Assembly (NCBI GenBank): GCA_937136425.1
Contig: CAKZON010000070.1
Location: forward strand, 124,001 to 188,000
Reading direction: 5' to 3'
DNA length: 64,000 nt
Origin: an uncultured Crocinitomix sp.
GTDB taxonomy: Bacteria > Bacteroidota > Bacteroidia > Flavobacteriales_D > Crocinitomicaceae
The notes beneath the pieces were generated by a model. It was not told the DNA's origin, did no database searches, and saw only the letters and a program-made list of their open reading frames with translations. Each line of letters opens with the position of its first letter. Within the stretch, counting starts at the first letter, position 1. Positions 1 through 64,000 of the stretch are shown one piece after another. The translations under genes were made by a program, and so were the position numbers.

Positions 1-1743
1 AGAATTAATCCAAGTAACAATATTTCATTCAACACCTTATTTGTAAACAATTCTAGCGACGAAGTAAGAGAAACTTGGGGAGATCATTTTGATTACGCAC
101 GTAGTATTTATTCTCGCAGATTAACTTATCAACAAAACTACATGGCAGTGAACCAAATTATTGGTACACATCAATTACTTCCTTTTGTTGAGGATTCTTC
201 ATTATCTCGTTTAACAGTTGATTGGAGAGGATCATATAGCGCAACTGGAAGTCAAGAACCTGACAGAAAACAATTTGTTGCATTTTATGATGAGGATCAA
301 AAAGACAATACTGAGCATTATGCAATCAACTATATTGACCGAAATGAAAACCACATTTTTCATAGTAAATTAAAAGAAAATGAAGTTGCTGCAAAAATTA
401 ATGCTCGCTATGTCTTAAAATTTGGTGATGTATTAAACAAAAAGCAAGACACAATTGCTGGAGAATTAATCACCTTAAAAGTTGGGGCAGATTATAAAAA
501 GAAATCTAGAATATTTGACTACAAACAATTTAACTATGTGTTAAATGCACTTGCAGGTAATATTGGAGATAATTTAGATATCTACAATATGGATTCATAT
601 TTAAACTCAACCATGCATGACGAGGGACAATTCAATATTTCAGAAGTGGCCAACTTTGGATCTTCATACTTGGCGCAATTAGATGTTGTTAGTTTTTATA
701 CTGACATTAAATTCAAATTGAACAAATGGCAATTGATTCCGGGTATTCGCTATGAAAGCGGTGCACAAACAGTTGAAAACAGAAATCAACAAAGCCCTTC
801 AAGCTATGAAAAAACAATTTTATTAAGTGACGCCTTTTTGCCAAGTTTAATTACACGTTTTGATGCAAATCAAAACAACGTATTCAGATTTGTTGCTAGT
901 AAAACATTAACAAGACCTAAATTTAATGAAGTTGCTCCATTTCAATATGTACTCTATTTTGCAGGTGCAAAAGCTCAAGGAAATACTCAATTGCAAAATG
1001 GCATAAATTATAATGCTGATTTCAGGTATGAGCACTATGGTAAACCAGGTGAATTATTCTCAATTGGTGCGTTTTATAAATATCTTGATAATCCAATTGA
1101 GCAAACCATGCGTGCAACGGCGAGTGGTCAATTAATGAGCTTTGCAAATGCAAATGCTGCAAATGTTGCTGGAGCTGAAATTGAGTATATGAGAAGCCTT
1201 AACTTTCTTGTGCGTGATTCTGCCAGAAGAGACACTTCTTTCTTAAATGATTTGAATGTAGGTTTCAACGCGACTTATATGTACACTTCAGTAATGATTG
1301 ATACAACAGACCCCGGAGCAATTAACACTAACAGTGTTCGTCCACTTGAAGGAGCTTCACCTTATTTGGTAAACTTTGACTTAAGCTACCAAACAACTAA
1401 AGGAGAAAAAGGAAATAGAAAAACTTATTTAGCTGCCTTATCTTATAATGTTTTTGGCCCAAGATTATTTGCTGTTGGAAGTAATGGAATCGGTGATCAA
1501 TATGAACGCCCAATTAACACATTAAACTTTGTCAGCAAAATCACATTTAATGACACTTATTCATTTGGATTAAAAGCTAAAAACTTATTAAACCCTACTA
1601 TTAATATTGTTCAAGAGAACATGGTTAATCCTGCTGAAACATTATTCGTATCAAGTTTCAGACGCGGAATTGATTTGAGCTTATCATTTAGTTATAACAT
1701 TCCTGTTTCAAAAAAGAATAAAAAGAAAAAGGAAATAGAATAA
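1..1743 (+). CDS. TonB-dependent receptor, C-terminal part (5' truncated by window)
   Basis: Outer-membrane beta-barrel receptor for TonB-energised uptake. The reading frame is open from base 1, so the Met at 142 is only an internal codon and the plug domain lies outside the window. About 580 residues remain, rich in alternating aromatic/polar strands such as RFVASKTLTRPKFNEVAPF and SIGAFYKYLDNPIEQ, and ending in a typical last strand (LSLSFSYNIPV) followed by a basic tail. The family is clear; the substrate is not visible. The next gene encodes a beta-helix lipoprotein with a Pho-box-like repeat upstream, which makes a phosphorus-containing substrate a reasonable inference. A strong hairpin terminator follows the stop. 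Confidence 0.9.
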   Translation, partial: RINPSNNISFNTLFVNNSSDEVRETWGDHFDYARSIYSRRLTYQQNYMAVNQIIGTHQLLPFVEDSSLSRLTVDWRGSYSATGSQEPDRKQFVAFYDEDQKDNTEHYAINYIDRNENHIFHSKLKENEVAAKINARYVLKFGDVLNKKQDTIAGELITLKVGADYKKKSRIFDYKQFNYVLNALAGNIGDNLDIYNMDSYLNSTMHDEGQFNISEVANFGSSYLAQLDVVSFYTDIKFKLNKWQLIPGIRYESGAQTVENRNQQSPSSYEKTILLSDAFLPSLITRFDANQNNVFRFVASKTLTRPKFNEVAPFQYVLYFAGAKAQGNTQLQNGINYNADFRYEHYGKPGELFSIGAFYKYLDNPIEQTMRATASGQLMSFANANAANVAGAEIEYMRSLNFLVRDSARRDTSFLNDLNVGFNATYMYTSVMIDTTDPGAINTNSVRPLEGASPYLVNFDLSYQTTKGEKGNRKTYLAALSYNVFGPRLFAVGSNGIGDQYERPINTLNFVSKITFNDTYSFGLKAKNLLNPTINIVQENMVNPAETLFVSSFRRGIDLSLSFSYNIPVSKKNKKKKEIE

Positions 1744-1765
1744 AACGATTAAAAACTACACTGTG

Positions 1766-1804
1766 AAAGCTGTCTGGAATTAATTTTCAGACAGCTTTTT
1801 TTTT
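1766..1804 (+). terminator. Rho-independent terminator after the TonB receptor
   Basis: An 11-bp perfect stem (AAAGCTGTCTG with CAGACAGCTTT) and an 11-nt loop is followed by a run of T. It separates the receptor from the lipoprotein gene, which therefore needs its own promoter. Confidence 0.85.
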
Positions 1805-1818
1805 GACTTTTTTCAAGA

Positions 1819-1906
1819 TTAACTCAATGTAAAATACGATTAACTTTTATTTAACACAACGGTAATGCCAGCATAATTACGGCGGAGAAAGTTGTGCTGA
1901 TATTTG
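1819..1906 (+). promoter_or_regulatory. Pho-box-like direct repeat and weak -7 element upstream of the lipoprotein gene
   Basis: TTAAC occurs at 1840-1844 and 1851-1855, separated by six bases (11-bp period), with another TTAAC at 1819-1823. A one-mismatch -7 element (GATATTTG, 1899-1906) lies 43 bases after the repeat. The same repeat sits upstream of other genes in the first 10.5 kb. Binding by the response regulator at 6117-6803 is inference. Confidence 0.5.
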
Positions 1907-1934
1907 TACCATCAAATTAGAAAAACAAAAAGAA

Positions 1935-3284
1935 ATGAAAAATACAAAATCAACATTCAAAATGATGCTTCTTGCAGGAGCTCTAGTTGCAGTTTTACCT
2001 GCATGTAAGAAAAAAGGATGTACAGATCCAGATGCCACTAACTACAGTTCAGAAGCTAAAAAAGATGATGGTTCTTGTGAGTATGCTACATCAACATGGT
2101 TTACTGAAGTTACTATAGGTGGAGTTGTTTATAAACAAGTATCTGGACACATTACAGAAGACCAAACTATGGCAGCATCTGACAACTGGATTCTTTCTGG
2201 TGGTGTATTTGTTGACAATGGCGCAACATTAACGATTGAGGCTGGAACAACTGTTAACGCTGCTGATGATGGAACAACTCCATTTTTAGCTGTAGCACAA
2301 GGTGGTAAATTAATGGCTTGTGGAACAGCAGACTCACCAATCATTTTTACACCAATTGCTGACGCTCCTAGCGCTGGTGCTTGGGGAGGAATTATCTTAA
2401 ATGGATATGCTCCTATCAACACTGGATCAACTGCAGAAGGTGAAGGTGGAACTGGAACTTATGGTGGTGATAACGCTGCTGATAATTCTGGGACATTATG
2501 CTATGTTCGTGTAGAATATGCTGGAAAAATTTTAGGAACTGATAATGAGTTAAACGGATTTTCATTCAACGGTTGTGGATCAGGAACAACACTTCACCAC
2601 TTACAAGCTTATAAAGGAAGTGATGATGGATTCGAATTTTTCGGTGGAACAGTATCATTAAAATATGCAATCTCTTCAGGTAATCAAGATGATTCATTTG
2701 ACTGGACACACGGATGGTCAGGAAATGGTCAATTCTGGGTTGTTGAGCAAAATGCTGAAGGTGGAGATCGTGGAATTGAGGCAGACAACAATGGAGACAA
2801 CAATGAAGCAAATCCTTACTCTAATCCAAACATTGCTAACGTAACATTAGTTGGTGTTGATGATGGTGATGCATCTAACCAAGGAATTAAATTAAGAGAA
2901 GGTACAAAAGGAAACTTCATGAACTTCGCAATTACTGGATTTCCTAAAAGAGGATGCCAAGTTGAGCATGACGTAACATTAGGAAATATGGACGGTGGTT
3001 CATTAACACTAAAAAATTCAATCATTGATAATGTAAGCCCATTCGTATTTACAACTTCTGCTGGTGAAGATGCTACAGGAATTGCAAACTTTGAAGACGG
3101 TGCAAACAACAACGCAACTGCAACTGATGGTTCATTAGTAGGATTCTTAACAGGATATGTTGGAACTACTGCAACTGGAGCTGGTGACCCAACTGCTTGG
3201 GGTACTTGGTTTGACAATGCAAATTATGTAGGTGCTGTTAGTTCAGGATCTGACTGGACAGCTGGTTGGACATTAGGACTATAG
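1935..3284 (+). CDS. Beta-helix surface lipoprotein, TonB-receptor partner
   Basis: A 449-aa predicted lipoprotein: signal peptide with lipobox LPAC (Cys24), then a short Asp/Cys-rich module GCTDPDATNYSSEAKKDDGS (residues ~28-47) of a kind common in Bacteroidota exported proteins. The rest is a repetitive beta-rich domain (ILSGGVFVDNGATLTIEAGT, GAWGGIILNGYAPI) that reads as a right-handed parallel beta-helix. No catalytic motif was recognised. It follows a TonB receptor but has its own promoter region with a Pho-box-like repeat. I infer that it helps capture a ligand for the receptor, perhaps under phosphate limitation; a structural or adhesive role is also possible. Confidence 0.75.
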   Translation: MKNTKSTFKMMLLAGALVAVLPACKKKGCTDPDATNYSSEAKKDDGSCEYATSTWFTEVTIGGVVYKQVSGHITEDQTMAASDNWILSGGVFVDNGATLTIEAGTTVNAADDGTTPFLAVAQGGKLMACGTADSPIIFTPIADAPSAGAWGGIILNGYAPINTGSTAEGEGGTGTYGGDNAADNSGTLCYVRVEYAGKILGTDNELNGFSFNGCGSGTTLHHLQAYKGSDDGFEFFGGTVSLKYAISSGNQDDSFDWTHGWSGNGQFWVVEQNAEGGDRGIEADNNGDNNEANPYSNPNIANVTLVGVDDGDASNQGIKLREGTKGNFMNFAITGFPKRGCQVEHDVTLGNMDGGSLTLKNSIIDNVSPFVFTTSAGEDATGIANFEDGANNNATATDGSLVGFLTGYVGTTATGAGDPTAWGTWFDNANYVGAVSSGSDWTAGWTLGL

Positions 3285-3306
3285 TTCAATAACGATTTTC
3301 GAAAGA

Positions 3307-3339
3307 AAAAGGGTTTCGGTTAGCCGAGACCCTTTTCAT
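3307..3339 (+). terminator. Rho-independent terminator of the lipoprotein gene
   Basis: A 13-bp stem (AAAAGGGTTTCGG with CCGAGACCCTTTT, one G-U pair) with a 4-nt loop lies 22 bases after the stop codon. Confidence 0.85.
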
Positions 3340-3354
3340 GTTTTATAGCAAACT

Positions 3355-3390
3355 AAAAATGCATTTTACCTATTGGCGAAATGCATTTTT
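3355..3390 (-). terminator. Terminator facing the TetR gene (bidirectional)
   Basis: A perfect 12-bp A/T-flanked stem (AAAAATGCATTT with AAATGCATTTTT) works in both directions and lies 28 bases past the 3' end of the TetR-family gene. Confidence 0.7.
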
Positions 3391-3418
3391 AATTAAATCT
3401 ATAATGTCTTGATTGATT

Positions 3419-4030
3419 CTATAATTCTAAAAACTTTTCTTTTCCCTTTTTGGTAAGATACGGATAGAATGACTGCATAAAGCTGTCAGTATAAATGCGC
3501 GAGTGTTTTAGCATTACGTCTTCTGTGGTTGTCCCAACTGAAGCAATCCAAAAATCACCAAATAACTGCGCTCTTTTATACAAGTAATCATATTCATTTG
3601 GAAGTTCTTCCTCACGCATTTCGCCATTTTCAACTAAGTTTTCCACCAAGCGTTTAATAAAAGCGAGGCGCTTAGTACTTAAAGCAGTATAATGCTTTTT
3701 AATTTTACGATTAGATCTTATAACCTGCATAAAATCAATCATAAAAAATTTGTTCTCAAAAAGAATTTTGTTGGTAGCTTTGGTTAGTTCTGCTAACCCA
3801 TTCAAGCTCAATTCAGATTTTTCAGCCAATTCCAATTGCACTTCAATCGCTTCAGCTAATTCAAAGTAGAGTGCGTCAATTATATCATCTCTCTTTTTAA
3901 AATGATAAGTTAAATTTCCTGGACTTATTGCGATATGATCGCAAATTGTACGTTGACTCACTTTTGCCACCCCATGCTCATTAAACAGCACGCGTGCAGC
4001 TCTCAAAATTTTTTGATTAGTACCACTCAT
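3419..4030 (-). CDS. TetR/AcrR-family transcriptional regulator
   Basis: A 203-aa protein with an N-terminal TetR-type helix-turn-helix (residues ~5-55: ILRAARVLFNEHGVAKVSQR, then ISPGNLTYHFKKRDDI) and an all-helical ligand-binding half. The length is normal for the family. ATG at 4030 is the only reasonable start and lies five bases after a TAAATTTG element that is embedded in a perfect inverted repeat (4040-4079). Autorepression is therefore likely. The divergent neighbour is a TPR/SpoIIE phosphatase gene, a possible second target. The ligand is unknown. Confidence 0.88.
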   Translation of the reverse strand: MSGTNQKILRAARVLFNEHGVAKVSQRTICDHIAISPGNLTYHFKKRDDIIDALYFELAEAIEVQLELAEKSELSLNGLAELTKATNKILFENKFFMIDFMQVIRSNRKIKKHYTALSTKRLAFIKRLVENLVENGEMREEELPNEYDYLYKRAQLFGDFWIASVGTTTEDVMLKHSRIYTDSFMQSFYPYLTKKGKEKFLEL

Positions 4031-4035
4031 ACTTC

Positions 4036-4079
4036 CAAATTTATAAAATTTTAGTGCTCTTACACTAAAATTTTATAAA
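4036..4079 (-). promoter_or_regulatory. Perfect 17-bp inverted repeat (operator) overlapping the tetR promoter
   Basis: The left arm TTTATAAAATTTTAGTG (4040-4056) and the right arm (4063-4079) are exact reverse complements around a 6-bp spacer. The minus-strand -7 element TAAATTTG (4043-4036) overlaps the left arm by four bases, so a protein bound to the palindrome would block RNA polymerase. This fits an autoregulatory TetR operator, which would also lie ~130 bp upstream of the divergent gene at 4213. Confidence 0.75.
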
Positions 4080-4212
4080 CAGAGAATGGTTAAAATCAGT
4101 GTAATTAGAAAAATTATTGTTTGTGAATAGTAGTTAGAATTCGATTGTTCGTCGAATAAACTCAGTTATTCTCAATTAAATCGGTAGATTTAGAATAACA
4201 TAAAAATGGTGT

Positions 4213-6111
4213 GTGAGCATAGTACCTATTAATAATATCAAATCAATTGATCCTGCAAATTTTGAAAAAAAGAAGCAAGAGATAGAAGAATTGATTACTT
4301 ATTGCTACACCAACAAAGTTCGTTTTTGGAAATTATGTAAACAAAAGGCACGTGAAGCGCTCACCTTGTCAGAACACATTAATTACGAAGAAGGTAAAGG
4401 AGTAGCCTTACTTGAACTTGGATATCAAAATTGGTTTAGAGATAACCTTACTATGGCCCATGTTCAACTAGCACAGAGTTGCGCCATATTAAAATCAAGC
4501 AATAATGAGTTTATGTTTGCCAGAGCCACAGCTGTTCGGGCATCCATTTATTGGACCAAAGGCGATCGTAATAAATCCATCTCCCTTGTTTTTGAGGCCT
4601 TACGAATTATTGGAGCCAATAATAAAGACGCCTTATGGTTAGAATGGTTTTTAGGAATTTTTTATTTTGATTTACAAGATTATAAAAATTCAGAATTTCA
4701 ATACTCAAAGGCATTGGCTATTATTAAATCTTCAAAAAGAGAGACGCCAGATGCATATGCATATTGTGTTATAGGATTAGGCGGGGTATTAATGAAAACT
4801 GGGCGCCAAAAACAAGCACTAGAAAATTTTGTAAGTGCATTGTTGTTTTGCCGAAAAAACGGGCTTTGGATGCAAGAAGCGCGCGTTTTGCATGAGCTAG
4901 GACTCTATTTTGAAGCAAATGACGACATTGATAAAGCATTAAATTATTATAGAGAAAGCTACATCATTAGGAATAAACAACAAACTAAACCAGCACTAAT
5001 AACAAGCCTGCTCTCTCTTGCTCGCGTAACTGCAATCAATGACAATAACGCTGCAATTACTTTAGCATTAAAAGCACTTAAATTATCCGAGTCAATTGAC
5101 TCAATTCCTAAGCGAATGGCTTGCCATAAAATACTGTCAAACTTCCAAAAAACAACAGGAAACTTTAAACAATCACACATACATATAGATGAGGTTGAAA
5201 AATTGCGAAATAAACTCACGGGAAACAATGCAAACGCGAGCATAAAAAATCTTGAAAAGGAATTTATTGAAGAGTTGTTTAAACGCGAGCGCGATTCATT
5301 GTCAATGCAAAATACTGAGTTGGAACGTGCCAATCAAATCATAAAATCGCAGTACAATGAAATTGCGGATAGCATTAATTATGCTAAAAAAATTCAAAAC
5401 GCCATATTACCAACGCTGGATCTCATTAAAAAACACCTTCCTGATTCATTTTTAATATACGAGCCTAAGGCAGGAGTTTCTGGAGATTTTTATTGGCTAG
5501 ATCCTATTGACGAAGACCATGTTTTATTTGCTGTCGCAGATTGCACTGGACATGGAGTGCCAGGAGCCATGACAAGTATGTTATGCATTGGCGCTTTAAA
5601 TAGAGCCGTGCGAGAATTTAAGCTAAAAGAACCTGGAGCAATTTTAGACAAAACACGTCACATAGTAATTAGTGACTTTGACAAAAGCAATGACGAACTG
5701 CATGACGGCATGGATATTTCACTTTGTTTGCTGAATACAAAAACACTTGTATTAGAATGGGCTGGTGCTTTTAACCCGCTCTGGATAATAAGGCATGAAA
5801 CAAAGGAAGTAGAACATTATTTCCCCGACAAACAACCCATAGGGAATTATCCTACCTATACTGATTTTACCACAAATACAATCCAATTAAACCAAGGCGA
5901 TCAATTATTTATTTTTTCAGATGGCTATGCAGATCAATTTGGCGGTGAGAAGAATAAAAAGTACACCTCTAAACGCTTTAAAGATTTAATTCAGGTAAAT
6001 GCTCAATTTCCTGTGCAAGTTCAAAAAGAAGTAATCCTAACGACTTTTAATGACTGGAAAGGTAACAATGATCAGATAGACGATATTTGTTTACTAGGTG
6101 TAAAGGTTTAG
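4213..6111 (+). CDS. TPR-repeat SpoIIE-family (PP2C-type) serine phosphatase
   Basis: A 632-aa cytoplasmic signalling protein. Residues ~1-340 form tandem TPR helices, ~345-395 a heptad-rich linker (LERANQIIKSQYNEIADSIN), and ~400-632 a SpoIIE/PP2C phosphatase with the metal-site motifs VSGDFYW, VADCTGHGVPGA, FSDGYADQFGG and a final QIDDICLLGVKV. No signal peptide or membrane segment is seen. The start is GTG at 4213: a stop lies in frame at 4201 and no ATG is available. Such proteins usually act in partner-switching or stress signalling; the partner is not visible here. Its 3' end is five bases from the convergent response-regulator gene. Confidence 0.88.
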   Translation: MSIVPINNIKSIDPANFEKKKQEIEELITYCYTNKVRFWKLCKQKAREALTLSEHINYEEGKGVALLELGYQNWFRDNLTMAHVQLAQSCAILKSSNNEFMFARATAVRASIYWTKGDRNKSISLVFEALRIIGANNKDALWLEWFLGIFYFDLQDYKNSEFQYSKALAIIKSSKRETPDAYAYCVIGLGGVLMKTGRQKQALENFVSALLFCRKNGLWMQEARVLHELGLYFEANDDIDKALNYYRESYIIRNKQQTKPALITSLLSLARVTAINDNNAAITLALKALKLSESIDSIPKRMACHKILSNFQKTTGNFKQSHIHIDEVEKLRNKLTGNNANASIKNLEKEFIEELFKRERDSLSMQNTELERANQIIKSQYNEIADSINYAKKIQNAILPTLDLIKKHLPDSFLIYEPKAGVSGDFYWLDPIDEDHVLFAVADCTGHGVPGAMTSMLCIGALNRAVREFKLKEPGAILDKTRHIVISDFDKSNDELHDGMDISLCLLNTKTLVLEWAGAFNPLWIIRHETKEVEHYFPDKQPIGNYPTYTDFTTNTIQLNQGDQLFIFSDGYADQFGGEKNKKYTSKRFKDLIQVNAQFPVQVQKEVILTTFNDWKGNNDQIDDICLLGVKV

Positions 6112-6116
6112 CGGAA

Positions 6117-6803
6117 CTATTCTTCAAATTTATAGCCTACCCCTTTAACCGTAACAATATGCGTATCACCAATTTTTTCTCTTAGTTTTCGAATATGAAC
6201 ATCAATTGTTCTGTCACCGACTACAACGTCAGCACCCCAAACGCTATTCATAATTACGTCTCTATGAAACACCTTAGATGGTTTTGACATCAGCAACGCT
6301 AGTAATTCAAACTCTTTACGTGGTAAGAACATTTCATTTCCTTCTTTAGAAATTAAATAGCGTTCTCGGTCAATTGTTATTGACTTCTCTTTATTGTCTG
6401 TTGAATCATTATTAACATCAGTGCCAGCAGCTCCTTTCCTTCTTAGAATGGCTGATATTCTACTAACTAATAATTTTGGTTTGATTGGTTTTGTAATATA
6501 GTCGTCAGCGCCAGCTTCAAACCCTGCAATTTGCGAATAATCTTCGCCTCTAGCAGTTAAAAAACAAATCATAGTATGCTTCAAACCTGGAATTGCGTTA
6601 AGCTTTTCACAGGTTTCAATTCCATCCATTCCTGGCATCATAACATCCAATAAAATTAAATCGGGAACCTGCTGCACAGCCATTTCCAATCCTTTTTCTC
6701 CATTCGCTGCTTCTGAAACAACAAATCCTTCTTTTTCCAAATTGTATTTAATCAATACACGGATATCTTGCTCATCATCAATAACCAATATAGAACTGCT
6801 CAT
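6117..6803 (-). CDS. OmpR/PhoB-family response regulator (probable PhoB)
   Basis: A 228-aa two-domain regulator. The receiver (residues 1-120) has acidic D9/D10, phosphoacceptor D53 (LILLDVMMPGMDG), T83 and K105 (ITKP). The C-terminal winged helix contains FLPRKEFELLALL and RTIDVHIRKLREKIG. It binds DNA as a phosphorylation-controlled activator. No histidine kinase is adjacent, so it is an orphan in this window. A three-fold 11-bp repeat (TTAAA/TTAAC/TTATC, 6869-6895) lies upstream, matching boxes near the phosphate transport genes around it. PhoB identity and autoregulation are inferred from that context, not from residues unique to PhoB. Confidence 0.9.
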   Translation of the reverse strand: MSSSILVIDDEQDIRVLIKYNLEKEGFVVSEAANGEKGLEMAVQQVPDLILLDVMMPGMDGIETCEKLNAIPGLKHTMICFLTARGEDYSQIAGFEAGADDYITKPIKPKLLVSRISAILRRKGAAGTDVNNDSTDNKEKSITIDRERYLISKEGNEMFLPRKEFELLALLMSKPSKVFHRDVIMNSVWGADVVVGDRTIDVHIRKLREKIGDTHIVTVKGVGYKFEE

Positions 6804-6823
6804 GTTTACTCTTAATTTTTTAT

Positions 6824-6895
6824 TAAAGGTACGTTTTTATTGCGGTGTATTCTACGCCGTAATTAATAGATAACGTTAAGTTAACACGAATTTAA
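6824..6895 (-). promoter_or_regulatory. Pho-box-like triple repeat upstream of the response regulator
   Basis: On the minus strand TTAAA (6895-6891), TTAAC (6884-6880) and TTATC (6873-6869) are each separated by six bases. A -7-like TACCTTTA lies at 6831-6824. Only the middle unit is exact, so this is weaker than the other boxes. Confidence 0.45.
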
Positions 6896-6934
6896 TGGAC
6901 CGCAAAACTTGATCAGAACAAATTGAGTTTTGTT

Positions 6935-7570
6935 CTACTTCCAAAATTTCCACCATTTAAGTTTCTTTATCTTTTCTGTTTGAGCGGAATATTTAATTTC
7001 TTTTTTGGAATTTAAAGTTTCTATTGTTTTGGAGGACGACAGTTTTGCTCCGCCTTCATTTTTTATTTCTTTTGTACTTGAAAAAGCAGTGTCATGTCCG
7101 CCAATGCGAATTACCCTATCGCCGTGCATTAAAATTCCGCAACCATGTTCAGGATCCCATTCGCAATTTCCAAAATACCCAGTATAGGCTATTCCATCTT
7201 TTGCGTATAACCTAACGCATAGTGCGTCAATGGTCAATTGTTTATGAACATCCATTTTACCTTTAAATTCATCCAAATAATCAGGGAAATCATCTTCTCT
7301 ATTGGCATACCCCAGCAAAACTGCCTTTTGATTATTCAAAATGTAGTCCGTAATGGATTCAAATATAGCCGCTTGGTTTTCGACAAAATAATCCAAAGCT
7401 TTTTGCTGCTCTTCTGTAGGTACTTTTCTTTCCTCGTCAAGCTCTGTATCAACAGTAATGCCTAGCCAATTTTCCCAAATTTCATTCGGATTAACTGGTT
7501 GATTTGAAAATATATGTTCTGTATAAAGTTCGTAGGGCTCGCTATCACTGAAATCAATCTGATAATTCAT
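6935..7570 (-). CDS. Hypothetical protein, 211 aa
   Basis: I do not recognise the family with confidence. The protein is acidic and soluble, without signal peptide or membrane segments. Residues ~1-90 are helical and acidic. A central block (YTGYFGNCEWDPEHGCGILM, ~135-155, then DRVIRIGGHDTAF) looks like a small beta domain of the DUF6985 kind, an assignment from memory only. The C-terminus is basic and low-complexity, ending KKLKWWKFWK. It lies on the same strand as the ChrA gene, which ends 51 bases upstream of its start, so read-through from that promoter is possible. Confidence 0.6.
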   Translation of the reverse strand: MNYQIDFSDSEPYELYTEHIFSNQPVNPNEIWENWLGITVDTELDEERKVPTEEQQKALDYFVENQAAIFESITDYILNNQKAVLLGYANREDDFPDYLDEFKGKMDVHKQLTIDALCVRLYAKDGIAYTGYFGNCEWDPEHGCGILMHGDRVIRIGGHDTAFSSTKEIKNEGGAKLSSSKTIETLNSKKEIKYSAQTEKIKKLKWWKFWK

Positions 7571-7621
7571 AGATTAAAGCTAACACAAAATTACCAAACA
7601 GACATTCAACAATGCTTGTGA

Positions 7622-8788
7622 TTAGATCATCAACAATAAGTATCCTAGAATGGCTCCACCTAGAACAATCCAAATTGGGTTTGATTTTTTAAGCCCGAAT
7701 ACTAAACCAAATGCAAGCGCTGCAATTATTGCACTGCGCCAATCAAAAATCCACTGTCCATCTGTGTAGTTAAGAATAGTTTCTCTCGCCATTTCAAACA
7801 GAACGACCAACATTACAGCAACCGCAGCAATATTAACCGCATCTAAAAAATAACGCAACATTGGCGATTTTCTCATGCGTGGAATTAGCGGATTTAGGAT
7901 TAATACAAATAGGAATGATGGTAAAAAGATTCCAGCAGTTGCGCCAATTGCTCCCCAAAATCCAGACATTTGATAACCAATAAAGGTTGCTGTGCTCAAA
8001 ACAGGTCCTGGAGTAAATTGTCCCACTGCAATTGCATCAATTAATTCTTCCAAGGTTAAGTATCCAGTGTCAACAAGTTCTGCTTGCAAATAAGCAAAAA
8101 GCACATAACCACTTCCATAAAGAATGGCCCCAACTTTTAAAAAGGTCCAGAAAACAGTTGCAGAAGTAATGGCTGCAGAAGCGGGTGCAGAACTTCCCAC
8201 TAATAAAAATGGCAACCAAGACTTTGTCTCCTTTTTGTCTGACGAAATTCCATTTTTAGCTTTAAAGTAAAGCATACCGGTAATACCTGCAGTTAATAAT
8301 GCAATTACCTCATGCACACCAAGAAAACAAGCCACAATTACTAAGGCACCTATTACTCCCAATTCAGTGCTTTTAAGCGCCTTTTTTCCTAGTTTGAAAA
8401 TTGCTCCAGCAATAATTGCTAAAACAGCTGGTTTAATTCCGTATACAAAACCCTCTACCTCCGGCAACGCACCGTAAGTGACATAAAGCCACGCTAAAAC
8501 ACCTGTAATAACAACTGCTGGAAACACGAAACAAATACCAGCAACAAATAATCCTAATTTTCCTGCACGCTCATGTCCACAATGCATGGTCATTTCAGTT
8601 GAATTTGGACCAGGAATTAAGTTAGTTGCCCCCATCAAGTCCAAAAAATATTGTCGATCCATCCATTTACGCTTATTCACCACTTCTTCCTCCATCATGG
8701 CAACATGCGCCGCTGGTCCACCAAACGCAAAGCAACCAAGCTTAAAAAATACAATCGCTACTTCTTTTAATTTTTCTGATTGTGACAT
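7622..8788 (-). CDS. chrA: ChrA-family chromate/anion transporter, two-domain form
   Basis: A 388-aa polytopic membrane protein with two homologous CHR halves. The first carries FFKLGCFAFGGPAAHVAMME and NLIPGPNSTEMTMHCGHERA; the second carries GYLTLEELIDAIAVGQFTPG and GYQMSGFWGAIGATAGIF. The family classically exports chromate with proton coupling, but many members have no known substrate. No chromate-resistance gene (chrB, chrF) is nearby. Instead an exact TTAAC-N6-TTAAC repeat and a perfect TATTTTTG -7 element lie upstream, and the flanking genes are phosphate-related. A role in handling another oxyanion during phosphate limitation is inference. Confidence 0.88.
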   Translation of the reverse strand: MSQSEKLKEVAIVFFKLGCFAFGGPAAHVAMMEEEVVNKRKWMDRQYFLDLMGATNLIPGPNSTEMTMHCGHERAGKLGLFVAGICFVFPAVVITGVLAWLYVTYGALPEVEGFVYGIKPAVLAIIAGAIFKLGKKALKSTELGVIGALVIVACFLGVHEVIALLTAGITGMLYFKAKNGISSDKKETKSWLPFLLVGSSAPASAAITSATVFWTFLKVGAILYGSGYVLFAYLQAELVDTGYLTLEELIDAIAVGQFTPGPVLSTATFIGYQMSGFWGAIGATAGIFLPSFLFVLILNPLIPRMRKSPMLRYFLDAVNIAAVAVMLVVLFEMARETILNYTDGQWIFDWRSAIIAALAFGLVFGLKKSNPIWIVLGGAILGYLLLMI

Positions 8789-8801
8789 ATTTTATTTTTT
8801 T

Positions 8802-8847
8802 CAAAAATATCCTGTACTCCTTAATTCTATGTTAACCTAATGTTAAC
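8802..8847 (-). promoter_or_regulatory. Pho-box-like repeat and -7 promoter element of the ChrA gene
   Basis: Two GTTAAC palindromes at 8831-8836 and 8842-8847 give a TTAAC-N6-TTAAC repeat on either strand. On the minus strand a perfect TAnnTTTG element (TATTTTTG, 8809-8802) lies 21 bases after it and 13 bases before the ATG, so the expected 5' leader is only about eight bases. No gene in the other direction could use this box. Confidence 0.6.
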
Positions 8848-8870
8848 AATCTAGAGAAGGTATTTGTTCC

Positions 8871-8906
8871 ATAAAAAATACCACTTCAGCCTGCCAAAGT
8901 GGTATT
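8871..8906 (-). terminator. Rho-independent terminator of the porin gene
   Basis: A perfect 10-bp stem (AATACCACTT with AAGTGGTATT) and a 10-nt loop is followed on the minus strand by six T, 25 bases past the porin stop codon. Confidence 0.85.
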
Positions 8907-8931
8907 CATTTAATCTTAATTTGTTTCTACC

Positions 8932-10173
8932 TTAAAAGTGGATATCCATTTGTAATCTCCAAAATAGAATATCATCTTTTCCACCATTTGGAGCCGTGCT
9001 ATTAGCAAAGCCTTTCTCTCTATAACTTAAATCTGTTTGCACTTTTAATTTGTGACCTACAAAGTATTTTGAAAGACCTAATGTGTATTCTGTTTCGTTA
9101 TTACTTACACCAACCTCAGGTGTAATCATTGTGTAACGGCCAGTCACCTCAACATTGTTTTTGAACATCCAACCTGCTTGAACATTTAAACCTGTCCCTA
9201 CATAGTAAGTTCCTACAACTAAAGATGTATCTACATTATCATAAACATTGATTTCACCATCAGCTGTTGTTTTGTTAGCATATTCCGCCATGATTGAAAG
9301 TCCTTTATACTTGAACATTAAATCTGCAAATACAGTGTTCAATGTTTTTGCGTTACCGTAAGAACCATCTTCATTATAAATGAAACTACCACCTTGGCCG
9401 CGCTCTCTTGCTGCACGATCATTAATATCATAAGTAAATCCTAAAGCCAATTTTGGTTTTTCTTCGCGCTTGATAGCTGCTCCAACATAGTCTCCTTTTG
9501 ACTGAAATTTACCAAATGGCAACATTTCAACTCTGAATGTATAATCATACCCACCAATATTGTCAGCAGTTAAATTTCTTCCTTCACCCTGCGTTAATGC
9601 AGCTACTTCTTTTACAATAAAATTATTTCCAATTTTAAAGTGGTGCTTTAATTGAACTCCCATATCACGATCGATATTGAAACGACTGTTTAAACGAGAA
9701 CGATCAACCAATTGCAAGTTTGCTGAAGAGATAACACGCTCTCTGTTCCCAGGTAATTTAGCTTGTCCGGCTTTTAAAGAAAAGTTTCCATAAAAATTCC
9801 AATCTACAAAGGCATCTAAAATGAAACGCGGCGCATTATTATGCTCAGAATCGATTCCTCCACCAATGTCTCTATTGGTTAAACCAAACTCCATTTTATA
9901 TTTTAATTTTGGTGTAAACGCGTATCCATCAAACTTAAACCTTGATCGTCTAATTAAAAAATTACTTGATAAATCTTCTACATAACCAAAGTCATCATTT
10001 CTAACATCCCAGTTCGCTGCCATTAAGGTTTGAAATCGTACTCCAAAACGCATTGTAAAAGTTGAATCTTTACCAACTATGTTAATTCCTTTCCCAAATT
10101 TTTTAGGATTGTACTGTGCTGACACTCCTTGTGCAATCAACAATAAGACAAATACAGGTACTAATTTTTTCAT
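8932..10173 (-). CDS. Phosphate-selective porin O/P-like outer-membrane protein
   Basis: A 413-aa protein with a signal peptide cleaved near GVSA|Q (residue ~20) and a beta-barrel that looks like the OprO/OprP family: SLKAGQAKLPGNRERVISSA and MGVQLKHHFKIGNNF in the middle, and a final strand DILFWRLQMDIHF ending in Phe, as outer-membrane porins do. It would let phosphate or polyphosphate cross the outer membrane. It is divergent from the Na/Pi symporter gene across a 308-bp region with several TTAAC repeats, which supports joint control. Substrate selectivity cannot be judged by eye; some members of this family are general anion porins. Confidence 0.85.
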   Translation of the reverse strand: MKKLVPVFVLLLIAQGVSAQYNPKKFGKGINIVGKDSTFTMRFGVRFQTLMAANWDVRNDDFGYVEDLSSNFLIRRSRFKFDGYAFTPKLKYKMEFGLTNRDIGGGIDSEHNNAPRFILDAFVDWNFYGNFSLKAGQAKLPGNRERVISSANLQLVDRSRLNSRFNIDRDMGVQLKHHFKIGNNFIVKEVAALTQGEGRNLTADNIGGYDYTFRVEMLPFGKFQSKGDYVGAAIKREEKPKLALGFTYDINDRAARERGQGGSFIYNEDGSYGNAKTLNTVFADLMFKYKGLSIMAEYANKTTADGEINVYDNVDTSLVVGTYYVGTGLNVQAGWMFKNNVEVTGRYTMITPEVGVSNNETEYTLGLSKYFVGHKLKVQTDLSYREKGFANSTAPNGGKDDILFWRLQMDIHF

Positions 10174-10481
10174 TTCTTTTTTATTTGTTCAATGGCAGTT
10201 ATCCTGCCGATTAAATTCGGGACAAAGATTATATTTTATTAACATATATTTTACATTCATGATCTAAGCTTAACTATTTCTTAACATTGAATGAAAGTGA
10301 ATGAAGATTACCTACTTCTATAATCCCTATAGAGTATAGCTTAACTAACAGATCGACACATCTGCTTAAATCTATTGTTAACTAATTGGTGTGATTTCTT
10401 AACATAAGCTTAACATACAAAAAATACATAAGCTAAGGCTTTGACCTACTTTTGACCAAAATTTTAAATCAAATCATTAAA
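10174..10481. promoter_or_regulatory. Divergent porin / Na-Pi symporter control region with repeated TTAAC boxes
   Basis: This 308-bp gap holds several TTAAC units: 10239 paired with TTTAC at 10250, exact TTAAC-N6-TTAAC at 10270/10281 and at 10399/10410, and single units at 10341 and 10378. The 10399-10414 pair lies 32 bases before a perfect -7 element TACTTTTG (10447-10454) aimed at the symporter. For the porin a possible TAATCTTTG (10230-10222, minus) is present, but which repeat serves it is unclear. Confidence 0.6.
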
Positions 10482-12911
10482 ATGAAAAAATTTATCTCAG
10501 TCGTTGGACTCTTTCTTTTCGCAATAGGATTCGCCTTTGCAGAAGAACCAGTAATCGCTCCAGAAGAATTGGAAGCGGGAATGGATTCTATCGTTGAAAC
10601 TCAAATTCAAGCTCAGGCATTAAGTGCTGTTGGATTTGATTATGAATTTAAAAACGATAAAGATTCCTTGACATTAAAGCCATTTAAAACGGGTACTGCA
10701 ACCTTAACATGGGAGCAAGTTGGAAATGGATCTAATGTATCATTCAATTACCGCCCAATTGGAGAAGCGGCATGGACAACAGTTAACGTTTCAGGTGAGA
10801 CAAAGGAATTAAAATTAAATGATTTAGATGAAAACCTCATTTTTGAATTTAATTTCACTGCTGCTGGAACAAGTGTTCCTGAAAACGGAAATGGCAATTT
10901 CAATACGTTATCAGAATCTTTATTTAAAAACAACTCTGCAAAAGGAAAAGAAGAAGCATTTGAGGTTTCTTGGGCTATAGAGCACGATAAGTTAAACGAA
11001 ATCTTATCCGTTTATCCAGATGCAAGCTTTGTAATCAAATACAACACTAAAATTGGTGCTAAGCAAAATAAAGCTGACGAAAATAAAGCACCTTGGACTA
11101 AGATTGAAGACATTTCAATAAACTCTGTTAAGGAAAAGATTGCAGAACTTTCTGGTGGAGAAAATTATGTTTATAAAGTTGGTATGCACGCTGACGAAAA
11201 AACTTTTTGGTCTAAAAAGGGAAAAGTTAAAACAGAAAGAACTTGGGGTATTTTTAAACTATTAGTTCTTATTGGTGCCTTAGGAATGTTCATCTTTGGT
11301 ATGAAGATTATGAGTGAAGGTTTGCAAAAAGCAGCTGGATCTCGATTAAGAAACATGTTAGGGTCTATTACATCAAACAGAGTTTCTGGTGTATTAACTG
11401 GTTTCGGAATCACATCAATTGTACAATCCTCATCCGTTACGACGGTAATGACTGTAAGCTTTGTAAATGCTGGGTTATTAACATTAAGACAATCTGCAGG
11501 TGTAATGATGGGTGCTAACATTGGTACTACAATTACTGCTTGGTTAATTCTTGTTTTCGGATTTAAAGTAAGTTTAGGATCTTATGCATTAATCTTTATT
11601 GCATTTGGAGCTCCATTATTATTCTTTACAAAAGGAAAAGCTAAAACTTGGGCAAGTGTAATCATTGGTTTTGCACTCTTGTTTATGGGATTAGGTGAAT
11701 TGAAACACTCTGTACCTTCTTTAGGCGCTGATTCATCAATTGTACAATTCTTTATTGACTTTAAAGATGCTTGGTATGGTCCTGTAATGTTTGTTGCATT
11801 AGGAGCATTAGTAACTGTTGTTATTCAATCATCATCTGCTGCAATGGCCTTAACTATGACATTGGTTGCTGGAGGTGTAATTCCATTCGAAGTTGCATCA
11901 GCAATGATTTTAGGAGAAAACATTGGAACAACTATTACTGCAGAGTTAGCATCATTAATTGGTAATGTACATGCAAAGCGTTCAGCAAGAATTCACTCTT
12001 TGTTTAACATCATTGGGGTTACTTGGGCCATCTTATTGTTCCCACTTATCTTAAAAGCGATTGCATCATTTATTGAAGGTGATCCTTATACAGATGGTAA
12101 TGCTGCCAACTTAGGTTTAGCAATTTTCCACTCTGCATTTAACTTGTTAAACGTATTAATCTTATTACCATTTGTTCCATGGTTGGTTCGTATGGCTGAG
12201 AAGACAGTAAAATCTAAAGGAACTGCTGATGAAGAATTCCATTTAGATTATATCGGATCTGGAATGATGGGAACTCCTGACTTATCTATTTTCGAAGCGA
12301 AAAAAGAGGTTGCTAAATTTGGTGAATTGACTAGTAGAATGTCAGGATTCACTCAAAGTTTATTGACTGAACAAAACAAAAAAGTAAAAACGAAGCTACA
12401 TGATAAAGTAGCGAAATACGAAGAGATTACTGATAGAGTTGAGATTGAAGTTGCTACTTATTTAGCAAAAGTTTCAGAAGGTGAAATGTCTGAAGAAACT
12501 GCAGAACGCGTTCGTTCAATGAACAGTATTGTAAACGACCTTGAGCGAATTGGGGATATCTTCTATCAAATGTCAAAAGCGATTGAGCGTAAGGATGAGC
12601 AAAAGATTTGGTTTATTCCTGAGCAACGTGAAAGCTTGAAAGAAATGCTTGAATTAGTTGATGCAGCATTTACTATTATGGTTGAGAACTTAAATTCTGA
12701 TTGGGCAGGTGTATCAATTGATCCAGCCAACGCAGCAGAAAATGCGATCAACAAAAAACGTGATGAAATGCGTGCTGAGCATCTACAAAATCTAGGGAAA
12801 TCTGATTTCAATATGCAAAGTGGAATGATCTTTAGCAACTTATTCTCTTCATGTGAGAAAGTTGGTGACCATATCATTAACGTTACTGAAGCAATTACAG
12901 GAAAAATCTAA
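10482..12911 (+). CDS. Na/Pi cotransporter with N-terminal extracytoplasmic domain and PhoU-like tail
   Basis: ATG at 10482 is preferred over TTG at 10452 because it begins a clean signal peptide (MKKFISVVGLFLFAIGFAFA) and lies past the -7 element. The product is 809 aa: about 220 residues of beta-rich, fibronectin-like extracytoplasmic sequence, then a membrane domain from ~250 with two inverted NptA/PF02690 repeats (SIVQSSSVTTVM...GANIGTTITA and VVIQSSSAAMALTM...GENIGTTITA), then a helical PhoU-like cytoplasmic domain (~600-809). It imports phosphate with sodium across the inner membrane. The large N-terminal exported domain is uncommon for the family. A Pho-box-like repeat precedes the gene. 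Confidence 0.92.
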   Translation: MKKFISVVGLFLFAIGFAFAEEPVIAPEELEAGMDSIVETQIQAQALSAVGFDYEFKNDKDSLTLKPFKTGTATLTWEQVGNGSNVSFNYRPIGEAAWTTVNVSGETKELKLNDLDENLIFEFNFTAAGTSVPENGNGNFNTLSESLFKNNSAKGKEEAFEVSWAIEHDKLNEILSVYPDASFVIKYNTKIGAKQNKADENKAPWTKIEDISINSVKEKIAELSGGENYVYKVGMHADEKTFWSKKGKVKTERTWGIFKLLVLIGALGMFIFGMKIMSEGLQKAAGSRLRNMLGSITSNRVSGVLTGFGITSIVQSSSVTTVMTVSFVNAGLLTLRQSAGVMMGANIGTTITAWLILVFGFKVSLGSYALIFIAFGAPLLFFTKGKAKTWASVIIGFALLFMGLGELKHSVPSLGADSSIVQFFIDFKDAWYGPVMFVALGALVTVVIQSSSAAMALTMTLVAGGVIPFEVASAMILGENIGTTITAELASLIGNVHAKRSARIHSLFNIIGVTWAILLFPLILKAIASFIEGDPYTDGNAANLGLAIFHSAFNLLNVLILLPFVPWLVRMAEKTVKSKGTADEEFHLDYIGSGMMGTPDLSIFEAKKEVAKFGELTSRMSGFTQSLLTEQNKKVKTKLHDKVAKYEEITDRVEIEVATYLAKVSEGEMSEETAERVRSMNSIVNDLERIGDIFYQMSKAIERKDEQKIWFIPEQRESLKEMLELVDAAFTIMVENLNSDWAGVSIDPANAAENAINKKRDEMRAEHLQNLGKSDFNMQSGMIFSNLFSSCEKVGDHIINVTEAITGKI

Positions 12912-12934
12912 TTGTAGAATAAATTTTGAATAAC

Positions 12935-12966
12935 AAAAGGATGCTTTAAACGGCATCCTTTTTTTT
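12935..12966 (+). terminator. Rho-independent terminator of the Na/Pi symporter gene
   Basis: A perfect 10-bp stem (AAAAGGATGC with GCATCCTTTT) and an 8-nt loop runs into eight T, 23 bases past the stop. Confidence 0.9.
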
Positions 12967-13042
12967 GTTCATCAGTTTTTAAAATAGGCATCTATTTATA
13001 CTAGACCGCATAATTTTTTAATCTCTTTTACGTATTGGATAT

Positions 13043-13606
13043 ATGCGTTCCAAACCCCTCTTTCTAGTTTGCTTGTGCTTGTCTCTTATGACACTTTTTT
13101 ATTTAGTTTGGTGGAGTTTGCAAGAAGAACACAGTGGCTATTACTCGAATTTATACGGGTATACTATTGAGGATAAATTAGCTTTTGCCTCCATATTTAC
13201 ATTGTTTCTTATAATGCTGGTTTCATTTATCAAAGTTTGGCGCGACAAGAGATTCTTAAGCTTTTTATTAGGACCTGCATTGATATTCTTTTTATGGCTG
13301 CAAATTTTTGATAGCGGAGCTGAAATACTAAGGCTCAACGGTTGCTTTGAATCTATTTGCAGCGATATCTCCATAAAAGACAACGGCACGTTTTGGATTA
13401 CAGTTTCCACTCAAAACGACAGCTATCGTTATGATGGCAATTACATTATTAAAGAGGGAGTGATTCATCTTTACAATGAACCGAAGTTTGAATCATTTCA
13501 GCAACTGGAAGCAATTGGCAAAATAAAGCAAAAAAAATGTGTGGAAGTAAACGCCGCCGACTTTAGATTATGGAGCGGTTGTTTTACGTTACCCAAAACA
13601 GGTTAA
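13043..13606 (+). CDS. Hypothetical membrane protein, 187 aa
   Basis: Family not recognised. Three hydrophobic segments are visible at residues ~5-27 (LFLVCLCLSLMTLFYLVWW), ~47-65 (LAFASIFTLFLIMLVSFI) and ~73-90 (FLSFLLGPALIFFLWLQIF). A ~95-residue, probably extracytoplasmic domain follows, with four cysteines (CFESIC, KKCVE, SGCF) that could form disulfides. It stands alone between the symporter and the convergent arsM-like gene. No regulatory element stands out. Confidence 0.65.
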   Translation: MRSKPLFLVCLCLSLMTLFYLVWWSLQEEHSGYYSNLYGYTIEDKLAFASIFTLFLIMLVSFIKVWRDKRFLSFLLGPALIFFLWLQIFDSGAEILRLNGCFESICSDISIKDNGTFWITVSTQNDSYRYDGNYIIKEGVIHLYNEPKFESFQQLEAIGKIKQKKCVEVNAADFRLWSGCFTLPKTG

Positions 13607-13613
13607 TAAGGGC

Positions 13614-13646
13614 ATAAAAAACGCCCGAACAAAATGAACGGGCGTT
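13614..13646 (-). terminator. Terminator of the arsM-like gene (probably bidirectional)
   Basis: A perfect 8-bp GC-rich stem (AACGCCCG with CGGGCGTT) is followed on the minus strand by five T (13619-13615). It lies between two convergent genes. Confidence 0.75.
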
Positions 13647-13668
13647 AAGTTTTATCAATTATATTGGA

Positions 13669-14718
13669 TTAACAACAGTCGGCTGTTGTTCCATCTTCTA
13701 AGCTAAAAGGCATTGCGCCTCCGCATCCTTCAAATATTCCGTAATGTGTATCCCAAGTTCCGTAAAACTCAAAATGATCTTTAAAACGCGTATCATTTAA
13801 CATCATATAGGTATTTCCGCAAACAGTTATTATTTTACCTTTAGGAAAATGATGATGATCATCTAAATCATAAGCCGCTTCAGATCCTTTAATTGACCCT
13901 TTATATACAGCTGCTTGCCCATAATCCTCACAATCACTTTCCAATCCGTCCAATTTAAATAAACGGTAAGTCACTGAATAAAATTCCAACTCTCCTACTT
14001 TCTCTTCTACCTCCTTATTCTCAATTGTAATGGGTTTATTTTCAACCGCGCGAGGATCGGTAAACCCGGCCTTTTTAGCAAAGTTTAAAAAGTCATTCCA
14101 ATACAAAGCACCGCTCAAACATTCTCCCCATAATACGGGGTCTTTTTGCAAAGCAACAGGTACTCTTCTATCCGAATAAACATCTGAAAAATACATTTCG
14201 CCGCCTGGTTTCAATAAACGGTATGCATCATTCAATACTTTTTGTTTGTCACCTGCCAAGTTAACCACACAGTTAGAAATGATTAAATCAAAACTTCCTT
14301 CTTCAAAATCTAACTCATCTAATCGTTCAATATTTCCTTTAATGAAAGATACATTTGGTTTTGCATAACCAAATTTCTCAGTGTGATAATCAATATGTCG
14401 ATTAGCAACTTCTAATTGCTCATCTGTCATGTCTACTCCTACTACAAATCCGTTTTCTCCAACTAGTTTACTTGCAATATAACAATCGCGCCCACTACCT
14501 GACCCTAAATCTAATATTCGTAATCCTTCAACCTCAAATGGAATTGTTAATCCGCAGCCATAATACTTGGCTTGAACTTCATCATGCACTTCACTTAATG
14601 CATCTAAAATATATTTTGGTGGAGCCGTTAATGTACAACAAGCATTCGTTTTTAAGTCTTCAGAATTTCCTAACTCTTTCCCGTAATAATCTTTTACCTC
14701 CTCATGTAATGTCGCCAT
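13669..14718 (-). CDS. arsM: Arsenite S-adenosylmethionine methyltransferase-like protein
   Basis: A 349-aa class I methyltransferase. The SAM site is LRILDLGSGSGRDCYIASKL (~67-86) with VVGVDMTDEQL. The arrangement of cysteines matches ArsM: a CC pair near residue 27 (NACCTLTAPP), one in LIISNCVVNL and one in WGECLSGALYW, used to bind As(III). The C-terminus ends in another pair, ADCC. The enzyme would methylate arsenite to less retained forms. No arsR, acr3 or arsC gene is adjacent, so it stands alone here. The fold is sure; the arsenic substrate rests on the cysteine pattern. Confidence 0.82.
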   Translation of the reverse strand: MATLHEEVKDYYGKELGNSEDLKTNACCTLTAPPKYILDALSEVHDEVQAKYYGCGLTIPFEVEGLRILDLGSGSGRDCYIASKLVGENGFVVGVDMTDEQLEVANRHIDYHTEKFGYAKPNVSFIKGNIERLDELDFEEGSFDLIISNCVVNLAGDKQKVLNDAYRLLKPGGEMYFSDVYSDRRVPVALQKDPVLWGECLSGALYWNDFLNFAKKAGFTDPRAVENKPITIENKEVEEKVGELEFYSVTYRLFKLDGLESDCEDYGQAAVYKGSIKGSEAAYDLDDHHHFPKGKIITVCGNTYMMLNDTRFKDHFEFYGTWDTHYGIFEGCGGAMPFSLEDGTTADCC

Positions 14719-14786
14719 ACTTCAAATTAATTTTTTTAGTTAGTAGTTGAACTCGTCAAATACTTACAATTAATCAATGAAAAATT

Positions 14787-16406
14787 CTATCTAAAATGAT
14801 CTAATGCACTCTGTACATCCAAATCATCTTCTAAATAAACTGTATAATAACCGTTATCCTGCCAAACGTGTCTTGCAATTTCGGCTTTCATTCTATTTTT
14901 AATCACTTCTCTTGAAGTTACAATGTCAATTGGTTTGCGTTCAACTCCTAAAGTTTCGGCATAAGTTATAAATTGCTCAAACATACCTACCGTTACATTG
15001 AAGTCGCGATTAAATGCATCAAAATCTTTTAATCGAGCTCTATTCTTATCCAAATAATCAATTGCCCAATGATTAAAGGCCCCCATATAGTACAGTTCAG
15101 TTAAATAATAAGATGCTCCAGAGGTGTCATTAGGAATAAAGGTATCAGGATAAATTCCACCTCCCCCATACACTACTCGACCGCCTTCTGTCACAAATTT
15201 GAGCGACTCATCAAACTTCACACTATCCTCGTTCATTAATTCTCCGCTTTCAAATCGAGCGAAATAATCATTTTCATAATCCACCCCTTCGCCATATGGT
15301 TTTTGAATACTTCTACCTGTTGGTGTATAATAACGAGAAATGGTAATGCGCAAGGCGCTTCCATCCGTCAATTCTTTTTGGTCTTGAACTAATCCTTTAC
15401 CAAAAGAGCGTCTTCCCATAATGTACCCTCTATCATTATCTTGAATAGCACCTGCAACAATTTCACTTGCCGAGGCAGACAATGAGTTGATTAAAACAAC
15501 TACATCAGTTTCTTCTAATATTCCTCTTGAAGAAGACCAATAATCATCACGTGGTTCCATACGGCCTTCTGTGTAAACGATTAGTTTTCCAGCTTCCAAA
15601 AATTCATCTGCAATGTCTGTCGCATCTTCCATATAACCACCTCCATTATTTCTAAGATCAAAAACAAGTTTTTTCATTCCTTGATCTTTTAAGATTTGTG
15701 CGGCCTCACGAAATTCTTCTCCAGCAAAACGTGTAAAACTGTTCAATTTGATAAAACCAATATCAGGTGTTAACATAATGGCAGCATCAATACTACTTAC
15801 ACCTATTGAACCTCGAGTAATCGTTAAGTCTTTGATTAATCCTTTTCGATAAACTTTTACCTTTACTTCAGAACCTTCTGTTCCTTTCAGCAATTCCATC
15901 ACTTTTTCATTGGTCACATCTCCTTGCGCAATGTCTTCTCCATCCACTTCAATTAAACGATCTCCAGGAAACATCCCAGCTCTAAGAGAAGGTGAATTGG
16001 GCATAATATGCGTTGCAACTAACGTATCATTATGAATTAAAAAACGAATACCAACTCCTCCAAATTTACCAGCGAGCTGCTCATTTACACGTTCTAAATC
16101 GCGTGCTGGAATATATGAACTATGCGGATCCAATTCTTCAATCATTCCTTGAATAGAGCTTTCAATTAGCATTTCATTATCTACAGAATCCACATAATGA
16201 TCTTCAATAATTTCAAGAATTGCATTGAATTTATTACTGTTATCGGCTATTATTTGTTGTGTTCCACCACCTCCACTAGGAATAAACATAGTACCTAACC
16301 ACACACCAACAGCCAACGTAACTCCCATTAATATTGGAATAAGGAAAACGTAATTGCTTCCACTCGGTTCTTTCACCTCTTGCTTATTTTGTTCTCCTTC
16401 TGTCAT
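14787..16406 (-). CDS. S41-family C-terminal processing peptidase (CtpA-like)
   Basis: A 539-aa protein with one N-terminal membrane anchor (residues ~18-40) and a periplasmic body. A PDZ domain spans ~105-190 (GKFGGVGIRFL, PGDRLIEVDG) and the S41 protease domain ~200-390. The catalytic pair is visible as Ser314 (SASASEIVAGA) and Lys337 (RSFGKGLVQ). Beyond ~400 is a C-terminal extension usual in Bacteroidota homologues. It trims or degrades envelope proteins from their C-termini. Its ATG overlaps the stop of the dCMP deaminase gene by four bases, so the two are co-transcribed and translationally coupled. Confidence 0.93.
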   Translation of the reverse strand: MTEGEQNKQEVKEPSGSNYVFLIPILMGVTLAVGVWLGTMFIPSGGGGTQQIIADNSNKFNAILEIIEDHYVDSVDNEMLIESSIQGMIEELDPHSSYIPARDLERVNEQLAGKFGGVGIRFLIHNDTLVATHIMPNSPSLRAGMFPGDRLIEVDGEDIAQGDVTNEKVMELLKGTEGSEVKVKVYRKGLIKDLTITRGSIGVSSIDAAIMLTPDIGFIKLNSFTRFAGEEFREAAQILKDQGMKKLVFDLRNNGGGYMEDATDIADEFLEAGKLIVYTEGRMEPRDDYWSSSRGILEETDVVVLINSLSASASEIVAGAIQDNDRGYIMGRRSFGKGLVQDQKELTDGSALRITISRYYTPTGRSIQKPYGEGVDYENDYFARFESGELMNEDSVKFDESLKFVTEGGRVVYGGGGIYPDTFIPNDTSGASYYLTELYYMGAFNHWAIDYLDKNRARLKDFDAFNRDFNVTVGMFEQFITYAETLGVERKPIDIVTSREVIKNRMKAEIARHVWQDNGYYTVYLEDDLDVQSALDHFR

Positions 16407-16825
16407 AACTCTTTAATATGATTAATTGCGATACCAAATTCTTTTAAAAATTCGATCCCAGAAATATCTTTATACTCGTTTAAATAAACCACCCTTTTAA
16501 TTCCTGCCTGAATAACAAGTTTACTACATTCTTTACATGGAGAAAGGGTAATGTATAATGTGGCGCCTTCTGCATTTTGAGAAGAACGTACAACCTTCAA
16601 TAAAGCATTTGCTTCTGCATGCAAAACATACCAATGTGTATCTCCATTTTCATCTTCGCACGAATTGGTAAAGCCAGATGGTGTTCCATTATATCCGTCA
16701 GAAATAATCGTATTATTCTTAACGATTAATGCACCTACTTGCTTGCGATTACAATGAGAAAGTTTTGCCCATTCCTGCGCCATTCTCAAATATGCTTTGT
16801 CGTATTTTTCTTGTTTTTTATCCAC
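16403..16825 (-). CDS. dCMP deaminase (ComEB-like zinc deaminase)
   Basis: A 140-aa deaminase with zinc motifs HAEANALLKV (His ligand and catalytic Glu) and SPCKECSKLVIQAG (two Cys ligands). It converts dCMP to dUMP for thymidylate synthesis. The start used is GTG at 16825 (MDKKQEKYDKAYLRMAQEWA), which fits family length. It is the first gene of a two-gene unit with the S41 peptidase and overlaps it by four bases. The substrate could also be free cytidine or a tRNA base, but the length and the N-terminal YDKAYLRMAQEWAKLS region favour dCMP. Confidence 0.9.
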   Translation of the reverse strand: MDKKQEKYDKAYLRMAQEWAKLSHCNRKQVGALIVKNNTIISDGYNGTPSGFTNSCEDENGDTHWYVLHAEANALLKVVRSSQNAEGATLYITLSPCKECSKLVIQAGIKRVVYLNEYKDISGIEFLKEFGIAINHIKEL

Positions 16826-17036
16826 TTTATAAAAGGCTAACTTGTAAAGGTAAGGAAGTAAAGTTTTGAATTTACTAAAATTCGTTAATTTTTGATAAAT
16901 GGTAAGACCTTGATAAGAGTGTACTTTGACACTTTAGTTCTTAATTTCAATAATGTAATGTGATATTTTTTTGAATTCAACATTGAATTGCTCTCAGTGT
17001 CAAACAACAAGAAGGAATTTATTGTTCAAAGAATTC

Positions 17037-17747
17037 TTATTTACCCAAACCGTATTTAAGAATACACCAGATAGCACGAAAACCATCTTTCCAGCCAATT
17101 TTTTTTCCTTGCTCCTCTGTCCTGGCATTATAAGTAATTGGAACCTCTGCCCATTTTAGTGATTTATTTTTAGCAAGTTTGGCTGTTATTTCTGGCTCAA
17201 AACCAAAACGCTTTTCCACTAGATTCAGCGATTTAAACTCTTTGGTAGGAACCAATTTATAACAAGTCTCCATATCCGTAATTTTAATTCCAAAAATCCA
17301 ATTGGATAAGCGAGTTAAAAAACTATTCGCCAAATTGCTTAGCAACGATCCACCTTTCACTTTGGCACCAAGAAAACGAGATCCATAGACCACATCAGCA
17401 TTGCCCTCAGTTACGGCTTTTATTAAAAAATTAATCTCTTTCGGTTCCAATTCCAAATCGGCATCTTGAATAATAGTATAATCTCCCGTTGCTTTTTTTA
17501 TTCCTGTATGAATGGCACCGCCTTTACCTTGATTTTTTTCATGATGCAAAATAGTGATGATAGAACTGTTTAAAACTACCGCGGCGGTCTCAATCTCATC
17601 ACGGGTTCCATCTGTTGAGCAATCATTTACAACAATGATTTCTTTTTCAATTCCACCAACCAACTCCAAGTTACTAATCACATGCATTACTTCGGCAATT
17701 GTTCGCGCCTCATTATACACTGGAATTATTATGGAGAGTTTTTGCAT
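17037..17747 (-). CDS. Family 2 glycosyltransferase, dolichol-phosphate mannosyltransferase-like
   Basis: A 236-aa single-domain GT-A enzyme with [19 protein letters not shown] at the N-terminus, [21 protein letters not shown] (metal-binding DxD-type motif) and a TDMETCYKL motif typical of polyprenyl-phosphate sugar transferases. It lacks C-terminal membrane helices, so it resembles the soluble DPM1-type enzymes. It would transfer a sugar from a nucleotide donor to polyprenyl phosphate. A perfect TATCTTTG element lies five bases before the ATG, implying a leaderless mRNA. It stands alone on its strand. Confidence 0.88.
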
Positions 17748-17752
17748 GGCGT

Positions 17753-17760
17753 CAAAGATA
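17753..17760 (-). promoter_or_regulatory. -7 promoter element five bases before the GT2 start codon
   Basis: TATCTTTG on the minus strand matches the Bacteroidota TAnnTTTG consensus exactly and is separated from the ATG by ACGCC only, so transcription should begin at or near the start codon. Confidence 0.6.
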
Positions 17761-17840
17761 ATCTAATTGTGAAAATGAACCACCTCATATTAAAGAAAGC
17801 GGCTTTTTATCAAACATTTAAAACTGATCATCTTTAGATT

Positions 17841-18848
17841 TTGAAGGCTATAAACTCAAATTATTGCCTAATTTTACACAAAACAACAATTCTGAAACAA
17901 GGAACAGTCATAAAGTCAACAGGAAGTTGGTATAAAGTAATTGATGCTGATGGAAAACATTGGGATTGCAGAATACGTGGCAAACTACGTTTAGCAGGTA
18001 TCAAGTCTACAAATCCCATTGCGGTTGGAGATGAAATTGAATTTGACATTGAGCAAACAAAGGATGATGAAGAGCAAACTGGGGTAATAAAAAAAATACT
18101 CCCACGCAAAAACTATGTCATTCGAAAATCAATTAATCTCAGCAAACGGTCACATATTTTAGCTGCAAACATTGATTGTGTGTACTTAATTGTCACACTT
18201 GTATCGCCACAAACTCAAACAGGTTTTATTGATCGATTTTTAGTTACGGCCGAAGCATATCACATTCCTGTTACCTTACTTTTTAATAAAATTGACCTCT
18301 ATACAGCCGCTGAACTTGAGCAACTCGATTCCATGAAACTGATTTATGAAAACGCTGGTTACCGTTGTTTAACAATTTCTGCAAAGCAAGCCTCATCTGT
18401 TGAGTTTTTAAAGGCAGAAATTAAGGGTAAAAAAGTGATGTTTGGTGGACATAGTGGTGTTGGAAAATCAACTTTAGTGAACACACTTGATCAAAATTTA
18501 AGTTTAAAAACTGCCCAAATTTCAAAAAGTCATTCGTCTGGATTGCACACGACTACATTTGCTGAAATGTTTGAACTAGCAACCGGTGGGTTTATTATTG
18601 ACACTCCTGGAATAAGAGCTTTTGGTCTTATTGATTTTGATAAAAAAGAACTTTCGCATTATTTTCCAGAAATGCGTGATTTATTACCTGATTGTAAATT
18701 CAATAACTGCCAACACATTAAAGAGCCTAAATGTGCGATACAGCAAGCTTTTATTGAGGATAGAATAGCAGAAAGCCGTTATCTTAACTATGTTAAAATG
18801 ATGGAAGAAGACGAAGACGAAACTTTTAGAAAAGACATTTACAAATAA
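17841..18848 (+). CDS. rsgA: Ribosome small-subunit-dependent GTPase A
   Basis: A circularly permuted GTPase that checks late 30S assembly. The order is an OB-fold (GTVIKSTGSWYKVIDADGKH), then the permuted G domain with NKID, P-loop GGHSGVGKSTLVN and DTPG, then the C-terminal zinc motif CKFNNCQHIKEPKC. The frame is open from TTG at 17841, but homologues begin just before the GTVIKSTGSWY segment, and a -7-like TAATTTTA lies at 17869-17876. A rarer start near CTG 17892 or ATT 17889 is therefore more likely; no ATG is available. It is followed by dtd after four bases, probably in one mRNA. Confidence 0.92.
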   Translation: MKAINSNYCLILHKTTILKQGTVIKSTGSWYKVIDADGKHWDCRIRGKLRLAGIKSTNPIAVGDEIEFDIEQTKDDEEQTGVIKKILPRKNYVIRKSINLSKRSHILAANIDCVYLIVTLVSPQTQTGFIDRFLVTAEAYHIPVTLLFNKIDLYTAAELEQLDSMKLIYENAGYRCLTISAKQASSVEFLKAEIKGKKVMFGGHSGVGKSTLVNTLDQNLSLKTAQISKSHSSGLHTTTFAEMFELATGGFIIDTPGIRAFGLIDFDKKELSHYFPEMRDLLPDCKFNNCQHIKEPKCAIQQAFIEDRIAESRYLNYVKMMEEDEDETFRKDIYK

Positions 18849-18852
18849 AGTT

Positions 18853-19305
18853 ATGCGAGTTGTATTGCAACGAGTTTCTGAAGCTGCTGTTAGAATTAAC
18901 AAATCTGTTCATGGAGAAATTGCTACTGGTCTATTAATACTTGTTGGCATAGAAAATGAAGATACACAAGAAGATATTAACTGGTTGGTAAAGAAAATAG
19001 CCAACCTCCGAATTTTTGCCGATAATGAAGGCTTAATGAATCTTTCATTATTGGACATTAAAGGAGAAGCCCTTGTGATAAGTCAATTTACATTACACGC
19101 CAAAACAAAAAAAGGTAATCGACCATCTTATATAAAAGCCGCACGGCCAGAAGTAGCCATTCCATTATACGAAAGTTTTAAAGTAGCATTGAGCGAAACA
19201 ATTGGAAAACCTGTTGCAAGTGGTGAGTTTGGTGCCGACATGAAAGTAAGTTTAGTTAATGACGGTCCAGTTACCATTTCTATAGACACCAAAGCAAAAG
19301 CATAA
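18853..19305 (+). CDS. dtd: D-aminoacyl-tRNA deacylase
   Basis: A 150-aa protein of standard DTD length that hydrolyses D-amino acids from mischarged tRNAs. The family signatures are present: MRVVLQRVSEAAV at the N-terminus, the active-site motif LVISQFTLHA and the C-terminal NDGPVTI gate. It starts four bases after rsgA and reads as the second gene of a translation-quality unit. No oddity is seen. Confidence 0.95.
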   Translation: MRVVLQRVSEAAVRINKSVHGEIATGLLILVGIENEDTQEDINWLVKKIANLRIFADNEGLMNLSLLDIKGEALVISQFTLHAKTKKGNRPSYIKAARPEVAIPLYESFKVALSETIGKPVASGEFGADMKVSLVNDGPVTISIDTKAKA

Positions 19306-19307
19306 AA

Positions 19308-19337
19308 AAACGCCTCAAAAATAAATTTGAGACGTTT
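19308..19337 (-). terminator. Terminator of the subtilisin gene
   Basis: A 12-bp stem (AAACGCCTCAAA with TTTGAGACGTTT) has one mismatch that is a G-U pair only in the minus-strand RNA, which also has the T-run. It therefore serves mainly the minus-strand S8 gene but lies between two convergent genes. Confidence 0.7.
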
Positions 19338-19360
19338 ATTAAAGTTGTTATTTCTTGTCT

Positions 19361-20878
19361 TTAATCTCCCACGGCGGCATTTGCATCAACTACACCCCAT
19401 CCATGATCTCCATCAGCAACAGGATAATTAGAAGCGTTTTCTTTTAGTCGATCATATACTTCGTCTCTAGTAATGCCTGGATTATTAGAATAAACCAAAG
19501 CTGCGATTCCTGCCACACTTGCAGTTGCGCATGAAGAACCTCCAACATAAGTTGGTTGATCTGTATATCTAGCCAAGGTTAAAGCATGTCTGTCTTCATC
19601 AGCTGATCGCTCCATAATCATTGTAAAATCAACTGCAGATCCATCATGACAAACAGCACACGATTCCGTTTCTCCTTCTTTTACACCTGTTACGGCAATT
19701 GTTTGCGACATTGATGCAGGGAAAATAACTCCGAAACCGGAAGTCCAAGCAAATGAAGTTCCCGCAGCAGAGAAAATTGATTTCCCACTACCATAGGCAT
19801 AGTAAATTCCATCTGCTACTGTTCCACTATAAAAAGGAGTTCCTAATGACATGCTAATTACTTTTACATCAGCTCTTCCTCCAGCAATAATTAAAGCATC
19901 TTTTACACCATTTTTTTCATTAGAAGAAGAGATAAATACATCACTTACAGCTCTAAATCCAATTAAATCGCAATTATATGCAACACCAACAGCATTTCCA
20001 TCTGTACTTCTAGGAGCAGCCGCTAATCCTGCCATTTCTGTTCCATGCCCACATTGATCGTGCGGATCCTCTAAAGATCTCCACCACCATCTTCCGGTAT
20101 AATGTGTGCTTATTTGCTCAACTGTTCTACCTGAAGAGTATCCGCTATTAAAGTTTCCATTTAAATTATCCTGATCATCTGAAATTCCAGTATCAATAAT
20201 TGCAATTGTCACATCATCACCTGTTGTTGCACCCCAAGCAGAACTAATATTTGAAGTTGCATGGTGCCATGACTGTTTAATGCCAGGAACAATTGTTTCA
20301 TAATCCAAAGGGTTTAATCCATAATCAGGACTTCCACCGCAGCCTGACGAACTACGATCGTTAGTATTGGCGTTTAATGGCGGTAATTCGTAACCCATTG
20401 GTTCGAAATAACGAATAGTTCCCATTACTCTTAATTTTTGCACGGCTTCGAAACTGGTTAAATAAACAGCCATTGAAGGCACAACTGTAGGGTAACCAAA
20501 AGGTAATAAATCCTCAATTGTTTTGTTAGGATTTAATTTTTGCTCTTCAATTAAAATAAATTCTAAAATTTCATCTCTCACTTGAATCCATTCACTTGAT
20601 TCTATATTTAGATCATGCATTCTGGAATTAATATCAACAAAAGATGCCGGTTGATACCCAATGGCAAATATAGAATCACTTTGCATTCCTGCACTCCAAA
20701 GTAGTTCATCTGAAGCCGTGCTCCAATTATAAACTCCTTGTTTTTCTACCTCTCTGTATAAATGAGAATTAATGTCATTGGTAGACATTATATCTGAGGG
20801 GTTTTCTACTTCTTCTTTTTTACAAGACACGGCAGTAAATGCCAATAGTCCGTAAACAATTAATTGGTTAATTTTCAT
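19361..20878 (-). CDS. S8 subtilisin-like serine protease lipoprotein
   Basis: A 505-aa lipoprotein with lipobox AVSC (Cys19) and no type A or B sorting domain. The catalytic triad is visible: Asp in IAIIDTGISD, His in DQCGHGTEMAGLAAA and Ser in GGSSCATASVAGIAALV. Residues ~25-170 form an N-terminal region without a recognised fold before the S8 domain (~200-505). Anchoring to a membrane suggests surface or periplasmic proteolysis. It is monocistronic, convergent with dtd, with a terminator 24 bases past its stop. Confidence 0.92.
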   Translation of the reverse strand: MKINQLIVYGLLAFTAVSCKKEEVENPSDIMSTNDINSHLYREVEKQGVYNWSTASDELLWSAGMQSDSIFAIGYQPASFVDINSRMHDLNIESSEWIQVRDEILEFILIEEQKLNPNKTIEDLLPFGYPTVVPSMAVYLTSFEAVQKLRVMGTIRYFEPMGYELPPLNANTNDRSSSGCGGSPDYGLNPLDYETIVPGIKQSWHHATSNISSAWGATTGDDVTIAIIDTGISDDQDNLNGNFNSGYSSGRTVEQISTHYTGRWWWRSLEDPHDQCGHGTEMAGLAAAPRSTDGNAVGVAYNCDLIGFRAVSDVFISSSNEKNGVKDALIIAGGRADVKVISMSLGTPFYSGTVADGIYYAYGSGKSIFSAAGTSFAWTSGFGVIFPASMSQTIAVTGVKEGETESCAVCHDGSAVDFTMIMERSADEDRHALTLARYTDQPTYVGGSSCATASVAGIAALVYSNNPGITRDEVYDRLKENASNYPVADGDHGWGVVDANAAVGD

Positions 20879-21003
20879 AGGATGGTTTTGAATTTGTTAT
20901 GCAAACATAGTAAATTCAATCAGAAATCAATCCTATTTCATTAGAAAAGAGCTTTTTACCTTGAAAACAAAACAAGAAGTAGACAAGCTAAACCGTTTAA
21001 AAT

Positions 21004-21939
21004 TTAGAGTCCCCACCTTAACCCCATTAAACGGGCATACTTTTTCATTGGCATTAATCCAATCTCTGCGCGTCTTTCTTCTAAAGTTTCTGGATTTTGG
21101 ACAGGTAAAAAACTCGGTTTTTCTGTTGAATCATTAAATTCGAATCTAGTACCATAGATTTGATAGAACCCTCTATCCATCTGCAAGATATCTATAAAAT
21201 TAGCATATGAACGTGCGGATATTTTTTGTTTTTCAAAGGCTTCTTCAATCAATGGCAAATAATTTATTCTAACACTTGTATCTGCAATGTTAAGGATCAT
21301 AAAAAAGGACATTATACCCTGTGTTCCCACTTGATTTTGGCTAACAACTCCATTAATCTCAATAAAATTAATCAGTCTAATTTGATTAATGGAATCATGA
21401 TAAACCATTGAATCTCTCAACAATTGAACCTCTTTAGAGTCATCACCATAAGCATTTGAATAAGCATAAACATAACTGCGCTCAGCCAAATAGTCCGAAT
21501 ACATTATTTCCAGATCTGCCTTAAGTTTTTCATTCTGACTACTCACAATTACGCGATAATTTTCTTGTACACGTTCCAATATCAAATTCCACCGTTCATT
21601 ACCTTGCAAAGGCATTAAATACAAATTTGAAATCAACGCTTCATAATCCGTGTATAAACCAAATTTTCTAAAAACGATATGCTCTAAGAAATCACAAGCT
21701 CTTTCAGGCCTTCCTGCCATTACATTTGCTTCAGCTCCATTAATATACTCTCCATCATCCACAAAAAGGTCATAATTAGCAAAAAGCGTATCATAAAGTA
21801 CCGCAGCTTCTTCAAACTGTTCATCCTGCATTAATGAATCTAAATCATAGACTAATTGCCGATAAATTGTAAAATCTTGTCCGAATGATCCAACACTGAT
21901 TGCGAATAAGAAGAAAAGAAGTAATGATTTCGGGTTCAT
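21004..21939 (-). CDS. Hypothetical exported protein, 311 aa
   Basis: Family not recognised. The frame is open upstream to ATG 22047, but the Met at 21939 begins a clean signal peptide (MNPKSLLLFFLFAISVGSFG|Q), so I use it; the longer version would put hydrophobic sequence out of place. The mature protein is helical, beginning YRQLVYDLDSLMQDEQFEEA and looking TPR-like in its first 130 residues, with DUF6624-like features in the C-terminal half (MDRGFYQIYGTRFEFNDSTE). That last name is from memory only. It is divergent from the heptosyltransferase-like gene. Confidence 0.65.
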   Translation of the reverse strand: MNPKSLLLFFLFAISVGSFGQDFTIYRQLVYDLDSLMQDEQFEEAAVLYDTLFANYDLFVDDGEYINGAEANVMAGRPERACDFLEHIVFRKFGLYTDYEALISNLYLMPLQGNERWNLILERVQENYRVIVSSQNEKLKADLEIMYSDYLAERSYVYAYSNAYGDDSKEVQLLRDSMVYHDSINQIRLINFIEINGVVSQNQVGTQGIMSFFMILNIADTSVRINYLPLIEEAFEKQKISARSYANFIDILQMDRGFYQIYGTRFEFNDSTEKPSFLPVQNPETLEERRAEIGLMPMKKYARLMGLRWGL

Positions 21940-22067
21940 CAGTAATAGTTTAAAACAAATAAACGCGAAAAATAAAAGCACCCCTCCTAATTTTTTGTTA
22001 AATAACACTTGTTCCATATGAGAATTTCTACGGTTCATTACCCCCAAATGATTAACTTTAGCCCATA

Positions 22068-23036
22068 TTGAAAAAATTTTTAGTCATAAGGTTTAGCTCA
22101 ATTGGAGACATTGTTTTAACAAGCCCTGTATTAAGGTGTTTAAAAAACACCTATCCAAATTGCACCATTCATTATTTAACAAAAACTCAGTATACAGGCA
22201 TTTTATCGAACAACCCATTTATTGATAAGGTATATTCTATTAAAGATGAAATTGATGAAATAAGCAAAGAATTACAAAGTGAAGATTATGATTTTGTAAT
22301 TGACTTGCATCACAATTTACGTACCTTCCGATTAAAACAAAAGCTAGGCAAAACAAGTGCTGCATTTCCAAAATTAAATGTGCAAAAATTTTTGCTTACT
22401 ACCTTTAAATGGAATAAAATGCCCGATATACACATAGTGGATCGTTATTTCAAAACTGTTGAAAAACTAGATGTTGTAAATGATCAAAAGGGGCTAGATT
22501 TTTTCATTACAGAGGATGATCATGTAAACTTATCCGACTATGGAATTACAACTCCATTCATTGCTTTTTCGATAGGCGCCCAATTTGCTACTAAGCGTTT
22601 AACAAATGAAAAAATTGTCTCGCTGATTTCTAAAATTAATGCTCCGGTAGTTTTATTGGGCGGACCAGGAGATAAAGAAGCGGGTGAATTCATAACCCAA
22701 CAAAGCGAAAACACAATTAACCTTTGCGGTATATTAACTTTAAATCAATCTGCATCCGTTCTTAAACAATCAACCAAAGTTGTTTCTCATGACACCGGAC
22801 TAATGCATATTGCAAGTGCTTTTCAAAAAGAAATAATATCCATTTGGGGTAATACTGTTCCTGCTTTAGGAATGTACCCTTATTTGCCACAAGAAGGTAG
22901 CAAATACTCAATTCATGAGGTAGAGCTCTCTTGCAGACCTTGCTCAAAAATAGGTTATCAGCAATGTCCCAAAAAGCACTTTAAATGTATGGAGAATCAA
23001 GATTTGGAAGCTATCTCCAAAATAGTCAATCAGTAG
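22068..23036 (+). CDS. Family 9 glycosyltransferase (heptosyltransferase-like)
   Basis: A 322-aa GT-B enzyme with the ADP-heptose:LPS heptosyltransferase layout. The N-terminus is LVIRFSSIGDIVLTSPVLR, and the C-terminal donor site includes SHDTGLMHIASAFQKEIISI and WGNTVPALGMYPY. A terminal Cys cluster (SCRPCSKIGYQQCPKKHFKC) is common in the family. It would add a sugar to LPS core or a related surface glycan. The start is TTG at 22068, fixed by homology and by a TAACTTTA element seven bases before it, which leaves almost no 5' leader. No other LPS gene is adjacent. Confidence 0.9.
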   Translation: MKKFLVIRFSSIGDIVLTSPVLRCLKNTYPNCTIHYLTKTQYTGILSNNPFIDKVYSIKDEIDEISKELQSEDYDFVIDLHHNLRTFRLKQKLGKTSAAFPKLNVQKFLLTTFKWNKMPDIHIVDRYFKTVEKLDVVNDQKGLDFFITEDDHVNLSDYGITTPFIAFSIGAQFATKRLTNEKIVSLISKINAPVVLLGGPGDKEAGEFITQQSENTINLCGILTLNQSASVLKQSTKVVSHDTGLMHIASAFQKEIISIWGNTVPALGMYPYLPQEGSKYSIHEVELSCRPCSKIGYQQCPKKHFKCMENQDLEAISKIVNQ

Positions 23037-23090
23037 TTTACTCTAGCACCTTTTTTTAATAGTGACTTGACTTTAGAATAAGGAGCGGAA

Positions 23091-23603
23091 TTACATATCA
23101 AACAAAGCCTTGAGCTCAGTTGCTTGATCAGCTTTAATTCTACCAGCAATCAATAAACTCAGCTGTCTTCTTCGCAGTGCAGCATCATACCTTTTCTTTT
23201 CCTCTTCTGTTTCTGGTAAAATTTCAGGTACGTTAATCGTACGTCCATTTTGATCCACGGCAACAAAAGTTAGTATTGCTTGATTACTGGATGTTTTTTC
23301 GCCTGTAATACGGTCTTCTACAAAAACATCTATAATTACTTCCATTGAAGAGCTAAAAGCCCTTGAAACTTTAGCGCAAAGCGTAACAATGGCACCTAAC
23401 TCCACCGGCTTAGAAAAAGACACATTATTAATTGCTGCAGTTACGGCAACTCTACCCGAATGGCGGTGAGCTGCAACTGCCCCAATTTCATCAATCCAAG
23501 CTAGCAAAGAACCACCGAAAAGATTTCCCAGCGTATTCGTATCATTAGGTAGAACTACTTTAGTCGTTGTTGAAATTGAATCTTTTGGATGTCTTTTTTC
23601 CAT
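23091..23603 (-). CDS. Acyl-CoA thioesterase, hotdog fold (YciA/BACH type)
   Basis: A 170-aa hotdog-fold enzyme that hydrolyses acyl-CoA. The motif NTLGNLFGGSLLAWIDEIGA carries the usual Asn/Gly-Gly-Asp pocket (here with Asp in WID), and VSFSKPVELGAIVTLCAKVS is typical of the acyl-CoA thioester hydrolase group. The single domain suggests a hexameric assembly. The C-terminal tail is helical. It is monocistronic and convergent with the GT9 gene. Confidence 0.9.
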   Translation of the reverse strand: MEKRHPKDSISTTTKVVLPNDTNTLGNLFGGSLLAWIDEIGAVAAHRHSGRVAVTAAINNVSFSKPVELGAIVTLCAKVSRAFSSSMEVIIDVFVEDRITGEKTSSNQAILTFVAVDQNGRTINVPEILPETEEEKKRYDAALRRRQLSLLIAGRIKADQATELKALFDM

Positions 23604-23650
23604 TACAGTAAATTAGATAATGTTCGAAGTTAATCAATTTTATGCCCATA

Positions 23651-23703
23651 AAAAAAGCCTTGCCTTTTTAACTCAGTTGAAATTGAGTAAAAGGGCAAGG
23701 CTA
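23651..23703 (-). terminator. Terminator of the PpiD-like gene
   Basis: A 9-bp outer stem (AGCCTTGCC with GGCAAGGCT) with an inner ACTCA/TGAGT pairing is followed on the minus strand by a run of T (23656-23651). Confidence 0.8.
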
Positions 23704-23725
23704 AGCTTATCTATAGTTTTAATTC

Positions 23726-25936
23726 CTATTGGAACTCTATTTTTCTTCTGTTATCAACCAAATCAGCTTTTTCTCTAAGCGCTTTGATTACACGTGTATC
23801 AGATGATTGAGCACGTTTAACTCTCATTGGATCTGTGATCTTAGCTAAATCAGTTGTTTCTTCAGCAGGCGTTACAGCATCTACCATAAACACATATACA
23901 CCTTCTTCTCCTTGGATAGGAACTAAAGGCTTACCAACTGGTATGTTAGTAAACAACATTCCGATAATAGCTGGTTCAGGTCGACCACCATTAAATACTG
24001 ATTTGCTATTAAAAGTAACCTCAGCTTTTCTTACCAATCCATTTGTCAATACAGCTCCTGCATCTTCTAATGAAGCATGGTTAGACATTTTTGCAATGTA
24101 TGCAGCTGCTTGCTTATCAATTAAAGCAGGAGCTCTCATTACTTCTTTAACATCTTCAAAACTTGGAACGCCTTCTTCAATTACGTTGTTAACAATTGCT
24201 ACAACATATTTATCTCCATCCAAAATTGGATCTGAGACAGTTCCTTCAGTCGTGTTTTTGTTAAAAGCATATTTCAACATTGATTTAGAATTGTTTACTC
24301 CCAAAACGTAATCATTTGAAAGGAAAATTCGAGTTGATTGAACTTCTTTACTACTATCTAAAGCTAATTTATTAAAAGTAGAATCACCTGTCATACCATC
24401 TAATGCATAGATATAGTTATAAGCATTTCCTTCAATAGTTCGCATTGTATTTTCACTTGGTCGAACAACTTTAGATACAATTGCTAGTTGCGGTGTTACA
24501 CGGTCAGCTTGACCTAATACCTCAACAATGTGATATCCGAATGATGTTTTAACTAATTGAATTTGACCAATAGCTCCATTGAAAGAAGCATCATTAAATT
24601 CTGGTACCATCACACCTTCTGCAAACCACTTGTATTCTCCACCATTATCAATTGACCCTGGATCTTCACTTACTACAGGCACTAATTCAGCAAAATTATC
24701 ATTCGCCTTAATTACTTTAATTAAACTATCTGAAATTGCTTTTGCACGATCTTCAGTACGAGTAGCACCAGTACTAATTAAGATGTGACGTACCCAAGCT
24801 TGTTTTTCCGTTGGAGTATCAACAACTTTAAGAATTGCCATTTCCTCTCTTTGCAAATCAGAGTTGAAAGCCACAAATGGCCCCAAAACATCACCTACTT
24901 CACTGTTTTGAATAGTTTCGTCAGCCATTGCAGGGTAACTTCCAGCATTACTTCTTACAGAGAAAGCCATCTTATCATCTGAGCTCATTTTATAAACTGC
25001 AGAATCTGATAAGAATTGTGAATCACTATTTTGATAAACGAATCCAATATCATTCGTTGTTTTTTCAAACTGTCCTTTTAAGGTCTCTAACTGATCTTTG
25101 ATTTTTGTTCTATCTTCATCAGTTGCAACAATTGGAAAATAAACCATTTGAATGTCTCTCGCTTCTTCTTGCTCATAGTCAGCATCATTCTTATGCTCTT
25201 CATAATAAGCTTTGATTTCTTCATCACTTACCGTGTAATTCTCTTGAGGGATATCAGAATAACGTTGCACAACATAAGAAACTTCTTTCTTATTGTTAGC
25301 ACCAGCATATTCATTTTGCGATTCAAGCTTGTTTACGTAAATTCCTTTTTTAATTAAGGCAACATATTTGTCCGCTTTACGAGCATTTTTTAATTCATAC
25401 TCAAAATCACTCCATTGCTTACGAGATTCTAACCACTGATCACGTTGTTCATCTGTCGCACCTTCTGGTTCTAACTCTAGACGAGTTAAGAAATTTCTTA
25501 CAGAGTCACGAGAGAAACCCGTTGGTCCATTAAAAATAGGAATTTGAACAACCCATTGATGAATATGATCACCATGAATCATATCATTCAACTCATCTGA
25601 AGTACAATCGATACCTAACTTTGCAAATTCGTCTTCCAAAATAGTTCTTCTAACCATTTCGTTGAAAGCATTATCCGCAGCAGTTCTTTCAGCAGCGTTA
25701 TCAAATTCTTTTCCTTGATAAGCGTATTCACTTTTAGAACGATTTACATAATCCTCTCTCAAATCATCAAATTCTTGTTGATCCATTGGCTCGCCATTTA
25801 GGGTAGCGGTAGGCAATTGCTCTATTTCACTTGGTCCTCCTTTGATGAAGTCAGTAAAAATAAAAGCAAGCATTGCTAACCCAACAACTATGAGCAAAAG
25901 CAACGAATTTTTCTGAATTTTTCCAATTACAGCCAT
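23726..25936 (-). CDS. PpiD-like periplasmic peptidyl-prolyl isomerase (SurA_N/parvulin)
   Basis: A 736-aa foldase anchored by one N-terminal helix (SLLLLIVVGLAMLAFIFTDF). A SurA/PpiD-type N-terminal chaperone domain follows, then a parvulin domain at ~345-445 (WVRHILISTGATRTEDRAKA, EDPGSIDNGGEYKWF, TSFGYHIVEV) and a second, degenerate domain towards the C-terminus. It helps fold exported and outer-membrane proteins. The open frame runs up to 26137, but Met at 25936 begins the usual MAVIGKIQKNS terminus and is preferred. The gene is divergent from pdhB. Confidence 0.9.
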   Translation of the reverse strand: MAVIGKIQKNSLLLLIVVGLAMLAFIFTDFIKGGPSEIEQLPTATLNGEPMDQQEFDDLREDYVNRSKSEYAYQGKEFDNAAERTAADNAFNEMVRRTILEDEFAKLGIDCTSDELNDMIHGDHIHQWVVQIPIFNGPTGFSRDSVRNFLTRLELEPEGATDEQRDQWLESRKQWSDFEYELKNARKADKYVALIKKGIYVNKLESQNEYAGANNKKEVSYVVQRYSDIPQENYTVSDEEIKAYYEEHKNDADYEQEEARDIQMVYFPIVATDEDRTKIKDQLETLKGQFEKTTNDIGFVYQNSDSQFLSDSAVYKMSSDDKMAFSVRSNAGSYPAMADETIQNSEVGDVLGPFVAFNSDLQREEMAILKVVDTPTEKQAWVRHILISTGATRTEDRAKAISDSLIKVIKANDNFAELVPVVSEDPGSIDNGGEYKWFAEGVMVPEFNDASFNGAIGQIQLVKTSFGYHIVEVLGQADRVTPQLAIVSKVVRPSENTMRTIEGNAYNYIYALDGMTGDSTFNKLALDSSKEVQSTRIFLSNDYVLGVNNSKSMLKYAFNKNTTEGTVSDPILDGDKYVVAIVNNVIEEGVPSFEDVKEVMRAPALIDKQAAAYIAKMSNHASLEDAGAVLTNGLVRKAEVTFNSKSVFNGGRPEPAIIGMLFTNIPVGKPLVPIQGEEGVYVFMVDAVTPAEETTDLAKITDPMRVKRAQSSDTRVIKALREKADLVDNRRKIEFQ

Positions 25937-26122
25937 TTCTGTCTTTTTGTTTATTTTAAGAATCTGCGAATATAGTCCTATTTCTTGGAAAAAAGAAAGC
26001 ATAAACAGGATATTTTTAAGGAATTCAAAGCTTGGTTTCAAAAAGTTCGTGATATTTTGATTTTTCATTTCAATATTTTGTAGATTTGGCGCAAAATTAT
26101 CTGTGATTAACACTGAATTCAT

Positions 26123-27100
26123 ATGAAAACAATTCAATTTAGAGAAGCATTAAGAGAAGCAATGTCTGAAGAGATGAGAAAAGATGAAAATGTCTTTTTA
26201 TTAGGAGAGGAAGTTGCAAACTACAATGGTGCCTACAAGGTATCTCAAGGAATGCTTGATGAATTTGGTGAAAAACGTGTAATTGACACACCAATTGCAG
26301 AGTTAGGTTTTACAGGAATTGCTGTTGGAGCGGCAATGAGTGGTTTACGTCCAGTTGTAGAGTTTATGACTTGGAATTTTGCCATATTAGCTGCTGACCA
26401 AATCATTAATAGTGCTGCAAAGATGTTACAAATGTCTGGTGGACAAGTTGGATGCCCAATTGTATTTAGAGGTGGAAATGGAACTGCTGGGCAATTAGCA
26501 GCAACACACTCTCAAAGTTTCGAAGCGTTTTATGCTCATGTTCCTGGACTGAAGGTTGTTACTCCTTCAACACCATATGATGCGAAAGGTTTATTGAAAG
26601 CAGCTATACGCGATAATGACCCAGTTTTAGTATTGGAGTCTGAAAAAATGTATGGTGATAAAGGGGAAGTTCCTGAAGGAGAATATGTAGTGCCAATTGG
26701 TGTTGCTGATATTAAGAGAGAAGGATCAGATGTTACTATAGTTAGTTTTGGTAAAATCATTAAAGAAGCACATAAAGCTGCTGATGAATTGGCAAAAGAA
26801 GGAATTTCTGCAGAAATTATTGATTTAAGATCTGTTCGTCCAATTGATTATGGAACTGTTGTGAATTCTGTAAAGAAAACGAATAGATTAGTTGTTGTTG
26901 AAGAGTCTTGGCCTATTGCGTCAATCGCATCTGAAATTGCTTATCACGTACAACATTATGCATTTGATTATTTAGATGCTCCTGTAAAACGCGTAATGCA
27001 GTCAGACACTCCATTTCCGTTTAGCCCAAGCTTAATGGCTGAAGCTTTACCAAATGTTGAGCGTATTATCGCAGCTGTTAAAGCGGTTTCTTATAAATAG
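26123..27100 (+). CDS. pdhB: Pyruvate dehydrogenase E1 component, beta subunit
   Basis: A 325-aa transketolase-like subunit: REALREAMSEEMRKDENVFL, the thiamine-diphosphate Glu region LGEEVANYNGAYKVSQGML, and GGNGTAGQLAATHSQSFEAF. It decarboxylates pyruvate with the alpha subunit, which is not in the window. The C-terminal domain ends normally (PSLMAEALPNVERIIAAVKA). The upstream sequence has a TAGATTTG element at 26080-26087. A hypothetical gene follows after nine bases and is probably co-transcribed. Confidence 0.95.
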   Translation: MKTIQFREALREAMSEEMRKDENVFLLGEEVANYNGAYKVSQGMLDEFGEKRVIDTPIAELGFTGIAVGAAMSGLRPVVEFMTWNFAILAADQIINSAAKMLQMSGGQVGCPIVFRGGNGTAGQLAATHSQSFEAFYAHVPGLKVVTPSTPYDAKGLLKAAIRDNDPVLVLESEKMYGDKGEVPEGEYVVPIGVADIKREGSDVTIVSFGKIIKEAHKAADELAKEGISAEIIDLRSVRPIDYGTVVNSVKKTNRLVVVEESWPIASIASEIAYHVQHYAFDYLDAPVKRVMQSDTPFPFSPSLMAEALPNVERIIAAVKAVSYK

Positions 27101-27109
27101 ATTTCCAAC

Positions 27110-28174
27110 ATGCTGGAGCGTATTCACAAGCTAGTTAAGCGCGATACGATTCCTCCGCAATCTGTAATAGATTTACTTAAAAATACCTTAATTGGTACAA
27201 ACGGCACTTTGTATCAATTGCTAGATACTGCAGAAAAAATTCATGCACTTCACGAGCCTACCTTTATATATTTAGAAAGGAACGGAAAGGTCATAGCTAA
27301 TTTCACGATTTGTAAAAGAGAAATTACAATTGGAAATGACAAAGCACCTTCATTATACATTCGCTACTTTGCTTTTGATTCCGTTTTCCAAGGAGGAAAC
27401 AAAAAGAGTATAGGAAATTCAGGATTTCATCAATATTTCAAGGCTTTGTTTGAATCGAGTAACACAAATCCAATAGCTCCAGCTCATGAAAAAATAATGT
27501 ATTGGGCTTTTATTGATCCTGAAAATTTACGTTCGTTTAATATGAACGAGCAATTTGGATTTCAGACTATTGGTAAATTTAGAACCACAGCTTTTTCTAG
27601 AGTTAATCCAAAAAAACACAATGTTGAGCGTGCTTCACAAAAAGATTATAAAACAATACTTGAATCACTCAACTTATTCTACAGTGGTTATCAGCTCTAT
27701 TCTACCATACATTTATTTGAGCATAATAATTATTATATAATTAGAAAGAACGACGAAATTGTTTGTGGCATTCAAGCCAACCCTGTTCATTGGAAAATAA
27801 AAAGTCTGCCTGGAGCTACAGGTAAAATAATGTTAAAGTATGCGCCACGTATTCCGCGAATCAAAAAATTAATCAATCCAGAAAATCACCGCTTTTTAGC
27901 AACAGAAGGCTTGTTTTGGAAATCAGGTTATGAAAATGAAGTTACTCAATTACTAGAAGGGGTTCTAGCTGAAACGGGGCATCATTCCCTCCTCATTTGG
28001 ACAGATAGTAATCATGACTTTTTAGAAGAACTTTCCATTAAATGGGGTTTTATTCAACGTATGAAAAAAGACAATGAAGTTCATATAGTTGCAAAACTCA
28101 ACAACTATTCGGCTGAAGAAATTAATGCACTAAAATCGCAACCAAAGTATTTGAGCGGGTTCGACATGACTTAA
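27110..28174 (+). CDS. Hypothetical protein, possibly tandem GNAT acyltransferase-like
   Basis: A 354-aa soluble protein I cannot assign firmly. Two regions resemble the GNAT acyltransferase fold: residues ~40-160 (FIYLERNGKVIANFTICKRE, then AFIDPENLRSFNMNEQFGFQ, where an N-x-x-FGF-type turn is seen) and ~195-335 (LFEHNNYYIIRKNDEIVCGI, SIKWGFIQRMKKDNEVHIVA). No signal peptide is present. It starts nine bases after pdhB, so it may be expressed with it, but that gives no clear functional link. Confidence 0.6.
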   Translation: MLERIHKLVKRDTIPPQSVIDLLKNTLIGTNGTLYQLLDTAEKIHALHEPTFIYLERNGKVIANFTICKREITIGNDKAPSLYIRYFAFDSVFQGGNKKSIGNSGFHQYFKALFESSNTNPIAPAHEKIMYWAFIDPENLRSFNMNEQFGFQTIGKFRTTAFSRVNPKKHNVERASQKDYKTILESLNLFYSGYQLYSTIHLFEHNNYYIIRKNDEIVCGIQANPVHWKIKSLPGATGKIMLKYAPRIPRIKKLINPENHRFLATEGLFWKSGYENEVTQLLEGVLAETGHHSLLIWTDSNHDFLEELSIKWGFIQRMKKDNEVHIVAKLNNYSAEEINALKSQPKYLSGFDMT

Positions 28175-28247
28175 TACGCTAGCCATTTAATATTTTTCAA
28201 ACCTACTACCCTCCTTTTCTTTACGAATAGTCTTATTTTTATAAACA

Positions 28248-29159
28248 ATGAGAAAGCACTTATTCTTCTTGATCATTTTTATTTGCTTGGTTAAACTTGG
28301 GCATGGGCAATCATTTTTAACACCTGCTGATTCTTTAAACAAAAAAAGAACAATTGGAGTTACGGCCACAGGAGCAAGTTTATGGATAGGCTCTACACTT
28401 GCATTGCAATATGTTTGGTATAGCGGCTTTGAAAAAAGCAAGTTCCATTTCTTTGATGACAGTCATGAATGGAACCAAATGGACAAAATGGGACATTTCT
28501 ATACGTCAACCCATTTTGCCGCCATGGTTGACGATTTATATAAATGGTCTGGTGTAAATCATAAACATTCCGCCTTAATTGCAGCAGGTTATAGCTTTGG
28601 CTATTTAACAACCTTTGAAATTTTGGATGCCTACAATGCAGCCTGGGGTTTTTCATGGTCAGATGTTGGGTTTAATGCTTTTGGAACAGCCAGCTATTGC
28701 ACACAAGCCTATTTATGGGACGAACAATTTGTACGGTTTAAATTTTCGGCACAAAATTCTGGTTTAGCCGAGTATCGCCCCAACGTATTGGGGAGTGATT
28801 TTGCAAGCAAAATTTTAAAGGACTATAACGGACAAACTTATTGGATGAGTTTTAATCCTTTTCATTGGATAAAAAAAGAATCTAAGATTCCGAAATGGCT
28901 CAACTTGTCACTGGGGTACGGAATAAATGACCAATTAATTGGTAATGGTGGCACTTACATTGTAACGAATGGTAATGATCAGCTTAGCTTTACTCCTTAT
29001 CGTCAATACTACCTTTCATTGGATATTGATTTCCAAGCAATCCCTACACAATCGCGTCTTTTAAAATTGGTATTTCGAAGTTTGAATATTATTAAGGTTC
29101 CTTTTCCAACCTTAGAGTTTTCGCAGAATAAACTAAAATTTCATCCGCTTTATTTTTGA
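28248..29159 (+). CDS. DUF2279-family outer-membrane/periplasmic protein
   Basis: A 303-aa exported protein: signal peptide (LFFLIIFICLVKLGHG|Q), then the DUF2279 pattern WNQMDKMGHFYTSTHFAAMV and GYLTTFEILDAYNAAWGFSW, which contain conserved His, Asp and Glu residues in hydrophobic helices. The function is unknown in the family (YfiM-like). A C-terminal stretch of alternating strands (LSLDIDFQAIP, LLKLVFRSLNI) suggests membrane association. A TATTTTTA element lies six bases before the ATG. The last ten bases overlap the 3' end of the convergent dusB gene. Confidence 0.78.
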   Translation: MRKHLFFLIIFICLVKLGHGQSFLTPADSLNKKRTIGVTATGASLWIGSTLALQYVWYSGFEKSKFHFFDDSHEWNQMDKMGHFYTSTHFAAMVDDLYKWSGVNHKHSALIAAGYSFGYLTTFEILDAYNAAWGFSWSDVGFNAFGTASYCTQAYLWDEQFVRFKFSAQNSGLAEYRPNVLGSDFASKILKDYNGQTYWMSFNPFHWIKKESKIPKWLNLSLGYGINDQLIGNGGTYIVTNGNDQLSFTPYRQYYLSLDIDFQAIPTQSRLLKLVFRSLNIIKVPFPTLEFSQNKLKFHPLYF

Positions 29160-30172
29160 CGCGCCATTGTTTGGTAGATTCCGTCAAATTTGAGTGCAAT
29201 TTCATCCAATGTGTCTTGAATTTCATTGAGGTTCATTGAAGTAACCAACTTTGTTCTATAAGGCTTAAAGTCAGGAATCCCCTTAAAATAATTGGTGTAA
29301 TGTCGTTTCATTTCATTAATGGCTAACACTTCATTCTTCCATTTAAGCGACATTTCTAAATGCTCTTTTGTAACTGCAACGCGTTGTTGTAAACTTGGCT
29401 TTTCTAAATGCTGTCCACCAGTTTCAATAAAATGTTTAATCTCATTAAAAATCCATGGATAACCAATTGCTGCTCTACCGATCATGACACCATCAACCCC
29501 GTAGCGGTTTTTGTATTCCACGGCCATTTCAGGTGTTTTAATATCACCATTCCCAAAAACAGGGATCTTAATTCTTGGATTGTTTTTCACATCACTGATT
29601 AGGCTCCAATCCGCGTCCCCTTTATACATTTGCTTACGCGTACGTCCATGAATTGAAATAGCTTCAATTCCAACATCCTGTAAGCGCTCTGCAACCTCAA
29701 CTATATACTTGGTATCATCATCCCAACCTAAGCGAGTTTTGACTGTAACGGGCAAGTGTGTCGTTTCTACAATCCGCTTAGTCATTTCCACCATCTTTGG
29801 AATATCCTGCAAAATTCCTGCGCCCGCGCCTTTACAAGCTACCTTTTTAACAGGGCAACCATAATTAATATCAATAATATCAGGCTTAGTTTGCTCTACA
29901 ATTTCGGTAGTACGAATCATTGAATCAATGTCGTGACCAAAAATTTGAATTCCAATGGGTCTTTCGTACTCGTAAATGTCCAATTTTTCAACGGACTTTA
30001 CCGCGTCACGAATTAATCCTTCTGACGAGATAAACTCTGTATACATTAAATCTGCACCATACTTTTTACACAAAGCGCGAAAAGGAGGGTCACTCACATC
30101 CTCCATTGGAGCAAGTAATAAAGGGAAATCTCCCAAATCTATATCTCGAATTTTAACACTCATATCAGACAA
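29150..30172 (-). CDS. dusB: tRNA-dihydrouridine synthase B
   Basis: A 340-aa FMN enzyme that reduces uridine in tRNA D-loops. The TIM-barrel signatures are present: LLLAPMEDVSDPPFRALCKK, the catalytic cysteine in INYGCPVKKVACKGAGAGIL, HGRTRKQMYKGDADW and VDGVMIGRAAIGYPW for FMN phosphate. The C-terminal helical domain follows. Length is normal. It is convergent with the DUF2279 gene with a 10-bp overlap of the coding ends. Confidence 0.93.
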   Translation of the reverse strand: MSDMSVKIRDIDLGDFPLLLAPMEDVSDPPFRALCKKYGADLMYTEFISSEGLIRDAVKSVEKLDIYEYERPIGIQIFGHDIDSMIRTTEIVEQTKPDIIDINYGCPVKKVACKGAGAGILQDIPKMVEMTKRIVETTHLPVTVKTRLGWDDDTKYIVEVAERLQDVGIEAISIHGRTRKQMYKGDADWSLISDVKNNPRIKIPVFGNGDIKTPEMAVEYKNRYGVDGVMIGRAAIGYPWIFNEIKHFIETGGQHLEKPSLQQRVAVTKEHLEMSLKWKNEVLAINEMKRHYTNYFKGIPDFKPYRTKLVTSMNLNEIQDTLDEIALKFDGIYQTMARQK

Positions 30173-30246
30173 TGCTTCGACAGACCTATAAATGTCTTAT
30201 CGAAAATCGTGAATTAATCGATTGATTATTGGATGTGAATACTTGT

Positions 30247-31269
30247 TTAGTGTACACGGTTGTTACGAAGGTTTCTAGTTCCGAATTGAATTCGGTATTT
30301 CAAGAAAAACTCCATTGCACCAACACCTTTACTTGCTGCTGTTAGTTTAGAGACATTTAAATCATAAGATGCACCAAAACTAAATCCAGACAAATCTAGA
30401 ATTGCATTGACAAGTAATGCATCACCTACCCTGAAATAAGTACCTGCAGAAAAAGTAATTTCCTCAAAATAACTTGTTGATCTAGATCCTCCTTTTAACA
30501 AAAACCTAAAGTTTGATCCAATTAACAATTCTTTATTTGGCCCTTGTAAAAACGCAGCAAATGCAGGCATGATTGTTACGCCAGTTGTTTCATTACGAAA
30601 CTCTCCTTGCCCGTGGATATTTAATTTTCGATACAATTTAGCATCTTCAGCTGTAAAATTAATGCGTTGTTTTGTTAAATGTTGACCTGAAAGCCCCAGC
30701 TTTAATTTTGCGTTACGGCTAACTTGTCCGCTCCAATAAACTCCTGCGGCTACATCAAACCTACTTACGCTAAAGTTTTGACTTAAAATCAACTCATTAT
30801 TATTGATAGATTGATCATAAGCAACCCCATTCCATTGATTAAACCAGTTTAACTCATCATTTTTAATCGTTCTTTGATAAAATGCCGGTTGCAAACCAAT
30901 TGAGAAAAAATTATTTCTATCTATTTGAATCGCATAATTAAGCGGCAATGAGATAACATTTGTTTGGTATTTCGCAACTCCAGCCAAATCATTATAAAAG
31001 TTTAATCCTGCTCCCATAAAGCTTCCGCCTTGATCAAAAAAGCGCCAATCGGCACTTGCTGATATGGTACGATACGGATTATCAGAAACAGTGCTCCACT
31101 GTAGACGATAATTTGTGAAAAGTTGTAAATCTCCAGGAGTAAACCCAGCAGCAGCCGGATTGATATAAACAGGAGATTCAGCGAACATACTAAAATGCTG
31201 ATCTTGCTGCCCAAATGAGCAAAAAACAGTGCTGAACGAAAGGGCAATTAGTGCTAATTTCTTTTTCAT
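30247..31269 (-). CDS. PorP/SprF-family type IX secretion membrane protein
   Basis: A 340-aa outer-membrane protein with signal peptide (LALIALSFSTVFCSFG|Q) and the family start QDQHFSMFAESPVYINPAAA. The remainder is a predicted 14-strand-type beta-barrel with FRVGDALLVNAILDLSGFSF and a short basic tail. Members bind and help anchor large T9SS substrates that carry type B CTDs, as SprF does for SprB. Here it starts seven bases after such a substrate gene (31277-33715), so the two form a dedicated pair. Confidence 0.93.
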   Translation of the reverse strand: MKKKLALIALSFSTVFCSFGQQDQHFSMFAESPVYINPAAAGFTPGDLQLFTNYRLQWSTVSDNPYRTISASADWRFFDQGGSFMGAGLNFYNDLAGVAKYQTNVISLPLNYAIQIDRNNFFSIGLQPAFYQRTIKNDELNWFNQWNGVAYDQSINNNELILSQNFSVSRFDVAAGVYWSGQVSRNAKLKLGLSGQHLTKQRINFTAEDAKLYRKLNIHGQGEFRNETTGVTIMPAFAAFLQGPNKELLIGSNFRFLLKGGSRSTSYFEEITFSAGTYFRVGDALLVNAILDLSGFSFGASYDLNVSKLTAASKGVGAMEFFLKYRIQFGTRNLRNNRVH

Positions 31270-31276
31270 CTTATTT

Positions 31277-33715
31277 CTATCTTAGTAATGTTGTGTTTCC
31301 TTTTAGCATTCCGCTCTTACCGTTAACAAACTGATATTCTAGAACCCAAGTAAACACGCCTGGATTTTCATCTCTTCCTTTAAATTTACCGTCCCATCCA
31401 ATGTCTTGCGTTCTAGATTCAAATACTTTCTCTCCATACTTATTATAGACAGAAAAGGCTACTGATTCCAATCCAAATCCTTGCACGAATAAAACATCAT
31501 TTTGACCATCTCCATTTGGAGAGAATGCGTCTGCCACACCAATCGCTTCAATAAAGTTTACAAACACTCTCACTGAATCTGTTCCTCTACATCCATTTCC
31601 ATCAACCAGTGTTACGGTATACACATAATCAACCGGAGGATTTGCAGTAGTAATTGCACAATTCTCACATTCAACATAGTCATCAGGCACCCAAGTAAAT
31701 GTTGCTCCAGGAATACTTCCTGTTGCAATAAGGTTAGCCTGTCCTCCTACATCAATAATAGTATCTAGCACAGCTGTTACCGTTGGTGCATCATAAACTG
31801 TTACAGAATTAATTGTTGAAGATGTCTCGCCTATAACGTTTGTCACAGTTAATTGAATATCATATTCACCTGCAGTAGTAAAACATATTACTGGGTTTTG
31901 CTCAGTAGAAGTTGGAGGATCTGCTGCACCACCAAAGTCCCACAACCATTCAACTGGATCACCTGCTGAGGTATCTGTTAACGTAATACAATCGCCTACA
32001 CAAACAATATTATCAAGCTCAAATCCTGCAAGCAATGGCTCACATGGCACTACTGTAATTGTAATATCATCTGTTGCTTCACAACCAAATGCATTTACAC
32101 CTGTTACTGTAAAACTTGAAGTTACATCCAATGTAAACTCAACACCTTCTACTACTCCATCAGACCAAGTAAAGCCTAGTGCATCACCACCACCAAACAA
32201 GGTAACTGTGCCACCTTCACAAATTGTGGTTGATGTAGCATTAGCAGTAACTACCGGAAGTGGGTTTACTCTAATTGTAATTGTAGTATCATCTGTTGCA
32301 ACACCATCCGTAACTGTCAATGTAACATCAATATCACCTGCAGTTGGAAAACATACTGATCCAGGATCAGCTCCTACTAACGGCCCACCAATTGCTGGGT
32401 CAGTAAAGGTCCAAACCCATCCTGTTATATCTCCAGTACTTTCATCCAAGAATGTAATACATTCGTCTTGACAAATTTCATTACTCGAAGGCACAAATGA
32501 AGCAAACAATGGTCCGCACTCTATAATTGTAATTGTTATAACTGCAACGTCCGTTCCTGGACAAGGTGCAACACCAGGCAATGTTTCGTATTCAAATGTA
32601 AAGACATCACCAATAGTCAATCCTGCTCCATCTAACACTCCTGTTCCAGCAGTAAATGTTCCACTTGGAACTCCTGAAGTTTCAACCCAAGTTCCACCGC
32701 CATCAGCACCGGGTATTAAGATATTTAAATCATACGTTTCTCCTACGCACAAATCTGAAGCAGTAGATTCTCCGGCATAAGGTCCGTCTTGAACAGTAAC
32801 CACAAAAGTTGTATCATGAGAACCGATTCCATCTGTTACCGTTAATGTAGTATTATAAACACCAGGAGTTGGATATGTTATTACGTGTGGTCCTGCTGTT
32901 GCAGCACCACCAGGGATACCACCATCAAAAACCCAGTTCCAAGCAGTAATCACATCATCTGTAGTACTTAAATCAGTATACGTAATTGATTCTCCTTGGC
33001 AAATTGTAATATCTTCTGGATCAAATAAAGCTGTTGGCCCACCATCTACAACCACCACCGGTTTTTCAATCGTAATATTATCAACCGCAAATGAAGGATC
33101 TGTAGCAACTCCATCATCTTCATTTTGCCATACAAAACTAATTCTCAAATTTGGAATTTCTTCACATGTCACAGGTAATGCATATGTTTTAGTCGCCCAT
33201 AATCCTTGCTCAGTTCCAGTACAAGGCACACCTCCACAACATAATGTTGTAAGTGGTGCTTCTAATGAAACCCAAGCAGCACCGCCGTCAATACTATAAA
33301 ACACTTCGCAAAAATCAGTACCTCCACCTTGACCTATAAAATCAAAGTTCAACGTTAAGTCTTCATGACCAACAGTACTAATATCTCCAGATTCAGCTCT
33401 ACGATTTGTAGATGTAAATCCGGCACCTGTTTCGGCGTAAGCAGCTCCCAAATCTCCGGCAACCGGATTTGGCCCAACGTGCAATGTTTGATCTCCAGCA
33501 CCGCAAGCTTCTCCACAAGCTCCTGCTCCTACACCTTCCTCTTCACAGGAGATGTACCAGAAGTTTGGATTAGCATCTTCAGCACCTAAATCTGTATTAA
33601 TTGTCCAGGTTAGTGCACCGTCAAAATCTTCATTGTAAATAACTACTTGACCGAATAAATTTGAACTCGCTGAGAGGAATATGACGAGTAGAAATTGAAT
33701 CAATTGTTTTTTCAT
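31277..33715 (-). CDS. PKD-repeat surface protein with T9SS type B (gliding-associated) C-terminal domain
   Basis: An 812-aa exported protein: signal peptide, an N-terminal jelly-roll/MAM-like domain to ~residue 220 (VIYNEDFDGALTWTINTDLG) and three PKD-type domains (CQGESITYTDLSTT, CQDECITFLDESTG, CVGDCITLTDTSAG) alternating with Ig-like segments. The end is the type B sorting domain VADAFSPNGDGQNDVLFVQG...VYNKYGEKVFES. Many CxxxC pairs (ENCAIT) suggest disulfides. It is secreted through T9SS and held at the surface with the PorP/SprF protein encoded seven bases downstream. Adhesion or motility is the likely role. Confidence 0.92.
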   Translation of the reverse strand: MKKQLIQFLLVIFLSASSNLFGQVVIYNEDFDGALTWTINTDLGAEDANPNFWYISCEEEGVGAGACGEACGAGDQTLHVGPNPVAGDLGAAYAETGAGFTSTNRRAESGDISTVGHEDLTLNFDFIGQGGGTDFCEVFYSIDGGAAWVSLEAPLTTLCCGGVPCTGTEQGLWATKTYALPVTCEEIPNLRISFVWQNEDDGVATDPSFAVDNITIEKPVVVVDGGPTALFDPEDITICQGESITYTDLSTTDDVITAWNWVFDGGIPGGAATAGPHVITYPTPGVYNTTLTVTDGIGSHDTTFVVTVQDGPYAGESTASDLCVGETYDLNILIPGADGGGTWVETSGVPSGTFTAGTGVLDGAGLTIGDVFTFEYETLPGVAPCPGTDVAVITITIIECGPLFASFVPSSNEICQDECITFLDESTGDITGWVWTFTDPAIGGPLVGADPGSVCFPTAGDIDVTLTVTDGVATDDTTITIRVNPLPVVTANATSTTICEGGTVTLFGGGDALGFTWSDGVVEGVEFTLDVTSSFTVTGVNAFGCEATDDITITVVPCEPLLAGFELDNIVCVGDCITLTDTSAGDPVEWLWDFGGAADPPTSTEQNPVICFTTAGEYDIQLTVTNVIGETSSTINSVTVYDAPTVTAVLDTIIDVGGQANLIATGSIPGATFTWVPDDYVECENCAITTANPPVDYVYTVTLVDGNGCRGTDSVRVFVNFIEAIGVADAFSPNGDGQNDVLFVQGFGLESVAFSVYNKYGEKVFESRTQDIGWDGKFKGRDENPGVFTWVLEYQFVNGKSGMLKGNTTLLR

Positions 33716-33828
33716 GATTTATCGTTTCTATCAATAAGTTGTAAATATACTGAATACTTTACAAAAGTAAAGATTCAATACCTTTCCATTATTGGAATTC
33801 ATACTACTTGCATGACGTTTTTAAAATG

Positions 33829-33857
33829 AAAAAGGTTGACTATTAGCCAACCTTTTT
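33829..33857 (-). terminator. Terminator of ppa
   Basis: A perfect 10-bp stem (AAAAAGGTTG with CAACCTTTTT) lies 18 bases past the ppa stop codon. It is nearly symmetric and could act in both directions. Confidence 0.8.
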
Positions 33858-33874
33858 CTTACTATCTAATTGTT

Positions 33875-34570
33875 TTAAACTAGCTGTGATAGCGCTGCTT
33901 CAAACTTCTCATTTACGTCTCCATAAATATCAAGGTAATCTTCATTGCTCAATTTTATCACCTCTAAAGCCTCTTCTCTGCCATATGTATGCGTGATTTC
34001 AACCTTCTTATCAGATCCATCACCATTTGGATTTTCTTTATACGTCAAGAAAAAATGTTTTACTCTATCAATCACTTTTGAAGGAACATCTTCAATATTT
34101 CTGATATGACCATATGCTTGATCATCTTTTAAAACTGCAATAATTTTATCATCAGCCTCACCTCCATCAATCATTCTGAATCCTCCAACAGGAATACAAT
34201 CAACTAAAATATTTCCACGATCAATATTACGTTCAGACAATACAATGATATCTAAAGGATCTGCATCACCAACAATTCCTGTTAGACCAGATTTTGACAT
34301 GCAATAATCAGCTACCTTTTGATCACAATAAGTTTGCGGAACAAAACCGTATAAAGCCGGAACAATATTCGAATATTTTTGTGGGCGATCAATCATAATA
34401 TGACCACTTGGTTTATCTATTTCATATTTGATTTGATCATTTGGGTTGATCTCAATATATGCTTTAACCTCATTTGGCATGTTTTCACCAACTGTAACTC
34501 CGTGCCATGGATGAGCAACAAATTTTTGCTCAAATAACTTTATTAAATCCTTTGTATTACTCATATTCAA
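33875..34570 (-). CDS. ppa: Inorganic pyrophosphatase (family I)
   Basis: A 231-aa cytoplasmic enzyme that hydrolyses pyrophosphate to two phosphates with Mg2+. The active-site signature DADPLDIIVL is present, along with NDQIKYEIDKPSGHIMIDRP and YGFVPQTYCD. It is longer than E. coli Ppa (about 175 aa) with N- and C-terminal additions that look like the eukaryote-like group found in Bacteroidota. It is followed by a strong terminator and preceded by cysS on the same strand, 62 bases away. Confidence 0.92.
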   Translation of the reverse strand: MNMSNTKDLIKLFEQKFVAHPWHGVTVGENMPNEVKAYIEINPNDQIKYEIDKPSGHIMIDRPQKYSNIVPALYGFVPQTYCDQKVADYCMSKSGLTGIVGDADPLDIIVLSERNIDRGNILVDCIPVGGFRMIDGGEADDKIIAVLKDDQAYGHIRNIEDVPSKVIDRVKHFFLTYKENPNGDGSDKKVEITHTYGREEALEVIKLSNEDYLDIYGDVNEKFEAALSQLV

Positions 34571-34632
34571 ATTTGCTTTCTAAAATTCGCGACAAAAATA
34601 TACTTTTTTATTGAAGTAGATTCTGCCTTTTT

Positions 34633-36096
34633 TTAATTCAAAGACCATGAGGTCCCCTCTTTACCATCTTTCACAGTTATTCCTGCCTCGTTTAATTTAT
34701 CTCGAATCAAATCAGAAGTAGTCCAATCTTTATTTTCTCTTGCATTTTTTCGCAACTCCAATATAATGTCCATTGCAACACCTAATTTAGAATCATCTCC
34801 TCGATCAATTGAGTTCAATCCTAAAATATCAAAAATGAATGCTTTCATTGCCGTTTTCAGGCTATCCAAATCTGCACTTGATATTTTTGCTGTGCCATCC
34901 TTCACTTTATTAATGAATGTTACTGCCTCAAATAATCTTGCAACCAAAACTGGTGTGTTAAAATCGTCATTCATGGCTTCATAAAACGACTCAATCAAAG
35001 CAGAGACATCTTCATCACTTTCAGCTGCCCCCGTTAACTTCTCCAAATCATCATAACCATTCATCAACTTATAAAATCCCTTTTCAGACGCTTTCAATGC
35101 ATCTGAAGAAAAGTCAAGCTCACTACGATAATGCGCTTGCATCATAAAGAAACGAGCAACCATTGGGTCAAACCCTTTATCTAGTAAAGTTGTTTCACCA
35201 GAAAAAAGTTCTTCAGGTAATAAGTTATTACCTGTAGACTTACTCATTTTTTTACCATTAAGCGTAAGCATATTTGTATGCAACCAATAGTTTACCGGAG
35301 GTTTACCATTATAAGAATGACCTTGTGCAATTTCACATTCATGATGTGGAAATTTTAAGTCCATTCCACCGCCATGAATATCAAACTGCTCTCCAAGATA
35401 CTTATGAGACATTGCTGTACATTCTAGATGCCATCCAGGAAAACCATCACTCCATGGCGAAGGCCAACGCATAATATGATAAGGCGAAGCTTGTTTCCAC
35501 AAAGCAAAATCCAATTGATTTCGTTTTTCGCTTTGTCCATCTAAATCTCTTGTACCTGAAATTAAATCTTCAATTTTACGATTAGATAGAATTCCGTAAT
35601 TATGCGTTTCGTTATATTTTTCTACGTCAAAATAAACCGAACCATTGCTTTCGTAAGCAAAGCCTTTTTTTATTAGCGCTTCAACGATTTCAATTTGTTC
35701 AATTATATGTCCAGTGGCAGTAGGTTCTATGCTTGGTGGTAAAGCGTTAAAGCGATCCATAATATCATGAAATCCAACAGAGTATTTCTGCACAATTTCC
35801 ATTGGCTCCAAGGCTTCTAATCTTGCCTTTTTAGAAATTTTATCTTCTCCTTCATCCGCGTCATTTTCTAAATGGCCAGCATCTGTAATATTTCTAACAT
35901 ATCTTACCTTATAATCAAGATGCAAAAGATATCGATAAATCATATCAAAAGAAATAAAGGTTCGGCAGTTCCCCAAGTGTACGTCACTATATACAGTTGG
36001 ACCACAAACATACATTCCTACTTGATTGTTATGTATTGGCTTAAAAAGCTCCTTTTCTCCTTTGAGAGTGTTATAAATTTTTAGTTGACTTTGCAT
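34633..36096 (-). CDS. cysS: Cysteinyl-tRNA synthetase
   Basis: A 487-aa class I synthetase. The HIGH-type motif is [13 protein letters not shown], preceded by the zinc cysteine in [13 protein letters not shown]; the second zinc ligands are in [25 protein letters not shown] is intact in [12 protein letters not shown]. The DALR-type anticodon domain follows from ~350. The length is normal. A terminator of the next gene lies between the two, so cysS has its own promoter. Confidence 0.97.
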
Positions 36097-36120
36097 TGTA
36101 ATTACTTTCTATAAATAAGA

Positions 36121-36148
36121 AACCCATTCCGAAATATCGGAACGGGTT
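36121..36148 (-). terminator. Terminator of the MORN-repeat gene
   Basis: An 11-bp stem (AACCCATTCCG with CGGAACGGGTT) has one mismatch that becomes a G-U pair only in minus-strand RNA, which assigns it to the gene ending at 36172. The T-run is weak. Confidence 0.65.
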
Positions 36149-36171
36149 CAAATTTAATACTATTTTTTTGA

Positions 36172-37077
36172 CTAATTAAGCTGTCCGTCGGAATGGTATT
36201 TACCTTTTTTCCAAACTTCAATTTTCAATAAGATTCCATCACTGTCATACTTGTATAATTTACCATCCCACAGTTTACTGTTTTTGAAATCTCCATCCAT
36301 CCACAATTCTTGGTCATCATTATACACTTTATTGTATCCGTTTTTCTTAAATTTCTTTCCGTTTGTTTTACCTTTTGTTCCATCAGGAGCATCAGCAGGT
36401 GGCGTTTGAACTTCTGGTTCTGCATCAAATGGAGGATTAACACGCTCTTTTTGAATTCTAGACCCTACTGTTCCGTCATTATTATACATAATAACTTCTT
36501 TAACATCTCCATTAGGGTAATAACGTTTAGCTTCTCCCGTAGTTACTCCATCCTTTTTGGTGTATTCAAATTCAAGTTGTCCGTTAGGGTGAAAGTATTT
36601 CACTTTCCCATCTTCTCTTCCTTCTTGATTAAAATGCTTTTCTTGAGACATTACTCCTGTATCATAATATCTTCTAAACACCTCAGTTTGCTTACCTGAT
36701 GAAAACTTACCCTCTTCCATTTTCACACCATTAGGGTAATACTTAGTATAAGCCCCATTTGGTCGGTTATCAACATAAACACCTTTTAGACGAGGAGTTT
36801 TCCCATCTTTATGATATTTGATCCACTCTCCATTCTTTCTTCCGTCTGTATAATTTCCTTCTTCAATTTTTCCATCCTCTGGATATCCTTTATCCGGATT
36901 CATTCTTCCCCAAATTGTCCACATCCCCTGTCGTCCCTTATCGTCTTCAACATTAGGATAGCCGTCTGGATTGATACTTTCTTGTAAAATGTCAAAGGGC
37001 AGTGTGTTAGAAGCATCCCCAAAGCAATAAGCTACGGCTGGGAGCACAAATAACAATGTGATTAACAATTTTTTCAT
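36172..37077 (-). CDS. Exported MORN/YwqK-type repeat protein, 301 aa
   Basis: Signal peptide KKLLITLLFVLPAVAYCFGD followed by about six copies of a 20-23-residue repeat of the form GxxxGxWxxYxxxGxxxxxGxY (GEWIKYHKDGKTPRLKGVYV, GAYTKYYPNGVKMEEGKF), each a beta-hairpin of the MORN type. Database names such as YwqK antitoxin are given to this repeat, but no toxin gene is present. ATG at 37077 begins the signal peptide and is preferred over 37119. The function is unknown; an envelope-associated structural role is likely. A Pro/Lys-rich segment (~215-245) divides the repeats from the C-terminus. Confidence 0.75.
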   Translation of the reverse strand: MKKLLITLLFVLPAVAYCFGDASNTLPFDILQESINPDGYPNVEDDKGRQGMWTIWGRMNPDKGYPEDGKIEEGNYTDGRKNGEWIKYHKDGKTPRLKGVYVDNRPNGAYTKYYPNGVKMEEGKFSSGKQTEVFRRYYDTGVMSQEKHFNQEGREDGKVKYFHPNGQLEFEYTKKDGVTTGEAKRYYPNGDVKEVIMYNNDGTVGSRIQKERVNPPFDAEPEVQTPPADAPDGTKGKTNGKKFKKNGYNKVYNDDQELWMDGDFKNSKLWDGKLYKYDSDGILLKIEVWKKGKYHSDGQLN

Positions 37078-37211
37078 TCTAAGGGGTGTAATCTGGTTTA
37101 ACTCGGTATTCTCGAGCAATCTACAAATAAATCTTTAATGTTCCATATACTTTTCGATTAACAGTCTAAAGTATAAGATAAAATCTTCTGATTAGTCGAT
37201 TACATTATTTC

Positions 37212-38165
37212 TTAAACGTTGATTCCTGTATCTAAAACGTTTTCCAACATGATTTTACACAGTTTTTCAAGATTATATTTGCCCTTCCAACCCCAATCAT
37301 TTTGAGCATCTGTGTCGTCGATACTGCTTGGCCATGAATCCGCTATTTTTTGTCTAAAATCAGGCGTATATTCAATTTCAAAATCGGGTTTAGATTTTTT
37401 AATTTCTGCGTAAATTTCTTCAGGTGTAAATGAAATACCACCCAAATTATATGATGATTTAATTTTGATCGTATCTCGAGGTGCTTCCATCAATGAAATG
37501 GTTGCTCGAATTGCGTCCTCCATATACATCATTGGAAGTGCAGTTTTCTCTGTTAAAAAGCATGAATACTTCTCATTTCTTTTTGCTGAATAAAAAATAT
37601 CAACGGCGTAATCTGTTGTTCCTCCACCAGGTAACGAAGTATATGAGATTAAACCTGGATAGCGGATGCTTCTTACATCAACATCATATTGTTTTGCATA
37701 ATATTCACACCAACGTTCACCCGCCAATTTACTGATTCCGTAAACTGTAGAAGGCTCCATTATTGTGTATTGTGGTGTGTTATTTTTGGGTGTATTAGGT
37801 CCAAACACAGCAATTGAACTTGGCCAAAACACTTTTTTAATCACTTTATCTTTTGCTAAGTTCAACACGTTAAAGAGTCCTTCCATGTTCAATTTCCATG
37901 CAAATTCAGGATGTTTTTCAGCTGTTCCTGAAAGCAATGCAGCTAAGAGGTAAATTTCTGTAATGGCGTGTTTATTTACCGCGGCTTTTAACGCTTCATT
38001 ATCCATTACATCCACTTGCTCATATGGTCCGCCTTTTAAAGCTTCTTTAACGGTGTCTTTCACATCAGATGCAACAACATTTTCATGACCAAACTGTTCT
38101 CGCAAAGCTACTACTAGCTCGGTTCCAATTTGCCCTGAAGCACCAATTACCATTATCTTTTTCAT
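37212..38165 (-). CDS. L-threonine 3-dehydrogenase, epimerase (extended SDR) type
   Basis: A 317-aa enzyme of the UDP-galactose-epimerase-like threonine dehydrogenase group. The NAD motif is MVIGASGQIGTELV, and the catalytic Ser/Tyr/Lys appear as FWPSSIAVFGPNTPKNNTPQ and STVYGISKLAGERW. The substrate-binding segment RYPGLISYTSLPGGGTTDYA is the one typical of this type. It oxidises threonine to 2-amino-3-oxobutyrate. No kbl (glycine C-acetyltransferase) gene is adjacent. It precedes hmgA divergently across a 340-bp gap. Confidence 0.88.
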   Translation of the reverse strand: MKKIMVIGASGQIGTELVVALREQFGHENVVASDVKDTVKEALKGGPYEQVDVMDNEALKAAVNKHAITEIYLLAALLSGTAEKHPEFAWKLNMEGLFNVLNLAKDKVIKKVFWPSSIAVFGPNTPKNNTPQYTIMEPSTVYGISKLAGERWCEYYAKQYDVDVRSIRYPGLISYTSLPGGGTTDYAVDIFYSAKRNEKYSCFLTEKTALPMMYMEDAIRATISLMEAPRDTIKIKSSYNLGGISFTPEEIYAEIKKSKPDFEIEYTPDFRQKIADSWPSSIDDTDAQNDWGWKGKYNLEKLCKIMLENVLDTGINV

Positions 38166-38297
38166 GTTTTAAACTTTTGAGAGTTAAACTTTTTCACATC
38201 TTAAAAAACTAGCCTTGACGGCAATCAATTCTATGTCTTTCAAGTTGTGATATTCTACAAAAATATATTTATTTCAAATAGGAACTGATAATAATCA

Positions 38298-38327
38298 TTG
38301 AAAAAATCGACAGAATCCGTATCTTTG
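38298..38327 (+). promoter_or_regulatory. -33/-7 promoter of the hmgA-hpd unit
   Basis: TTG at 38298-38300 and TATCTTTG at 38320-38327 are separated by 19 bases, matching the Bacteroidota -33/-7 form. Transcription should start near 38332, leaving a leader of about 174 bases before hmgA. Confidence 0.6.
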
Positions 38328-38348
38328 CTAAAAGCTCAACCTTGAGAG

Positions 38349-38414
38349 ATGTCTAGAATATTTGAAGCACTCCCTATCTTACTAAAATTTCTCATCAAGA
38401 GAGATCCGGAGTGA
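38349..38414 (+). CDS. Possible 21-aa leader peptide upstream of hmgA
   Basis: A complete short ORF (ATG to TGA) encodes MSRIFEALPILLKFLIKRDP plus a final Glu. It begins about 17 bases after the predicted transcription start and is an amphipathic, Leu/Ile-rich peptide. Within the ORF, CACTCC (38368-38373) can pair with GGAGTG (38408-38413). Downstream are a TTAGC/GCTAA hairpin (38426-38441) and a 9-bp ACTATTATT/AATAATAGT hairpin (38444-38467). No cluster of Tyr or Phe codons is present, so classical attenuation is not obvious. It could be a real small gene, a leader peptide or chance. Confidence 0.35.
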   Translation: MSRIFEALPILLKFLIKRDPE

Positions 38415-38505
38415 CATGTTGTTCATTAGCCTATTTGCTAACGACTATTATTCAATAAAATAATAGTATGACACATAATTAATTAATCTTAAAAAAAATA
38501 AAATT

Positions 38506-39666
38506 ATGCCACGCTATCATAAGTTGGGTTCAATACCTGATAAAAGACATACAACCTTTGAAAAACCAAACGGAGGACTTTATCAGGAAGAGTTATTTGG
38601 AACCGCAGGATTTGCAGGAATGTCTTCGTTAATTTATCATTTATATCCACCAACTGTTGTTTCTGAAGTTAGACGAGTTGAGGATATAAGTCCGAAAATT
38701 GCGATTGACAAAAACATGAAGGCACTCAGCTTTAAAGGATTTTCTTTACCTGCTGAAGATGACTATATTAAAAGTAGAAAAACGCTTTTTGCTAATAATG
38801 ATTTACACATTGGATTGGCTGCCCCTAAAGCTTTTTCAAAAGACTATTTTTATAGAAATAGTGATGCAGATGAAATGCTATTTGTTCATATTGGATCTGG
38901 AAAATTAAGAACCATGTATGGAAATATCGATTTCAAATACGGTGACTATTTGATTATACCAAGAGGAACAACCTATCAAATTGATTTTGATTCTGAAGAC
39001 AATAGACTTCTTTATATTGAATCATTTAGTCCAATTTTATCTCCAAATAGATATCGAAATAATTTCGGACAATTTTTAGAGCATTCTCCATTTTGCGAAC
39101 GAGACTTTAGATTACCAAAAGATTTAAAGACACATGATGAAAAGGGAGAATTTAAAGTTCTTTCAAAAAAACAAGGTGTTATTTGGGAATACACACATGC
39201 TAACCACCCTTTTGATGTTGTTGGTTGGGATGGATTCAATTATCCATATGCCTTTTCTATTCACGATTTTGAACCGATAACTGGTCGTATTCATATGCCA
39301 CCTCCAATTCATCAACAATGGGAGGCTGCAGGATTTGTAGTTTGTTCGTTCGTTCCTAGAATGTATGACTACCATCCAAAATCAATACCTGCTCCATACC
39401 ACCATAGTAATATTGACTCAGAAGAGTTACTCTATTATGTTGATGGCGACTTCATGAGCCGAAACAATATTGAGAAAGGCCAAATCACACTTCACCCTGG
39501 AGGAATTCCTCATGGGCCGCACCCAGGTGCAATTGAAAGAAGTGTAGGTAAAAAGGAAACAGGCGAATTGGCAGTAATGATTGACCCGTTTAAACCGGTT
39601 ATGATTACAGAAGAAGCAATGAAGCTACAAGTAGACGATTACTATAAATCGTGGATAACTGATTAA
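38506..39666 (+). CDS. hmgA: Homogentisate 1,2-dioxygenase
   Basis: A 386-aa cupin-type non-haem iron dioxygenase that opens the ring of homogentisate to maleylacetoacetate in tyrosine breakdown. The C-terminal iron site is visible as PAPYHHSNIDSEELLYYVDG (His and Glu ligands) and HPGGIPHGPHPGAIER (His). The protein is shorter than the ~440-aa human enzyme, as in many bacteria. It is the first gene of a unit with hpd, 33 bases apart, which supplies its substrate. Its leader is unusually long (see 38298-38414). Confidence 0.94.
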   Translation: MPRYHKLGSIPDKRHTTFEKPNGGLYQEELFGTAGFAGMSSLIYHLYPPTVVSEVRRVEDISPKIAIDKNMKALSFKGFSLPAEDDYIKSRKTLFANNDLHIGLAAPKAFSKDYFYRNSDADEMLFVHIGSGKLRTMYGNIDFKYGDYLIIPRGTTYQIDFDSEDNRLLYIESFSPILSPNRYRNNFGQFLEHSPFCERDFRLPKDLKTHDEKGEFKVLSKKQGVIWEYTHANHPFDVVGWDGFNYPYAFSIHDFEPITGRIHMPPPIHQQWEAAGFVVCSFVPRMYDYHPKSIPAPYHHSNIDSEELLYYVDGDFMSRNNIEKGQITLHPGGIPHGPHPGAIERSVGKKETGELAVMIDPFKPVMITEEAMKLQVDDYYKSWITD

Positions 39667-39699
39667 AAAACAGCTTAAACAGCAAAAAATATTATCATT

Positions 39700-40863
39700 A
39701 TGAGTAAAAAAGAACTAAAATCTGTTGATTACGGATTAGAAAAAATATTTGAGGACGCACAAGATTTCTTACCCCTTTTAGGAACTGATTACGTTGAATT
39801 TTATGTTGGAAATGCAAAGCAAGCTGCGCATTTTTACAAATCAGCTTTCGGATTTCAATCATATGCCTATAAAGGACTTGAAACTGGCTGTAAAGAGTAC
39901 GCATCTTATGTTTTAAAGCAAGACAAAATTAGAATTGTACTAACTACCCCATTAAATTCAAAATCTCCAATTAACGATCATATCGTAAAACATGGAGACG
40001 GTGTAAAAATTACTGCTCTTTGGGTTGATGATGCGCGAAAATCTTGGGAAGAAACAACAAGCAGAGGTGCAAAATCTTTCATGGAGCCGACCGTTGAAAC
40101 GGACGAACATGGTGAGGTTGTAAGAGCTGGAGTATACACATACGGTGAAACGGTGCACATGTTTGTTGAACGTAAAAATTATAACGGAGCCTTTTTACCT
40201 GGCTATGTAGAATGGAAGTCTGACTACAATCCAGAACCAGTTGGACTAAAATTTATTGACCATATGGTTGGTAATGTTGGTTGGAATGAAATGGACATTT
40301 GGGTAAAATGGTATGAAGACGTAATGGGGTTTGTTAACTTCCTGTCTTTTGACGACAAACAAATCCATACTGAATATTCTGCTTTAATGAGTAAAGTAAT
40401 GAGTAACGGTAATGGTAGAATTAAATTCCCAATTAACGAACCTGCTGAAGGAAAGAAAAAGTCTCAAATTGAAGAGTATTTAGATTTTTACGAAGGGCCT
40501 GGAGTACAGCATATCGCTGTTGCAACGGACGATATTATTACAACAGTATCAAAACTAAGAGCAAGAGGAATTGAATTTTTATCTACTCCGCCAGAAGAAT
40601 ATTACAGAGCAGTACCTCAAAGGTTGAGAGATCATAATCATGAATTAGCTGAAGACATTGAAACCTTAAGAAGCCTAGGAATCATGATTGACGCAGATGA
40701 AGAAGGTTATTTATTACAAATTTTCACTAAACCTGTTGAAGATAGACCAACCTTATTCTTCGAAATCATTCAAAGAATGGGTGCAAAAGGATTTGGCGCT
40801 GGAAATTTCAAAGCCTTATTTGAATCAATTGAAAGAGAACAAGAAAAGCGCGGAACTTTATAG
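39700..40863 (+). CDS. hpd: 4-hydroxyphenylpyruvate dioxygenase
   Basis: A 387-aa enzyme with two VOC domains that converts 4-hydroxyphenylpyruvate to homogentisate. The iron ligands are in the C-terminal half: His in KFIDHMVGNV, His in GVQHIAVATDDI and Glu in LFFEIIQRMGAKGFGAGNFK. The GFGxGNF motif, which closes the active site, is complete. It follows hmgA and ends at a strong terminator, so the two genes form a tyrosine-degradation operon. Confidence 0.95.
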   Translation: MSKKELKSVDYGLEKIFEDAQDFLPLLGTDYVEFYVGNAKQAAHFYKSAFGFQSYAYKGLETGCKEYASYVLKQDKIRIVLTTPLNSKSPINDHIVKHGDGVKITALWVDDARKSWEETTSRGAKSFMEPTVETDEHGEVVRAGVYTYGETVHMFVERKNYNGAFLPGYVEWKSDYNPEPVGLKFIDHMVGNVGWNEMDIWVKWYEDVMGFVNFLSFDDKQIHTEYSALMSKVMSNGNGRIKFPINEPAEGKKKSQIEEYLDFYEGPGVQHIAVATDDIITTVSKLRARGIEFLSTPPEEYYRAVPQRLRDHNHELAEDIETLRSLGIMIDADEEGYLLQIFTKPVEDRPTLFFEIIQRMGAKGFGAGNFKALFESIEREQEKRGTL

Positions 40864-40886
40864 TAAGCCTTTCTTTTAATAGAATA

Positions 40887-40922
40887 AAAAAACCCGTCTT
40901 GGAATTTCCAAGACGGGTTTTT
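40887..40922. terminator. Strong bidirectional terminator between hpd and the YceI gene
   Basis: A perfect 18-bp palindrome (arms 40887-40904 and 40905-40922, core ACCCGTCTTGGAA/TTCCAAGACGGGT) has A-runs on one side and T-runs on the other, so it ends transcription of both convergent genes. Confidence 0.9.
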
Positions 40923-40940
40923 AATGTTTTAAATCTTCGA

Positions 40941-41576
40941 TTATTTTGTTCCTACAATTGTTGCAGAAAATCCAATTACCGGATTGTGTTGTTCTTCAAC
41001 TGGTGCTTCAGCAGCTTCAGTTACAAAGAAAGGCATTTCTAAAGCAGTGAAATCAATCTCGAAATCACCAACTTCTACAGTTGCGTTATCACCATCAACA
41101 GTTACTGTTGCTGGAGCTTCAACCGCTACTTCTTTCCCAATGATTGTAGCTGTACCATAAATCATATCATTTTCATGACGATCAAAAGTAAATTCAGTTG
41201 TTGCAAATGTATTCACATCAAAAAAGTCAGGTGCAGCAAGGTGACCTTCTAATTTTTCACTTCCTTCAGCAATGGTGTTCATATCAACAGTTAAAGCAGC
41301 AGCAGTAATTTGCCCAACTCCGTCTGTTGTTGTGATATCCATTGATCCGTTTAATACATTTACCGTTCCAACGTGATCAATCTCTTCTCCGTCATAGTTA
41401 TTCCAGTTAATTGTTGAAGCTTCAACATCAATTGTATAACTTGCTTCAATAACCTCTACTTCTTCAGTTACTACAGTTGTATCTGCATCCGTTGTTTCTG
41501 CATCAGATTCACCACCTCCGCAAGACGCGAAAAAGAATGGCATTGCGAATAATCCTAATATTACTACTTTTTTCAT
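40941..41576 (-). CDS. YceI-family lipoprotein
   Basis: A 211-aa predicted lipoprotein (Cys19 in FFFASC, then GGGESDAE) with an acidic Thr/Asp linker (~25-45) and a YceI-like lipocalin beta-barrel (SYTIDVEASTINWNNYDGEE ... IDFTALEM). Relatives bind polyisoprenoid-like amphiphiles in the periplasm. ATG at 41576 is preferred over 41639 because it begins the lipoprotein signal. It is monocistronic and convergent with hpd. Confidence 0.88.
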   Translation of the reverse strand: MKKVVILGLFAMPFFFASCGGGESDAETTDADTTVVTEEVEVIEASYTIDVEASTINWNNYDGEEIDHVGTVNVLNGSMDITTTDGVGQITAAALTVDMNTIAEGSEKLEGHLAAPDFFDVNTFATTEFTFDRHENDMIYGTATIIGKEVAVEAPATVTVDGDNATVEVGDFEIDFTALEMPFFVTEAAEAPVEEQHNPVIGFSATIVGTK

Positions 41577-41689
41577 TTTTTTAACATTTATTTGTTTAGA
41601 CATGCAAATGTAAATATTTCTTAAAAAACAATGCTTCATTATCTGTTTTTTTAATTCTAAACAATATTATACCTATTTTTAGCCTTGCT

Positions 41690-42574
41690 ATGAGTAAAGT
41701 AAGTGGTAAAGGCAGAAAAGGACTGCGCACGGCCTATGTTTCAACAATTGTTGGAATTGTAATGGTACTCTTTATTATAGGACTTGTTTCTTGGTTTGTA
41801 TTAGGGTTAAACAACCTTAAAAATGACAAAATAGAATCATTTGAAATTGACCTGTTTTTCGACAATTCTGTTAACACCTTAGAACTAGGATTAATAGAAG
41901 AAGAAATTGCAAACAAAACCTACACCAGCGGAGCCATGTATCGTTCATCAGAAGAAGCATGGAATATTATTAAAGACGAAATAGGTGGAGATACGGCATT
42001 AACAGTGCTCAATAATGAAAATCCACTGAATCAATCTGTCATCATGACCTTGAATAAGGAGTATTTTTATAAGGATAGCATGGTATGGATTGAAAATGAA
42101 TTGATGCAAGAATATGATGGACGATTGCTTGAAGTTTCTTATCAAGATGAAATTTTTGCAGATGTTAATCAACGTTTGCAAAAACTCGTTTACTTTATTT
42201 TAGTTATTGCGTGCATGTTATTATTCATAGCCATTGGAATGATTAATAACACTATCAGACTTGCACTTTTTTCTAAACGATTTTTAATAAAAACCATGCA
42301 ATTAGTTGGTGCAACACCACGATTTATTCGCCGCCCATTTTTCTGGAGTGCGGTAGGACAAGGTTTTATTTCAGGAATAATAGCCGGCACAATGGTATTA
42401 GGGTTAATTCACCTATTAAGTCGATACAACCCAATGATATTAGAAATGACAGATCTTACCCTTTACTTTTATGTACTCGGCGGAATTGTTCTATTTGGTA
42501 TATTAATCACATTAACATCTACTTACTTCGCATTGAGAAAATACCTGCGATTGAACCTAGATGAATTATATTAG
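41690..42574 (+). CDS. ftsX: Cell division permease FtsX
   Basis: A 294-aa four-helix membrane protein: cytoplasmic N-terminus, helix ~18-42 (VSTIVGIVMVLFIIGLVSWF), an extracytoplasmic domain to ~165, then three helices with the FtsX core (LALFSKRFLIKTMQLVGATP RFIRR). With the ATPase FtsE (not in this window) it controls peptidoglycan hydrolases at the septum. A TATTTTTA element lies eight bases before the ATG. It begins the cluster ftsX-DUF3098-uppP-truB, an order I recall as common in Bacteroidota. Confidence 0.9.
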   Translation: MSKVSGKGRKGLRTAYVSTIVGIVMVLFIIGLVSWFVLGLNNLKNDKIESFEIDLFFDNSVNTLELGLIEEEIANKTYTSGAMYRSSEEAWNIIKDEIGGDTALTVLNNENPLNQSVIMTLNKEYFYKDSMVWIENELMQEYDGRLLEVSYQDEIFADVNQRLQKLVYFILVIACMLLFIAIGMINNTIRLALFSKRFLIKTMQLVGATPRFIRRPFFWSAVGQGFISGIIAGTMVLGLIHLLSRYNPMILEMTDLTLYFYVLGGIVLFGILITLTSTYFALRKYLRLNLDELY

Positions 42575-42605
42575 TTAAATTTGAAACTCAGTTAAAGCTA
42601 GTCTT

Positions 42606-42842
42606 ATGAACGAAAAAAATAAATTTGTTTTTGGATCCCAAAACTACACCTTAATAATCGGCGGTTTTGTGGTATCATTAATTGGATTCTTTTTAATGAT
42701 TGGTGGTGGTTCAGAAGACCCAAATCAATTTAATGAGGCTGAACTATTTAGTGCTACCAGAATTACGGTTGCGCCTATCCTTGTTATTCTCGGTTATGGT
42801 GTTATCATTTATGGTATCATGAAAAAAAACAAAGCCAAGTAA
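42606..42842 (+). CDS. DUF3098-family small membrane protein
   Basis: A 78-aa protein with two membrane segments (TLIIGGFVVSLIGFFLMIGG and RITVAPILVILGYGVIIYGI) joined by a short loop with the pattern SEDPNQFNEAELFSATRI that marks DUF3098. The function is unknown. It lies between ftsX (31 bases) and uppP (6 bases), so it is almost surely part of that operon and may act in envelope synthesis. Confidence 0.85.
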   Translation: MNEKNKFVFGSQNYTLIIGGFVVSLIGFFLMIGGGSEDPNQFNEAELFSATRITVAPILVILGYGVIIYGIMKKNKAK

Positions 42843-42848
42843 GCTTAA

Positions 42849-43913
42849 ATGGACTTGTTTGAAGTAATTATCCTTGGCATAGTTCAAGGTCTCACAGAAT
42901 TTCTTCCTGTTAGTAGTAGCGGTCATTTAGAGTTAACCAAAGCAATTTTTGGAGAAAACTCAGTTGGTAAAGAAAGTATGCTACTTACTGTGGTTTTACA
43001 TTTTGCTACTGCATTAAGTACCGTAGTTATATTTCGGAAGGAAATTGCTCAAATTTTTAAGGGATTATTTGCTTTTAAGTGGAATGACGATCTTAAGTTT
43101 TCTTTAAAAATTATTCTCTCCATGATTCCTGCTGCCTTAGTAGGCGTTGTGTTTAAAGATGAAATTGAATCATTATTTGGAGGTGCAGTAATGCTGGTAG
43201 GCTTCATGCTTCTTTTAACTGGAGCATTACTTTTTTTGGCAGATAGAGCCAAGAAAACAGATAAAGATGTTGGTTTTGGACATTCTATTATTATTGGTTT
43301 ATCTCAAGCTATTGCAATTTTACCTGGCATTTCAAGATCAGGCGCAACAATTTCAACCTCAGTATTACTAGGTGTAGACAGAGAAAAAGCAGCAAAATTT
43401 TCATTCTTAATGGTTGTGCCCTTAATTTTTGGAGCTATCCTTTTTGACACAAAAGACTATTTAGAAAATAGAGAATTGGAAAATACGGATGTGTCAATGC
43501 GCACAGTAACCATTGTTGATGAATTGCACAAAGATGGATTATTTACGGATGATGACACTAAAAGAGCATACAACGCAATCCATTTTAAAGAAAGAAAATG
43601 GTCTGACGCAAAATTCACTGGTGAAACTGAAACGTCAATTATTGAAGCCGAATACAAAACTGATTTAGAGAATGCAGGAATTCCTGCGGAACGAATTGGG
43701 CAAATTATGAGTCACGACTTTGGCATGGTTAGGCCATTAGAAGGACCTAATTTATTAGCCCTCTTCATTGGATTTATATGCGCATTTGTAACTGGACTTT
43801 TTGCCTGCAAATGGATGATTTCATTGGTGAAAAAAGCACAATTAAAATATTTCTCATTTTATTGCTTTGCGGTAGGTATTATCGCGGTAAGCTATTCCTT
43901 AATAAATGGATAA
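42849..43913 (+). CDS. uppP: Undecaprenyl-diphosphate phosphatase with a large insertion
   Basis: A 354-aa membrane enzyme that dephosphorylates undecaprenyl diphosphate in peptidoglycan and glycan recycling. Both active-site regions are intact: GLTEFLPVSSSGH (Glu17, His26) and LPGISRSGATIS (Arg163). The usual length is ~270 aa; the extra ~95 residues (about 202-300) form a charged, soluble insertion (DELHKDGLFTDDDTKRAYNA) in the loop after the sixth helix. Two C-terminal helices follow normally. It starts six bases after the DUF3098 gene and overlaps truB by eight bases. Confidence 0.93.
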   Translation: MDLFEVIILGIVQGLTEFLPVSSSGHLELTKAIFGENSVGKESMLLTVVLHFATALSTVVIFRKEIAQIFKGLFAFKWNDDLKFSLKIILSMIPAALVGVVFKDEIESLFGGAVMLVGFMLLLTGALLFLADRAKKTDKDVGFGHSIIIGLSQAIAILPGISRSGATISTSVLLGVDREKAAKFSFLMVVPLIFGAILFDTKDYLENRELENTDVSMRTVTIVDELHKDGLFTDDDTKRAYNAIHFKERKWSDAKFTGETETSIIEAEYKTDLENAGIPAERIGQIMSHDFGMVRPLEGPNLLALFIGFICAFVTGLFACKWMISLVKKAQLKYFSFYCFAVGIIAVSYSLING

Positions 43914-44625
43914 AACCTACGATTTTCAAGCGGGTGAAGTTTTATTGGTTAACAAACCTCTTCACTGGACCTCATTCGACGTTGTTAACAAACTGCGTTA
44001 TGAAATGAAACAAAAATTAGGTATCAAAAAAATTAAAGTCGGACATGCAGGAACACTAGATCCGTTAGCGGATGGACTTTTAATTATATGTACAGGTAAA
44101 AAAACCAAGGAAATTGAATCCTTCATGGGCTTAGAAAAAAAATATTCAGGCACCATCACTTTAGGGTCTACAACTCCTTCTTACGATCTAGAAACAGAAA
44201 TTGACCAAGAGTTTCCTCTTGATGATTTATCTGAAAAGGCCATAATTTCTGAAGTTGAAAACATGGTTGGATCATATGCACAATATCCCCCCATTTTTTC
44301 GGCCAAAAAAGTTAAAGGAAAAAAAGCCTATGACTTAGCTAGAGCAGGAAAAGAGGTTAAGCTAGAACCCAAATTAGTTACCATTCACTCATTTGACATT
44401 CCTCAAATTGACCTCCCTCAAGTACATTTCGAAATTACTTGCTCTAAGGGCACTTATATTAGAAGCATTGCTCATGATTTAGGCAAAAGATTGAATAATG
44501 GAGGCCATTTATCTGCCTTACGCCGAGAAAGCATTGGAACGTATGACTTGAAAAATGCAAATAGCGTAACTGAATGGATTGAGATAATCCAGTCGTCAGA
44601 TATGAATAATAATCCCTCGATTTAG
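43906..44625 (+). CDS. truB: tRNA pseudouridine(55) synthase
   Basis: A 239-aa enzyme that makes pseudouridine 55 in tRNA. The catalytic Asp lies in VGHAGTLDPLADGLLIICTG, and the KYSGTITLGSTTPSYDLETE and GTYIRSIAHDLGK motifs are present. The C-terminal PUA domain is missing or very short, giving a protein ~70 aa shorter than E. coli TruB, as seen in many Bacteroidota. Its ATG lies within the last codons of uppP (8-base overlap), so translation is coupled. Confidence 0.94.
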   Translation: MDKTYDFQAGEVLLVNKPLHWTSFDVVNKLRYEMKQKLGIKKIKVGHAGTLDPLADGLLIICTGKKTKEIESFMGLEKKYSGTITLGSTTPSYDLETEIDQEFPLDDLSEKAIISEVENMVGSYAQYPPIFSAKKVKGKKAYDLARAGKEVKLEPKLVTIHSFDIPQIDLPQVHFEITCSKGTYIRSIAHDLGKRLNNGGHLSALRRESIGTYDLKNANSVTEWIEIIQSSDMNNNPSI

Positions 44626-44658
44626 TGGAAAATTCGCAATTATATAATTCTTGTAACG

Positions 44659-44666
44659 TATCTTTG
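44659..44666 (+). promoter_or_regulatory. -7 element five bases before the polyprenyl synthase start codon
   Basis: TATCTTTG matches TAnnTTTG exactly; only TACAA separates it from ATG 44672, so the mRNA should be leaderless or nearly so. Confidence 0.6.
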
Positions 44667-44671
44667 TACAA

Positions 44672-45649
44672 ATGTTCAGCGTCAAAGAAATAAAAGCAAA
44701 TGTCTCTGAAGAGATGTCAACCTTTGAACAAAAATTCAAAGAATCCATGAAGTCTGACGTGGCGCTTTTAGACAAAATCACACATTATATTATCAAACGT
44801 AAAGGAAAGCAAATGCGTCCTATGTTTGTGTTTTTAACGGCCAAAGCCATCAATGGCAAGGTTGAAGAAGCAAGTTATACGGCAGCCTCATTAATTGAGC
44901 TTTCACATACTGCTTCGTTAGTACATGATGATGTTGTTGATGATGCAAATGAGCGCCGTGGAGTATTTTCAGTTAATGCTTTATGGAAGAATAAAATTGC
45001 CGTTTTGGTTGGAGATTATTTATTAGCACAAGGGCTTTTAGTCTCGGTTAAAACTTCGCAATTCACACTTTTAAAAATTGTTTCTGACGCTGTTAAAGAA
45101 ATGTCTGAAGGCGAGTTACTTCAAATTGAAAAAGCACGAAGATTAGATATAACTGAAGATGTTTATTATGACATTATTCGGCAAAAAACAGCCTCTTTAA
45201 TTGCCTCTTGTTGCGCTGCAGGCGCAGCCTCTGTTAGCACAGACGAAGCTTTGATTCAAAAAATGAAAAAATTTGGTGAGTTAGTAGGAATGGCTTTCCA
45301 AATTAAAGATGACATTTTTGATTATGGTGACAGTAAGAAAATTGGTAAACCTACCGGTAATGACATTCGAGAGCGGAAAATGACACTTCCGTTAATTTAC
45401 GCGCTTAACAATGGTGGCCCAGCGATTAAGAAAACACTGATTAACATTGTTAAAAATCATAATGAGGAGCCAAAAAAAGTGAAAATTGCAATTCAACATG
45501 TAATTGATTCTGGTGGTGTAAAATACGCTTATGACCGGATGATCGAATTGAAAGAGCAAGCTTTGGAGTTATTGGATGATTTGGCAGATTCAGATGCAAA
45601 AAGAGCATTAATTGGTTTGGTTGAATACACAGTTTATCGAGATAAATAA
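44672..45649 (+). CDS. Polyprenyl diphosphate synthase (octaprenyl/solanesyl type)
   Basis: A 325-aa trans-prenyltransferase. The two Asp-rich motifs are intact: LVHDDVVDDANERRG (first DDxxD) and FQIKDDIFDYG (second). The N-terminal extension and KRKGKQMRPMFVFL region match the IspB-like synthases that make quinone side chains. Chain length cannot be read with certainty. A TATCTTTG element lies five bases upstream. A small MORN lipoprotein gene starts nine bases later and is probably co-transcribed. Confidence 0.93.
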   Translation: MFSVKEIKANVSEEMSTFEQKFKESMKSDVALLDKITHYIIKRKGKQMRPMFVFLTAKAINGKVEEASYTAASLIELSHTASLVHDDVVDDANERRGVFSVNALWKNKIAVLVGDYLLAQGLLVSVKTSQFTLLKIVSDAVKEMSEGELLQIEKARRLDITEDVYYDIIRQKTASLIASCCAAGAASVSTDEALIQKMKKFGELVGMAFQIKDDIFDYGDSKKIGKPTGNDIRERKMTLPLIYALNNGGPAIKKTLINIVKNHNEEPKKVKIAIQHVIDSGGVKYAYDRMIELKEQALELLDDLADSDAKRALIGLVEYTVYRDK

Positions 45650-45658
45650 ATACGTAAA

Positions 45659-46138
45659 ATGAAAAACTTAATATACACAACCTTATTAGGGTCGTTGATT
45701 TTAGTTGGATGTTCTAATGAAACAGAGGAAACGACTGTGGATAATACTAATCAGGAATCAACAGAAAACTCAACGATAGATTCAACAATCACACCTTCAG
45801 AAGAATCTAATGATATTGAGACTTTTATGGCATCTGAAGATTCTCCAGAAGTTTCTTCTGAAAAAGATTATCAAGAGTATTACGAAACTGGTGAATTAAA
45901 AATTGAAGGAGATTATGACGATAATGAAGCTCGTCATGGTTTATGGGTTTCTTATTATGAATCAGGCATAAAATGGAGTGAATCCTATTATGTACACGGA
46001 ATAAAATCTGGTCATTCAATTACTTTTTTTCCCAATGGAAAAGTACGATATGTTGGTGAATATGCTGACGATAAGCAGATTGGGCAATGGTCTTTTTACG
46101 ACGAGGAGGGAAACCTTGTTAAAGAAGAAGATTATTAA
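45659..46138 (+). CDS. MORN/YwqK-type repeat lipoprotein, 159 aa
   Basis: Lipoprotein signal with Cys18 (SLILVGC|SNE), an acidic Ser/Thr/Glu linker (~20-75), then three MORN-like repeats (HGLWVSYYESGIKWSESYYV, GHSITFFPNGKVRYVGEYAD, IGQWSFYDEEGNL). Its repeats resemble those of the 301-aa protein at 36172-37077. The function is unknown; it lies nine bases after a polyprenyl synthase gene. Confidence 0.8.
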   Translation: MKNLIYTTLLGSLILVGCSNETEETTVDNTNQESTENSTIDSTITPSEESNDIETFMASEDSPEVSSEKDYQEYYETGELKIEGDYDDNEARHGLWVSYYESGIKWSESYYVHGIKSGHSITFFPNGKVRYVGEYADDKQIGQWSFYDEEGNLVKEEDY

Positions 46139-46408
46139 ACTTTCTTAATCTTCTGAAAATCAATTTTTTGGTTTCCAATAATCATCAAAAATTTATTCCC
46201 CTCTCAGCAAACTATTTTAAGTTGGCAAACGTCTTATAGTAGCTAAACAATAAATGATAACTACCGTATAAACTTTTAATTATTGTTAAGTGTTTGATTT
46301 TTAGTAAATTTAAAGCTAAGCCTTACACTTTTGATTATTAATTGGGTATGGTTTTTGTTGGTTGTGAAGTAGGTATAAACCCATTGTAGTTCGACTCAAT
46401 GTCAGCTT

Positions 46409-49400
46409 ATGAATAAATTAGTACTTTTTGTGTTCACATTTCTCAGCGTTTTTGGGCTTTTTGCTCAAGACGAGATTTGGATGCGTCCAAATAGAGGACA
46501 ATGGCACAAAAATGTCTCGTACAAAATTGCCGTTCCAAGCGGACAAATGTATCTTGAAAAAACTGGTTTCACATATGCAATGAGCAATGTGGTTGATCAT
46601 TATGATGTTGCACACGGACATCATGATGAGCCTGAACATGCCAAATCGCATGTTGTTAAAACAACTTTTATAGGCGCTAATTCTCCTACATTCGAAGAAT
46701 TATCTCCCTCTTCTTTCTACGAAAACTACTTTTTAGGAAATGATCCTGATAAATGGGTTACGAATAGTTATGCTTTTGAAGAAATCCAATATTTAGAATT
46801 ATATGACGATATCAATTTGAGGTTATATGAAGCAAATAAAACCTTAAAATATGACGTAATTATTAACGTTGGTGGCGATCCTTCAGCCTTTAAAGTAAAT
46901 TATGAAGGACAAGATAATCTTGAAATAATTGATGGAGCCTTGCATATTACAACCACATTAGGAACAATAATCGAGGAAGAGCCATTTGCATATCAAGAAT
47001 CTGGAGGTTTAAAATTTAGAGTTGCTTGTGAGTATGTACTTGTTGGAACTGAAATGCACTTTAATTTTCCTGATGGCTATGACACCTCCAAACCATTAAT
47101 AATCGATCCTGAATTAAACTTTTCGACATTTACAGGCGCTACTTCAGATAACTGGGGAATGACTGCTTGTCCTGATATAGATGGAAAAATGATTGGTGGT
47201 GGAATTGTTTTTGGAAGCGGTTATCCACTATCACCAGGTGCTTTTGATACAGGCTATAATAACGTTACAGGCTCACGATTGGTTGATTTAGGTATTACTA
47301 AGTTTACTGAAGATGGTAGCTCAATCGTTTATTCCACTTTCATTGGAGGTTCTGGAAGTGAAACTCCGCATAGTTTAATCGTAAATGATGACAATGACCT
47401 ATACATAATGGGGGCAACATCTTCACCTAACTTTCCAGTTGGAGGATCCGCTTATCAATCAACCAACAATCTAGGGACGCCTCCAAGTGATTTGATAGAC
47501 GGTATTAACTTTGATGATGGTGCGGACATTTTTGTTTTCAAACTATCTGAAATGGGGAATGCATTATTAGGAGGTACGTTTTTAGGTGGATCTGGGTTTG
47601 ATGGAATCTCTGAAGAAGGTGCCGTTGTCTATAATTATGGTGATCAATTGCGAGGTGAAGTTTATTTAGATGATGCGTCAAACGTTTATATTACATCAAC
47701 GACAACGTCCACAGATTTCCCCATTGTTGGAGGCTTTGATGGCACATTGGGCGGAGGTAAAGATGCTATTTTGGCCAAATTCAATCCTAATTTAACCAAC
47801 CTATTATGGAGCACATATGTTGGTGGGTCTGGAGATGAGGCAGGTAACTCTGTTAAAGTATCTCCTTCTGGAGACATCTTTACGGTTGGAGGAACAACGA
47901 GTACTGATTTCCCAAATACTGCTGGAAACATTCATCCAACCTATCAAGGAGGAAGTGTTGATGGTTACTTAATGAAATTTACGGCCCCTGCGTATACACC
48001 AGAAGCAACTTATTTAGGAACGAATGATTATGACCAAGCTTATTCTGTTGAAGTAGATATTGATGAGTTTGTATATGTTTATGGTCAATCTAGCGGAAGT
48101 TACCAAACTGATGGTATTAACTACATTAATGCGAACAGTGGGCAGTTTATTCACAAACTTTCAAATGATTTAGGAACAACCGAATGGTCATCAGTTTTTG
48201 GTGCAAGTAGTGGAGTTGCAGAAATTTCGCCTACTGCCTTTTTAGTGAGTGATTGTTATGAAATTTATATTGCAGGTTGGGGAGGGAATACGAACATTGC
48301 TCCAGGAAGTACGACCTCAGGGTTTACTACAACTCCTGATGCCTATCAATCTACAACCGGAGGTAACAACTTTTATTTGGCCGTATTTACAGCAGACATG
48401 GCAACCCTAAAATATGCCACGTTTATGGGCGACCCAGATTCGGGAGGAGATCACGTGGATGGCGGAACTAGTCGTTTTGACAAATCAGGAACGATTTATC
48501 ATGCGGTATGTGCAGCTTGTAATGTTAACGATTGGCCAACAACTCCTGGCGCATTCTCAGAGGATAATGGCAGCAGTAATTGTAACATGGCTGTTTTCCA
48601 ATTTGAATTAGCGCAAATTGACGCCGTACTTAGTACTGGAGCTCCGATTATCTGTATTCCAGACCCCGTTTTATTTGAAAATGACAGTGAATATGGCGAT
48701 ACTTATTTTTGGGATTTTGGGGACGGTGTTGGTACATCAACGGATTTTGAACCTTCTTACTTTTATGAAGAACCTGGCATTTATACAGTGACATTAATCG
48801 TTTCTGATGCTGCAGGTTGCTACGAACCAGATACTGCTTATATTGAAGTTGAAATCCAATTATTTGAAGGAGAAGCGGGCACACTTAGTGACACGATTTG
48901 TCCGGGCACATCTGTTCAATTATACGCTGTTGGTGGAGACACCTATACGTGGGGACCAGCAGATGTTTTAGATGACCCAACTAGTGCAGATCCAATTGCT
49001 ACAATTGATGAGGAAACAACTTTTACCGTAACCATTGAAAGCGTTTGTGGAACAACCGAATTAACAGTTACAGTATTTGTATTTGACGTTTCAACATCCT
49101 CTGGATTAGACACTGCTATTTGTGTTGGTGGTGAAGCAATGCTTACCGCATCCGGTGGGGACACCTATCTCTGGGATCCTCCTGAAGATCTAGATGATCC
49201 TACGATTCCCAACCCTATTGCATCTCCGCCATTAACAACATATTATACTGTGGAGATAACAACGATAGAAGGATGCATTGTTGAAGATACGATTAAGGTA
49301 CATGTTGATCATGATGTTCCTTACCCTAACTTAATTGACGAAGTTAATCTGTGTAAAGGAGATAGCATTCGAATTACCGCTGGCGGAGCAACAGATTATT

Positions 49401-50263
49401 TATGGACGCCTGATTACAATATAAGCGATCCAACAATTTATAATCCTTATGTATATCCAGATGTGGACACAGATTATTCGGTGACCTTTACAAATGCCTG
49501 TGGATCTTCTTATGACACCGTTTCGGTTTATGTGATAGTGATAGACGGAGAAGCTTCTCCAGATACCATCATTTGCCCTGGAGATTCGGCCTTTTTGTGG
49601 GCTTCTGGTGGTGAATTCTATCAATGGTATCCTCCGGCTTATTTATCGAATACCACATCATCTTCAACTGTTTCTACACCTCCTCATGACATGCTCTATA
49701 CCGTATCTATTTCTGATGAATATGGTTGTGTTGACACGGCGTCTGTCTTTGTTGAATTATATGATCCTCCTGCCATAACGGTTTCCCCGGCGGTTTACCC
49801 TATTGCTGGCGATACAATTTCTATTTGGGCCGTCGCTGATGGATCAATTGTTTGGACGCCTCCTTATAATATTGAATGTCAAACTTGCCCTACAACAATA
49901 GTTTGGCCAGAAGTTGAGACTTTCTATACTGCTACGGTTACTGATCTTAATGGCTGTACAAATTATGCGGTTGTTCCTGTTTATTTTGATCCACTTATTT
50001 TCGTTCCAAATGCATTCACTCCTGACGGGGATGACTTTAATAATGTATTCAGAGCAATTGCCCATAATATTGATGAATTTGAAATGCAAATCTTTAATCG
50101 TTGGGGTGAACTCATTTATGTCATGGAAGATTTGGATGATTATTGGGATGGTAGCTATAACAATTCTCTTGTTACTGATGATGTTTATGTGTGGCAAATC
50201 TTGTATACCGATTTAAAAGGTATTGCACACGAACTAAGGGGGCATGTTGTACTCTTAAAGTAA
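46409..50263 (+). CDS. Large SBBP/Ig-repeat surface protein with T9SS type B C-terminal domain
   Basis: A 1284-aa exported protein. Signal peptide (KLVLFVFTFLSVFGLFA|Q), an N-terminal DUF7948-like domain (MRPNRGQWHKNVSYKI), then SBBP-type propeller repeats (~residues 230-720: STFIGGSGSETPHSLIVNDD, TYVGGSGDEAGNSVKVSPSG), one PKD domain (YFWDFGDGVGTSTDFEPSYF), five tandem ~80-residue Ig-like repeats (~830-1190) and a type B sorting domain (FVPNAFTPDGDDFNNVFRAI...IFNRWGELIYVMED). It is secreted by T9SS to the surface. Unlike the 812-aa protein it has no PorP/SprF gene next to it. The 270-bp upstream gap shows no clear control element. Confidence 0.92.
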   Translation: MNKLVLFVFTFLSVFGLFAQDEIWMRPNRGQWHKNVSYKIAVPSGQMYLEKTGFTYAMSNVVDHYDVAHGHHDEPEHAKSHVVKTTFIGANSPTFEELSPSSFYENYFLGNDPDKWVTNSYAFEEIQYLELYDDINLRLYEANKTLKYDVIINVGGDPSAFKVNYEGQDNLEIIDGALHITTTLGTIIEEEPFAYQESGGLKFRVACEYVLVGTEMHFNFPDGYDTSKPLIIDPELNFSTFTGATSDNWGMTACPDIDGKMIGGGIVFGSGYPLSPGAFDTGYNNVTGSRLVDLGITKFTEDGSSIVYSTFIGGSGSETPHSLIVNDDNDLYIMGATSSPNFPVGGSAYQSTNNLGTPPSDLIDGINFDDGADIFVFKLSEMGNALLGGTFLGGSGFDGISEEGAVVYNYGDQLRGEVYLDDASNVYITSTTTSTDFPIVGGFDGTLGGGKDAILAKFNPNLTNLLWSTYVGGSGDEAGNSVKVSPSGDIFTVGGTTSTDFPNTAGNIHPTYQGGSVDGYLMKFTAPAYTPEATYLGTNDYDQAYSVEVDIDEFVYVYGQSSGSYQTDGINYINANSGQFIHKLSNDLGTTEWSSVFGASSGVAEISPTAFLVSDCYEIYIAGWGGNTNIAPGSTTSGFTTTPDAYQSTTGGNNFYLAVFTADMATLKYATFMGDPDSGGDHVDGGTSRFDKSGTIYHAVCAACNVNDWPTTPGAFSEDNGSSNCNMAVFQFELAQIDAVLSTGAPIICIPDPVLFENDSEYGDTYFWDFGDGVGTSTDFEPSYFYEEPGIYTVTLIVSDAAGCYEPDTAYIEVEIQLFEGEAGTLSDTICPGTSVQLYAVGGDTYTWGPADVLDDPTSADPIATIDEETTFTVTIESVCGTTELTVTVFVFDVSTSSGLDTAICVGGEAMLTASGGDTYLWDPPEDLDDPTIPNPIASPPLTTYYTVEITTIEGCIVEDTIKVHVDHDVPYPNLIDEVNLCKGDSIRITAGGATDYLWTPDYNISDPTIYNPYVYPDVDTDYSVTFTNACGSSYDTVSVYVIVIDGEASPDTIICPGDSAFLWASGGEFYQWYPPAYLSNTTSSSTVSTPPHDMLYTVSISDEYGCVDTASVFVELYDPPAITVSPAVYPIAGDTISIWAVADGSIVWTPPYNIECQTCPTTIVWPEVETFYTATVTDLNGCTNYAVVPVYFDPLIFVPNAFTPDGDDFNNVFRAIAHNIDEFEMQIFNRWGELIYVMEDLDDYWDGSYNNSLVTDDVYVWQILYTDLKGIAHELRGHVVLLK

Positions 50264-50272
50264 ACTCACTCT

Positions 50273-52705
50273 TTAAAAATTGGATAAACCCTCAACTTTT
50301 TGTGCCATTATTGACTCAACGCCATAATCTGTAATTAGCGATATATAATATACTCCCTGTGGTAGTGTGCTCATATCAATATTTACCCAATGTGTGCCCT
50401 TGTTAAGTATTCCATATTTCTCAATCTTTGAAACCAACTTACCATCTGGAGTTAAAATATGGATGGCAGTTTTTGTAGTTCTAGGCAATGAAAAATTCAA
50501 TCGAGTGCTCAATGTAGATGGATTAGGAGATAAACTAAGATTATACAACTCTTCATTGTCACTGAAAACTGCCACCAAATGATCTCCAAAACTAGGATCA
50601 TAGCTAATCGAGCGAGAATAATAAAGTTCACCAGTGGTTGTGTTTTCCCAATATTTGAAAATAGCACCTTTTAGTGGCTCAACAGACACTGTGATTTCAT
50701 TTGTTGGGTAATAGAAATAACGTTGAGGACACCTCTCCAATTCAAGCGTATTTACAGTAACTTTCCCAGCACCTGCGGGGTACACATCAAAAACAACATC
50801 AACTGCCTCTGGCAATTCAAATACTTCTGATAATTCATCCCTAATAACATCTACTCTTGAATCAATAAAACCTTTAAGACCATTAAACCTGTCATGCCAT
50901 TGCTCCATTGACCCACACCATTTTTCGTAATGTTGTACCATATCCGCCATAACAACATCCCTCCCCATTATATATCGATAGTAGATTAATTCTGGTCTAA
51001 AAATGGTATTTAGCAAATCGGCATAACGATTAATAAAATAGTTCTTGAACTTTTTATTGGCGAGCAGTGCATCCAACAACGCAACATGCGGGTTGGTTTC
51101 ACTTAAATTATTCAAAATAAACGCTAAGCTTTGATAATCTTCAGGTTCAGTTCCCAGATACCTAAAAGCAGCATCCAGATCATAACAGATATAACGCCAT
51201 TTGGGATGACTTGGAGCGTTCCAAACTTTTAGATTATTATTGGGCCAATCGCGATTATTCGAATACAACTCAACTATAAAATAATCTACAAATGAGTTAA
51301 TGTCCAATTGCTCTTCTACCCAATTATAATGAGATTCTGTTTCTAAATTAGATGCAATCGCGTAATTTTTTAATGCTATAAAATCATCTGCAGTCCCTGT
51401 TATTGCATTAAGCGAAGCTCTTTCTAACAAATTAATCTCATCTGGATTCACACCATAATTGGATTCTAAATAATAGCGCCCAACCTTTTCACGCATATTG
51501 TGAATCCCCCAATAATTGCCATTTATGTAAACAACAACAGGTTGGAATCCAAGTAAATCAATATTCAATTCTGACACCATAAAGTATTTGTGCAATGTTC
51601 CGTCTTTTATACAAGACCCACAAAAATCATTGCCAGAATTGCGTAACACCAATCGCTTAAAACTCTTAATTGATTTTTCTTTAAAGTAGGCTTGACCAAA
51701 TTTACTTTGTTCGTACGAATCTTTCGCTTGAAGCTGAATAGATTTCATTGGCTTTGTCCTAGAGCCTGAACCACCATGTATCTTCATATCGCAATCCAAT
51801 GACTCAATGAGTCTCATATCTTCGTCGAAGTATTCGTAAAACGCATGTATTTCGATATTTTCCCAATAGTTTGCACCTGAATGAGGAAAAGTTTCGCTTG
51901 CATCTGGTCCTTCAACATAAATACCAACTAGTTCATCAAACAATTCAATGCTATCAACCGTGAGGTTAACAACAGGCAATTCATGGGATATGTCCGTAAA
52001 ATAAGTTCTTTCTATTGGACTAGAATTGATCAATGAATCTCCAGAACCAATTGCCTTAATGTGTATTGTTTCATTTAGAACAAATGGAACCGAATACTCT
52101 GTTCCTAAATCTGGATTAGTTCCATTCAATGAATAATAAATAGCTTCAGACTCTGCTGCTCGGATAACTATATTGGTGCCTTTTGGGTAATTGCCTGAAT
52201 TTCTATTTACAGTAGGCAAATCAGCATAACCATTATATCCTGTTGATTCGTCATTTGATTCATTGGGCGTTGGAATATCAAAATAAAACCATTTATCCCC
52301 TATTTTGCCAAATGAGTTATTGACGCGTAATTTAGGCCATTCAATCGTATCTATAATATCGCCAGCGGGATTAATTAAATACAAGATACCTCCACTTTTT
52401 GGCAATGAAAACGGAAATACACCTGAGTCATCAACACCTTCACTTGCCAACAATACATATTTTTCTTCGCTAGCAATTTCTACTGAAGGAAAAGCCCACA
52501 ATTCGGGCATGTCAACATCATTCGTTAGAAACCATCCTTCCAAGTTTAAATTCTCTCCGCTTGTATTAATGAATTCAATCCAATCAGCAAACCCTTGGGT
52601 TTCGTGTTCTAAAACTGTTGTGTTAGATGGGCAAACTTCGTTAAATAACTGAGAATATCCTGTTAAAGATCCGTACAATAAGAATATAAAAATTACTCTT
52701 TTCAT
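50273..52705 (-). CDS. CotH-kinase/lamin-tail-domain protein with T9SS type A sorting domain
   Basis: An 810-aa exported protein. Signal peptide (KRVIFIFLLYGSLTGYS|Q), a lamin-tail domain (~20-145: ADWIEFINTSGENLNLEGWF), a chitobiase-type module (~165-235: YYSLNGTNPDLGTEY), a CotH-type kinase domain (~245-640: GGSGSRTKPMKSIQLQAKDS, NYWGIHNMREKVGRYYLESN, WRYICYDLDAAFRYLG with the metal-site Asp) and a type A CTD (LSLSPNPSTLSTRLNFSLPR ... LPQGVYYISL). CotH kinases phosphorylate secreted proteins. ATG at 52705 starts the signal peptide; the frame runs open to TTG 52729. It ends nine bases from the convergent 1284-aa gene. Confidence 0.9.
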   Translation of the reverse strand: MKRVIFIFLLYGSLTGYSQLFNEVCPSNTTVLEHETQGFADWIEFINTSGENLNLEGWFLTNDVDMPELWAFPSVEIASEEKYVLLASEGVDDSGVFPFSLPKSGGILYLINPAGDIIDTIEWPKLRVNNSFGKIGDKWFYFDIPTPNESNDESTGYNGYADLPTVNRNSGNYPKGTNIVIRAAESEAIYYSLNGTNPDLGTEYSVPFVLNETIHIKAIGSGDSLINSSPIERTYFTDISHELPVVNLTVDSIELFDELVGIYVEGPDASETFPHSGANYWENIEIHAFYEYFDEDMRLIESLDCDMKIHGGSGSRTKPMKSIQLQAKDSYEQSKFGQAYFKEKSIKSFKRLVLRNSGNDFCGSCIKDGTLHKYFMVSELNIDLLGFQPVVVYINGNYWGIHNMREKVGRYYLESNYGVNPDEINLLERASLNAITGTADDFIALKNYAIASNLETESHYNWVEEQLDINSFVDYFIVELYSNNRDWPNNNLKVWNAPSHPKWRYICYDLDAAFRYLGTEPEDYQSLAFILNNLSETNPHVALLDALLANKKFKNYFINRYADLLNTIFRPELIYYRYIMGRDVVMADMVQHYEKWCGSMEQWHDRFNGLKGFIDSRVDVIRDELSEVFELPEAVDVVFDVYPAGAGKVTVNTLELERCPQRYFYYPTNEITVSVEPLKGAIFKYWENTTTGELYYSRSISYDPSFGDHLVAVFSDNEELYNLSLSPNPSTLSTRLNFSLPRTTKTAIHILTPDGKLVSKIEKYGILNKGTHWVNIDMSTLPQGVYYISLITDYGVESIMAQKVEGLSNF

Positions 52706-52887
52706 AATTGCCTTTATTTCTCCAATCAAATGATTAAAGTGAATTTGGGTAGGTTAATTAATAGCAAACTAATACTATTAAGGTAACGCGGACCCAGCTA
52801 AAAGCGTTTGTATGAAAATTGAAAAAGTAGGAATAAAGTCGTCTTATTTAAAACAACCATTAATTCGCAAGTGAAAAGAATATGGGA

Positions 52888-53421
52888 TTAACCAACAAAA
52901 CGCGGATCGATCTCCATTACGTGTTGGCATTTAGAGCAAGTTCTTAATTCTTCTGAATTATAAAATTCACGAAAACGTGGTTGAAAATCCTTTTCGACAT
53001 TCTGCAATTCGAAGCGTGTATCATGCAATTTGTTATTGCAATTATCACAAAACCACATTAGACCATCTTTAAGAGACGTTCCTTTACGCACACACTCAAT
53101 GACAAGCCCAACAGAATTTGCTGGTCTCACCGGATTGTGAGGCACGTTAGCTGGCAATAAAAACATATCTCCCGCTTTAATGTCAACCTTACGCGCTTTT
53201 CCGTCTTCTTGGATTGTCACTACTATATCACCTTGCAATTGATAAAATAACTCCTCAGTTTCGTTATAATGATAATCCTTACGCGCATTTGGTCCACCAA
53301 CAATCATTACAATATAATCTCCAGATTCAACATATAAGTTTTTGTTAGAAACAGGTGGCTTTAATAAATCTCTGTTTTCCTCGATCCATTTATTCAAATT
53401 GAATGGTGCTGCAATTGCCAT
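52888..53421 (-). CDS. nbaC: 3-hydroxyanthranilate 3,4-dioxygenase
   Basis: A 177-aa cupin that opens 3-hydroxyanthranilate in tryptophan breakdown or NAD synthesis. The catalytic iron site is visible: YHYNETEELFYQLQGDIVVT (His and Glu) and LLPANVPHNPVRP (His). The bacterial C-terminal rubredoxin-like site is present too, as CDNCNN and CSKCQH. Length is normal for the bacterial form. No other kynurenine-pathway gene is adjacent. It is monocistronic. Confidence 0.95.
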   Translation of the reverse strand: MAIAAPFNLNKWIEENRDLLKPPVSNKNLYVESGDYIVMIVGGPNARKDYHYNETEELFYQLQGDIVVTIQEDGKARKVDIKAGDMFLLPANVPHNPVRPANSVGLVIECVRKGTSLKDGLMWFCDNCNNKLHDTRFELQNVEKDFQPRFREFYNSEELRTCSKCQHVMEIDPRFVG

Positions 53422-53646
53422 ATGCTTAATTGTTTTTATAATGATGATACTGCCATAAAATTATAACAGATTTCGTCAACTAATTTAAGAATTAGTTAGC
53501 TATTTCATAATGATTATTACTTAGAAAATTGATTTCTATGAAGAATGAACATAAAACCTACGGAGTTAGCTTACAAAATTTTTCAAGTTGCACTTACGTG
53601 AGTTACAACAAATATTCTGACAAGAGTCTTTCAAAAAATTGAGCAC

Positions 53647-53674
53647 AAAAAAAGGGGAGCTCATTGAGCTCCCC
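53647..53674 (-). terminator. Terminator of the fibronectin-domain gene
   Basis: A perfect 10-bp stem (GGGGAGCTCA with TGAGCTCCCC) is followed on the minus strand by seven T (53653-53647), 25 bases past the stop codon. Confidence 0.9.
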
Positions 53675-53698
53675 TCCTTAAAGTATATTCTTATCGAA

Positions 53699-56600
53699 TT
53701 ACTGCTTTACAACTCTGACCTTTTGGACAGTGTCTTCAGCTGTAACTTTCACGAAGTAAACTCCGCTTTCGATAGCATTCATGTCGATTTCGTAGTTTCC
53801 GAATACGTTAGATACTTGGTTAGAGATAATTACTCTTCCTTCGATATCTAATACTTCGATTACTGCGTTACCTTCAATTGAGATGTTTTGAACAGTCAAT
53901 ACATCAACAACTGGGTTAGGATATACAACTAAAGCATTTTCTGCTTCTTCGTCTAAATCTGTACAGTCAATTAATACAACAGTTACAGTAGACGTTTCAG
54001 TTCCACAGTGCTCGCTAGTTACAGAATAGTTGAAAGTATAAATTCCAGCATCCATTCCTAGAGGTGCAAATAATCCACCAGCTAAAGCAACATCAGGATC
54101 AACTCCGTCGTACTCCCAAAGACCACCACCATCATAAGAACCAACAATGTGGTCAGATAAGATGATATCGTAATCATTACAAGTAGTATAGAATCCATCA
54201 TCTCCAGCGTCAACACCTTCAACAGTAGAAACAACAGTCATTACTGTATCAGAAGTACATCCGTTAGAAACAACGTAGAATAAATCGTAAGATCCTTCAC
54301 CGTCAGGGAATCCAACTAAGTTTGGTAATTCATTACCGTCAGCTACAGTTGGGTTATACCATGTTCCATCTTCAGTAGAGTATCCAGCAATCGCATCAAA
54401 CAAGTCATAAGTAGTACCTGCACAAATTGTTGGACTTAATCCTAAACCTGCACTTACTTCTTCAACAGAAGATACAGAGATTGTAAAATGAACATCTGGT
54501 TGAATATAAGCAACAGGGTTAACCATTACATAGTACTCAGCAAATGGAGTCAATCCACAAGCAGTAATTTCAGATCCGAATGGAGCGTCAGAACCATCAG
54601 CACCTGGTGCTAAAGTATTAGCATAGTGAGGTACAAAGTTTGTGATGATACCACAATCTCCAGTTGAATAAATAGCAACTTCAGTGTATCCGTTAGTTTG
54701 ACAAGTACTCTCATCAAATGTGTTTACAACAACTTGACCTGATTCAGGAGCAGTAAATTTGAACCATACAGTTCTATCAATACCTTCACCTGAACACCAT
54801 CCATCATTTGAATAACAATCAGCAGCTTCTGGTGCAATTGTAGTCTCACCAGGTAAAGTAGTTGCTTCGAAGTTGTGTCTTAATTGAGCAGGACCGTCAA
54901 CGATCAATTCAATTGCATCACAAGGATCATCATTTTGGATATCAGTTCCAAATAACATTGGCTCAGTCCAATCAGAAATAGAATCAACACCACAAGTAGC
55001 TCTTACAGATACCCAGTAAGGTGTAGTTCCTAATAAACCAGTCATATAATAAGGATCATCAGTAGTTCCATATTCAGAACCTTCTTCAGTTCCAGTTCCA
55101 GGCTCGAAACAAGGGAATCCCCACTCAACATCAAACGTTTCAGCATCAATAGATGAGAAGTTAACGTGAGCAGCTGTGTTTGTAATGTTAATTACTTCAA
55201 CAGCGAAAGGAGTAGCACATAATGCAGGTTGAGTCCAGCAATAAGGTCCAACCCATACAGAAGAAGAATCAGCGATATCTCCACAGTTAGCTCTTACATA
55301 GTAGCAGTAAGTTTCACCTGGAGTTAATCCAGTTAATGAAATTGCAGGGAATACAGCAGCATCCTCCATAGTTCCAGCTTCTGGATCATCTAATTCAATA
55401 CCCCAGCTAATATCCCAAGCTTCTTCAACATCTCCTGGTTCCCAAGATAAGTCAGCTTCTGTTCCTGAAGTTCCAGTTGCATACAATGCGAATGGAGCAG
55501 GGCAGAAAATATCAGTAGTAAAGCAGAATGGTCCAACCCAGTTAGAAAGAGAATCAGCTCCTTCACCACAAACAGATTGTACATAGTAGCAATAATCAGT
55601 TCCTGGTTCTAAACCACCTAAAGTATAAGGGTTAGTAGGAACGTTAGTCACAGTTACACCTTCTCCTAGAGTGAATCCAGGCTCACCATATTGGATATTC
55701 CATTCTTCAGCTGGAGGAGTATTATTCTCAGTCCAAGCTAAAGTAGCATCTAATCCACCTGAAGCAACCATAGTTCCATCAGAAGGATCTAAACAAAGAC
55801 CATCAGTACAAACTTCGTTAGGTCCAACCCATAAAGAGTTTACCGTTACGATTTCACCGTCTAATTCAACTTCACATACAGCTCTTACGTACCAATCGTA
55901 ACAAGTAGCAGCATCTAAAGGCTCAAGAGTTTCACTTAAAAATGGAGTAGTTACCATTGTTCCAGTTCCTAAAACGAAACCTTCAGGTCCCCACTCAACA
56001 TCCCACTCAGTTTCAGAATCACCTTCTGTCCACTCAGTAATAACAGTATCATGTGTAACGTAAGTTTCATCCGGGCTTAATGGTGCCGGACAAATAGCTG
56101 GTGTACAGAATGTAAATGGCCCTGACAAAAAACAACTTACTTCCCCGCCACCACAGTTAGCTTGAACGTAATAATCATAACATGTCAATTCTTCTAAACC
56201 ATCAACGCCAATAATATTAGTTGGAGAAATCACAGAAGTTCCTTCAACTAAAGGATCAAATCCTGTTGGTCCATAAATCACAGTAAACTCATCAGCGTCA
56301 GAAACCCATCCTAACATTGCAGCATCCCATGAAGTTGTGAAACCATCTAAAAGCGTAGGTTGAGGACAAGCAGGGTTTTCAAATGTTGCTTGAAAATTAG
56401 CACCATCACACCAGTTGTCATTCAAAAACTCAAAGTATACAGTTTCTCCTTCAGTAACAGTAGCACTTACAGAACCACTCCAAGATGTGTTGTCTTCTAA
56501 CACCAAAGCATCACATGTACCTGAATTCAATCTCTTTCCATCAGTAAATCCTCCTGCATCAGAAATAGTAATTTCCCCATCACATGGAGCTACAAAGCTA

Positions 56601-56764
56601 TACCACTCATTATCACAGGAACCTGAGGAGATATAGACTACATCAAACTCAGCCGGCACAGCCGTCCCACAAGAGAGTCCTCCTGGGAGAAAAACCTGAG
56701 CATGAGTTACATTGCTAAAGACTACTAGGAATAGTAGCTTCAGAATCAAGTATTTTTTTTTCAT
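53699..56764 (-). CDS. Fibronectin type III-repeat surface protein with T9SS type A sorting domain
   Basis: A 1021-aa exported protein. Signal peptide (LILKLLFLVVFSNVTHA|Q), an N-terminal beta domain to ~130, then about five FN3-like repeats of ~95 residues (each with SLTGLTPGETYCYYVRANCG or a close variant and WVGPFCF), a PPC-type domain (~620-770), two further beta modules and a type A CTD (LVVYPNPVVDVLTVQNISIE ... IESGVYFVKV). Paired cysteines in each repeat suggest disulfides. It is probably a T9SS-secreted adhesin or matrix protein. The terminator and lack of close neighbours mark it as monocistronic. Confidence 0.92.
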   Translation of the reverse strand: MKKKYLILKLLFLVVFSNVTHAQVFLPGGLSCGTAVPAEFDVVYISSGSCDNEWYSFVAPCDGEITISDAGGFTDGKRLNSGTCDALVLEDNTSWSGSVSATVTEGETVYFEFLNDNWCDGANFQATFENPACPQPTLLDGFTTSWDAAMLGWVSDADEFTVIYGPTGFDPLVEGTSVISPTNIIGVDGLEELTCYDYYVQANCGGGEVSCFLSGPFTFCTPAICPAPLSPDETYVTHDTVITEWTEGDSETEWDVEWGPEGFVLGTGTMVTTPFLSETLEPLDAATCYDWYVRAVCEVELDGEIVTVNSLWVGPNEVCTDGLCLDPSDGTMVASGGLDATLAWTENNTPPAEEWNIQYGEPGFTLGEGVTVTNVPTNPYTLGGLEPGTDYCYYVQSVCGEGADSLSNWVGPFCFTTDIFCPAPFALYATGTSGTEADLSWEPGDVEEAWDISWGIELDDPEAGTMEDAAVFPAISLTGLTPGETYCYYVRANCGDIADSSSVWVGPYCWTQPALCATPFAVEVINITNTAAHVNFSSIDAETFDVEWGFPCFEPGTGTEEGSEYGTTDDPYYMTGLLGTTPYWVSVRATCGVDSISDWTEPMLFGTDIQNDDPCDAIELIVDGPAQLRHNFEATTLPGETTIAPEAADCYSNDGWCSGEGIDRTVWFKFTAPESGQVVVNTFDESTCQTNGYTEVAIYSTGDCGIITNFVPHYANTLAPGADGSDAPFGSEITACGLTPFAEYYVMVNPVAYIQPDVHFTISVSSVEEVSAGLGLSPTICAGTTYDLFDAIAGYSTEDGTWYNPTVADGNELPNLVGFPDGEGSYDLFYVVSNGCTSDTVMTVVSTVEGVDAGDDGFYTTCNDYDIILSDHIVGSYDGGGLWEYDGVDPDVALAGGLFAPLGMDAGIYTFNYSVTSEHCGTETSTVTVVLIDCTDLDEEAENALVVYPNPVVDVLTVQNISIEGNAVIEVLDIEGRVIISNQVSNVFGNYEIDMNAIESGVYFVKVTAEDTVQKVRVVKQ

Positions 56765-56884
56765 AACTAGTTTTTAAATTATTAATTATAGATTTAATTT
56801 CGCTAAAGTAATAAAACATGATTGATTAATCAAATTATATTAAAAAAAAGTGCGTCTCCCTTTTTTATAAAACACTAAATTAGA

Positions 56885-59800
56885 TTAGTTTACCAAAAAC
56901 GTTTTAGGTTTGGCAAGATTGGATACTGTAATCACCAATTGGTCCTTTCCGAAACCAATAAGTGTCATATCTTTACAATCTTCATTTTCAAAGAATCCTG
57001 ACTCAATTGGAGAAAGTTGTTTGAACCCTCCTTTTCCATCTCCAAGAAGCACTGCTCCGCGACCTCCATCATATCGAACTGTCTCCACCTCAGCGGCGTA
57101 ATTATTCCCTCCTGTGACCAAATCCAAATTACCATCTCCATTTACATCCATTGGGATAGAAGAATTTACAGGCCCCATTTGCGCATAAACAGGCAAATCC
57201 TCTAAATCATAGTTATTACCATTACTCAACAATACTACAGAGTGGAAGTTAGTAGCCGAATAATGCAAGGCTTCATCCAAAGCACCTTCACCATATATAT
57301 TTTCAATATTAGCTGTTGCAAATTCGCCATATGTTGGAAACTTATCTGTAATAAATGGCATTTGTTCTGAAGTACATTGTCTTCCTCTAACTGGGTAACA
57401 AATATTTTCTTGATATTTTGCCAATACAATATCATAACTTCCATTCCCATCAAAATCATGACAATAGATTTCTAACGGTTTTTCAGGTGTTGGGTGGAAT
57501 TTATTATTGCCACCAACATTACCCGCAACATAATCGTTTTTGCCATCTCCGTTGAAATCTCCTTTAGAAATAGAATACCACCAGCCAATGTCCGCCTTAG
57601 GGTTATACTTTTTAGTTACATCACTAAATTTGCCGTTCGCGTTTTCAAAAAAAGTAATTGGCATCCACTCCCCTACAACAATTAAATCTAAATCATTATC
57701 TCCATCAAAATCATCAAATAAAGCATCTGTTACCATACCAGGTCCCATAATGCTTCTGCTATCTTGAGGCTCATTTGCAGCAACAGCTTGTCCTGCTACA
57801 TCTGTAAACACACCTTCACCATCATTTTGCAATAAAAAGCTTCGTGGAGAAAAAGGGTAATATCCTGGAGTTTGTCTACCTGCAATATACATATCCAAAT
57901 CACCGTCTGCGTCATAATCAGCCACAGCTAAGCGTTGCCCTGAAGTTTCCATTTTTGGAAGGCGTTTAGCTGTTTCATTAGAGAAGTTTCCTGAGCCATC
58001 ATTGATGTATAATTGATCTTGAATATTTGGAGAATTGTAAGAGTACTCATTCCCTCCTGAAACAACATATAAATCCAAATCTCCGTCACCGTCAACATCC
58101 AACATTTCTGAGTCCATTTCTTCACAACGCGCCATTGCTTCCCAAGGACCACTCTTCTTTTCAAAACCAACCCCTGCTTTTTGAATCATCAAATGCCCCG
58201 GATAATCAGCTGCGCCAGAAACGTAAAAGTCTTCTAACCCATCTCCATTCACGTCTCCTTTAGAAATAAACGGCCCTAATTGAGACATTTTATGCGGCAT
58301 TAATACTTCACTTTCAAAATCATTCACCGTTGCTTCTCTCGGATAAATAGTGAATAATGAATCTGAAATATCTTTAAAAGGTGTCTCTGCAATTTCAGAA
58401 GTTGAAATAATTCCATTAGCATCTTTATGCGAAAAAGCATAAACTTGATTTGCTGTCAAATTTTCTTTTGTTAAAGCATCTCCATTCGACCATTTAATTT
58501 CAACCTTGTCAATTGTTTTATTCTCGCCAATTCCAAAATGCACAATTTTTTCTACAGATGATTCGTAACCTCGTGACAATTGAATTTCATGATATTGAAT
58601 CTCGTCTCCAATAAAAATCTTTACTGTTGCTCCAATTGCATTTGTATTTTTATCAGGCCCAGTAATATTGAATCGCACATAATTATTTGGTCCTTCAAGC
58701 TTATTTTCCATTATGAAAGAAGCTTCTTCCATATTATTAACAACCAAATCTAAATCTCCGTCATTATCAAAATCAGCAAATGCTGCACCGTTTGAATTTA
58801 CTGGTTTATCAAAATTCCATTCTTCTGTTTTTTTTGTAAAATGAATATCGCCATCATTTTTATAGATATAATTGAAGATTTTCGCCGTTGGCATTAAAGC
58901 CAAACCATCTTCATAGTCATCAATTTGACCATCAACTTCTTTTTGTGCTAACTCAATGTTATAATCATTATCACGCGCCTCACGTCTGTAACCATTAGTA
59001 ACAAACAAATCACGTTTCCCATCATTATCAAAATCAGCAAAAAGAGGTGCCCAACTCCAATCTGTTTTAGAAACTCCAGCAAGTTGCGAAACTTCAGCAA
59101 AGGTACCATCTCCATTATTCATCTGAAGCCCATTAAACATGTATTGGTAATGAAATCCTACATAAACCAATTCCCAAAAGTTTTTGGTGCTCATTCCACC
59201 CATATTTCTTTTTGACCGAACATGGTCTTCCATTGCCATGTCTACAGACATAATATCCGCGAAACCATCATTATTAAAATCGGCTATATCATTCCCCATA
59301 GAAAAGTAAGAAATGTGTCGAGCACGTTCTTTTATCTCGTCAGAAAAAGTACCATCTCCATTGTTCATGTACATAAAGTCAGGATCTTGATAATCGTTCG
59401 ATATATATATATCAGAATAACCATCACCATTTAAATCACCTACTGCAATTCCCAATCCGTAACAATTATTTTCGATACCAGCTTGTACCGACACATCTAC
59501 AAATACACCGTCTCTATTTTCAAGAAATACGTCTGCATCTTCACCATACTTTTTAAGTCTTCTAAATTCATCAACAGAAATAAATTTTTCTCGAGGCGAT
59601 TTTATTGGGTGATTTAGCACATACAAATCTAAATCTCCATCATTATCGTAATCGAAAAAAGCAGCATGCGTAGATCGTTTTTGAACATTCACACCGTACT
59701 CGGCTGCGCGCTCTGTAAACGTATTATCTTGATTATTGATGAAAAGCAAGTTTTGAAGCAATGTTTTATCCTCTGGATTTCCAGAACGACATACGTAAAT

Positions 59801-60226
59801 ATCAAGGTAACCATCAGCATTAACATCAACCATATTAACTCCTGTATGCCAACCAATATTTGCGTCTTCATCAAAGGCAGAATTTGATATATCTTCAAAC
59901 ACCATATCTCCTTTATTCAAATACAATTTATCTTGTACTTGATTCCCTGTAAAGTAAATATCTGTTAAGCCATCATTATTAATATCTCCTACGGCAACTC
60001 CACCGCCATTATAGATATATTCATAATTAAAGAAGTTAAAATCATCATCTTCAGAAATGCTATTGTAGAAATCAATTCCGGTTTTATCAGCTGTTAAGGT
60101 TTCGAACTCCATGGAGTATTCAGCTGTTTGAGTAGAGTCGGAATCAGCCCCTTCTGGGGTGTTACTTCCTCCTCCGCAAGATGTGAAAATTAAAATGGGT
60201 ATAGTTAGTAGTAGCGGTTTTTTCAT
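56885..60226 (-). CDS. FG-GAP/VCBS-repeat lipoprotein with ASPIC/UnbV domains
   Basis: An 1113-aa lipoprotein (Cys17 in IFTSC, then GGGSN). At least ten FG-GAP/VCBS repeats with Ca2+-binding loops (FDYDNDGDLDLYVLN, DFNNDGFADIM, DVDGDGDLDLYVVSG) form probably two beta-propellers. Between them is an ASPIC/UnbV-like domain (~525-615: NAIGATVKIFIGDE, VEIKWSNGDAL). It belongs to the CRTAC1-like group abundant in marine Bacteroidota, often linked to polymer handling or surface binding. No SusCD genes are near, and the function is not known. Confidence 0.9.
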   Translation of the reverse strand: MKKPLLLTIPILIFTSCGGGSNTPEGADSDSTQTAEYSMEFETLTADKTGIDFYNSISEDDDFNFFNYEYIYNGGGVAVGDINNDGLTDIYFTGNQVQDKLYLNKGDMVFEDISNSAFDEDANIGWHTGVNMVDVNADGYLDIYVCRSGNPEDKTLLQNLLFINNQDNTFTERAAEYGVNVQKRSTHAAFFDYDNDGDLDLYVLNHPIKSPREKFISVDEFRRLKKYGEDADVFLENRDGVFVDVSVQAGIENNCYGLGIAVGDLNGDGYSDIYISNDYQDPDFMYMNNGDGTFSDEIKERARHISYFSMGNDIADFNNDGFADIMSVDMAMEDHVRSKRNMGGMSTKNFWELVYVGFHYQYMFNGLQMNNGDGTFAEVSQLAGVSKTDWSWAPLFADFDNDGKRDLFVTNGYRREARDNDYNIELAQKEVDGQIDDYEDGLALMPTAKIFNYIYKNDGDIHFTKKTEEWNFDKPVNSNGAAFADFDNDGDLDLVVNNMEEASFIMENKLEGPNNYVRFNITGPDKNTNAIGATVKIFIGDEIQYHEIQLSRGYESSVEKIVHFGIGENKTIDKVEIKWSNGDALTKENLTANQVYAFSHKDANGIISTSEIAETPFKDISDSLFTIYPREATVNDFESEVLMPHKMSQLGPFISKGDVNGDGLEDFYVSGAADYPGHLMIQKAGVGFEKKSGPWEAMARCEEMDSEMLDVDGDGDLDLYVVSGGNEYSYNSPNIQDQLYINDGSGNFSNETAKRLPKMETSGQRLAVADYDADGDLDMYIAGRQTPGYYPFSPRSFLLQNDGEGVFTDVAGQAVAANEPQDSRSIMGPGMVTDALFDDFDGDNDLDLIVVGEWMPITFFENANGKFSDVTKKYNPKADIGWWYSISKGDFNGDGKNDYVAGNVGGNNKFHPTPEKPLEIYCHDFDGNGSYDIVLAKYQENICYPVRGRQCTSEQMPFITDKFPTYGEFATANIENIYGEGALDEALHYSATNFHSVVLLSNGNNYDLEDLPVYAQMGPVNSSIPMDVNGDGNLDLVTGGNNYAAEVETVRYDGGRGAVLLGDGKGGFKQLSPIESGFFENEDCKDMTLIGFGKDQLVITVSNLAKPKTFLVN

Positions 60227-60289
60227 TTTTATGGTTTTTTCATTTCACTAACTAACAAATATACTAACTTTATCGTAAATATTTTTTTG

Positions 60290-61075
60290 ATGAATTTAGA
60301 CTTAACGGGCAAAACAGCCATAGTATGTGGTAGTACTCAAGGCATTGGACTTGCAGCAGCAACCGAACTTTCTCAACTAGGAGCGAACCTCATTTTGATC
60401 GCACGTAATGAGGAAAAATTGAAAACAGCTTGCGGCGGTTTGGATGCAGCAAAAGGACAAAATCACTGTTATTTAGTTGCTGATTTTTCAAAGCCCGAGG
60501 AACTACGTGAAAGACTAACTGCATTTATTGAAGATAAATCTGTAGAAATTCTGGTTAACAATACAGGAGGGCCAGCTGGAGGACCAGTTAACGAAGCGGA
60601 AACGGACGAATTTACTGCTGCATTTAACCAACATTTAATTTGCAACCACATTTTAGTGCAAGGTGTTAAAGACAAAATGAAATCTTCCGGGTATGGTAGA
60701 ATCATTAATGTAATATCGACCTCTGTAAAACAACCTTTAGCCAATTTAGGTGTTTCTAATACTATTCGTGGAGCAGTTGCTAATTGGAGCAAAACATTGG
60801 CAAACGAATTGGGTCAATTTAACATTACTGTTAACAATGTTTTACCTGGCGCTACGAATACTGTTCGTTTAAAATCGATCATAGAAAATAAGGCTGCTAA
60901 AACGGGAAAATCGTTTGATGCTATTTTAACCGAAATGTCTAACGCTTCACCAATGCAACGCATTGCACAACCTGAAGAGGTAGCTAATGCCATTGCTTTT
61001 TTAGCTTCTCCGGCTGCAAGTTATATTAACGGAATTAACGTTCCTGTTGATGGCGGAAGAACGAAGAGTCTGTAA
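60290..61075 (+). CDS. Short-chain dehydrogenase/reductase family protein lacking the catalytic Tyr and Lys
   Basis: A 261-aa SDR protein with the NAD(P) motif VCGSTQGIGLAAA and NNTGGP (in place of NNAG). The Ser of the active site is present (INVISTSVKQPL), but the YxxxK motif reads SNTIR (Ser156, Arg160), so the normal proton-transfer residues are absent. The family ending INGINVPVDGGRTKSL is intact. A subgroup of SDR proteins with NTIR-like motifs is known to me, so this is probably ancestral rather than recent decay. ATG at 60290 is preferred over TTG at 60287. The substrate is unknown. Confidence 0.88.
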   Translation: MNLDLTGKTAIVCGSTQGIGLAAATELSQLGANLILIARNEEKLKTACGGLDAAKGQNHCYLVADFSKPEELRERLTAFIEDKSVEILVNNTGGPAGGPVNEAETDEFTAAFNQHLICNHILVQGVKDKMKSSGYGRIINVISTSVKQPLANLGVSNTIRGAVANWSKTLANELGQFNITVNNVLPGATNTVRLKSIIENKAAKTGKSFDAILTEMSNASPMQRIAQPEEVANAIAFLASPAASYINGINVPVDGGRTKSL

Positions 61076-61090
61076 GTTAGACCGTTCGTT

Positions 61091-61308
61091 GCACTCACTG
61101 TTAGAATAAAGATCGCTTGCTTTGCGCGCTGTTAGACAATAGACTTTTCGCTGTTGTGATAATGTGGTGTTGATATTCGTATGTAAACACTCTACGCTTT
61201 TTCAGTATCAAGAGCGTTAGCTACACTCAATGTTAGAATAAAGATCGCTTGCTTTGCGTGCTGTTAGACAATAGACTTTTCGCTGTTGTGATAATTTGTT
61301 GTTGATAA
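61091..61308. repeat. Two copies of an ~86-bp direct repeat (132-bp period) in non-coding DNA
   Basis: Copy 1 (61091-61176) and copy 2 (61223-61308) share, almost base for base, TTAGAATAAAGATCGCTTGC and GCTGTTAGACAATAGACTTT, with few differences. The 46 bases between them are unique. No ORF is present. The blocks look like a dispersed non-coding repeat; I saw no third copy in the window, but the check was by eye. Confidence 0.75.
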
Positions 61309-61346
61309 TTGTGCGCTTTTTTTATATTCATAACTAGACGTCCAAC

Positions 61347-61374
61347 GTCTTTTGTCTTTTGTCTTTTGTCTTTT
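61347..61374. repeat. Four tandem copies of GTCTTTT
   Basis: Four perfect head-to-tail copies of the 7-mer lie in the gap before the beta-lactamase-domain gene (which runs the other way and ends at 61415). It is a possible slippage site. Confidence 0.85.
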
Positions 61375-61414
61375 ACAAAAAACTTCTGAATTAACGTTAG
61401 CTTACTAGAGCTAT

Positions 61415-64000
61415 TTAAAACAACTCGGCGTCATAAGCGAATTGGTGCACGCGCTTTCTTATTCCATATTGGTAAATACGGTTGTTCACTGTTGGGTGAA
61501 CTCGATTTGACAAGAACACATAAGTAATCTTATTTACCGGATCCATCCAAATACAGGTACCAGTAAATCCTGTATGACCATAAGTATCTTGTGGGGCAGA
61601 ATCAGCACAACCAAAGGCAGATGTATTAATTGAAGGTTTATTAAAACCTAAACCACGGTGAGAACCTGGCTGAGCACTTGTAAACTTAGATACAGTTTCA
61701 TGTTTCAAATATTGTACTCCATTATAAGATCCTTTTCGCAACAACATTTCTCCCAAAATAGCCAAATCATTCGTTGTTGAAAACACACCAGCATTACCAG
61801 CAATCCCACCATATAGTGCCGCATTTGGATCATGAACATGCCCATGCAATAACTGCTTTCTCCAAAAGCGTTCATTTTCTGTTGGAACAATTTCGTTCTT
61901 TGAAAAATGTTTGAGCGGTTTATATTTCGTGCGCTCCATTCCTAAAGCCTCATAAAACTTGTCATAAATAAACTCAACGTATAAATTTCGCTTTTTCAAA
62001 TCACCCTCTTGAAGTGTATAACCAAATTTTCTTGCATCATTTTGCAGAATGCTTTTGAACAGGAAATAAAGTGTGTTCATATTCACATCACTATACTTAT
62101 AACCTTTATTTGGATCTAACCAAATTTGATTAAGTCTCAACCACATTGAGTCTTGATAAATAATATCGAGATAAAAATCTTCCGCCACCTCTGTTGAATA
62201 AATAGAATCTGCTATATCGCAAAAATACTGATCAAATCGTCCAATTTCGTCACTGGTATAACGCATGTATTTAATGATTGGGAAACCTGCCGGCATACCA
62301 CTATTGTGAGTTAATAATTCCTGAAAAGTGATATTTCGAATTGTACTAGGATAGCGCAAATGATCTTTTAATGAATCTGGCAAATACCCTGACAAACTAT
62401 CTAATAACCCGTATGCTTGCATTTCATACAACTTCATACCTACCAGCGTTGTTGAAACCACCTTAGTTAAGGACGCCAAATCATATAGCGACTCTGAAGT
62501 AACGGGCTTCACTCTGTCATATGAATGATAACCAAAGGACTTATCATAAATAATGCAACCATCTTTTGCTATTAATACCTGACACCCAGGAAACGCTCTA
62601 CCATTAAGCGCACCTTGCACTGCATAATCAATTTCACGAAGCGTATCCTTACTTAATCCACAAAAAGCAGGATCTGTTCTAGCCAATTTAATTTTTGTTG
62701 TTTTAATCCCCTTTACAATAGAATCTTCTGCAACAAAATCTCCTTTGAAAGCCAACTGACCGGAACAAAGCTGTAATAAGGCGGTATAGTCCAATTTATT
62801 TGCACTATTCCTAGGATAATATATTAGGTTGTTCGCACTAATTAAGCTGCTATAAAAATTGGGATTAGAGAAACACAGCAGTAAATTATCATCAGGCTCT
62901 AAACTCCCTATTTTACTTAATAAATCTAACGAAGATGAATCACTTAAAACAACCAATTTAACTCCTTCTGAAGCTACAATTTTATCAAAATTTTCTTCAA
63001 TATTTTTTTTGTGAATTTTAAAACCATTTTCGGTTTTCAATTTTTTGTTTATGCTAATTTTATCCTCAGAATAGACATTTAATCCTTTATTAATAGGGAT
63101 ATTTTTACCATGATTACTTATAAGCGCAGCACTCCCATATAGTAAATTAGTTTGCACGGCTTCTTTTTGCTCTTCAACCCCAGCTCTAATGGTTGATTGG
63201 ATCAGTTTACTTTTAGCATCCAAAATTCGCTTAGTGCTTTCTTCAAAAATTGGGCGATTTTCTTCTAGTAATTTCCAATTCTTATAAGGAATAGCTCCGC
63301 GAATATTTTCATCCATACTCACCATAAACAAGTCTCCACCACTATTCAATTGTTGATTAATTGACTCTTCTTTTGTAGACACTAAGAACATTCCTTTAAA
63401 GTTTGCTGACTGTCTAAAACCATTGAGTTGAACGGTATCAAAATGAGCTAAGCTAACCTCTACAATATCGTTTGTATTTCGCAAGGCCAACATAAAGTTT
63501 TGATAATCTCTTTTGACATTTTCATCTTCATATGCAGCCTGAACAATATTGATACCCGACCTAGATTTCCATTCGGTTATCCAATCGTTAAATGCCTCAC
63601 TATTTTCATAAGTTCCTCCAAAACTAACTAGCCCAATTCTATCATTTTCAAAAACTCTTGTTAATGCAGAATCTCGATTATGCTCTGCTGAATTCCAATA
63701 AGAATAATTAGGAACCTCTAAATAATCAAAGTAATTCGCATAATACAAAGGTTGAATAATTGGCAACGTATCCAGCTTTATTTTAAAGCGACTGATGCTA
63801 TCCAAATCCCATCCTGAAAATCGAATTCCTCCAGGTTCATTTTCAACCACCCAATTGGCCAAACTATCTATATTTTGCTGAAATACCACTGGTACTTCTA
63901 CTATAAAATGTTGATAATACTGTTGTTTTTCACTTAACTCTCCAAATAGAGAATCGGACAAAGTGGTTTCATTCGAATCAGCAATTACCACTTCCTCTAC
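61415..64000 (-). CDS. GH3-like/serine beta-lactamase fusion protein (N-terminus beyond window)
   Basis: The frame is open through base 64000, so this is partial; the GTG at 63991 is internal. The C-terminal ~400 residues are a class C-like beta-lactamase/serine hydrolase: SLYDLASLTKVVSTT (SxxK), YKYSDVNM (Y-x-N position) and YGHTGFTGTCIWMDP. The N-terminal ~450 residues align with the GH3/NagZ part of a known Bacteroidota fusion, but the K-H-F-P-G-H-G and D-S-H motifs are absent and the usual catalytic Asp position (F-x-G-x-x-x-x-D) reads NFKGMFLVST. The glycosidase half thus looks inactive. The intact protein may act on peptidoglycan fragments or esters. Confidence 0.85.
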   Translation of the reverse strand, partial: VEEVVIADSNETTLSDSLFGELSEKQQYYQHFIVEVPVVFQQNIDSLANWVVENEPGGIRFSGWDLDSISRFKIKLDTLPIIQPLYYANYFDYLEVPNYSYWNSAEHNRDSALTRVFENDRIGLVSFGGTYENSEAFNDWITEWKSRSGINIVQAAYEDENVKRDYQNFMLALRNTNDIVEVSLAHFDTVQLNGFRQSANFKGMFLVSTKEESINQQLNSGGDLFMVSMDENIRGAIPYKNWKLLEENRPIFEESTKRILDAKSKLIQSTIRAGVEEQKEAVQTNLLYGSAALISNHGKNIPINKGLNVYSEDKISINKKLKTENGFKIHKKNIEENFDKIVASEGVKLVVLSDSSSLDLLSKIGSLEPDDNLLLCFSNPNFYSSLISANNLIYYPRNSANKLDYTALLQLCSGQLAFKGDFVAEDSIVKGIKTTKIKLARTDPAFCGLSKDTLREIDYAVQGALNGRAFPGCQVLIAKDGCIIYDKSFGYHSYDRVKPVTSESLYDLASLTKVVSTTLVGMKLYEMQAYGLLDSLSGYLPDSLKDHLRYPSTIRNITFQELLTHNSGMPAGFPIIKYMRYTSDEIGRFDQYFCDIADSIYSTEVAEDFYLDIIYQDSMWLRLNQIWLDPNKGYKYSDVNMNTLYFLFKSILQNDARKFGYTLQEGDLKKRNLYVEFIYDKFYEALGMERTKYKPLKHFSKNEIVPTENERFWRKQLLHGHVHDPNAALYGGIAGNAGVFSTTNDLAILGEMLLRKGSYNGVQYLKHETVSKFTSAQPGSHRGLGFNKPSINTSAFGCADSAPQDTYGHTGFTGTCIWMDPVNKITYVFLSNRVHPTVNNRIYQYGIRKRVHQFAYDAELF

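Follow-up and report, generated by a model that had tools for sequence, protein, structure and literature searches.

Candidate PHO boxes of 11-bp direct repeats, placed in register with the promoter, in an uncultured Crocinitomix and other Bacteroidia

Within the window, by which we mean the whole 64-kb stretch of Crocinitomix DNA that was analysed, a Na/Pi symporter whose C-terminal part is a PhoU domain (PF02690, PF01895) is encoded on the plus strand at 10482..12911, the start codon having been chosen by hand downstream of the -7 element. The symporter passes both NCBIfam cut-offs (NF037997, 174.9 over 50; TIGR00704, 225.7 over 210.1), and its PhoU domain is the sole PhoU-domain match in the genome. 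To its left, on the minus strand, lie a Porin_O_P outer-membrane porin (8932..10173; PF07396, 33.2 bits), the CHR-family transporter ChrA (7622..8788; TIGR00937, 296.2 bits over a cut-off of 171.7), and an orphan PhoB-like response regulator of the OmpR family (6117..6803), which is the best NF053854 match of the genome. Across 30 symporter loci, the porin recurs in 20 at 45% identity or more, relatives of the regulator (at least 50% identity) in 19, and ChrA in 10. Further left, on the plus strand, a TonB-dependent receptor is represented by its 3' part from an internal ATG (142..1743), its gene start lying outside the window; the full ORF is L044:10771-13743, equal to G000:C70:122771-125743, and the receptor's TIGR01782 score is 118.4 bits, under the cut-off. 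It is followed by a lipoprotein (1935..3284, plus strand) predicted to form a parallel beta-helix (model pLDDT 68.4, pTM 0.71), for which a fold search returned weak matches only, the top ones being beta-helix proteins and none having an E value of 0.001 or better.

The pair TTAAC-N6-TTAAC was reported in the initial annotation at 1840, 8832, 10270 and 10399, and all four exact plus-strand sites were recovered; a minus-strand match at 8831 is site 8832 read from the other strand, so the distinct sites number four. The accompanying estimate of about 0.5 pairs per 64 kb also held, shuffled windows containing 0.43 exact pairs on average and none of 100 shuffles reaching five, the row count observed. 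The strongest site is the PHO-type box of ChrA, TTAACATTAGGTTAACATAGAA (8825..8846, minus strand), whose weight-matrix score of 25.9 is the best among the exact boxes scored in the genome, followed by the symporter-proximal box TTAACATAAGCTTAACATACAA (10399..10420, plus strand; 24.5), the distal box TTAACTATTTCTTAACATTGAA between porin and symporter (10270..10291, plus strand; 20.4), and a weaker box upstream of the lipoprotein (1840..1861, plus strand; an exact 5-mer pair). Exact boxes at ChrA are also found in L067, L069, and L072, while L067, L069, L070, and L072 have distal boxes that precede the symporter by approximately 160-220 nt. A degenerate triple had been noted at 6869-6895, upstream of the PhoB-like regulator. 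The array is indeed visible by eye, as four units (6858..6895, minus strand) that read TTAAA, TTAAC, TTATC, and TTACG in 11-bp steps from 6895 down to 6858 on the gene's own strand, but it is weak and scores poorly there, an overlapping plus-strand reading giving 13.9. The five transcription units first proposed are one too many on present evidence, because the 10270 box faces the symporter and no good in-phase -7 element was seen in the sequence upstream of the porin; this distal box is at most a candidate for control of the porin. In the whole genome (6.09 Mb) the bare pair gives 53 rows, which is near the approximately 41 expected when the window shuffles are scaled up, and the reversed pattern gives 129, so that the genome count was abandoned as an argument. 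The 5-mer pair is not enriched and is common to non-phosphate genes, the outcome that the initial annotation named as refuting its claim; the same does not apply to the longer motif.

The boxes consist of two or more head-to-tail units with an 11-bp period, and they are conserved and commoner upstream of phosphate-acquisition genes than of others. A match of at least 9 of 10 positions lies upstream of 28 of the 29 Na/Pi symporter orthologues (13 exact), compared with 20 of 187 other upstream regions; L096, below 45% identity, was left out of the orthologue set, and two of the 28 boxes (L092 and L093), which lie on the opposite strand near the start codon, are unlikely to be functional. A box precedes the DUF47 (PhoU_div) gene in 22 of 30 Bacteroidia loci versus 11 of 70 among the matches listed (Fisher, 4.6e-8), 30 of 42 matches having been used and L380, read from a wrong ORF, counted as a miss. 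The 22-mer learned from the boxes is TTAACATTannC-TTAACATTgnA. A weight matrix trained on 44 boxes of other genomes, with L067 omitted and ChrA upstream regions not in the training set, ranks the ChrA, symporter-proximal, and distal boxes above all other exact boxes scored in the genome, although the symporter score is partly circular because genus orthologues contributed to the training. The original proposal of a PHO box of this lineage is thus well supported by the gene-to-box tests and by the 22-mer, while its phosphate link is predicted from sequence.

The spacing between box and promoter is quantised. The distance from the end of the box to TANNTTTG is 21 nt for ChrA, whose -7 element TATTTTTG at 8802..8809 on the minus strand is an exact match (box and element together, G000:C70:132802-132846), and 32 nt for the symporter, whose TACTTTTG at 10447..10454 on the plus strand is also exact; for the lipoprotein it is 43 nt to GATATTTG at 1899-1906, with one mismatch. 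In many symporter orthologues TANTTTTG stands at a similar distance. These steps of 11, first remarked on within the window, extend far beyond it into relatives and the class. In 36 related genomes, 78 of 117 box-to-TANNTTTG spacings fall at 20-22, 31-33, or 42-44, where 34 are expected, and 48 of 84 are in phase after homologous targets are clustered (p 7e-8). In other Bacteroidia, 114 of 141 spacings are in phase against an expected 41 among the matches listed (141 of 205), nine rows already in the relatives' set having been removed (eight from G000 and one from G043); this count still includes nested double matches, which are removed when one match per genome is taken, giving 63 of 75 among the matches listed. 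A gene start follows 64 of 78 in-phase matches in the relatives, compared with 17 of 39 out-of-phase ones. These counts put the box in register with the promoter element and a short way upstream of it. The 117 matches in the relatives are a small excess over the 93 of the reversed pattern (summed by hand), so that the count carries little weight by itself and the argument depends on the spacing and gene tests. A control with an N8 spacer gives 32 matches versus 133 reversed in the same 36 genomes (hand sums) and is mildly phased (15 of 32, p 0.02), and so is not fully clean; a permuted word has 8 matches in 149 genomes, of which 4 are in phase by hand count, too few for spacing. A third unit at offset 11 is found in few 32-class promoters (5 of 29 and 7 of 31), whereas 13 of 27 43-class promoters in Bacteroidia have a unit at offset 21; hidden units can therefore account for only part of the quantisation. 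As for a -33/-35 element, whose place the box may take, TTG at any gap of 16-25 nt before the -7 element occurs in at most 4 of 45 promoters of the 22 and 32 classes and at most 3 of 32 of the 43 class, counts that stand without a control set.

It is only plausible, judging from the sequence, that the regulator at 6117 binds these boxes. It misses the NCBIfam cut-offs for PhoB (NF053854, 211.6 versus 270; TIGR02154, 205.8 versus 296.2), and a second orphan PhoB-like paralogue lies at C70:121929-122570, 1.4 kb to the left of the window. No kinase ORF was found beside either paralogue, so neither is paired with a PhoR gene; the best PhoR-like kinase of the genome is an orphan at C87:19391-20110 (221.1 versus a cut-off of 334.2 bits), and a profile search of the genome returned no PhoR and no PstB over the cut-off (best PstB, 156.5 versus 343.2). 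With no PstB, and no PhoU beyond the domain of the symporter, the classical test genes pstSCAB and phoU are missing here. There is a serious, if lesser, chance that the sites are PHO boxes but that the relevant regulator is the second paralogue, or both, instead of the 6117 gene alone. The genes of the second paralogue and of the TonB receptor diverge from a shared intergenic region that contains an array, where a minus-strand box scores 15.5; the paralogue's recognition region is very similar to that of the 6117 regulator, and the arrangement resembles Fjoh_0544-0546 as listed in PMC8115612. On the other hand, the 6117 gene fits the PhoB family better (211 versus 171 bits), and it is relatives of this gene that accompany the symporter in the 19 of 30 loci given above.

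The range of genes behind in-phase boxes raises another question, that of specificity. The Pfam matches of 58 Bacteroidia downstream genes include DUF47 (4), PHO4 (3), Na/Pi (3), one PstC-like protein, and one Porin_O_P, along with DUF1573 (11), MoxR-type (3), and BipA (2) genes. This sample was drawn from 60 of the 114 in-phase matches, of which 58 gave a downstream ORF; it was hand-chosen, not random, and with 20 taken equally per spacing class the 42-44 class is over-sampled. A Pfam scan of in-phase targets in the relatives covered 30. The DUF1573 and MoxR-type genes suggest that the lattice may serve more than one regulator. It could even be argued that the box is a general operator of OmpR-family regulators in Bacteroidia, belonging mainly to another regulator such as an orthologue of the Riemerella 'PhoP', with phosphate genes being some of its targets. 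Riemerella anatipestifer PhoP, a protein of the same phylum which may be a sister regulator, recognises a similar core (TTTAACA) among 583 DAP-seq peaks, autoregulates, binds moxR in EMSA, and directly regulates mostly non-phosphate genes, according to the part of PMC9603813 at hand. We regard this explanation as unlikely in view of the longer consensus TTAACATTannC at phosphate boxes, the position of this genome's top boxes in the phosphate island, and the C before the second unit, which is present at 6 of 11 phosphate sites versus none of 3 MoxR and none of 11 DUF1573-labelled sites; these numbers are small and indicative, the groups having been labelled by hand and partly by eye, with L276 and L278 of the DUF1573 group having no DUF1573 match and others assigned by sequence likeness. 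That the sites are chance occurrences in AT-rich intergenic DNA, spaced by ordinary 10-11 bp A/T periodicity, would fit the near-expected 5-mer count, the small excess over reversed matches in relatives, and the mild phasing of the N8 control, but is highly improbable given the orthologue test, the DUF47 test among the matches listed, the sharp spacing peaks in two genome sets, the 117 N6 versus 32 N8 matches in the same 36 genomes, and the class-wide 205 matches of box plus promoter versus 108 reversed and 8 for the permuted word.

The Bacillus subtilis PhoP box consists of TTAACA-like repeats 11 bp apart, as here, in a Gram-positive promoter context that differs from the present one. Bacteroides fragilis belongs to the same class, Bacteroidia. 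Its PhoB shifts a pstC promoter fragment in EMSA (PMC3547664), and its target is the pst operon, unlike here; no box sequence was found in the portion of that paper available. In Flavobacterium johnsoniae, the neighbours of phoB encode a porin of the OprP type, a TonB receptor, and a lipoprotein of the beta-helix type; Pi depletion induces phoB and, strongly, both the receptor of the phoBR cluster and the lipoprotein, but not the OprP porin (PMC8115612). That cluster includes a PhoR gene, whereas the Crocinitomix paralogues have no adjacent kinase, and the accessible text names no box for the regulon. E. coli PhoB binds in tandem to direct repeats of 11-bp units (PMC4415409, in part), a period that the Crocinitomix box shares, but the E. 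coli unit is CTGTCAT plus four instead of TTAACATTnnC, and the box is described 10 bp upstream of -10 (PMC1906773, in part) instead of 2, 3, or 4 turns from TANNTTTG. The same partial source describes cyanobacterial SphR as binding CTTAACCT repeats, which are 8-mers with a 3-bp linker and again an 11-bp period, in another phylum and at another promoter type; no spacing quantum was found in that portion.

We consider it likely that the window sites are PHO boxes of the PhoB/PhoP direct-repeat kind in a Bacteroidia form, with the array in register with the promoter. Low phosphate would activate a PhoB-like response regulator, which would occupy a tandem array of two or more head-to-tail copies of the 11-mer unit TTAACATTnnC and recruit RNA polymerase to the -7 element TANNTTTG; binding, activation, and the phosphate signal are what we infer here. 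Because the unit is about one helical turn long and the array is in register, the best-matching pair could be used 2, 3, or 4 turns upstream (21-22, 32-33, or 43-44 nt) with the polymerase still faced. In the window this would drive ChrA and the Na/Pi symporter. The lipoprotein, together with the TonB receptor, is a probable further target and the regulator a possible one, their boxes scoring poorly (12.4 for the lipoprotein, and below 9 on the regulator's strand). ChrA, assigned to the CHR family by profile score, is a probable regulon member. More tentatively, and somewhat short of probable, the TTAAC 11-bp lattice helically registered to TANNTTTG might be a platform of several OmpR-family regulators across Bacteroidia, each recognising its own sites chiefly by the bases that flank the core (C-type for phosphate, T-type for MoxR, A-type for DUF1573), with activation from 2, 3, or 4 turns being interchangeable and the CHR-family 'chromate' transporter being a conserved phosphate-starvation transporter. 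A role for a CHR-family transporter in phosphate starvation has been suggested in cyanobacteria too.

The literature searched, which lay mostly outside subscription journals and was available in part, yielded no account of a PHO box sequence from Bacteroidota. With the box and its rule of promoter spacing, phosphate regulons could be recognised in genome sequences across the phylum, and the rule predicts new members of such regulons, for example, ChrA. The quantised spacing of 2, 3, or 4 turns would also offer a clean natural test of activator placement at the unusual promoter of Bacteroidota.

Four exact TTAAC-N6-TTAAC pairs had been placed at 1840, 8832, 10270 and 10399 by the initial annotation, and these positions are correct. 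The five exact-pair rows found in the window correspond to these four sites, compared with a shuffle mean of 0.43, which bears out the local excess. The distances from box end to -7 element, described as steps of 11 bases, are indeed 21 for ChrA (7622-8788) and 32 for the symporter (10482-12911), each to an exact TANNTTTG, whereas the value of 43 for the lipoprotein (1935-3284) is obtained only when one mismatch is allowed in the -7 element. The array at 6858-6895, upstream of the PhoB-like regulator (6117-6803), is degenerate. The box at 10270 is oriented toward the symporter, and no box in the orientation of the porin itself (8932-10173) was seen when the porin/symporter region was read and matrix-scored.

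The argument from rarity holds in the window but fails at genome scale. Across the source genome (6.09 Mb, 122 contigs), the exact pair gives 53 rows and the backward pattern 129, and 17 of 56 classified rows are genic and 39 intergenic, a tally in which overlapping loci count twice and the window's own rows are included. As a 5-mer pair, the motif is thus equally common upstream of unrelated genes across the genome, an outcome that the initial annotation itself had named as a refutation, and the bare TTAAC pair is a poor marker.

The association of the box with particular genes is stronger. Among symporter orthologues, the best upstream 16-mer matches 9 or 10 of the 10 core bases in 28 of 29 cases (13 exact), compared with at least 9 in 20 of 187 control upstreams (3 exact), taken from other genes of the symporter loci and the left flank. 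Of 30 loci with a lipoprotein homologue, including the window locus, 19 carry a box of at least 9/10 for it. For DUF47 (PhoU_div), an unrelated phosphate family of Bacteroidia with 30 loci listed of 42 matches, 22/30 upstreams have a box and 8/30 have one in phase with an exact -7 element, versus 11/70 and 0/70, respectively, for other genes. The symporter and DUF47 boxes (45 boxes) give the consensus TTAACATTannC-TTAACATTgnA. With a matrix built from 44 boxes, the ChrA box (25.9) and the proximal (24.5) and distal (20.4) symporter boxes outrank all other exact boxes scored in the genome, the next being 18.1. The symporter score is partly circular; the most independent score is that of ChrA, whose upstream regions were absent from training.

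Spacing to the promoter is quantised well beyond the window. In 36 relatives, TTAAY-N6-TTAAC followed by TANNTTTG within 16-46 nt gave 117 matches, compared with 93 for the summed backward pattern and 32 with an N8 spacer in the same genomes. The spacing falls at 20-22, 31-33 or 42-44 in 78/117 (expected 34) versus 15/32 for N8, and a gene start follows 64/78 in-phase but only 17/39 out-of-phase matches; with homologous targets clustered, 48/84 are in phase (p 7e-8). A stricter pattern in 149 genomes of the class gave 205 matches versus 108 backward, with 114/141 in phase among those listed and new (expected 41), and 63/75 among those listed when one match per genome is kept. The quantisation arises in part because extra units stand in register, a further unit at offset 21 being present in 13/27 Bacteroidia promoters of the 43 class.

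The targets extend beyond phosphate. Pfam families among 58 downstream genes of the class sample (20 matches per spacing class) include DUF47 (4), PHO4 (3), Na/Pi (3), PstC-like (1) and Porin_O_P (1), and also DUF1573 (11), MoxR-type AAA_3 (3), response regulators (2) and BipA (2). The 30 in-phase targets of relatives scanned with Pfam include the symporter, ChrA, PhoB-like regulators, a secreted-looking endonuclease/phosphatase (PF19580), a metallophosphatase and an acyltransferase, together with PIG-L, YceI and others of no clear phosphate link. All three MoxR boxes have a T ahead of the second core, and binding of moxR is described for Riemerella PhoP, motif TTTAACA (PMC9603813), suggesting that the lattice probably serves two or more sister regulators.

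DUF1573-type genes of Bacteroidia (L280, L281, L287, L289 and other loci) are preceded by TTAAC pairs at a distance of 43 nt to the -7 element, and an extra unit at offset 21 is frequent. At YceI-type genes (L209, G000:C19:110288-110344, by Pfam; L184 and L219 by sequence likeness), an in-phase box is followed, ahead of the -7 element, by a palindrome such as TTAGATGTTTAAACATCTAA that resembles a second operator. In PIG-L-type genes from four genomes of the genus (L215 by Pfam; L183, L190 and L221 by sequence likeness), the distance from box to -7 element is exactly 21 nt; a phosphate link is not evident for these genes.

Related loci come chiefly from Crocinitomix and other Crocinitomicaceae. 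Of 30 symporter loci, 20 also contain the porin (at least 45% identity), 19 a relative of the 6117 regulator (at least 50%) and 10 ChrA, and the gene order varies. Left of the window, a TonB receptor gene start and a second PhoB-like gene diverge around an 11-bp array, TCAAC / TTAAC / TTATG. The two PhoB-like genes, both orphans, closely resemble each other in the recognition region. Of seven other OmpR-type regulators examined, four adjoin a kinase-like ORF in a motif scan, two adjoin kinase matches and one has no kinase beside it. An orphan histidine kinase (G000:C87:19391-20110) is the genome's best PhoR-like match; no response regulator gene lies within the 3.7 kb read around it, and it is a candidate partner for the two orphan PhoB-like regulators. 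No PstB exceeded the cut-off in the genome, and its sole PhoU-domain match is fused to the end of the symporter, which also has a long N-terminal part (~265 residues) ahead of the transport domain. The 6117 regulator is adjoined by a TPR-SpoIIE phosphatase (4213-6111) and a TetR-type gene (3419-4030), a relative of which lies near the regulator in two related loci (L071, L079); no box was seen for either gene.

The island resembles the phoBR cluster of F. johnsoniae, in which the TonB receptor and lipoprotein FII are Pi-induced but the OprP porin is not (PMC8115612). For the window lipoprotein, structure prediction gives weak support for a beta-helix-like fold. The presence of a CHR-family transporter within a phosphate island is not peculiar to this Crocinitomix genome, since cyanobacterial ChrA has phosphate links: a Synechococcus PCC 7002 ChrA mutant reached 64% of wild-type growth under P deficiency (PMC11358556), and a phosphate link is described in picocyanobacteria (PMC7522525). 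At the window boxes, we infer regulator binding, the identity of that regulator, given by the initial annotation as the 6117 product, and the phosphate response. Judged by sequence, the window sites are most likely PHO boxes, a Bacteroidia variant of the PhoB-type array.
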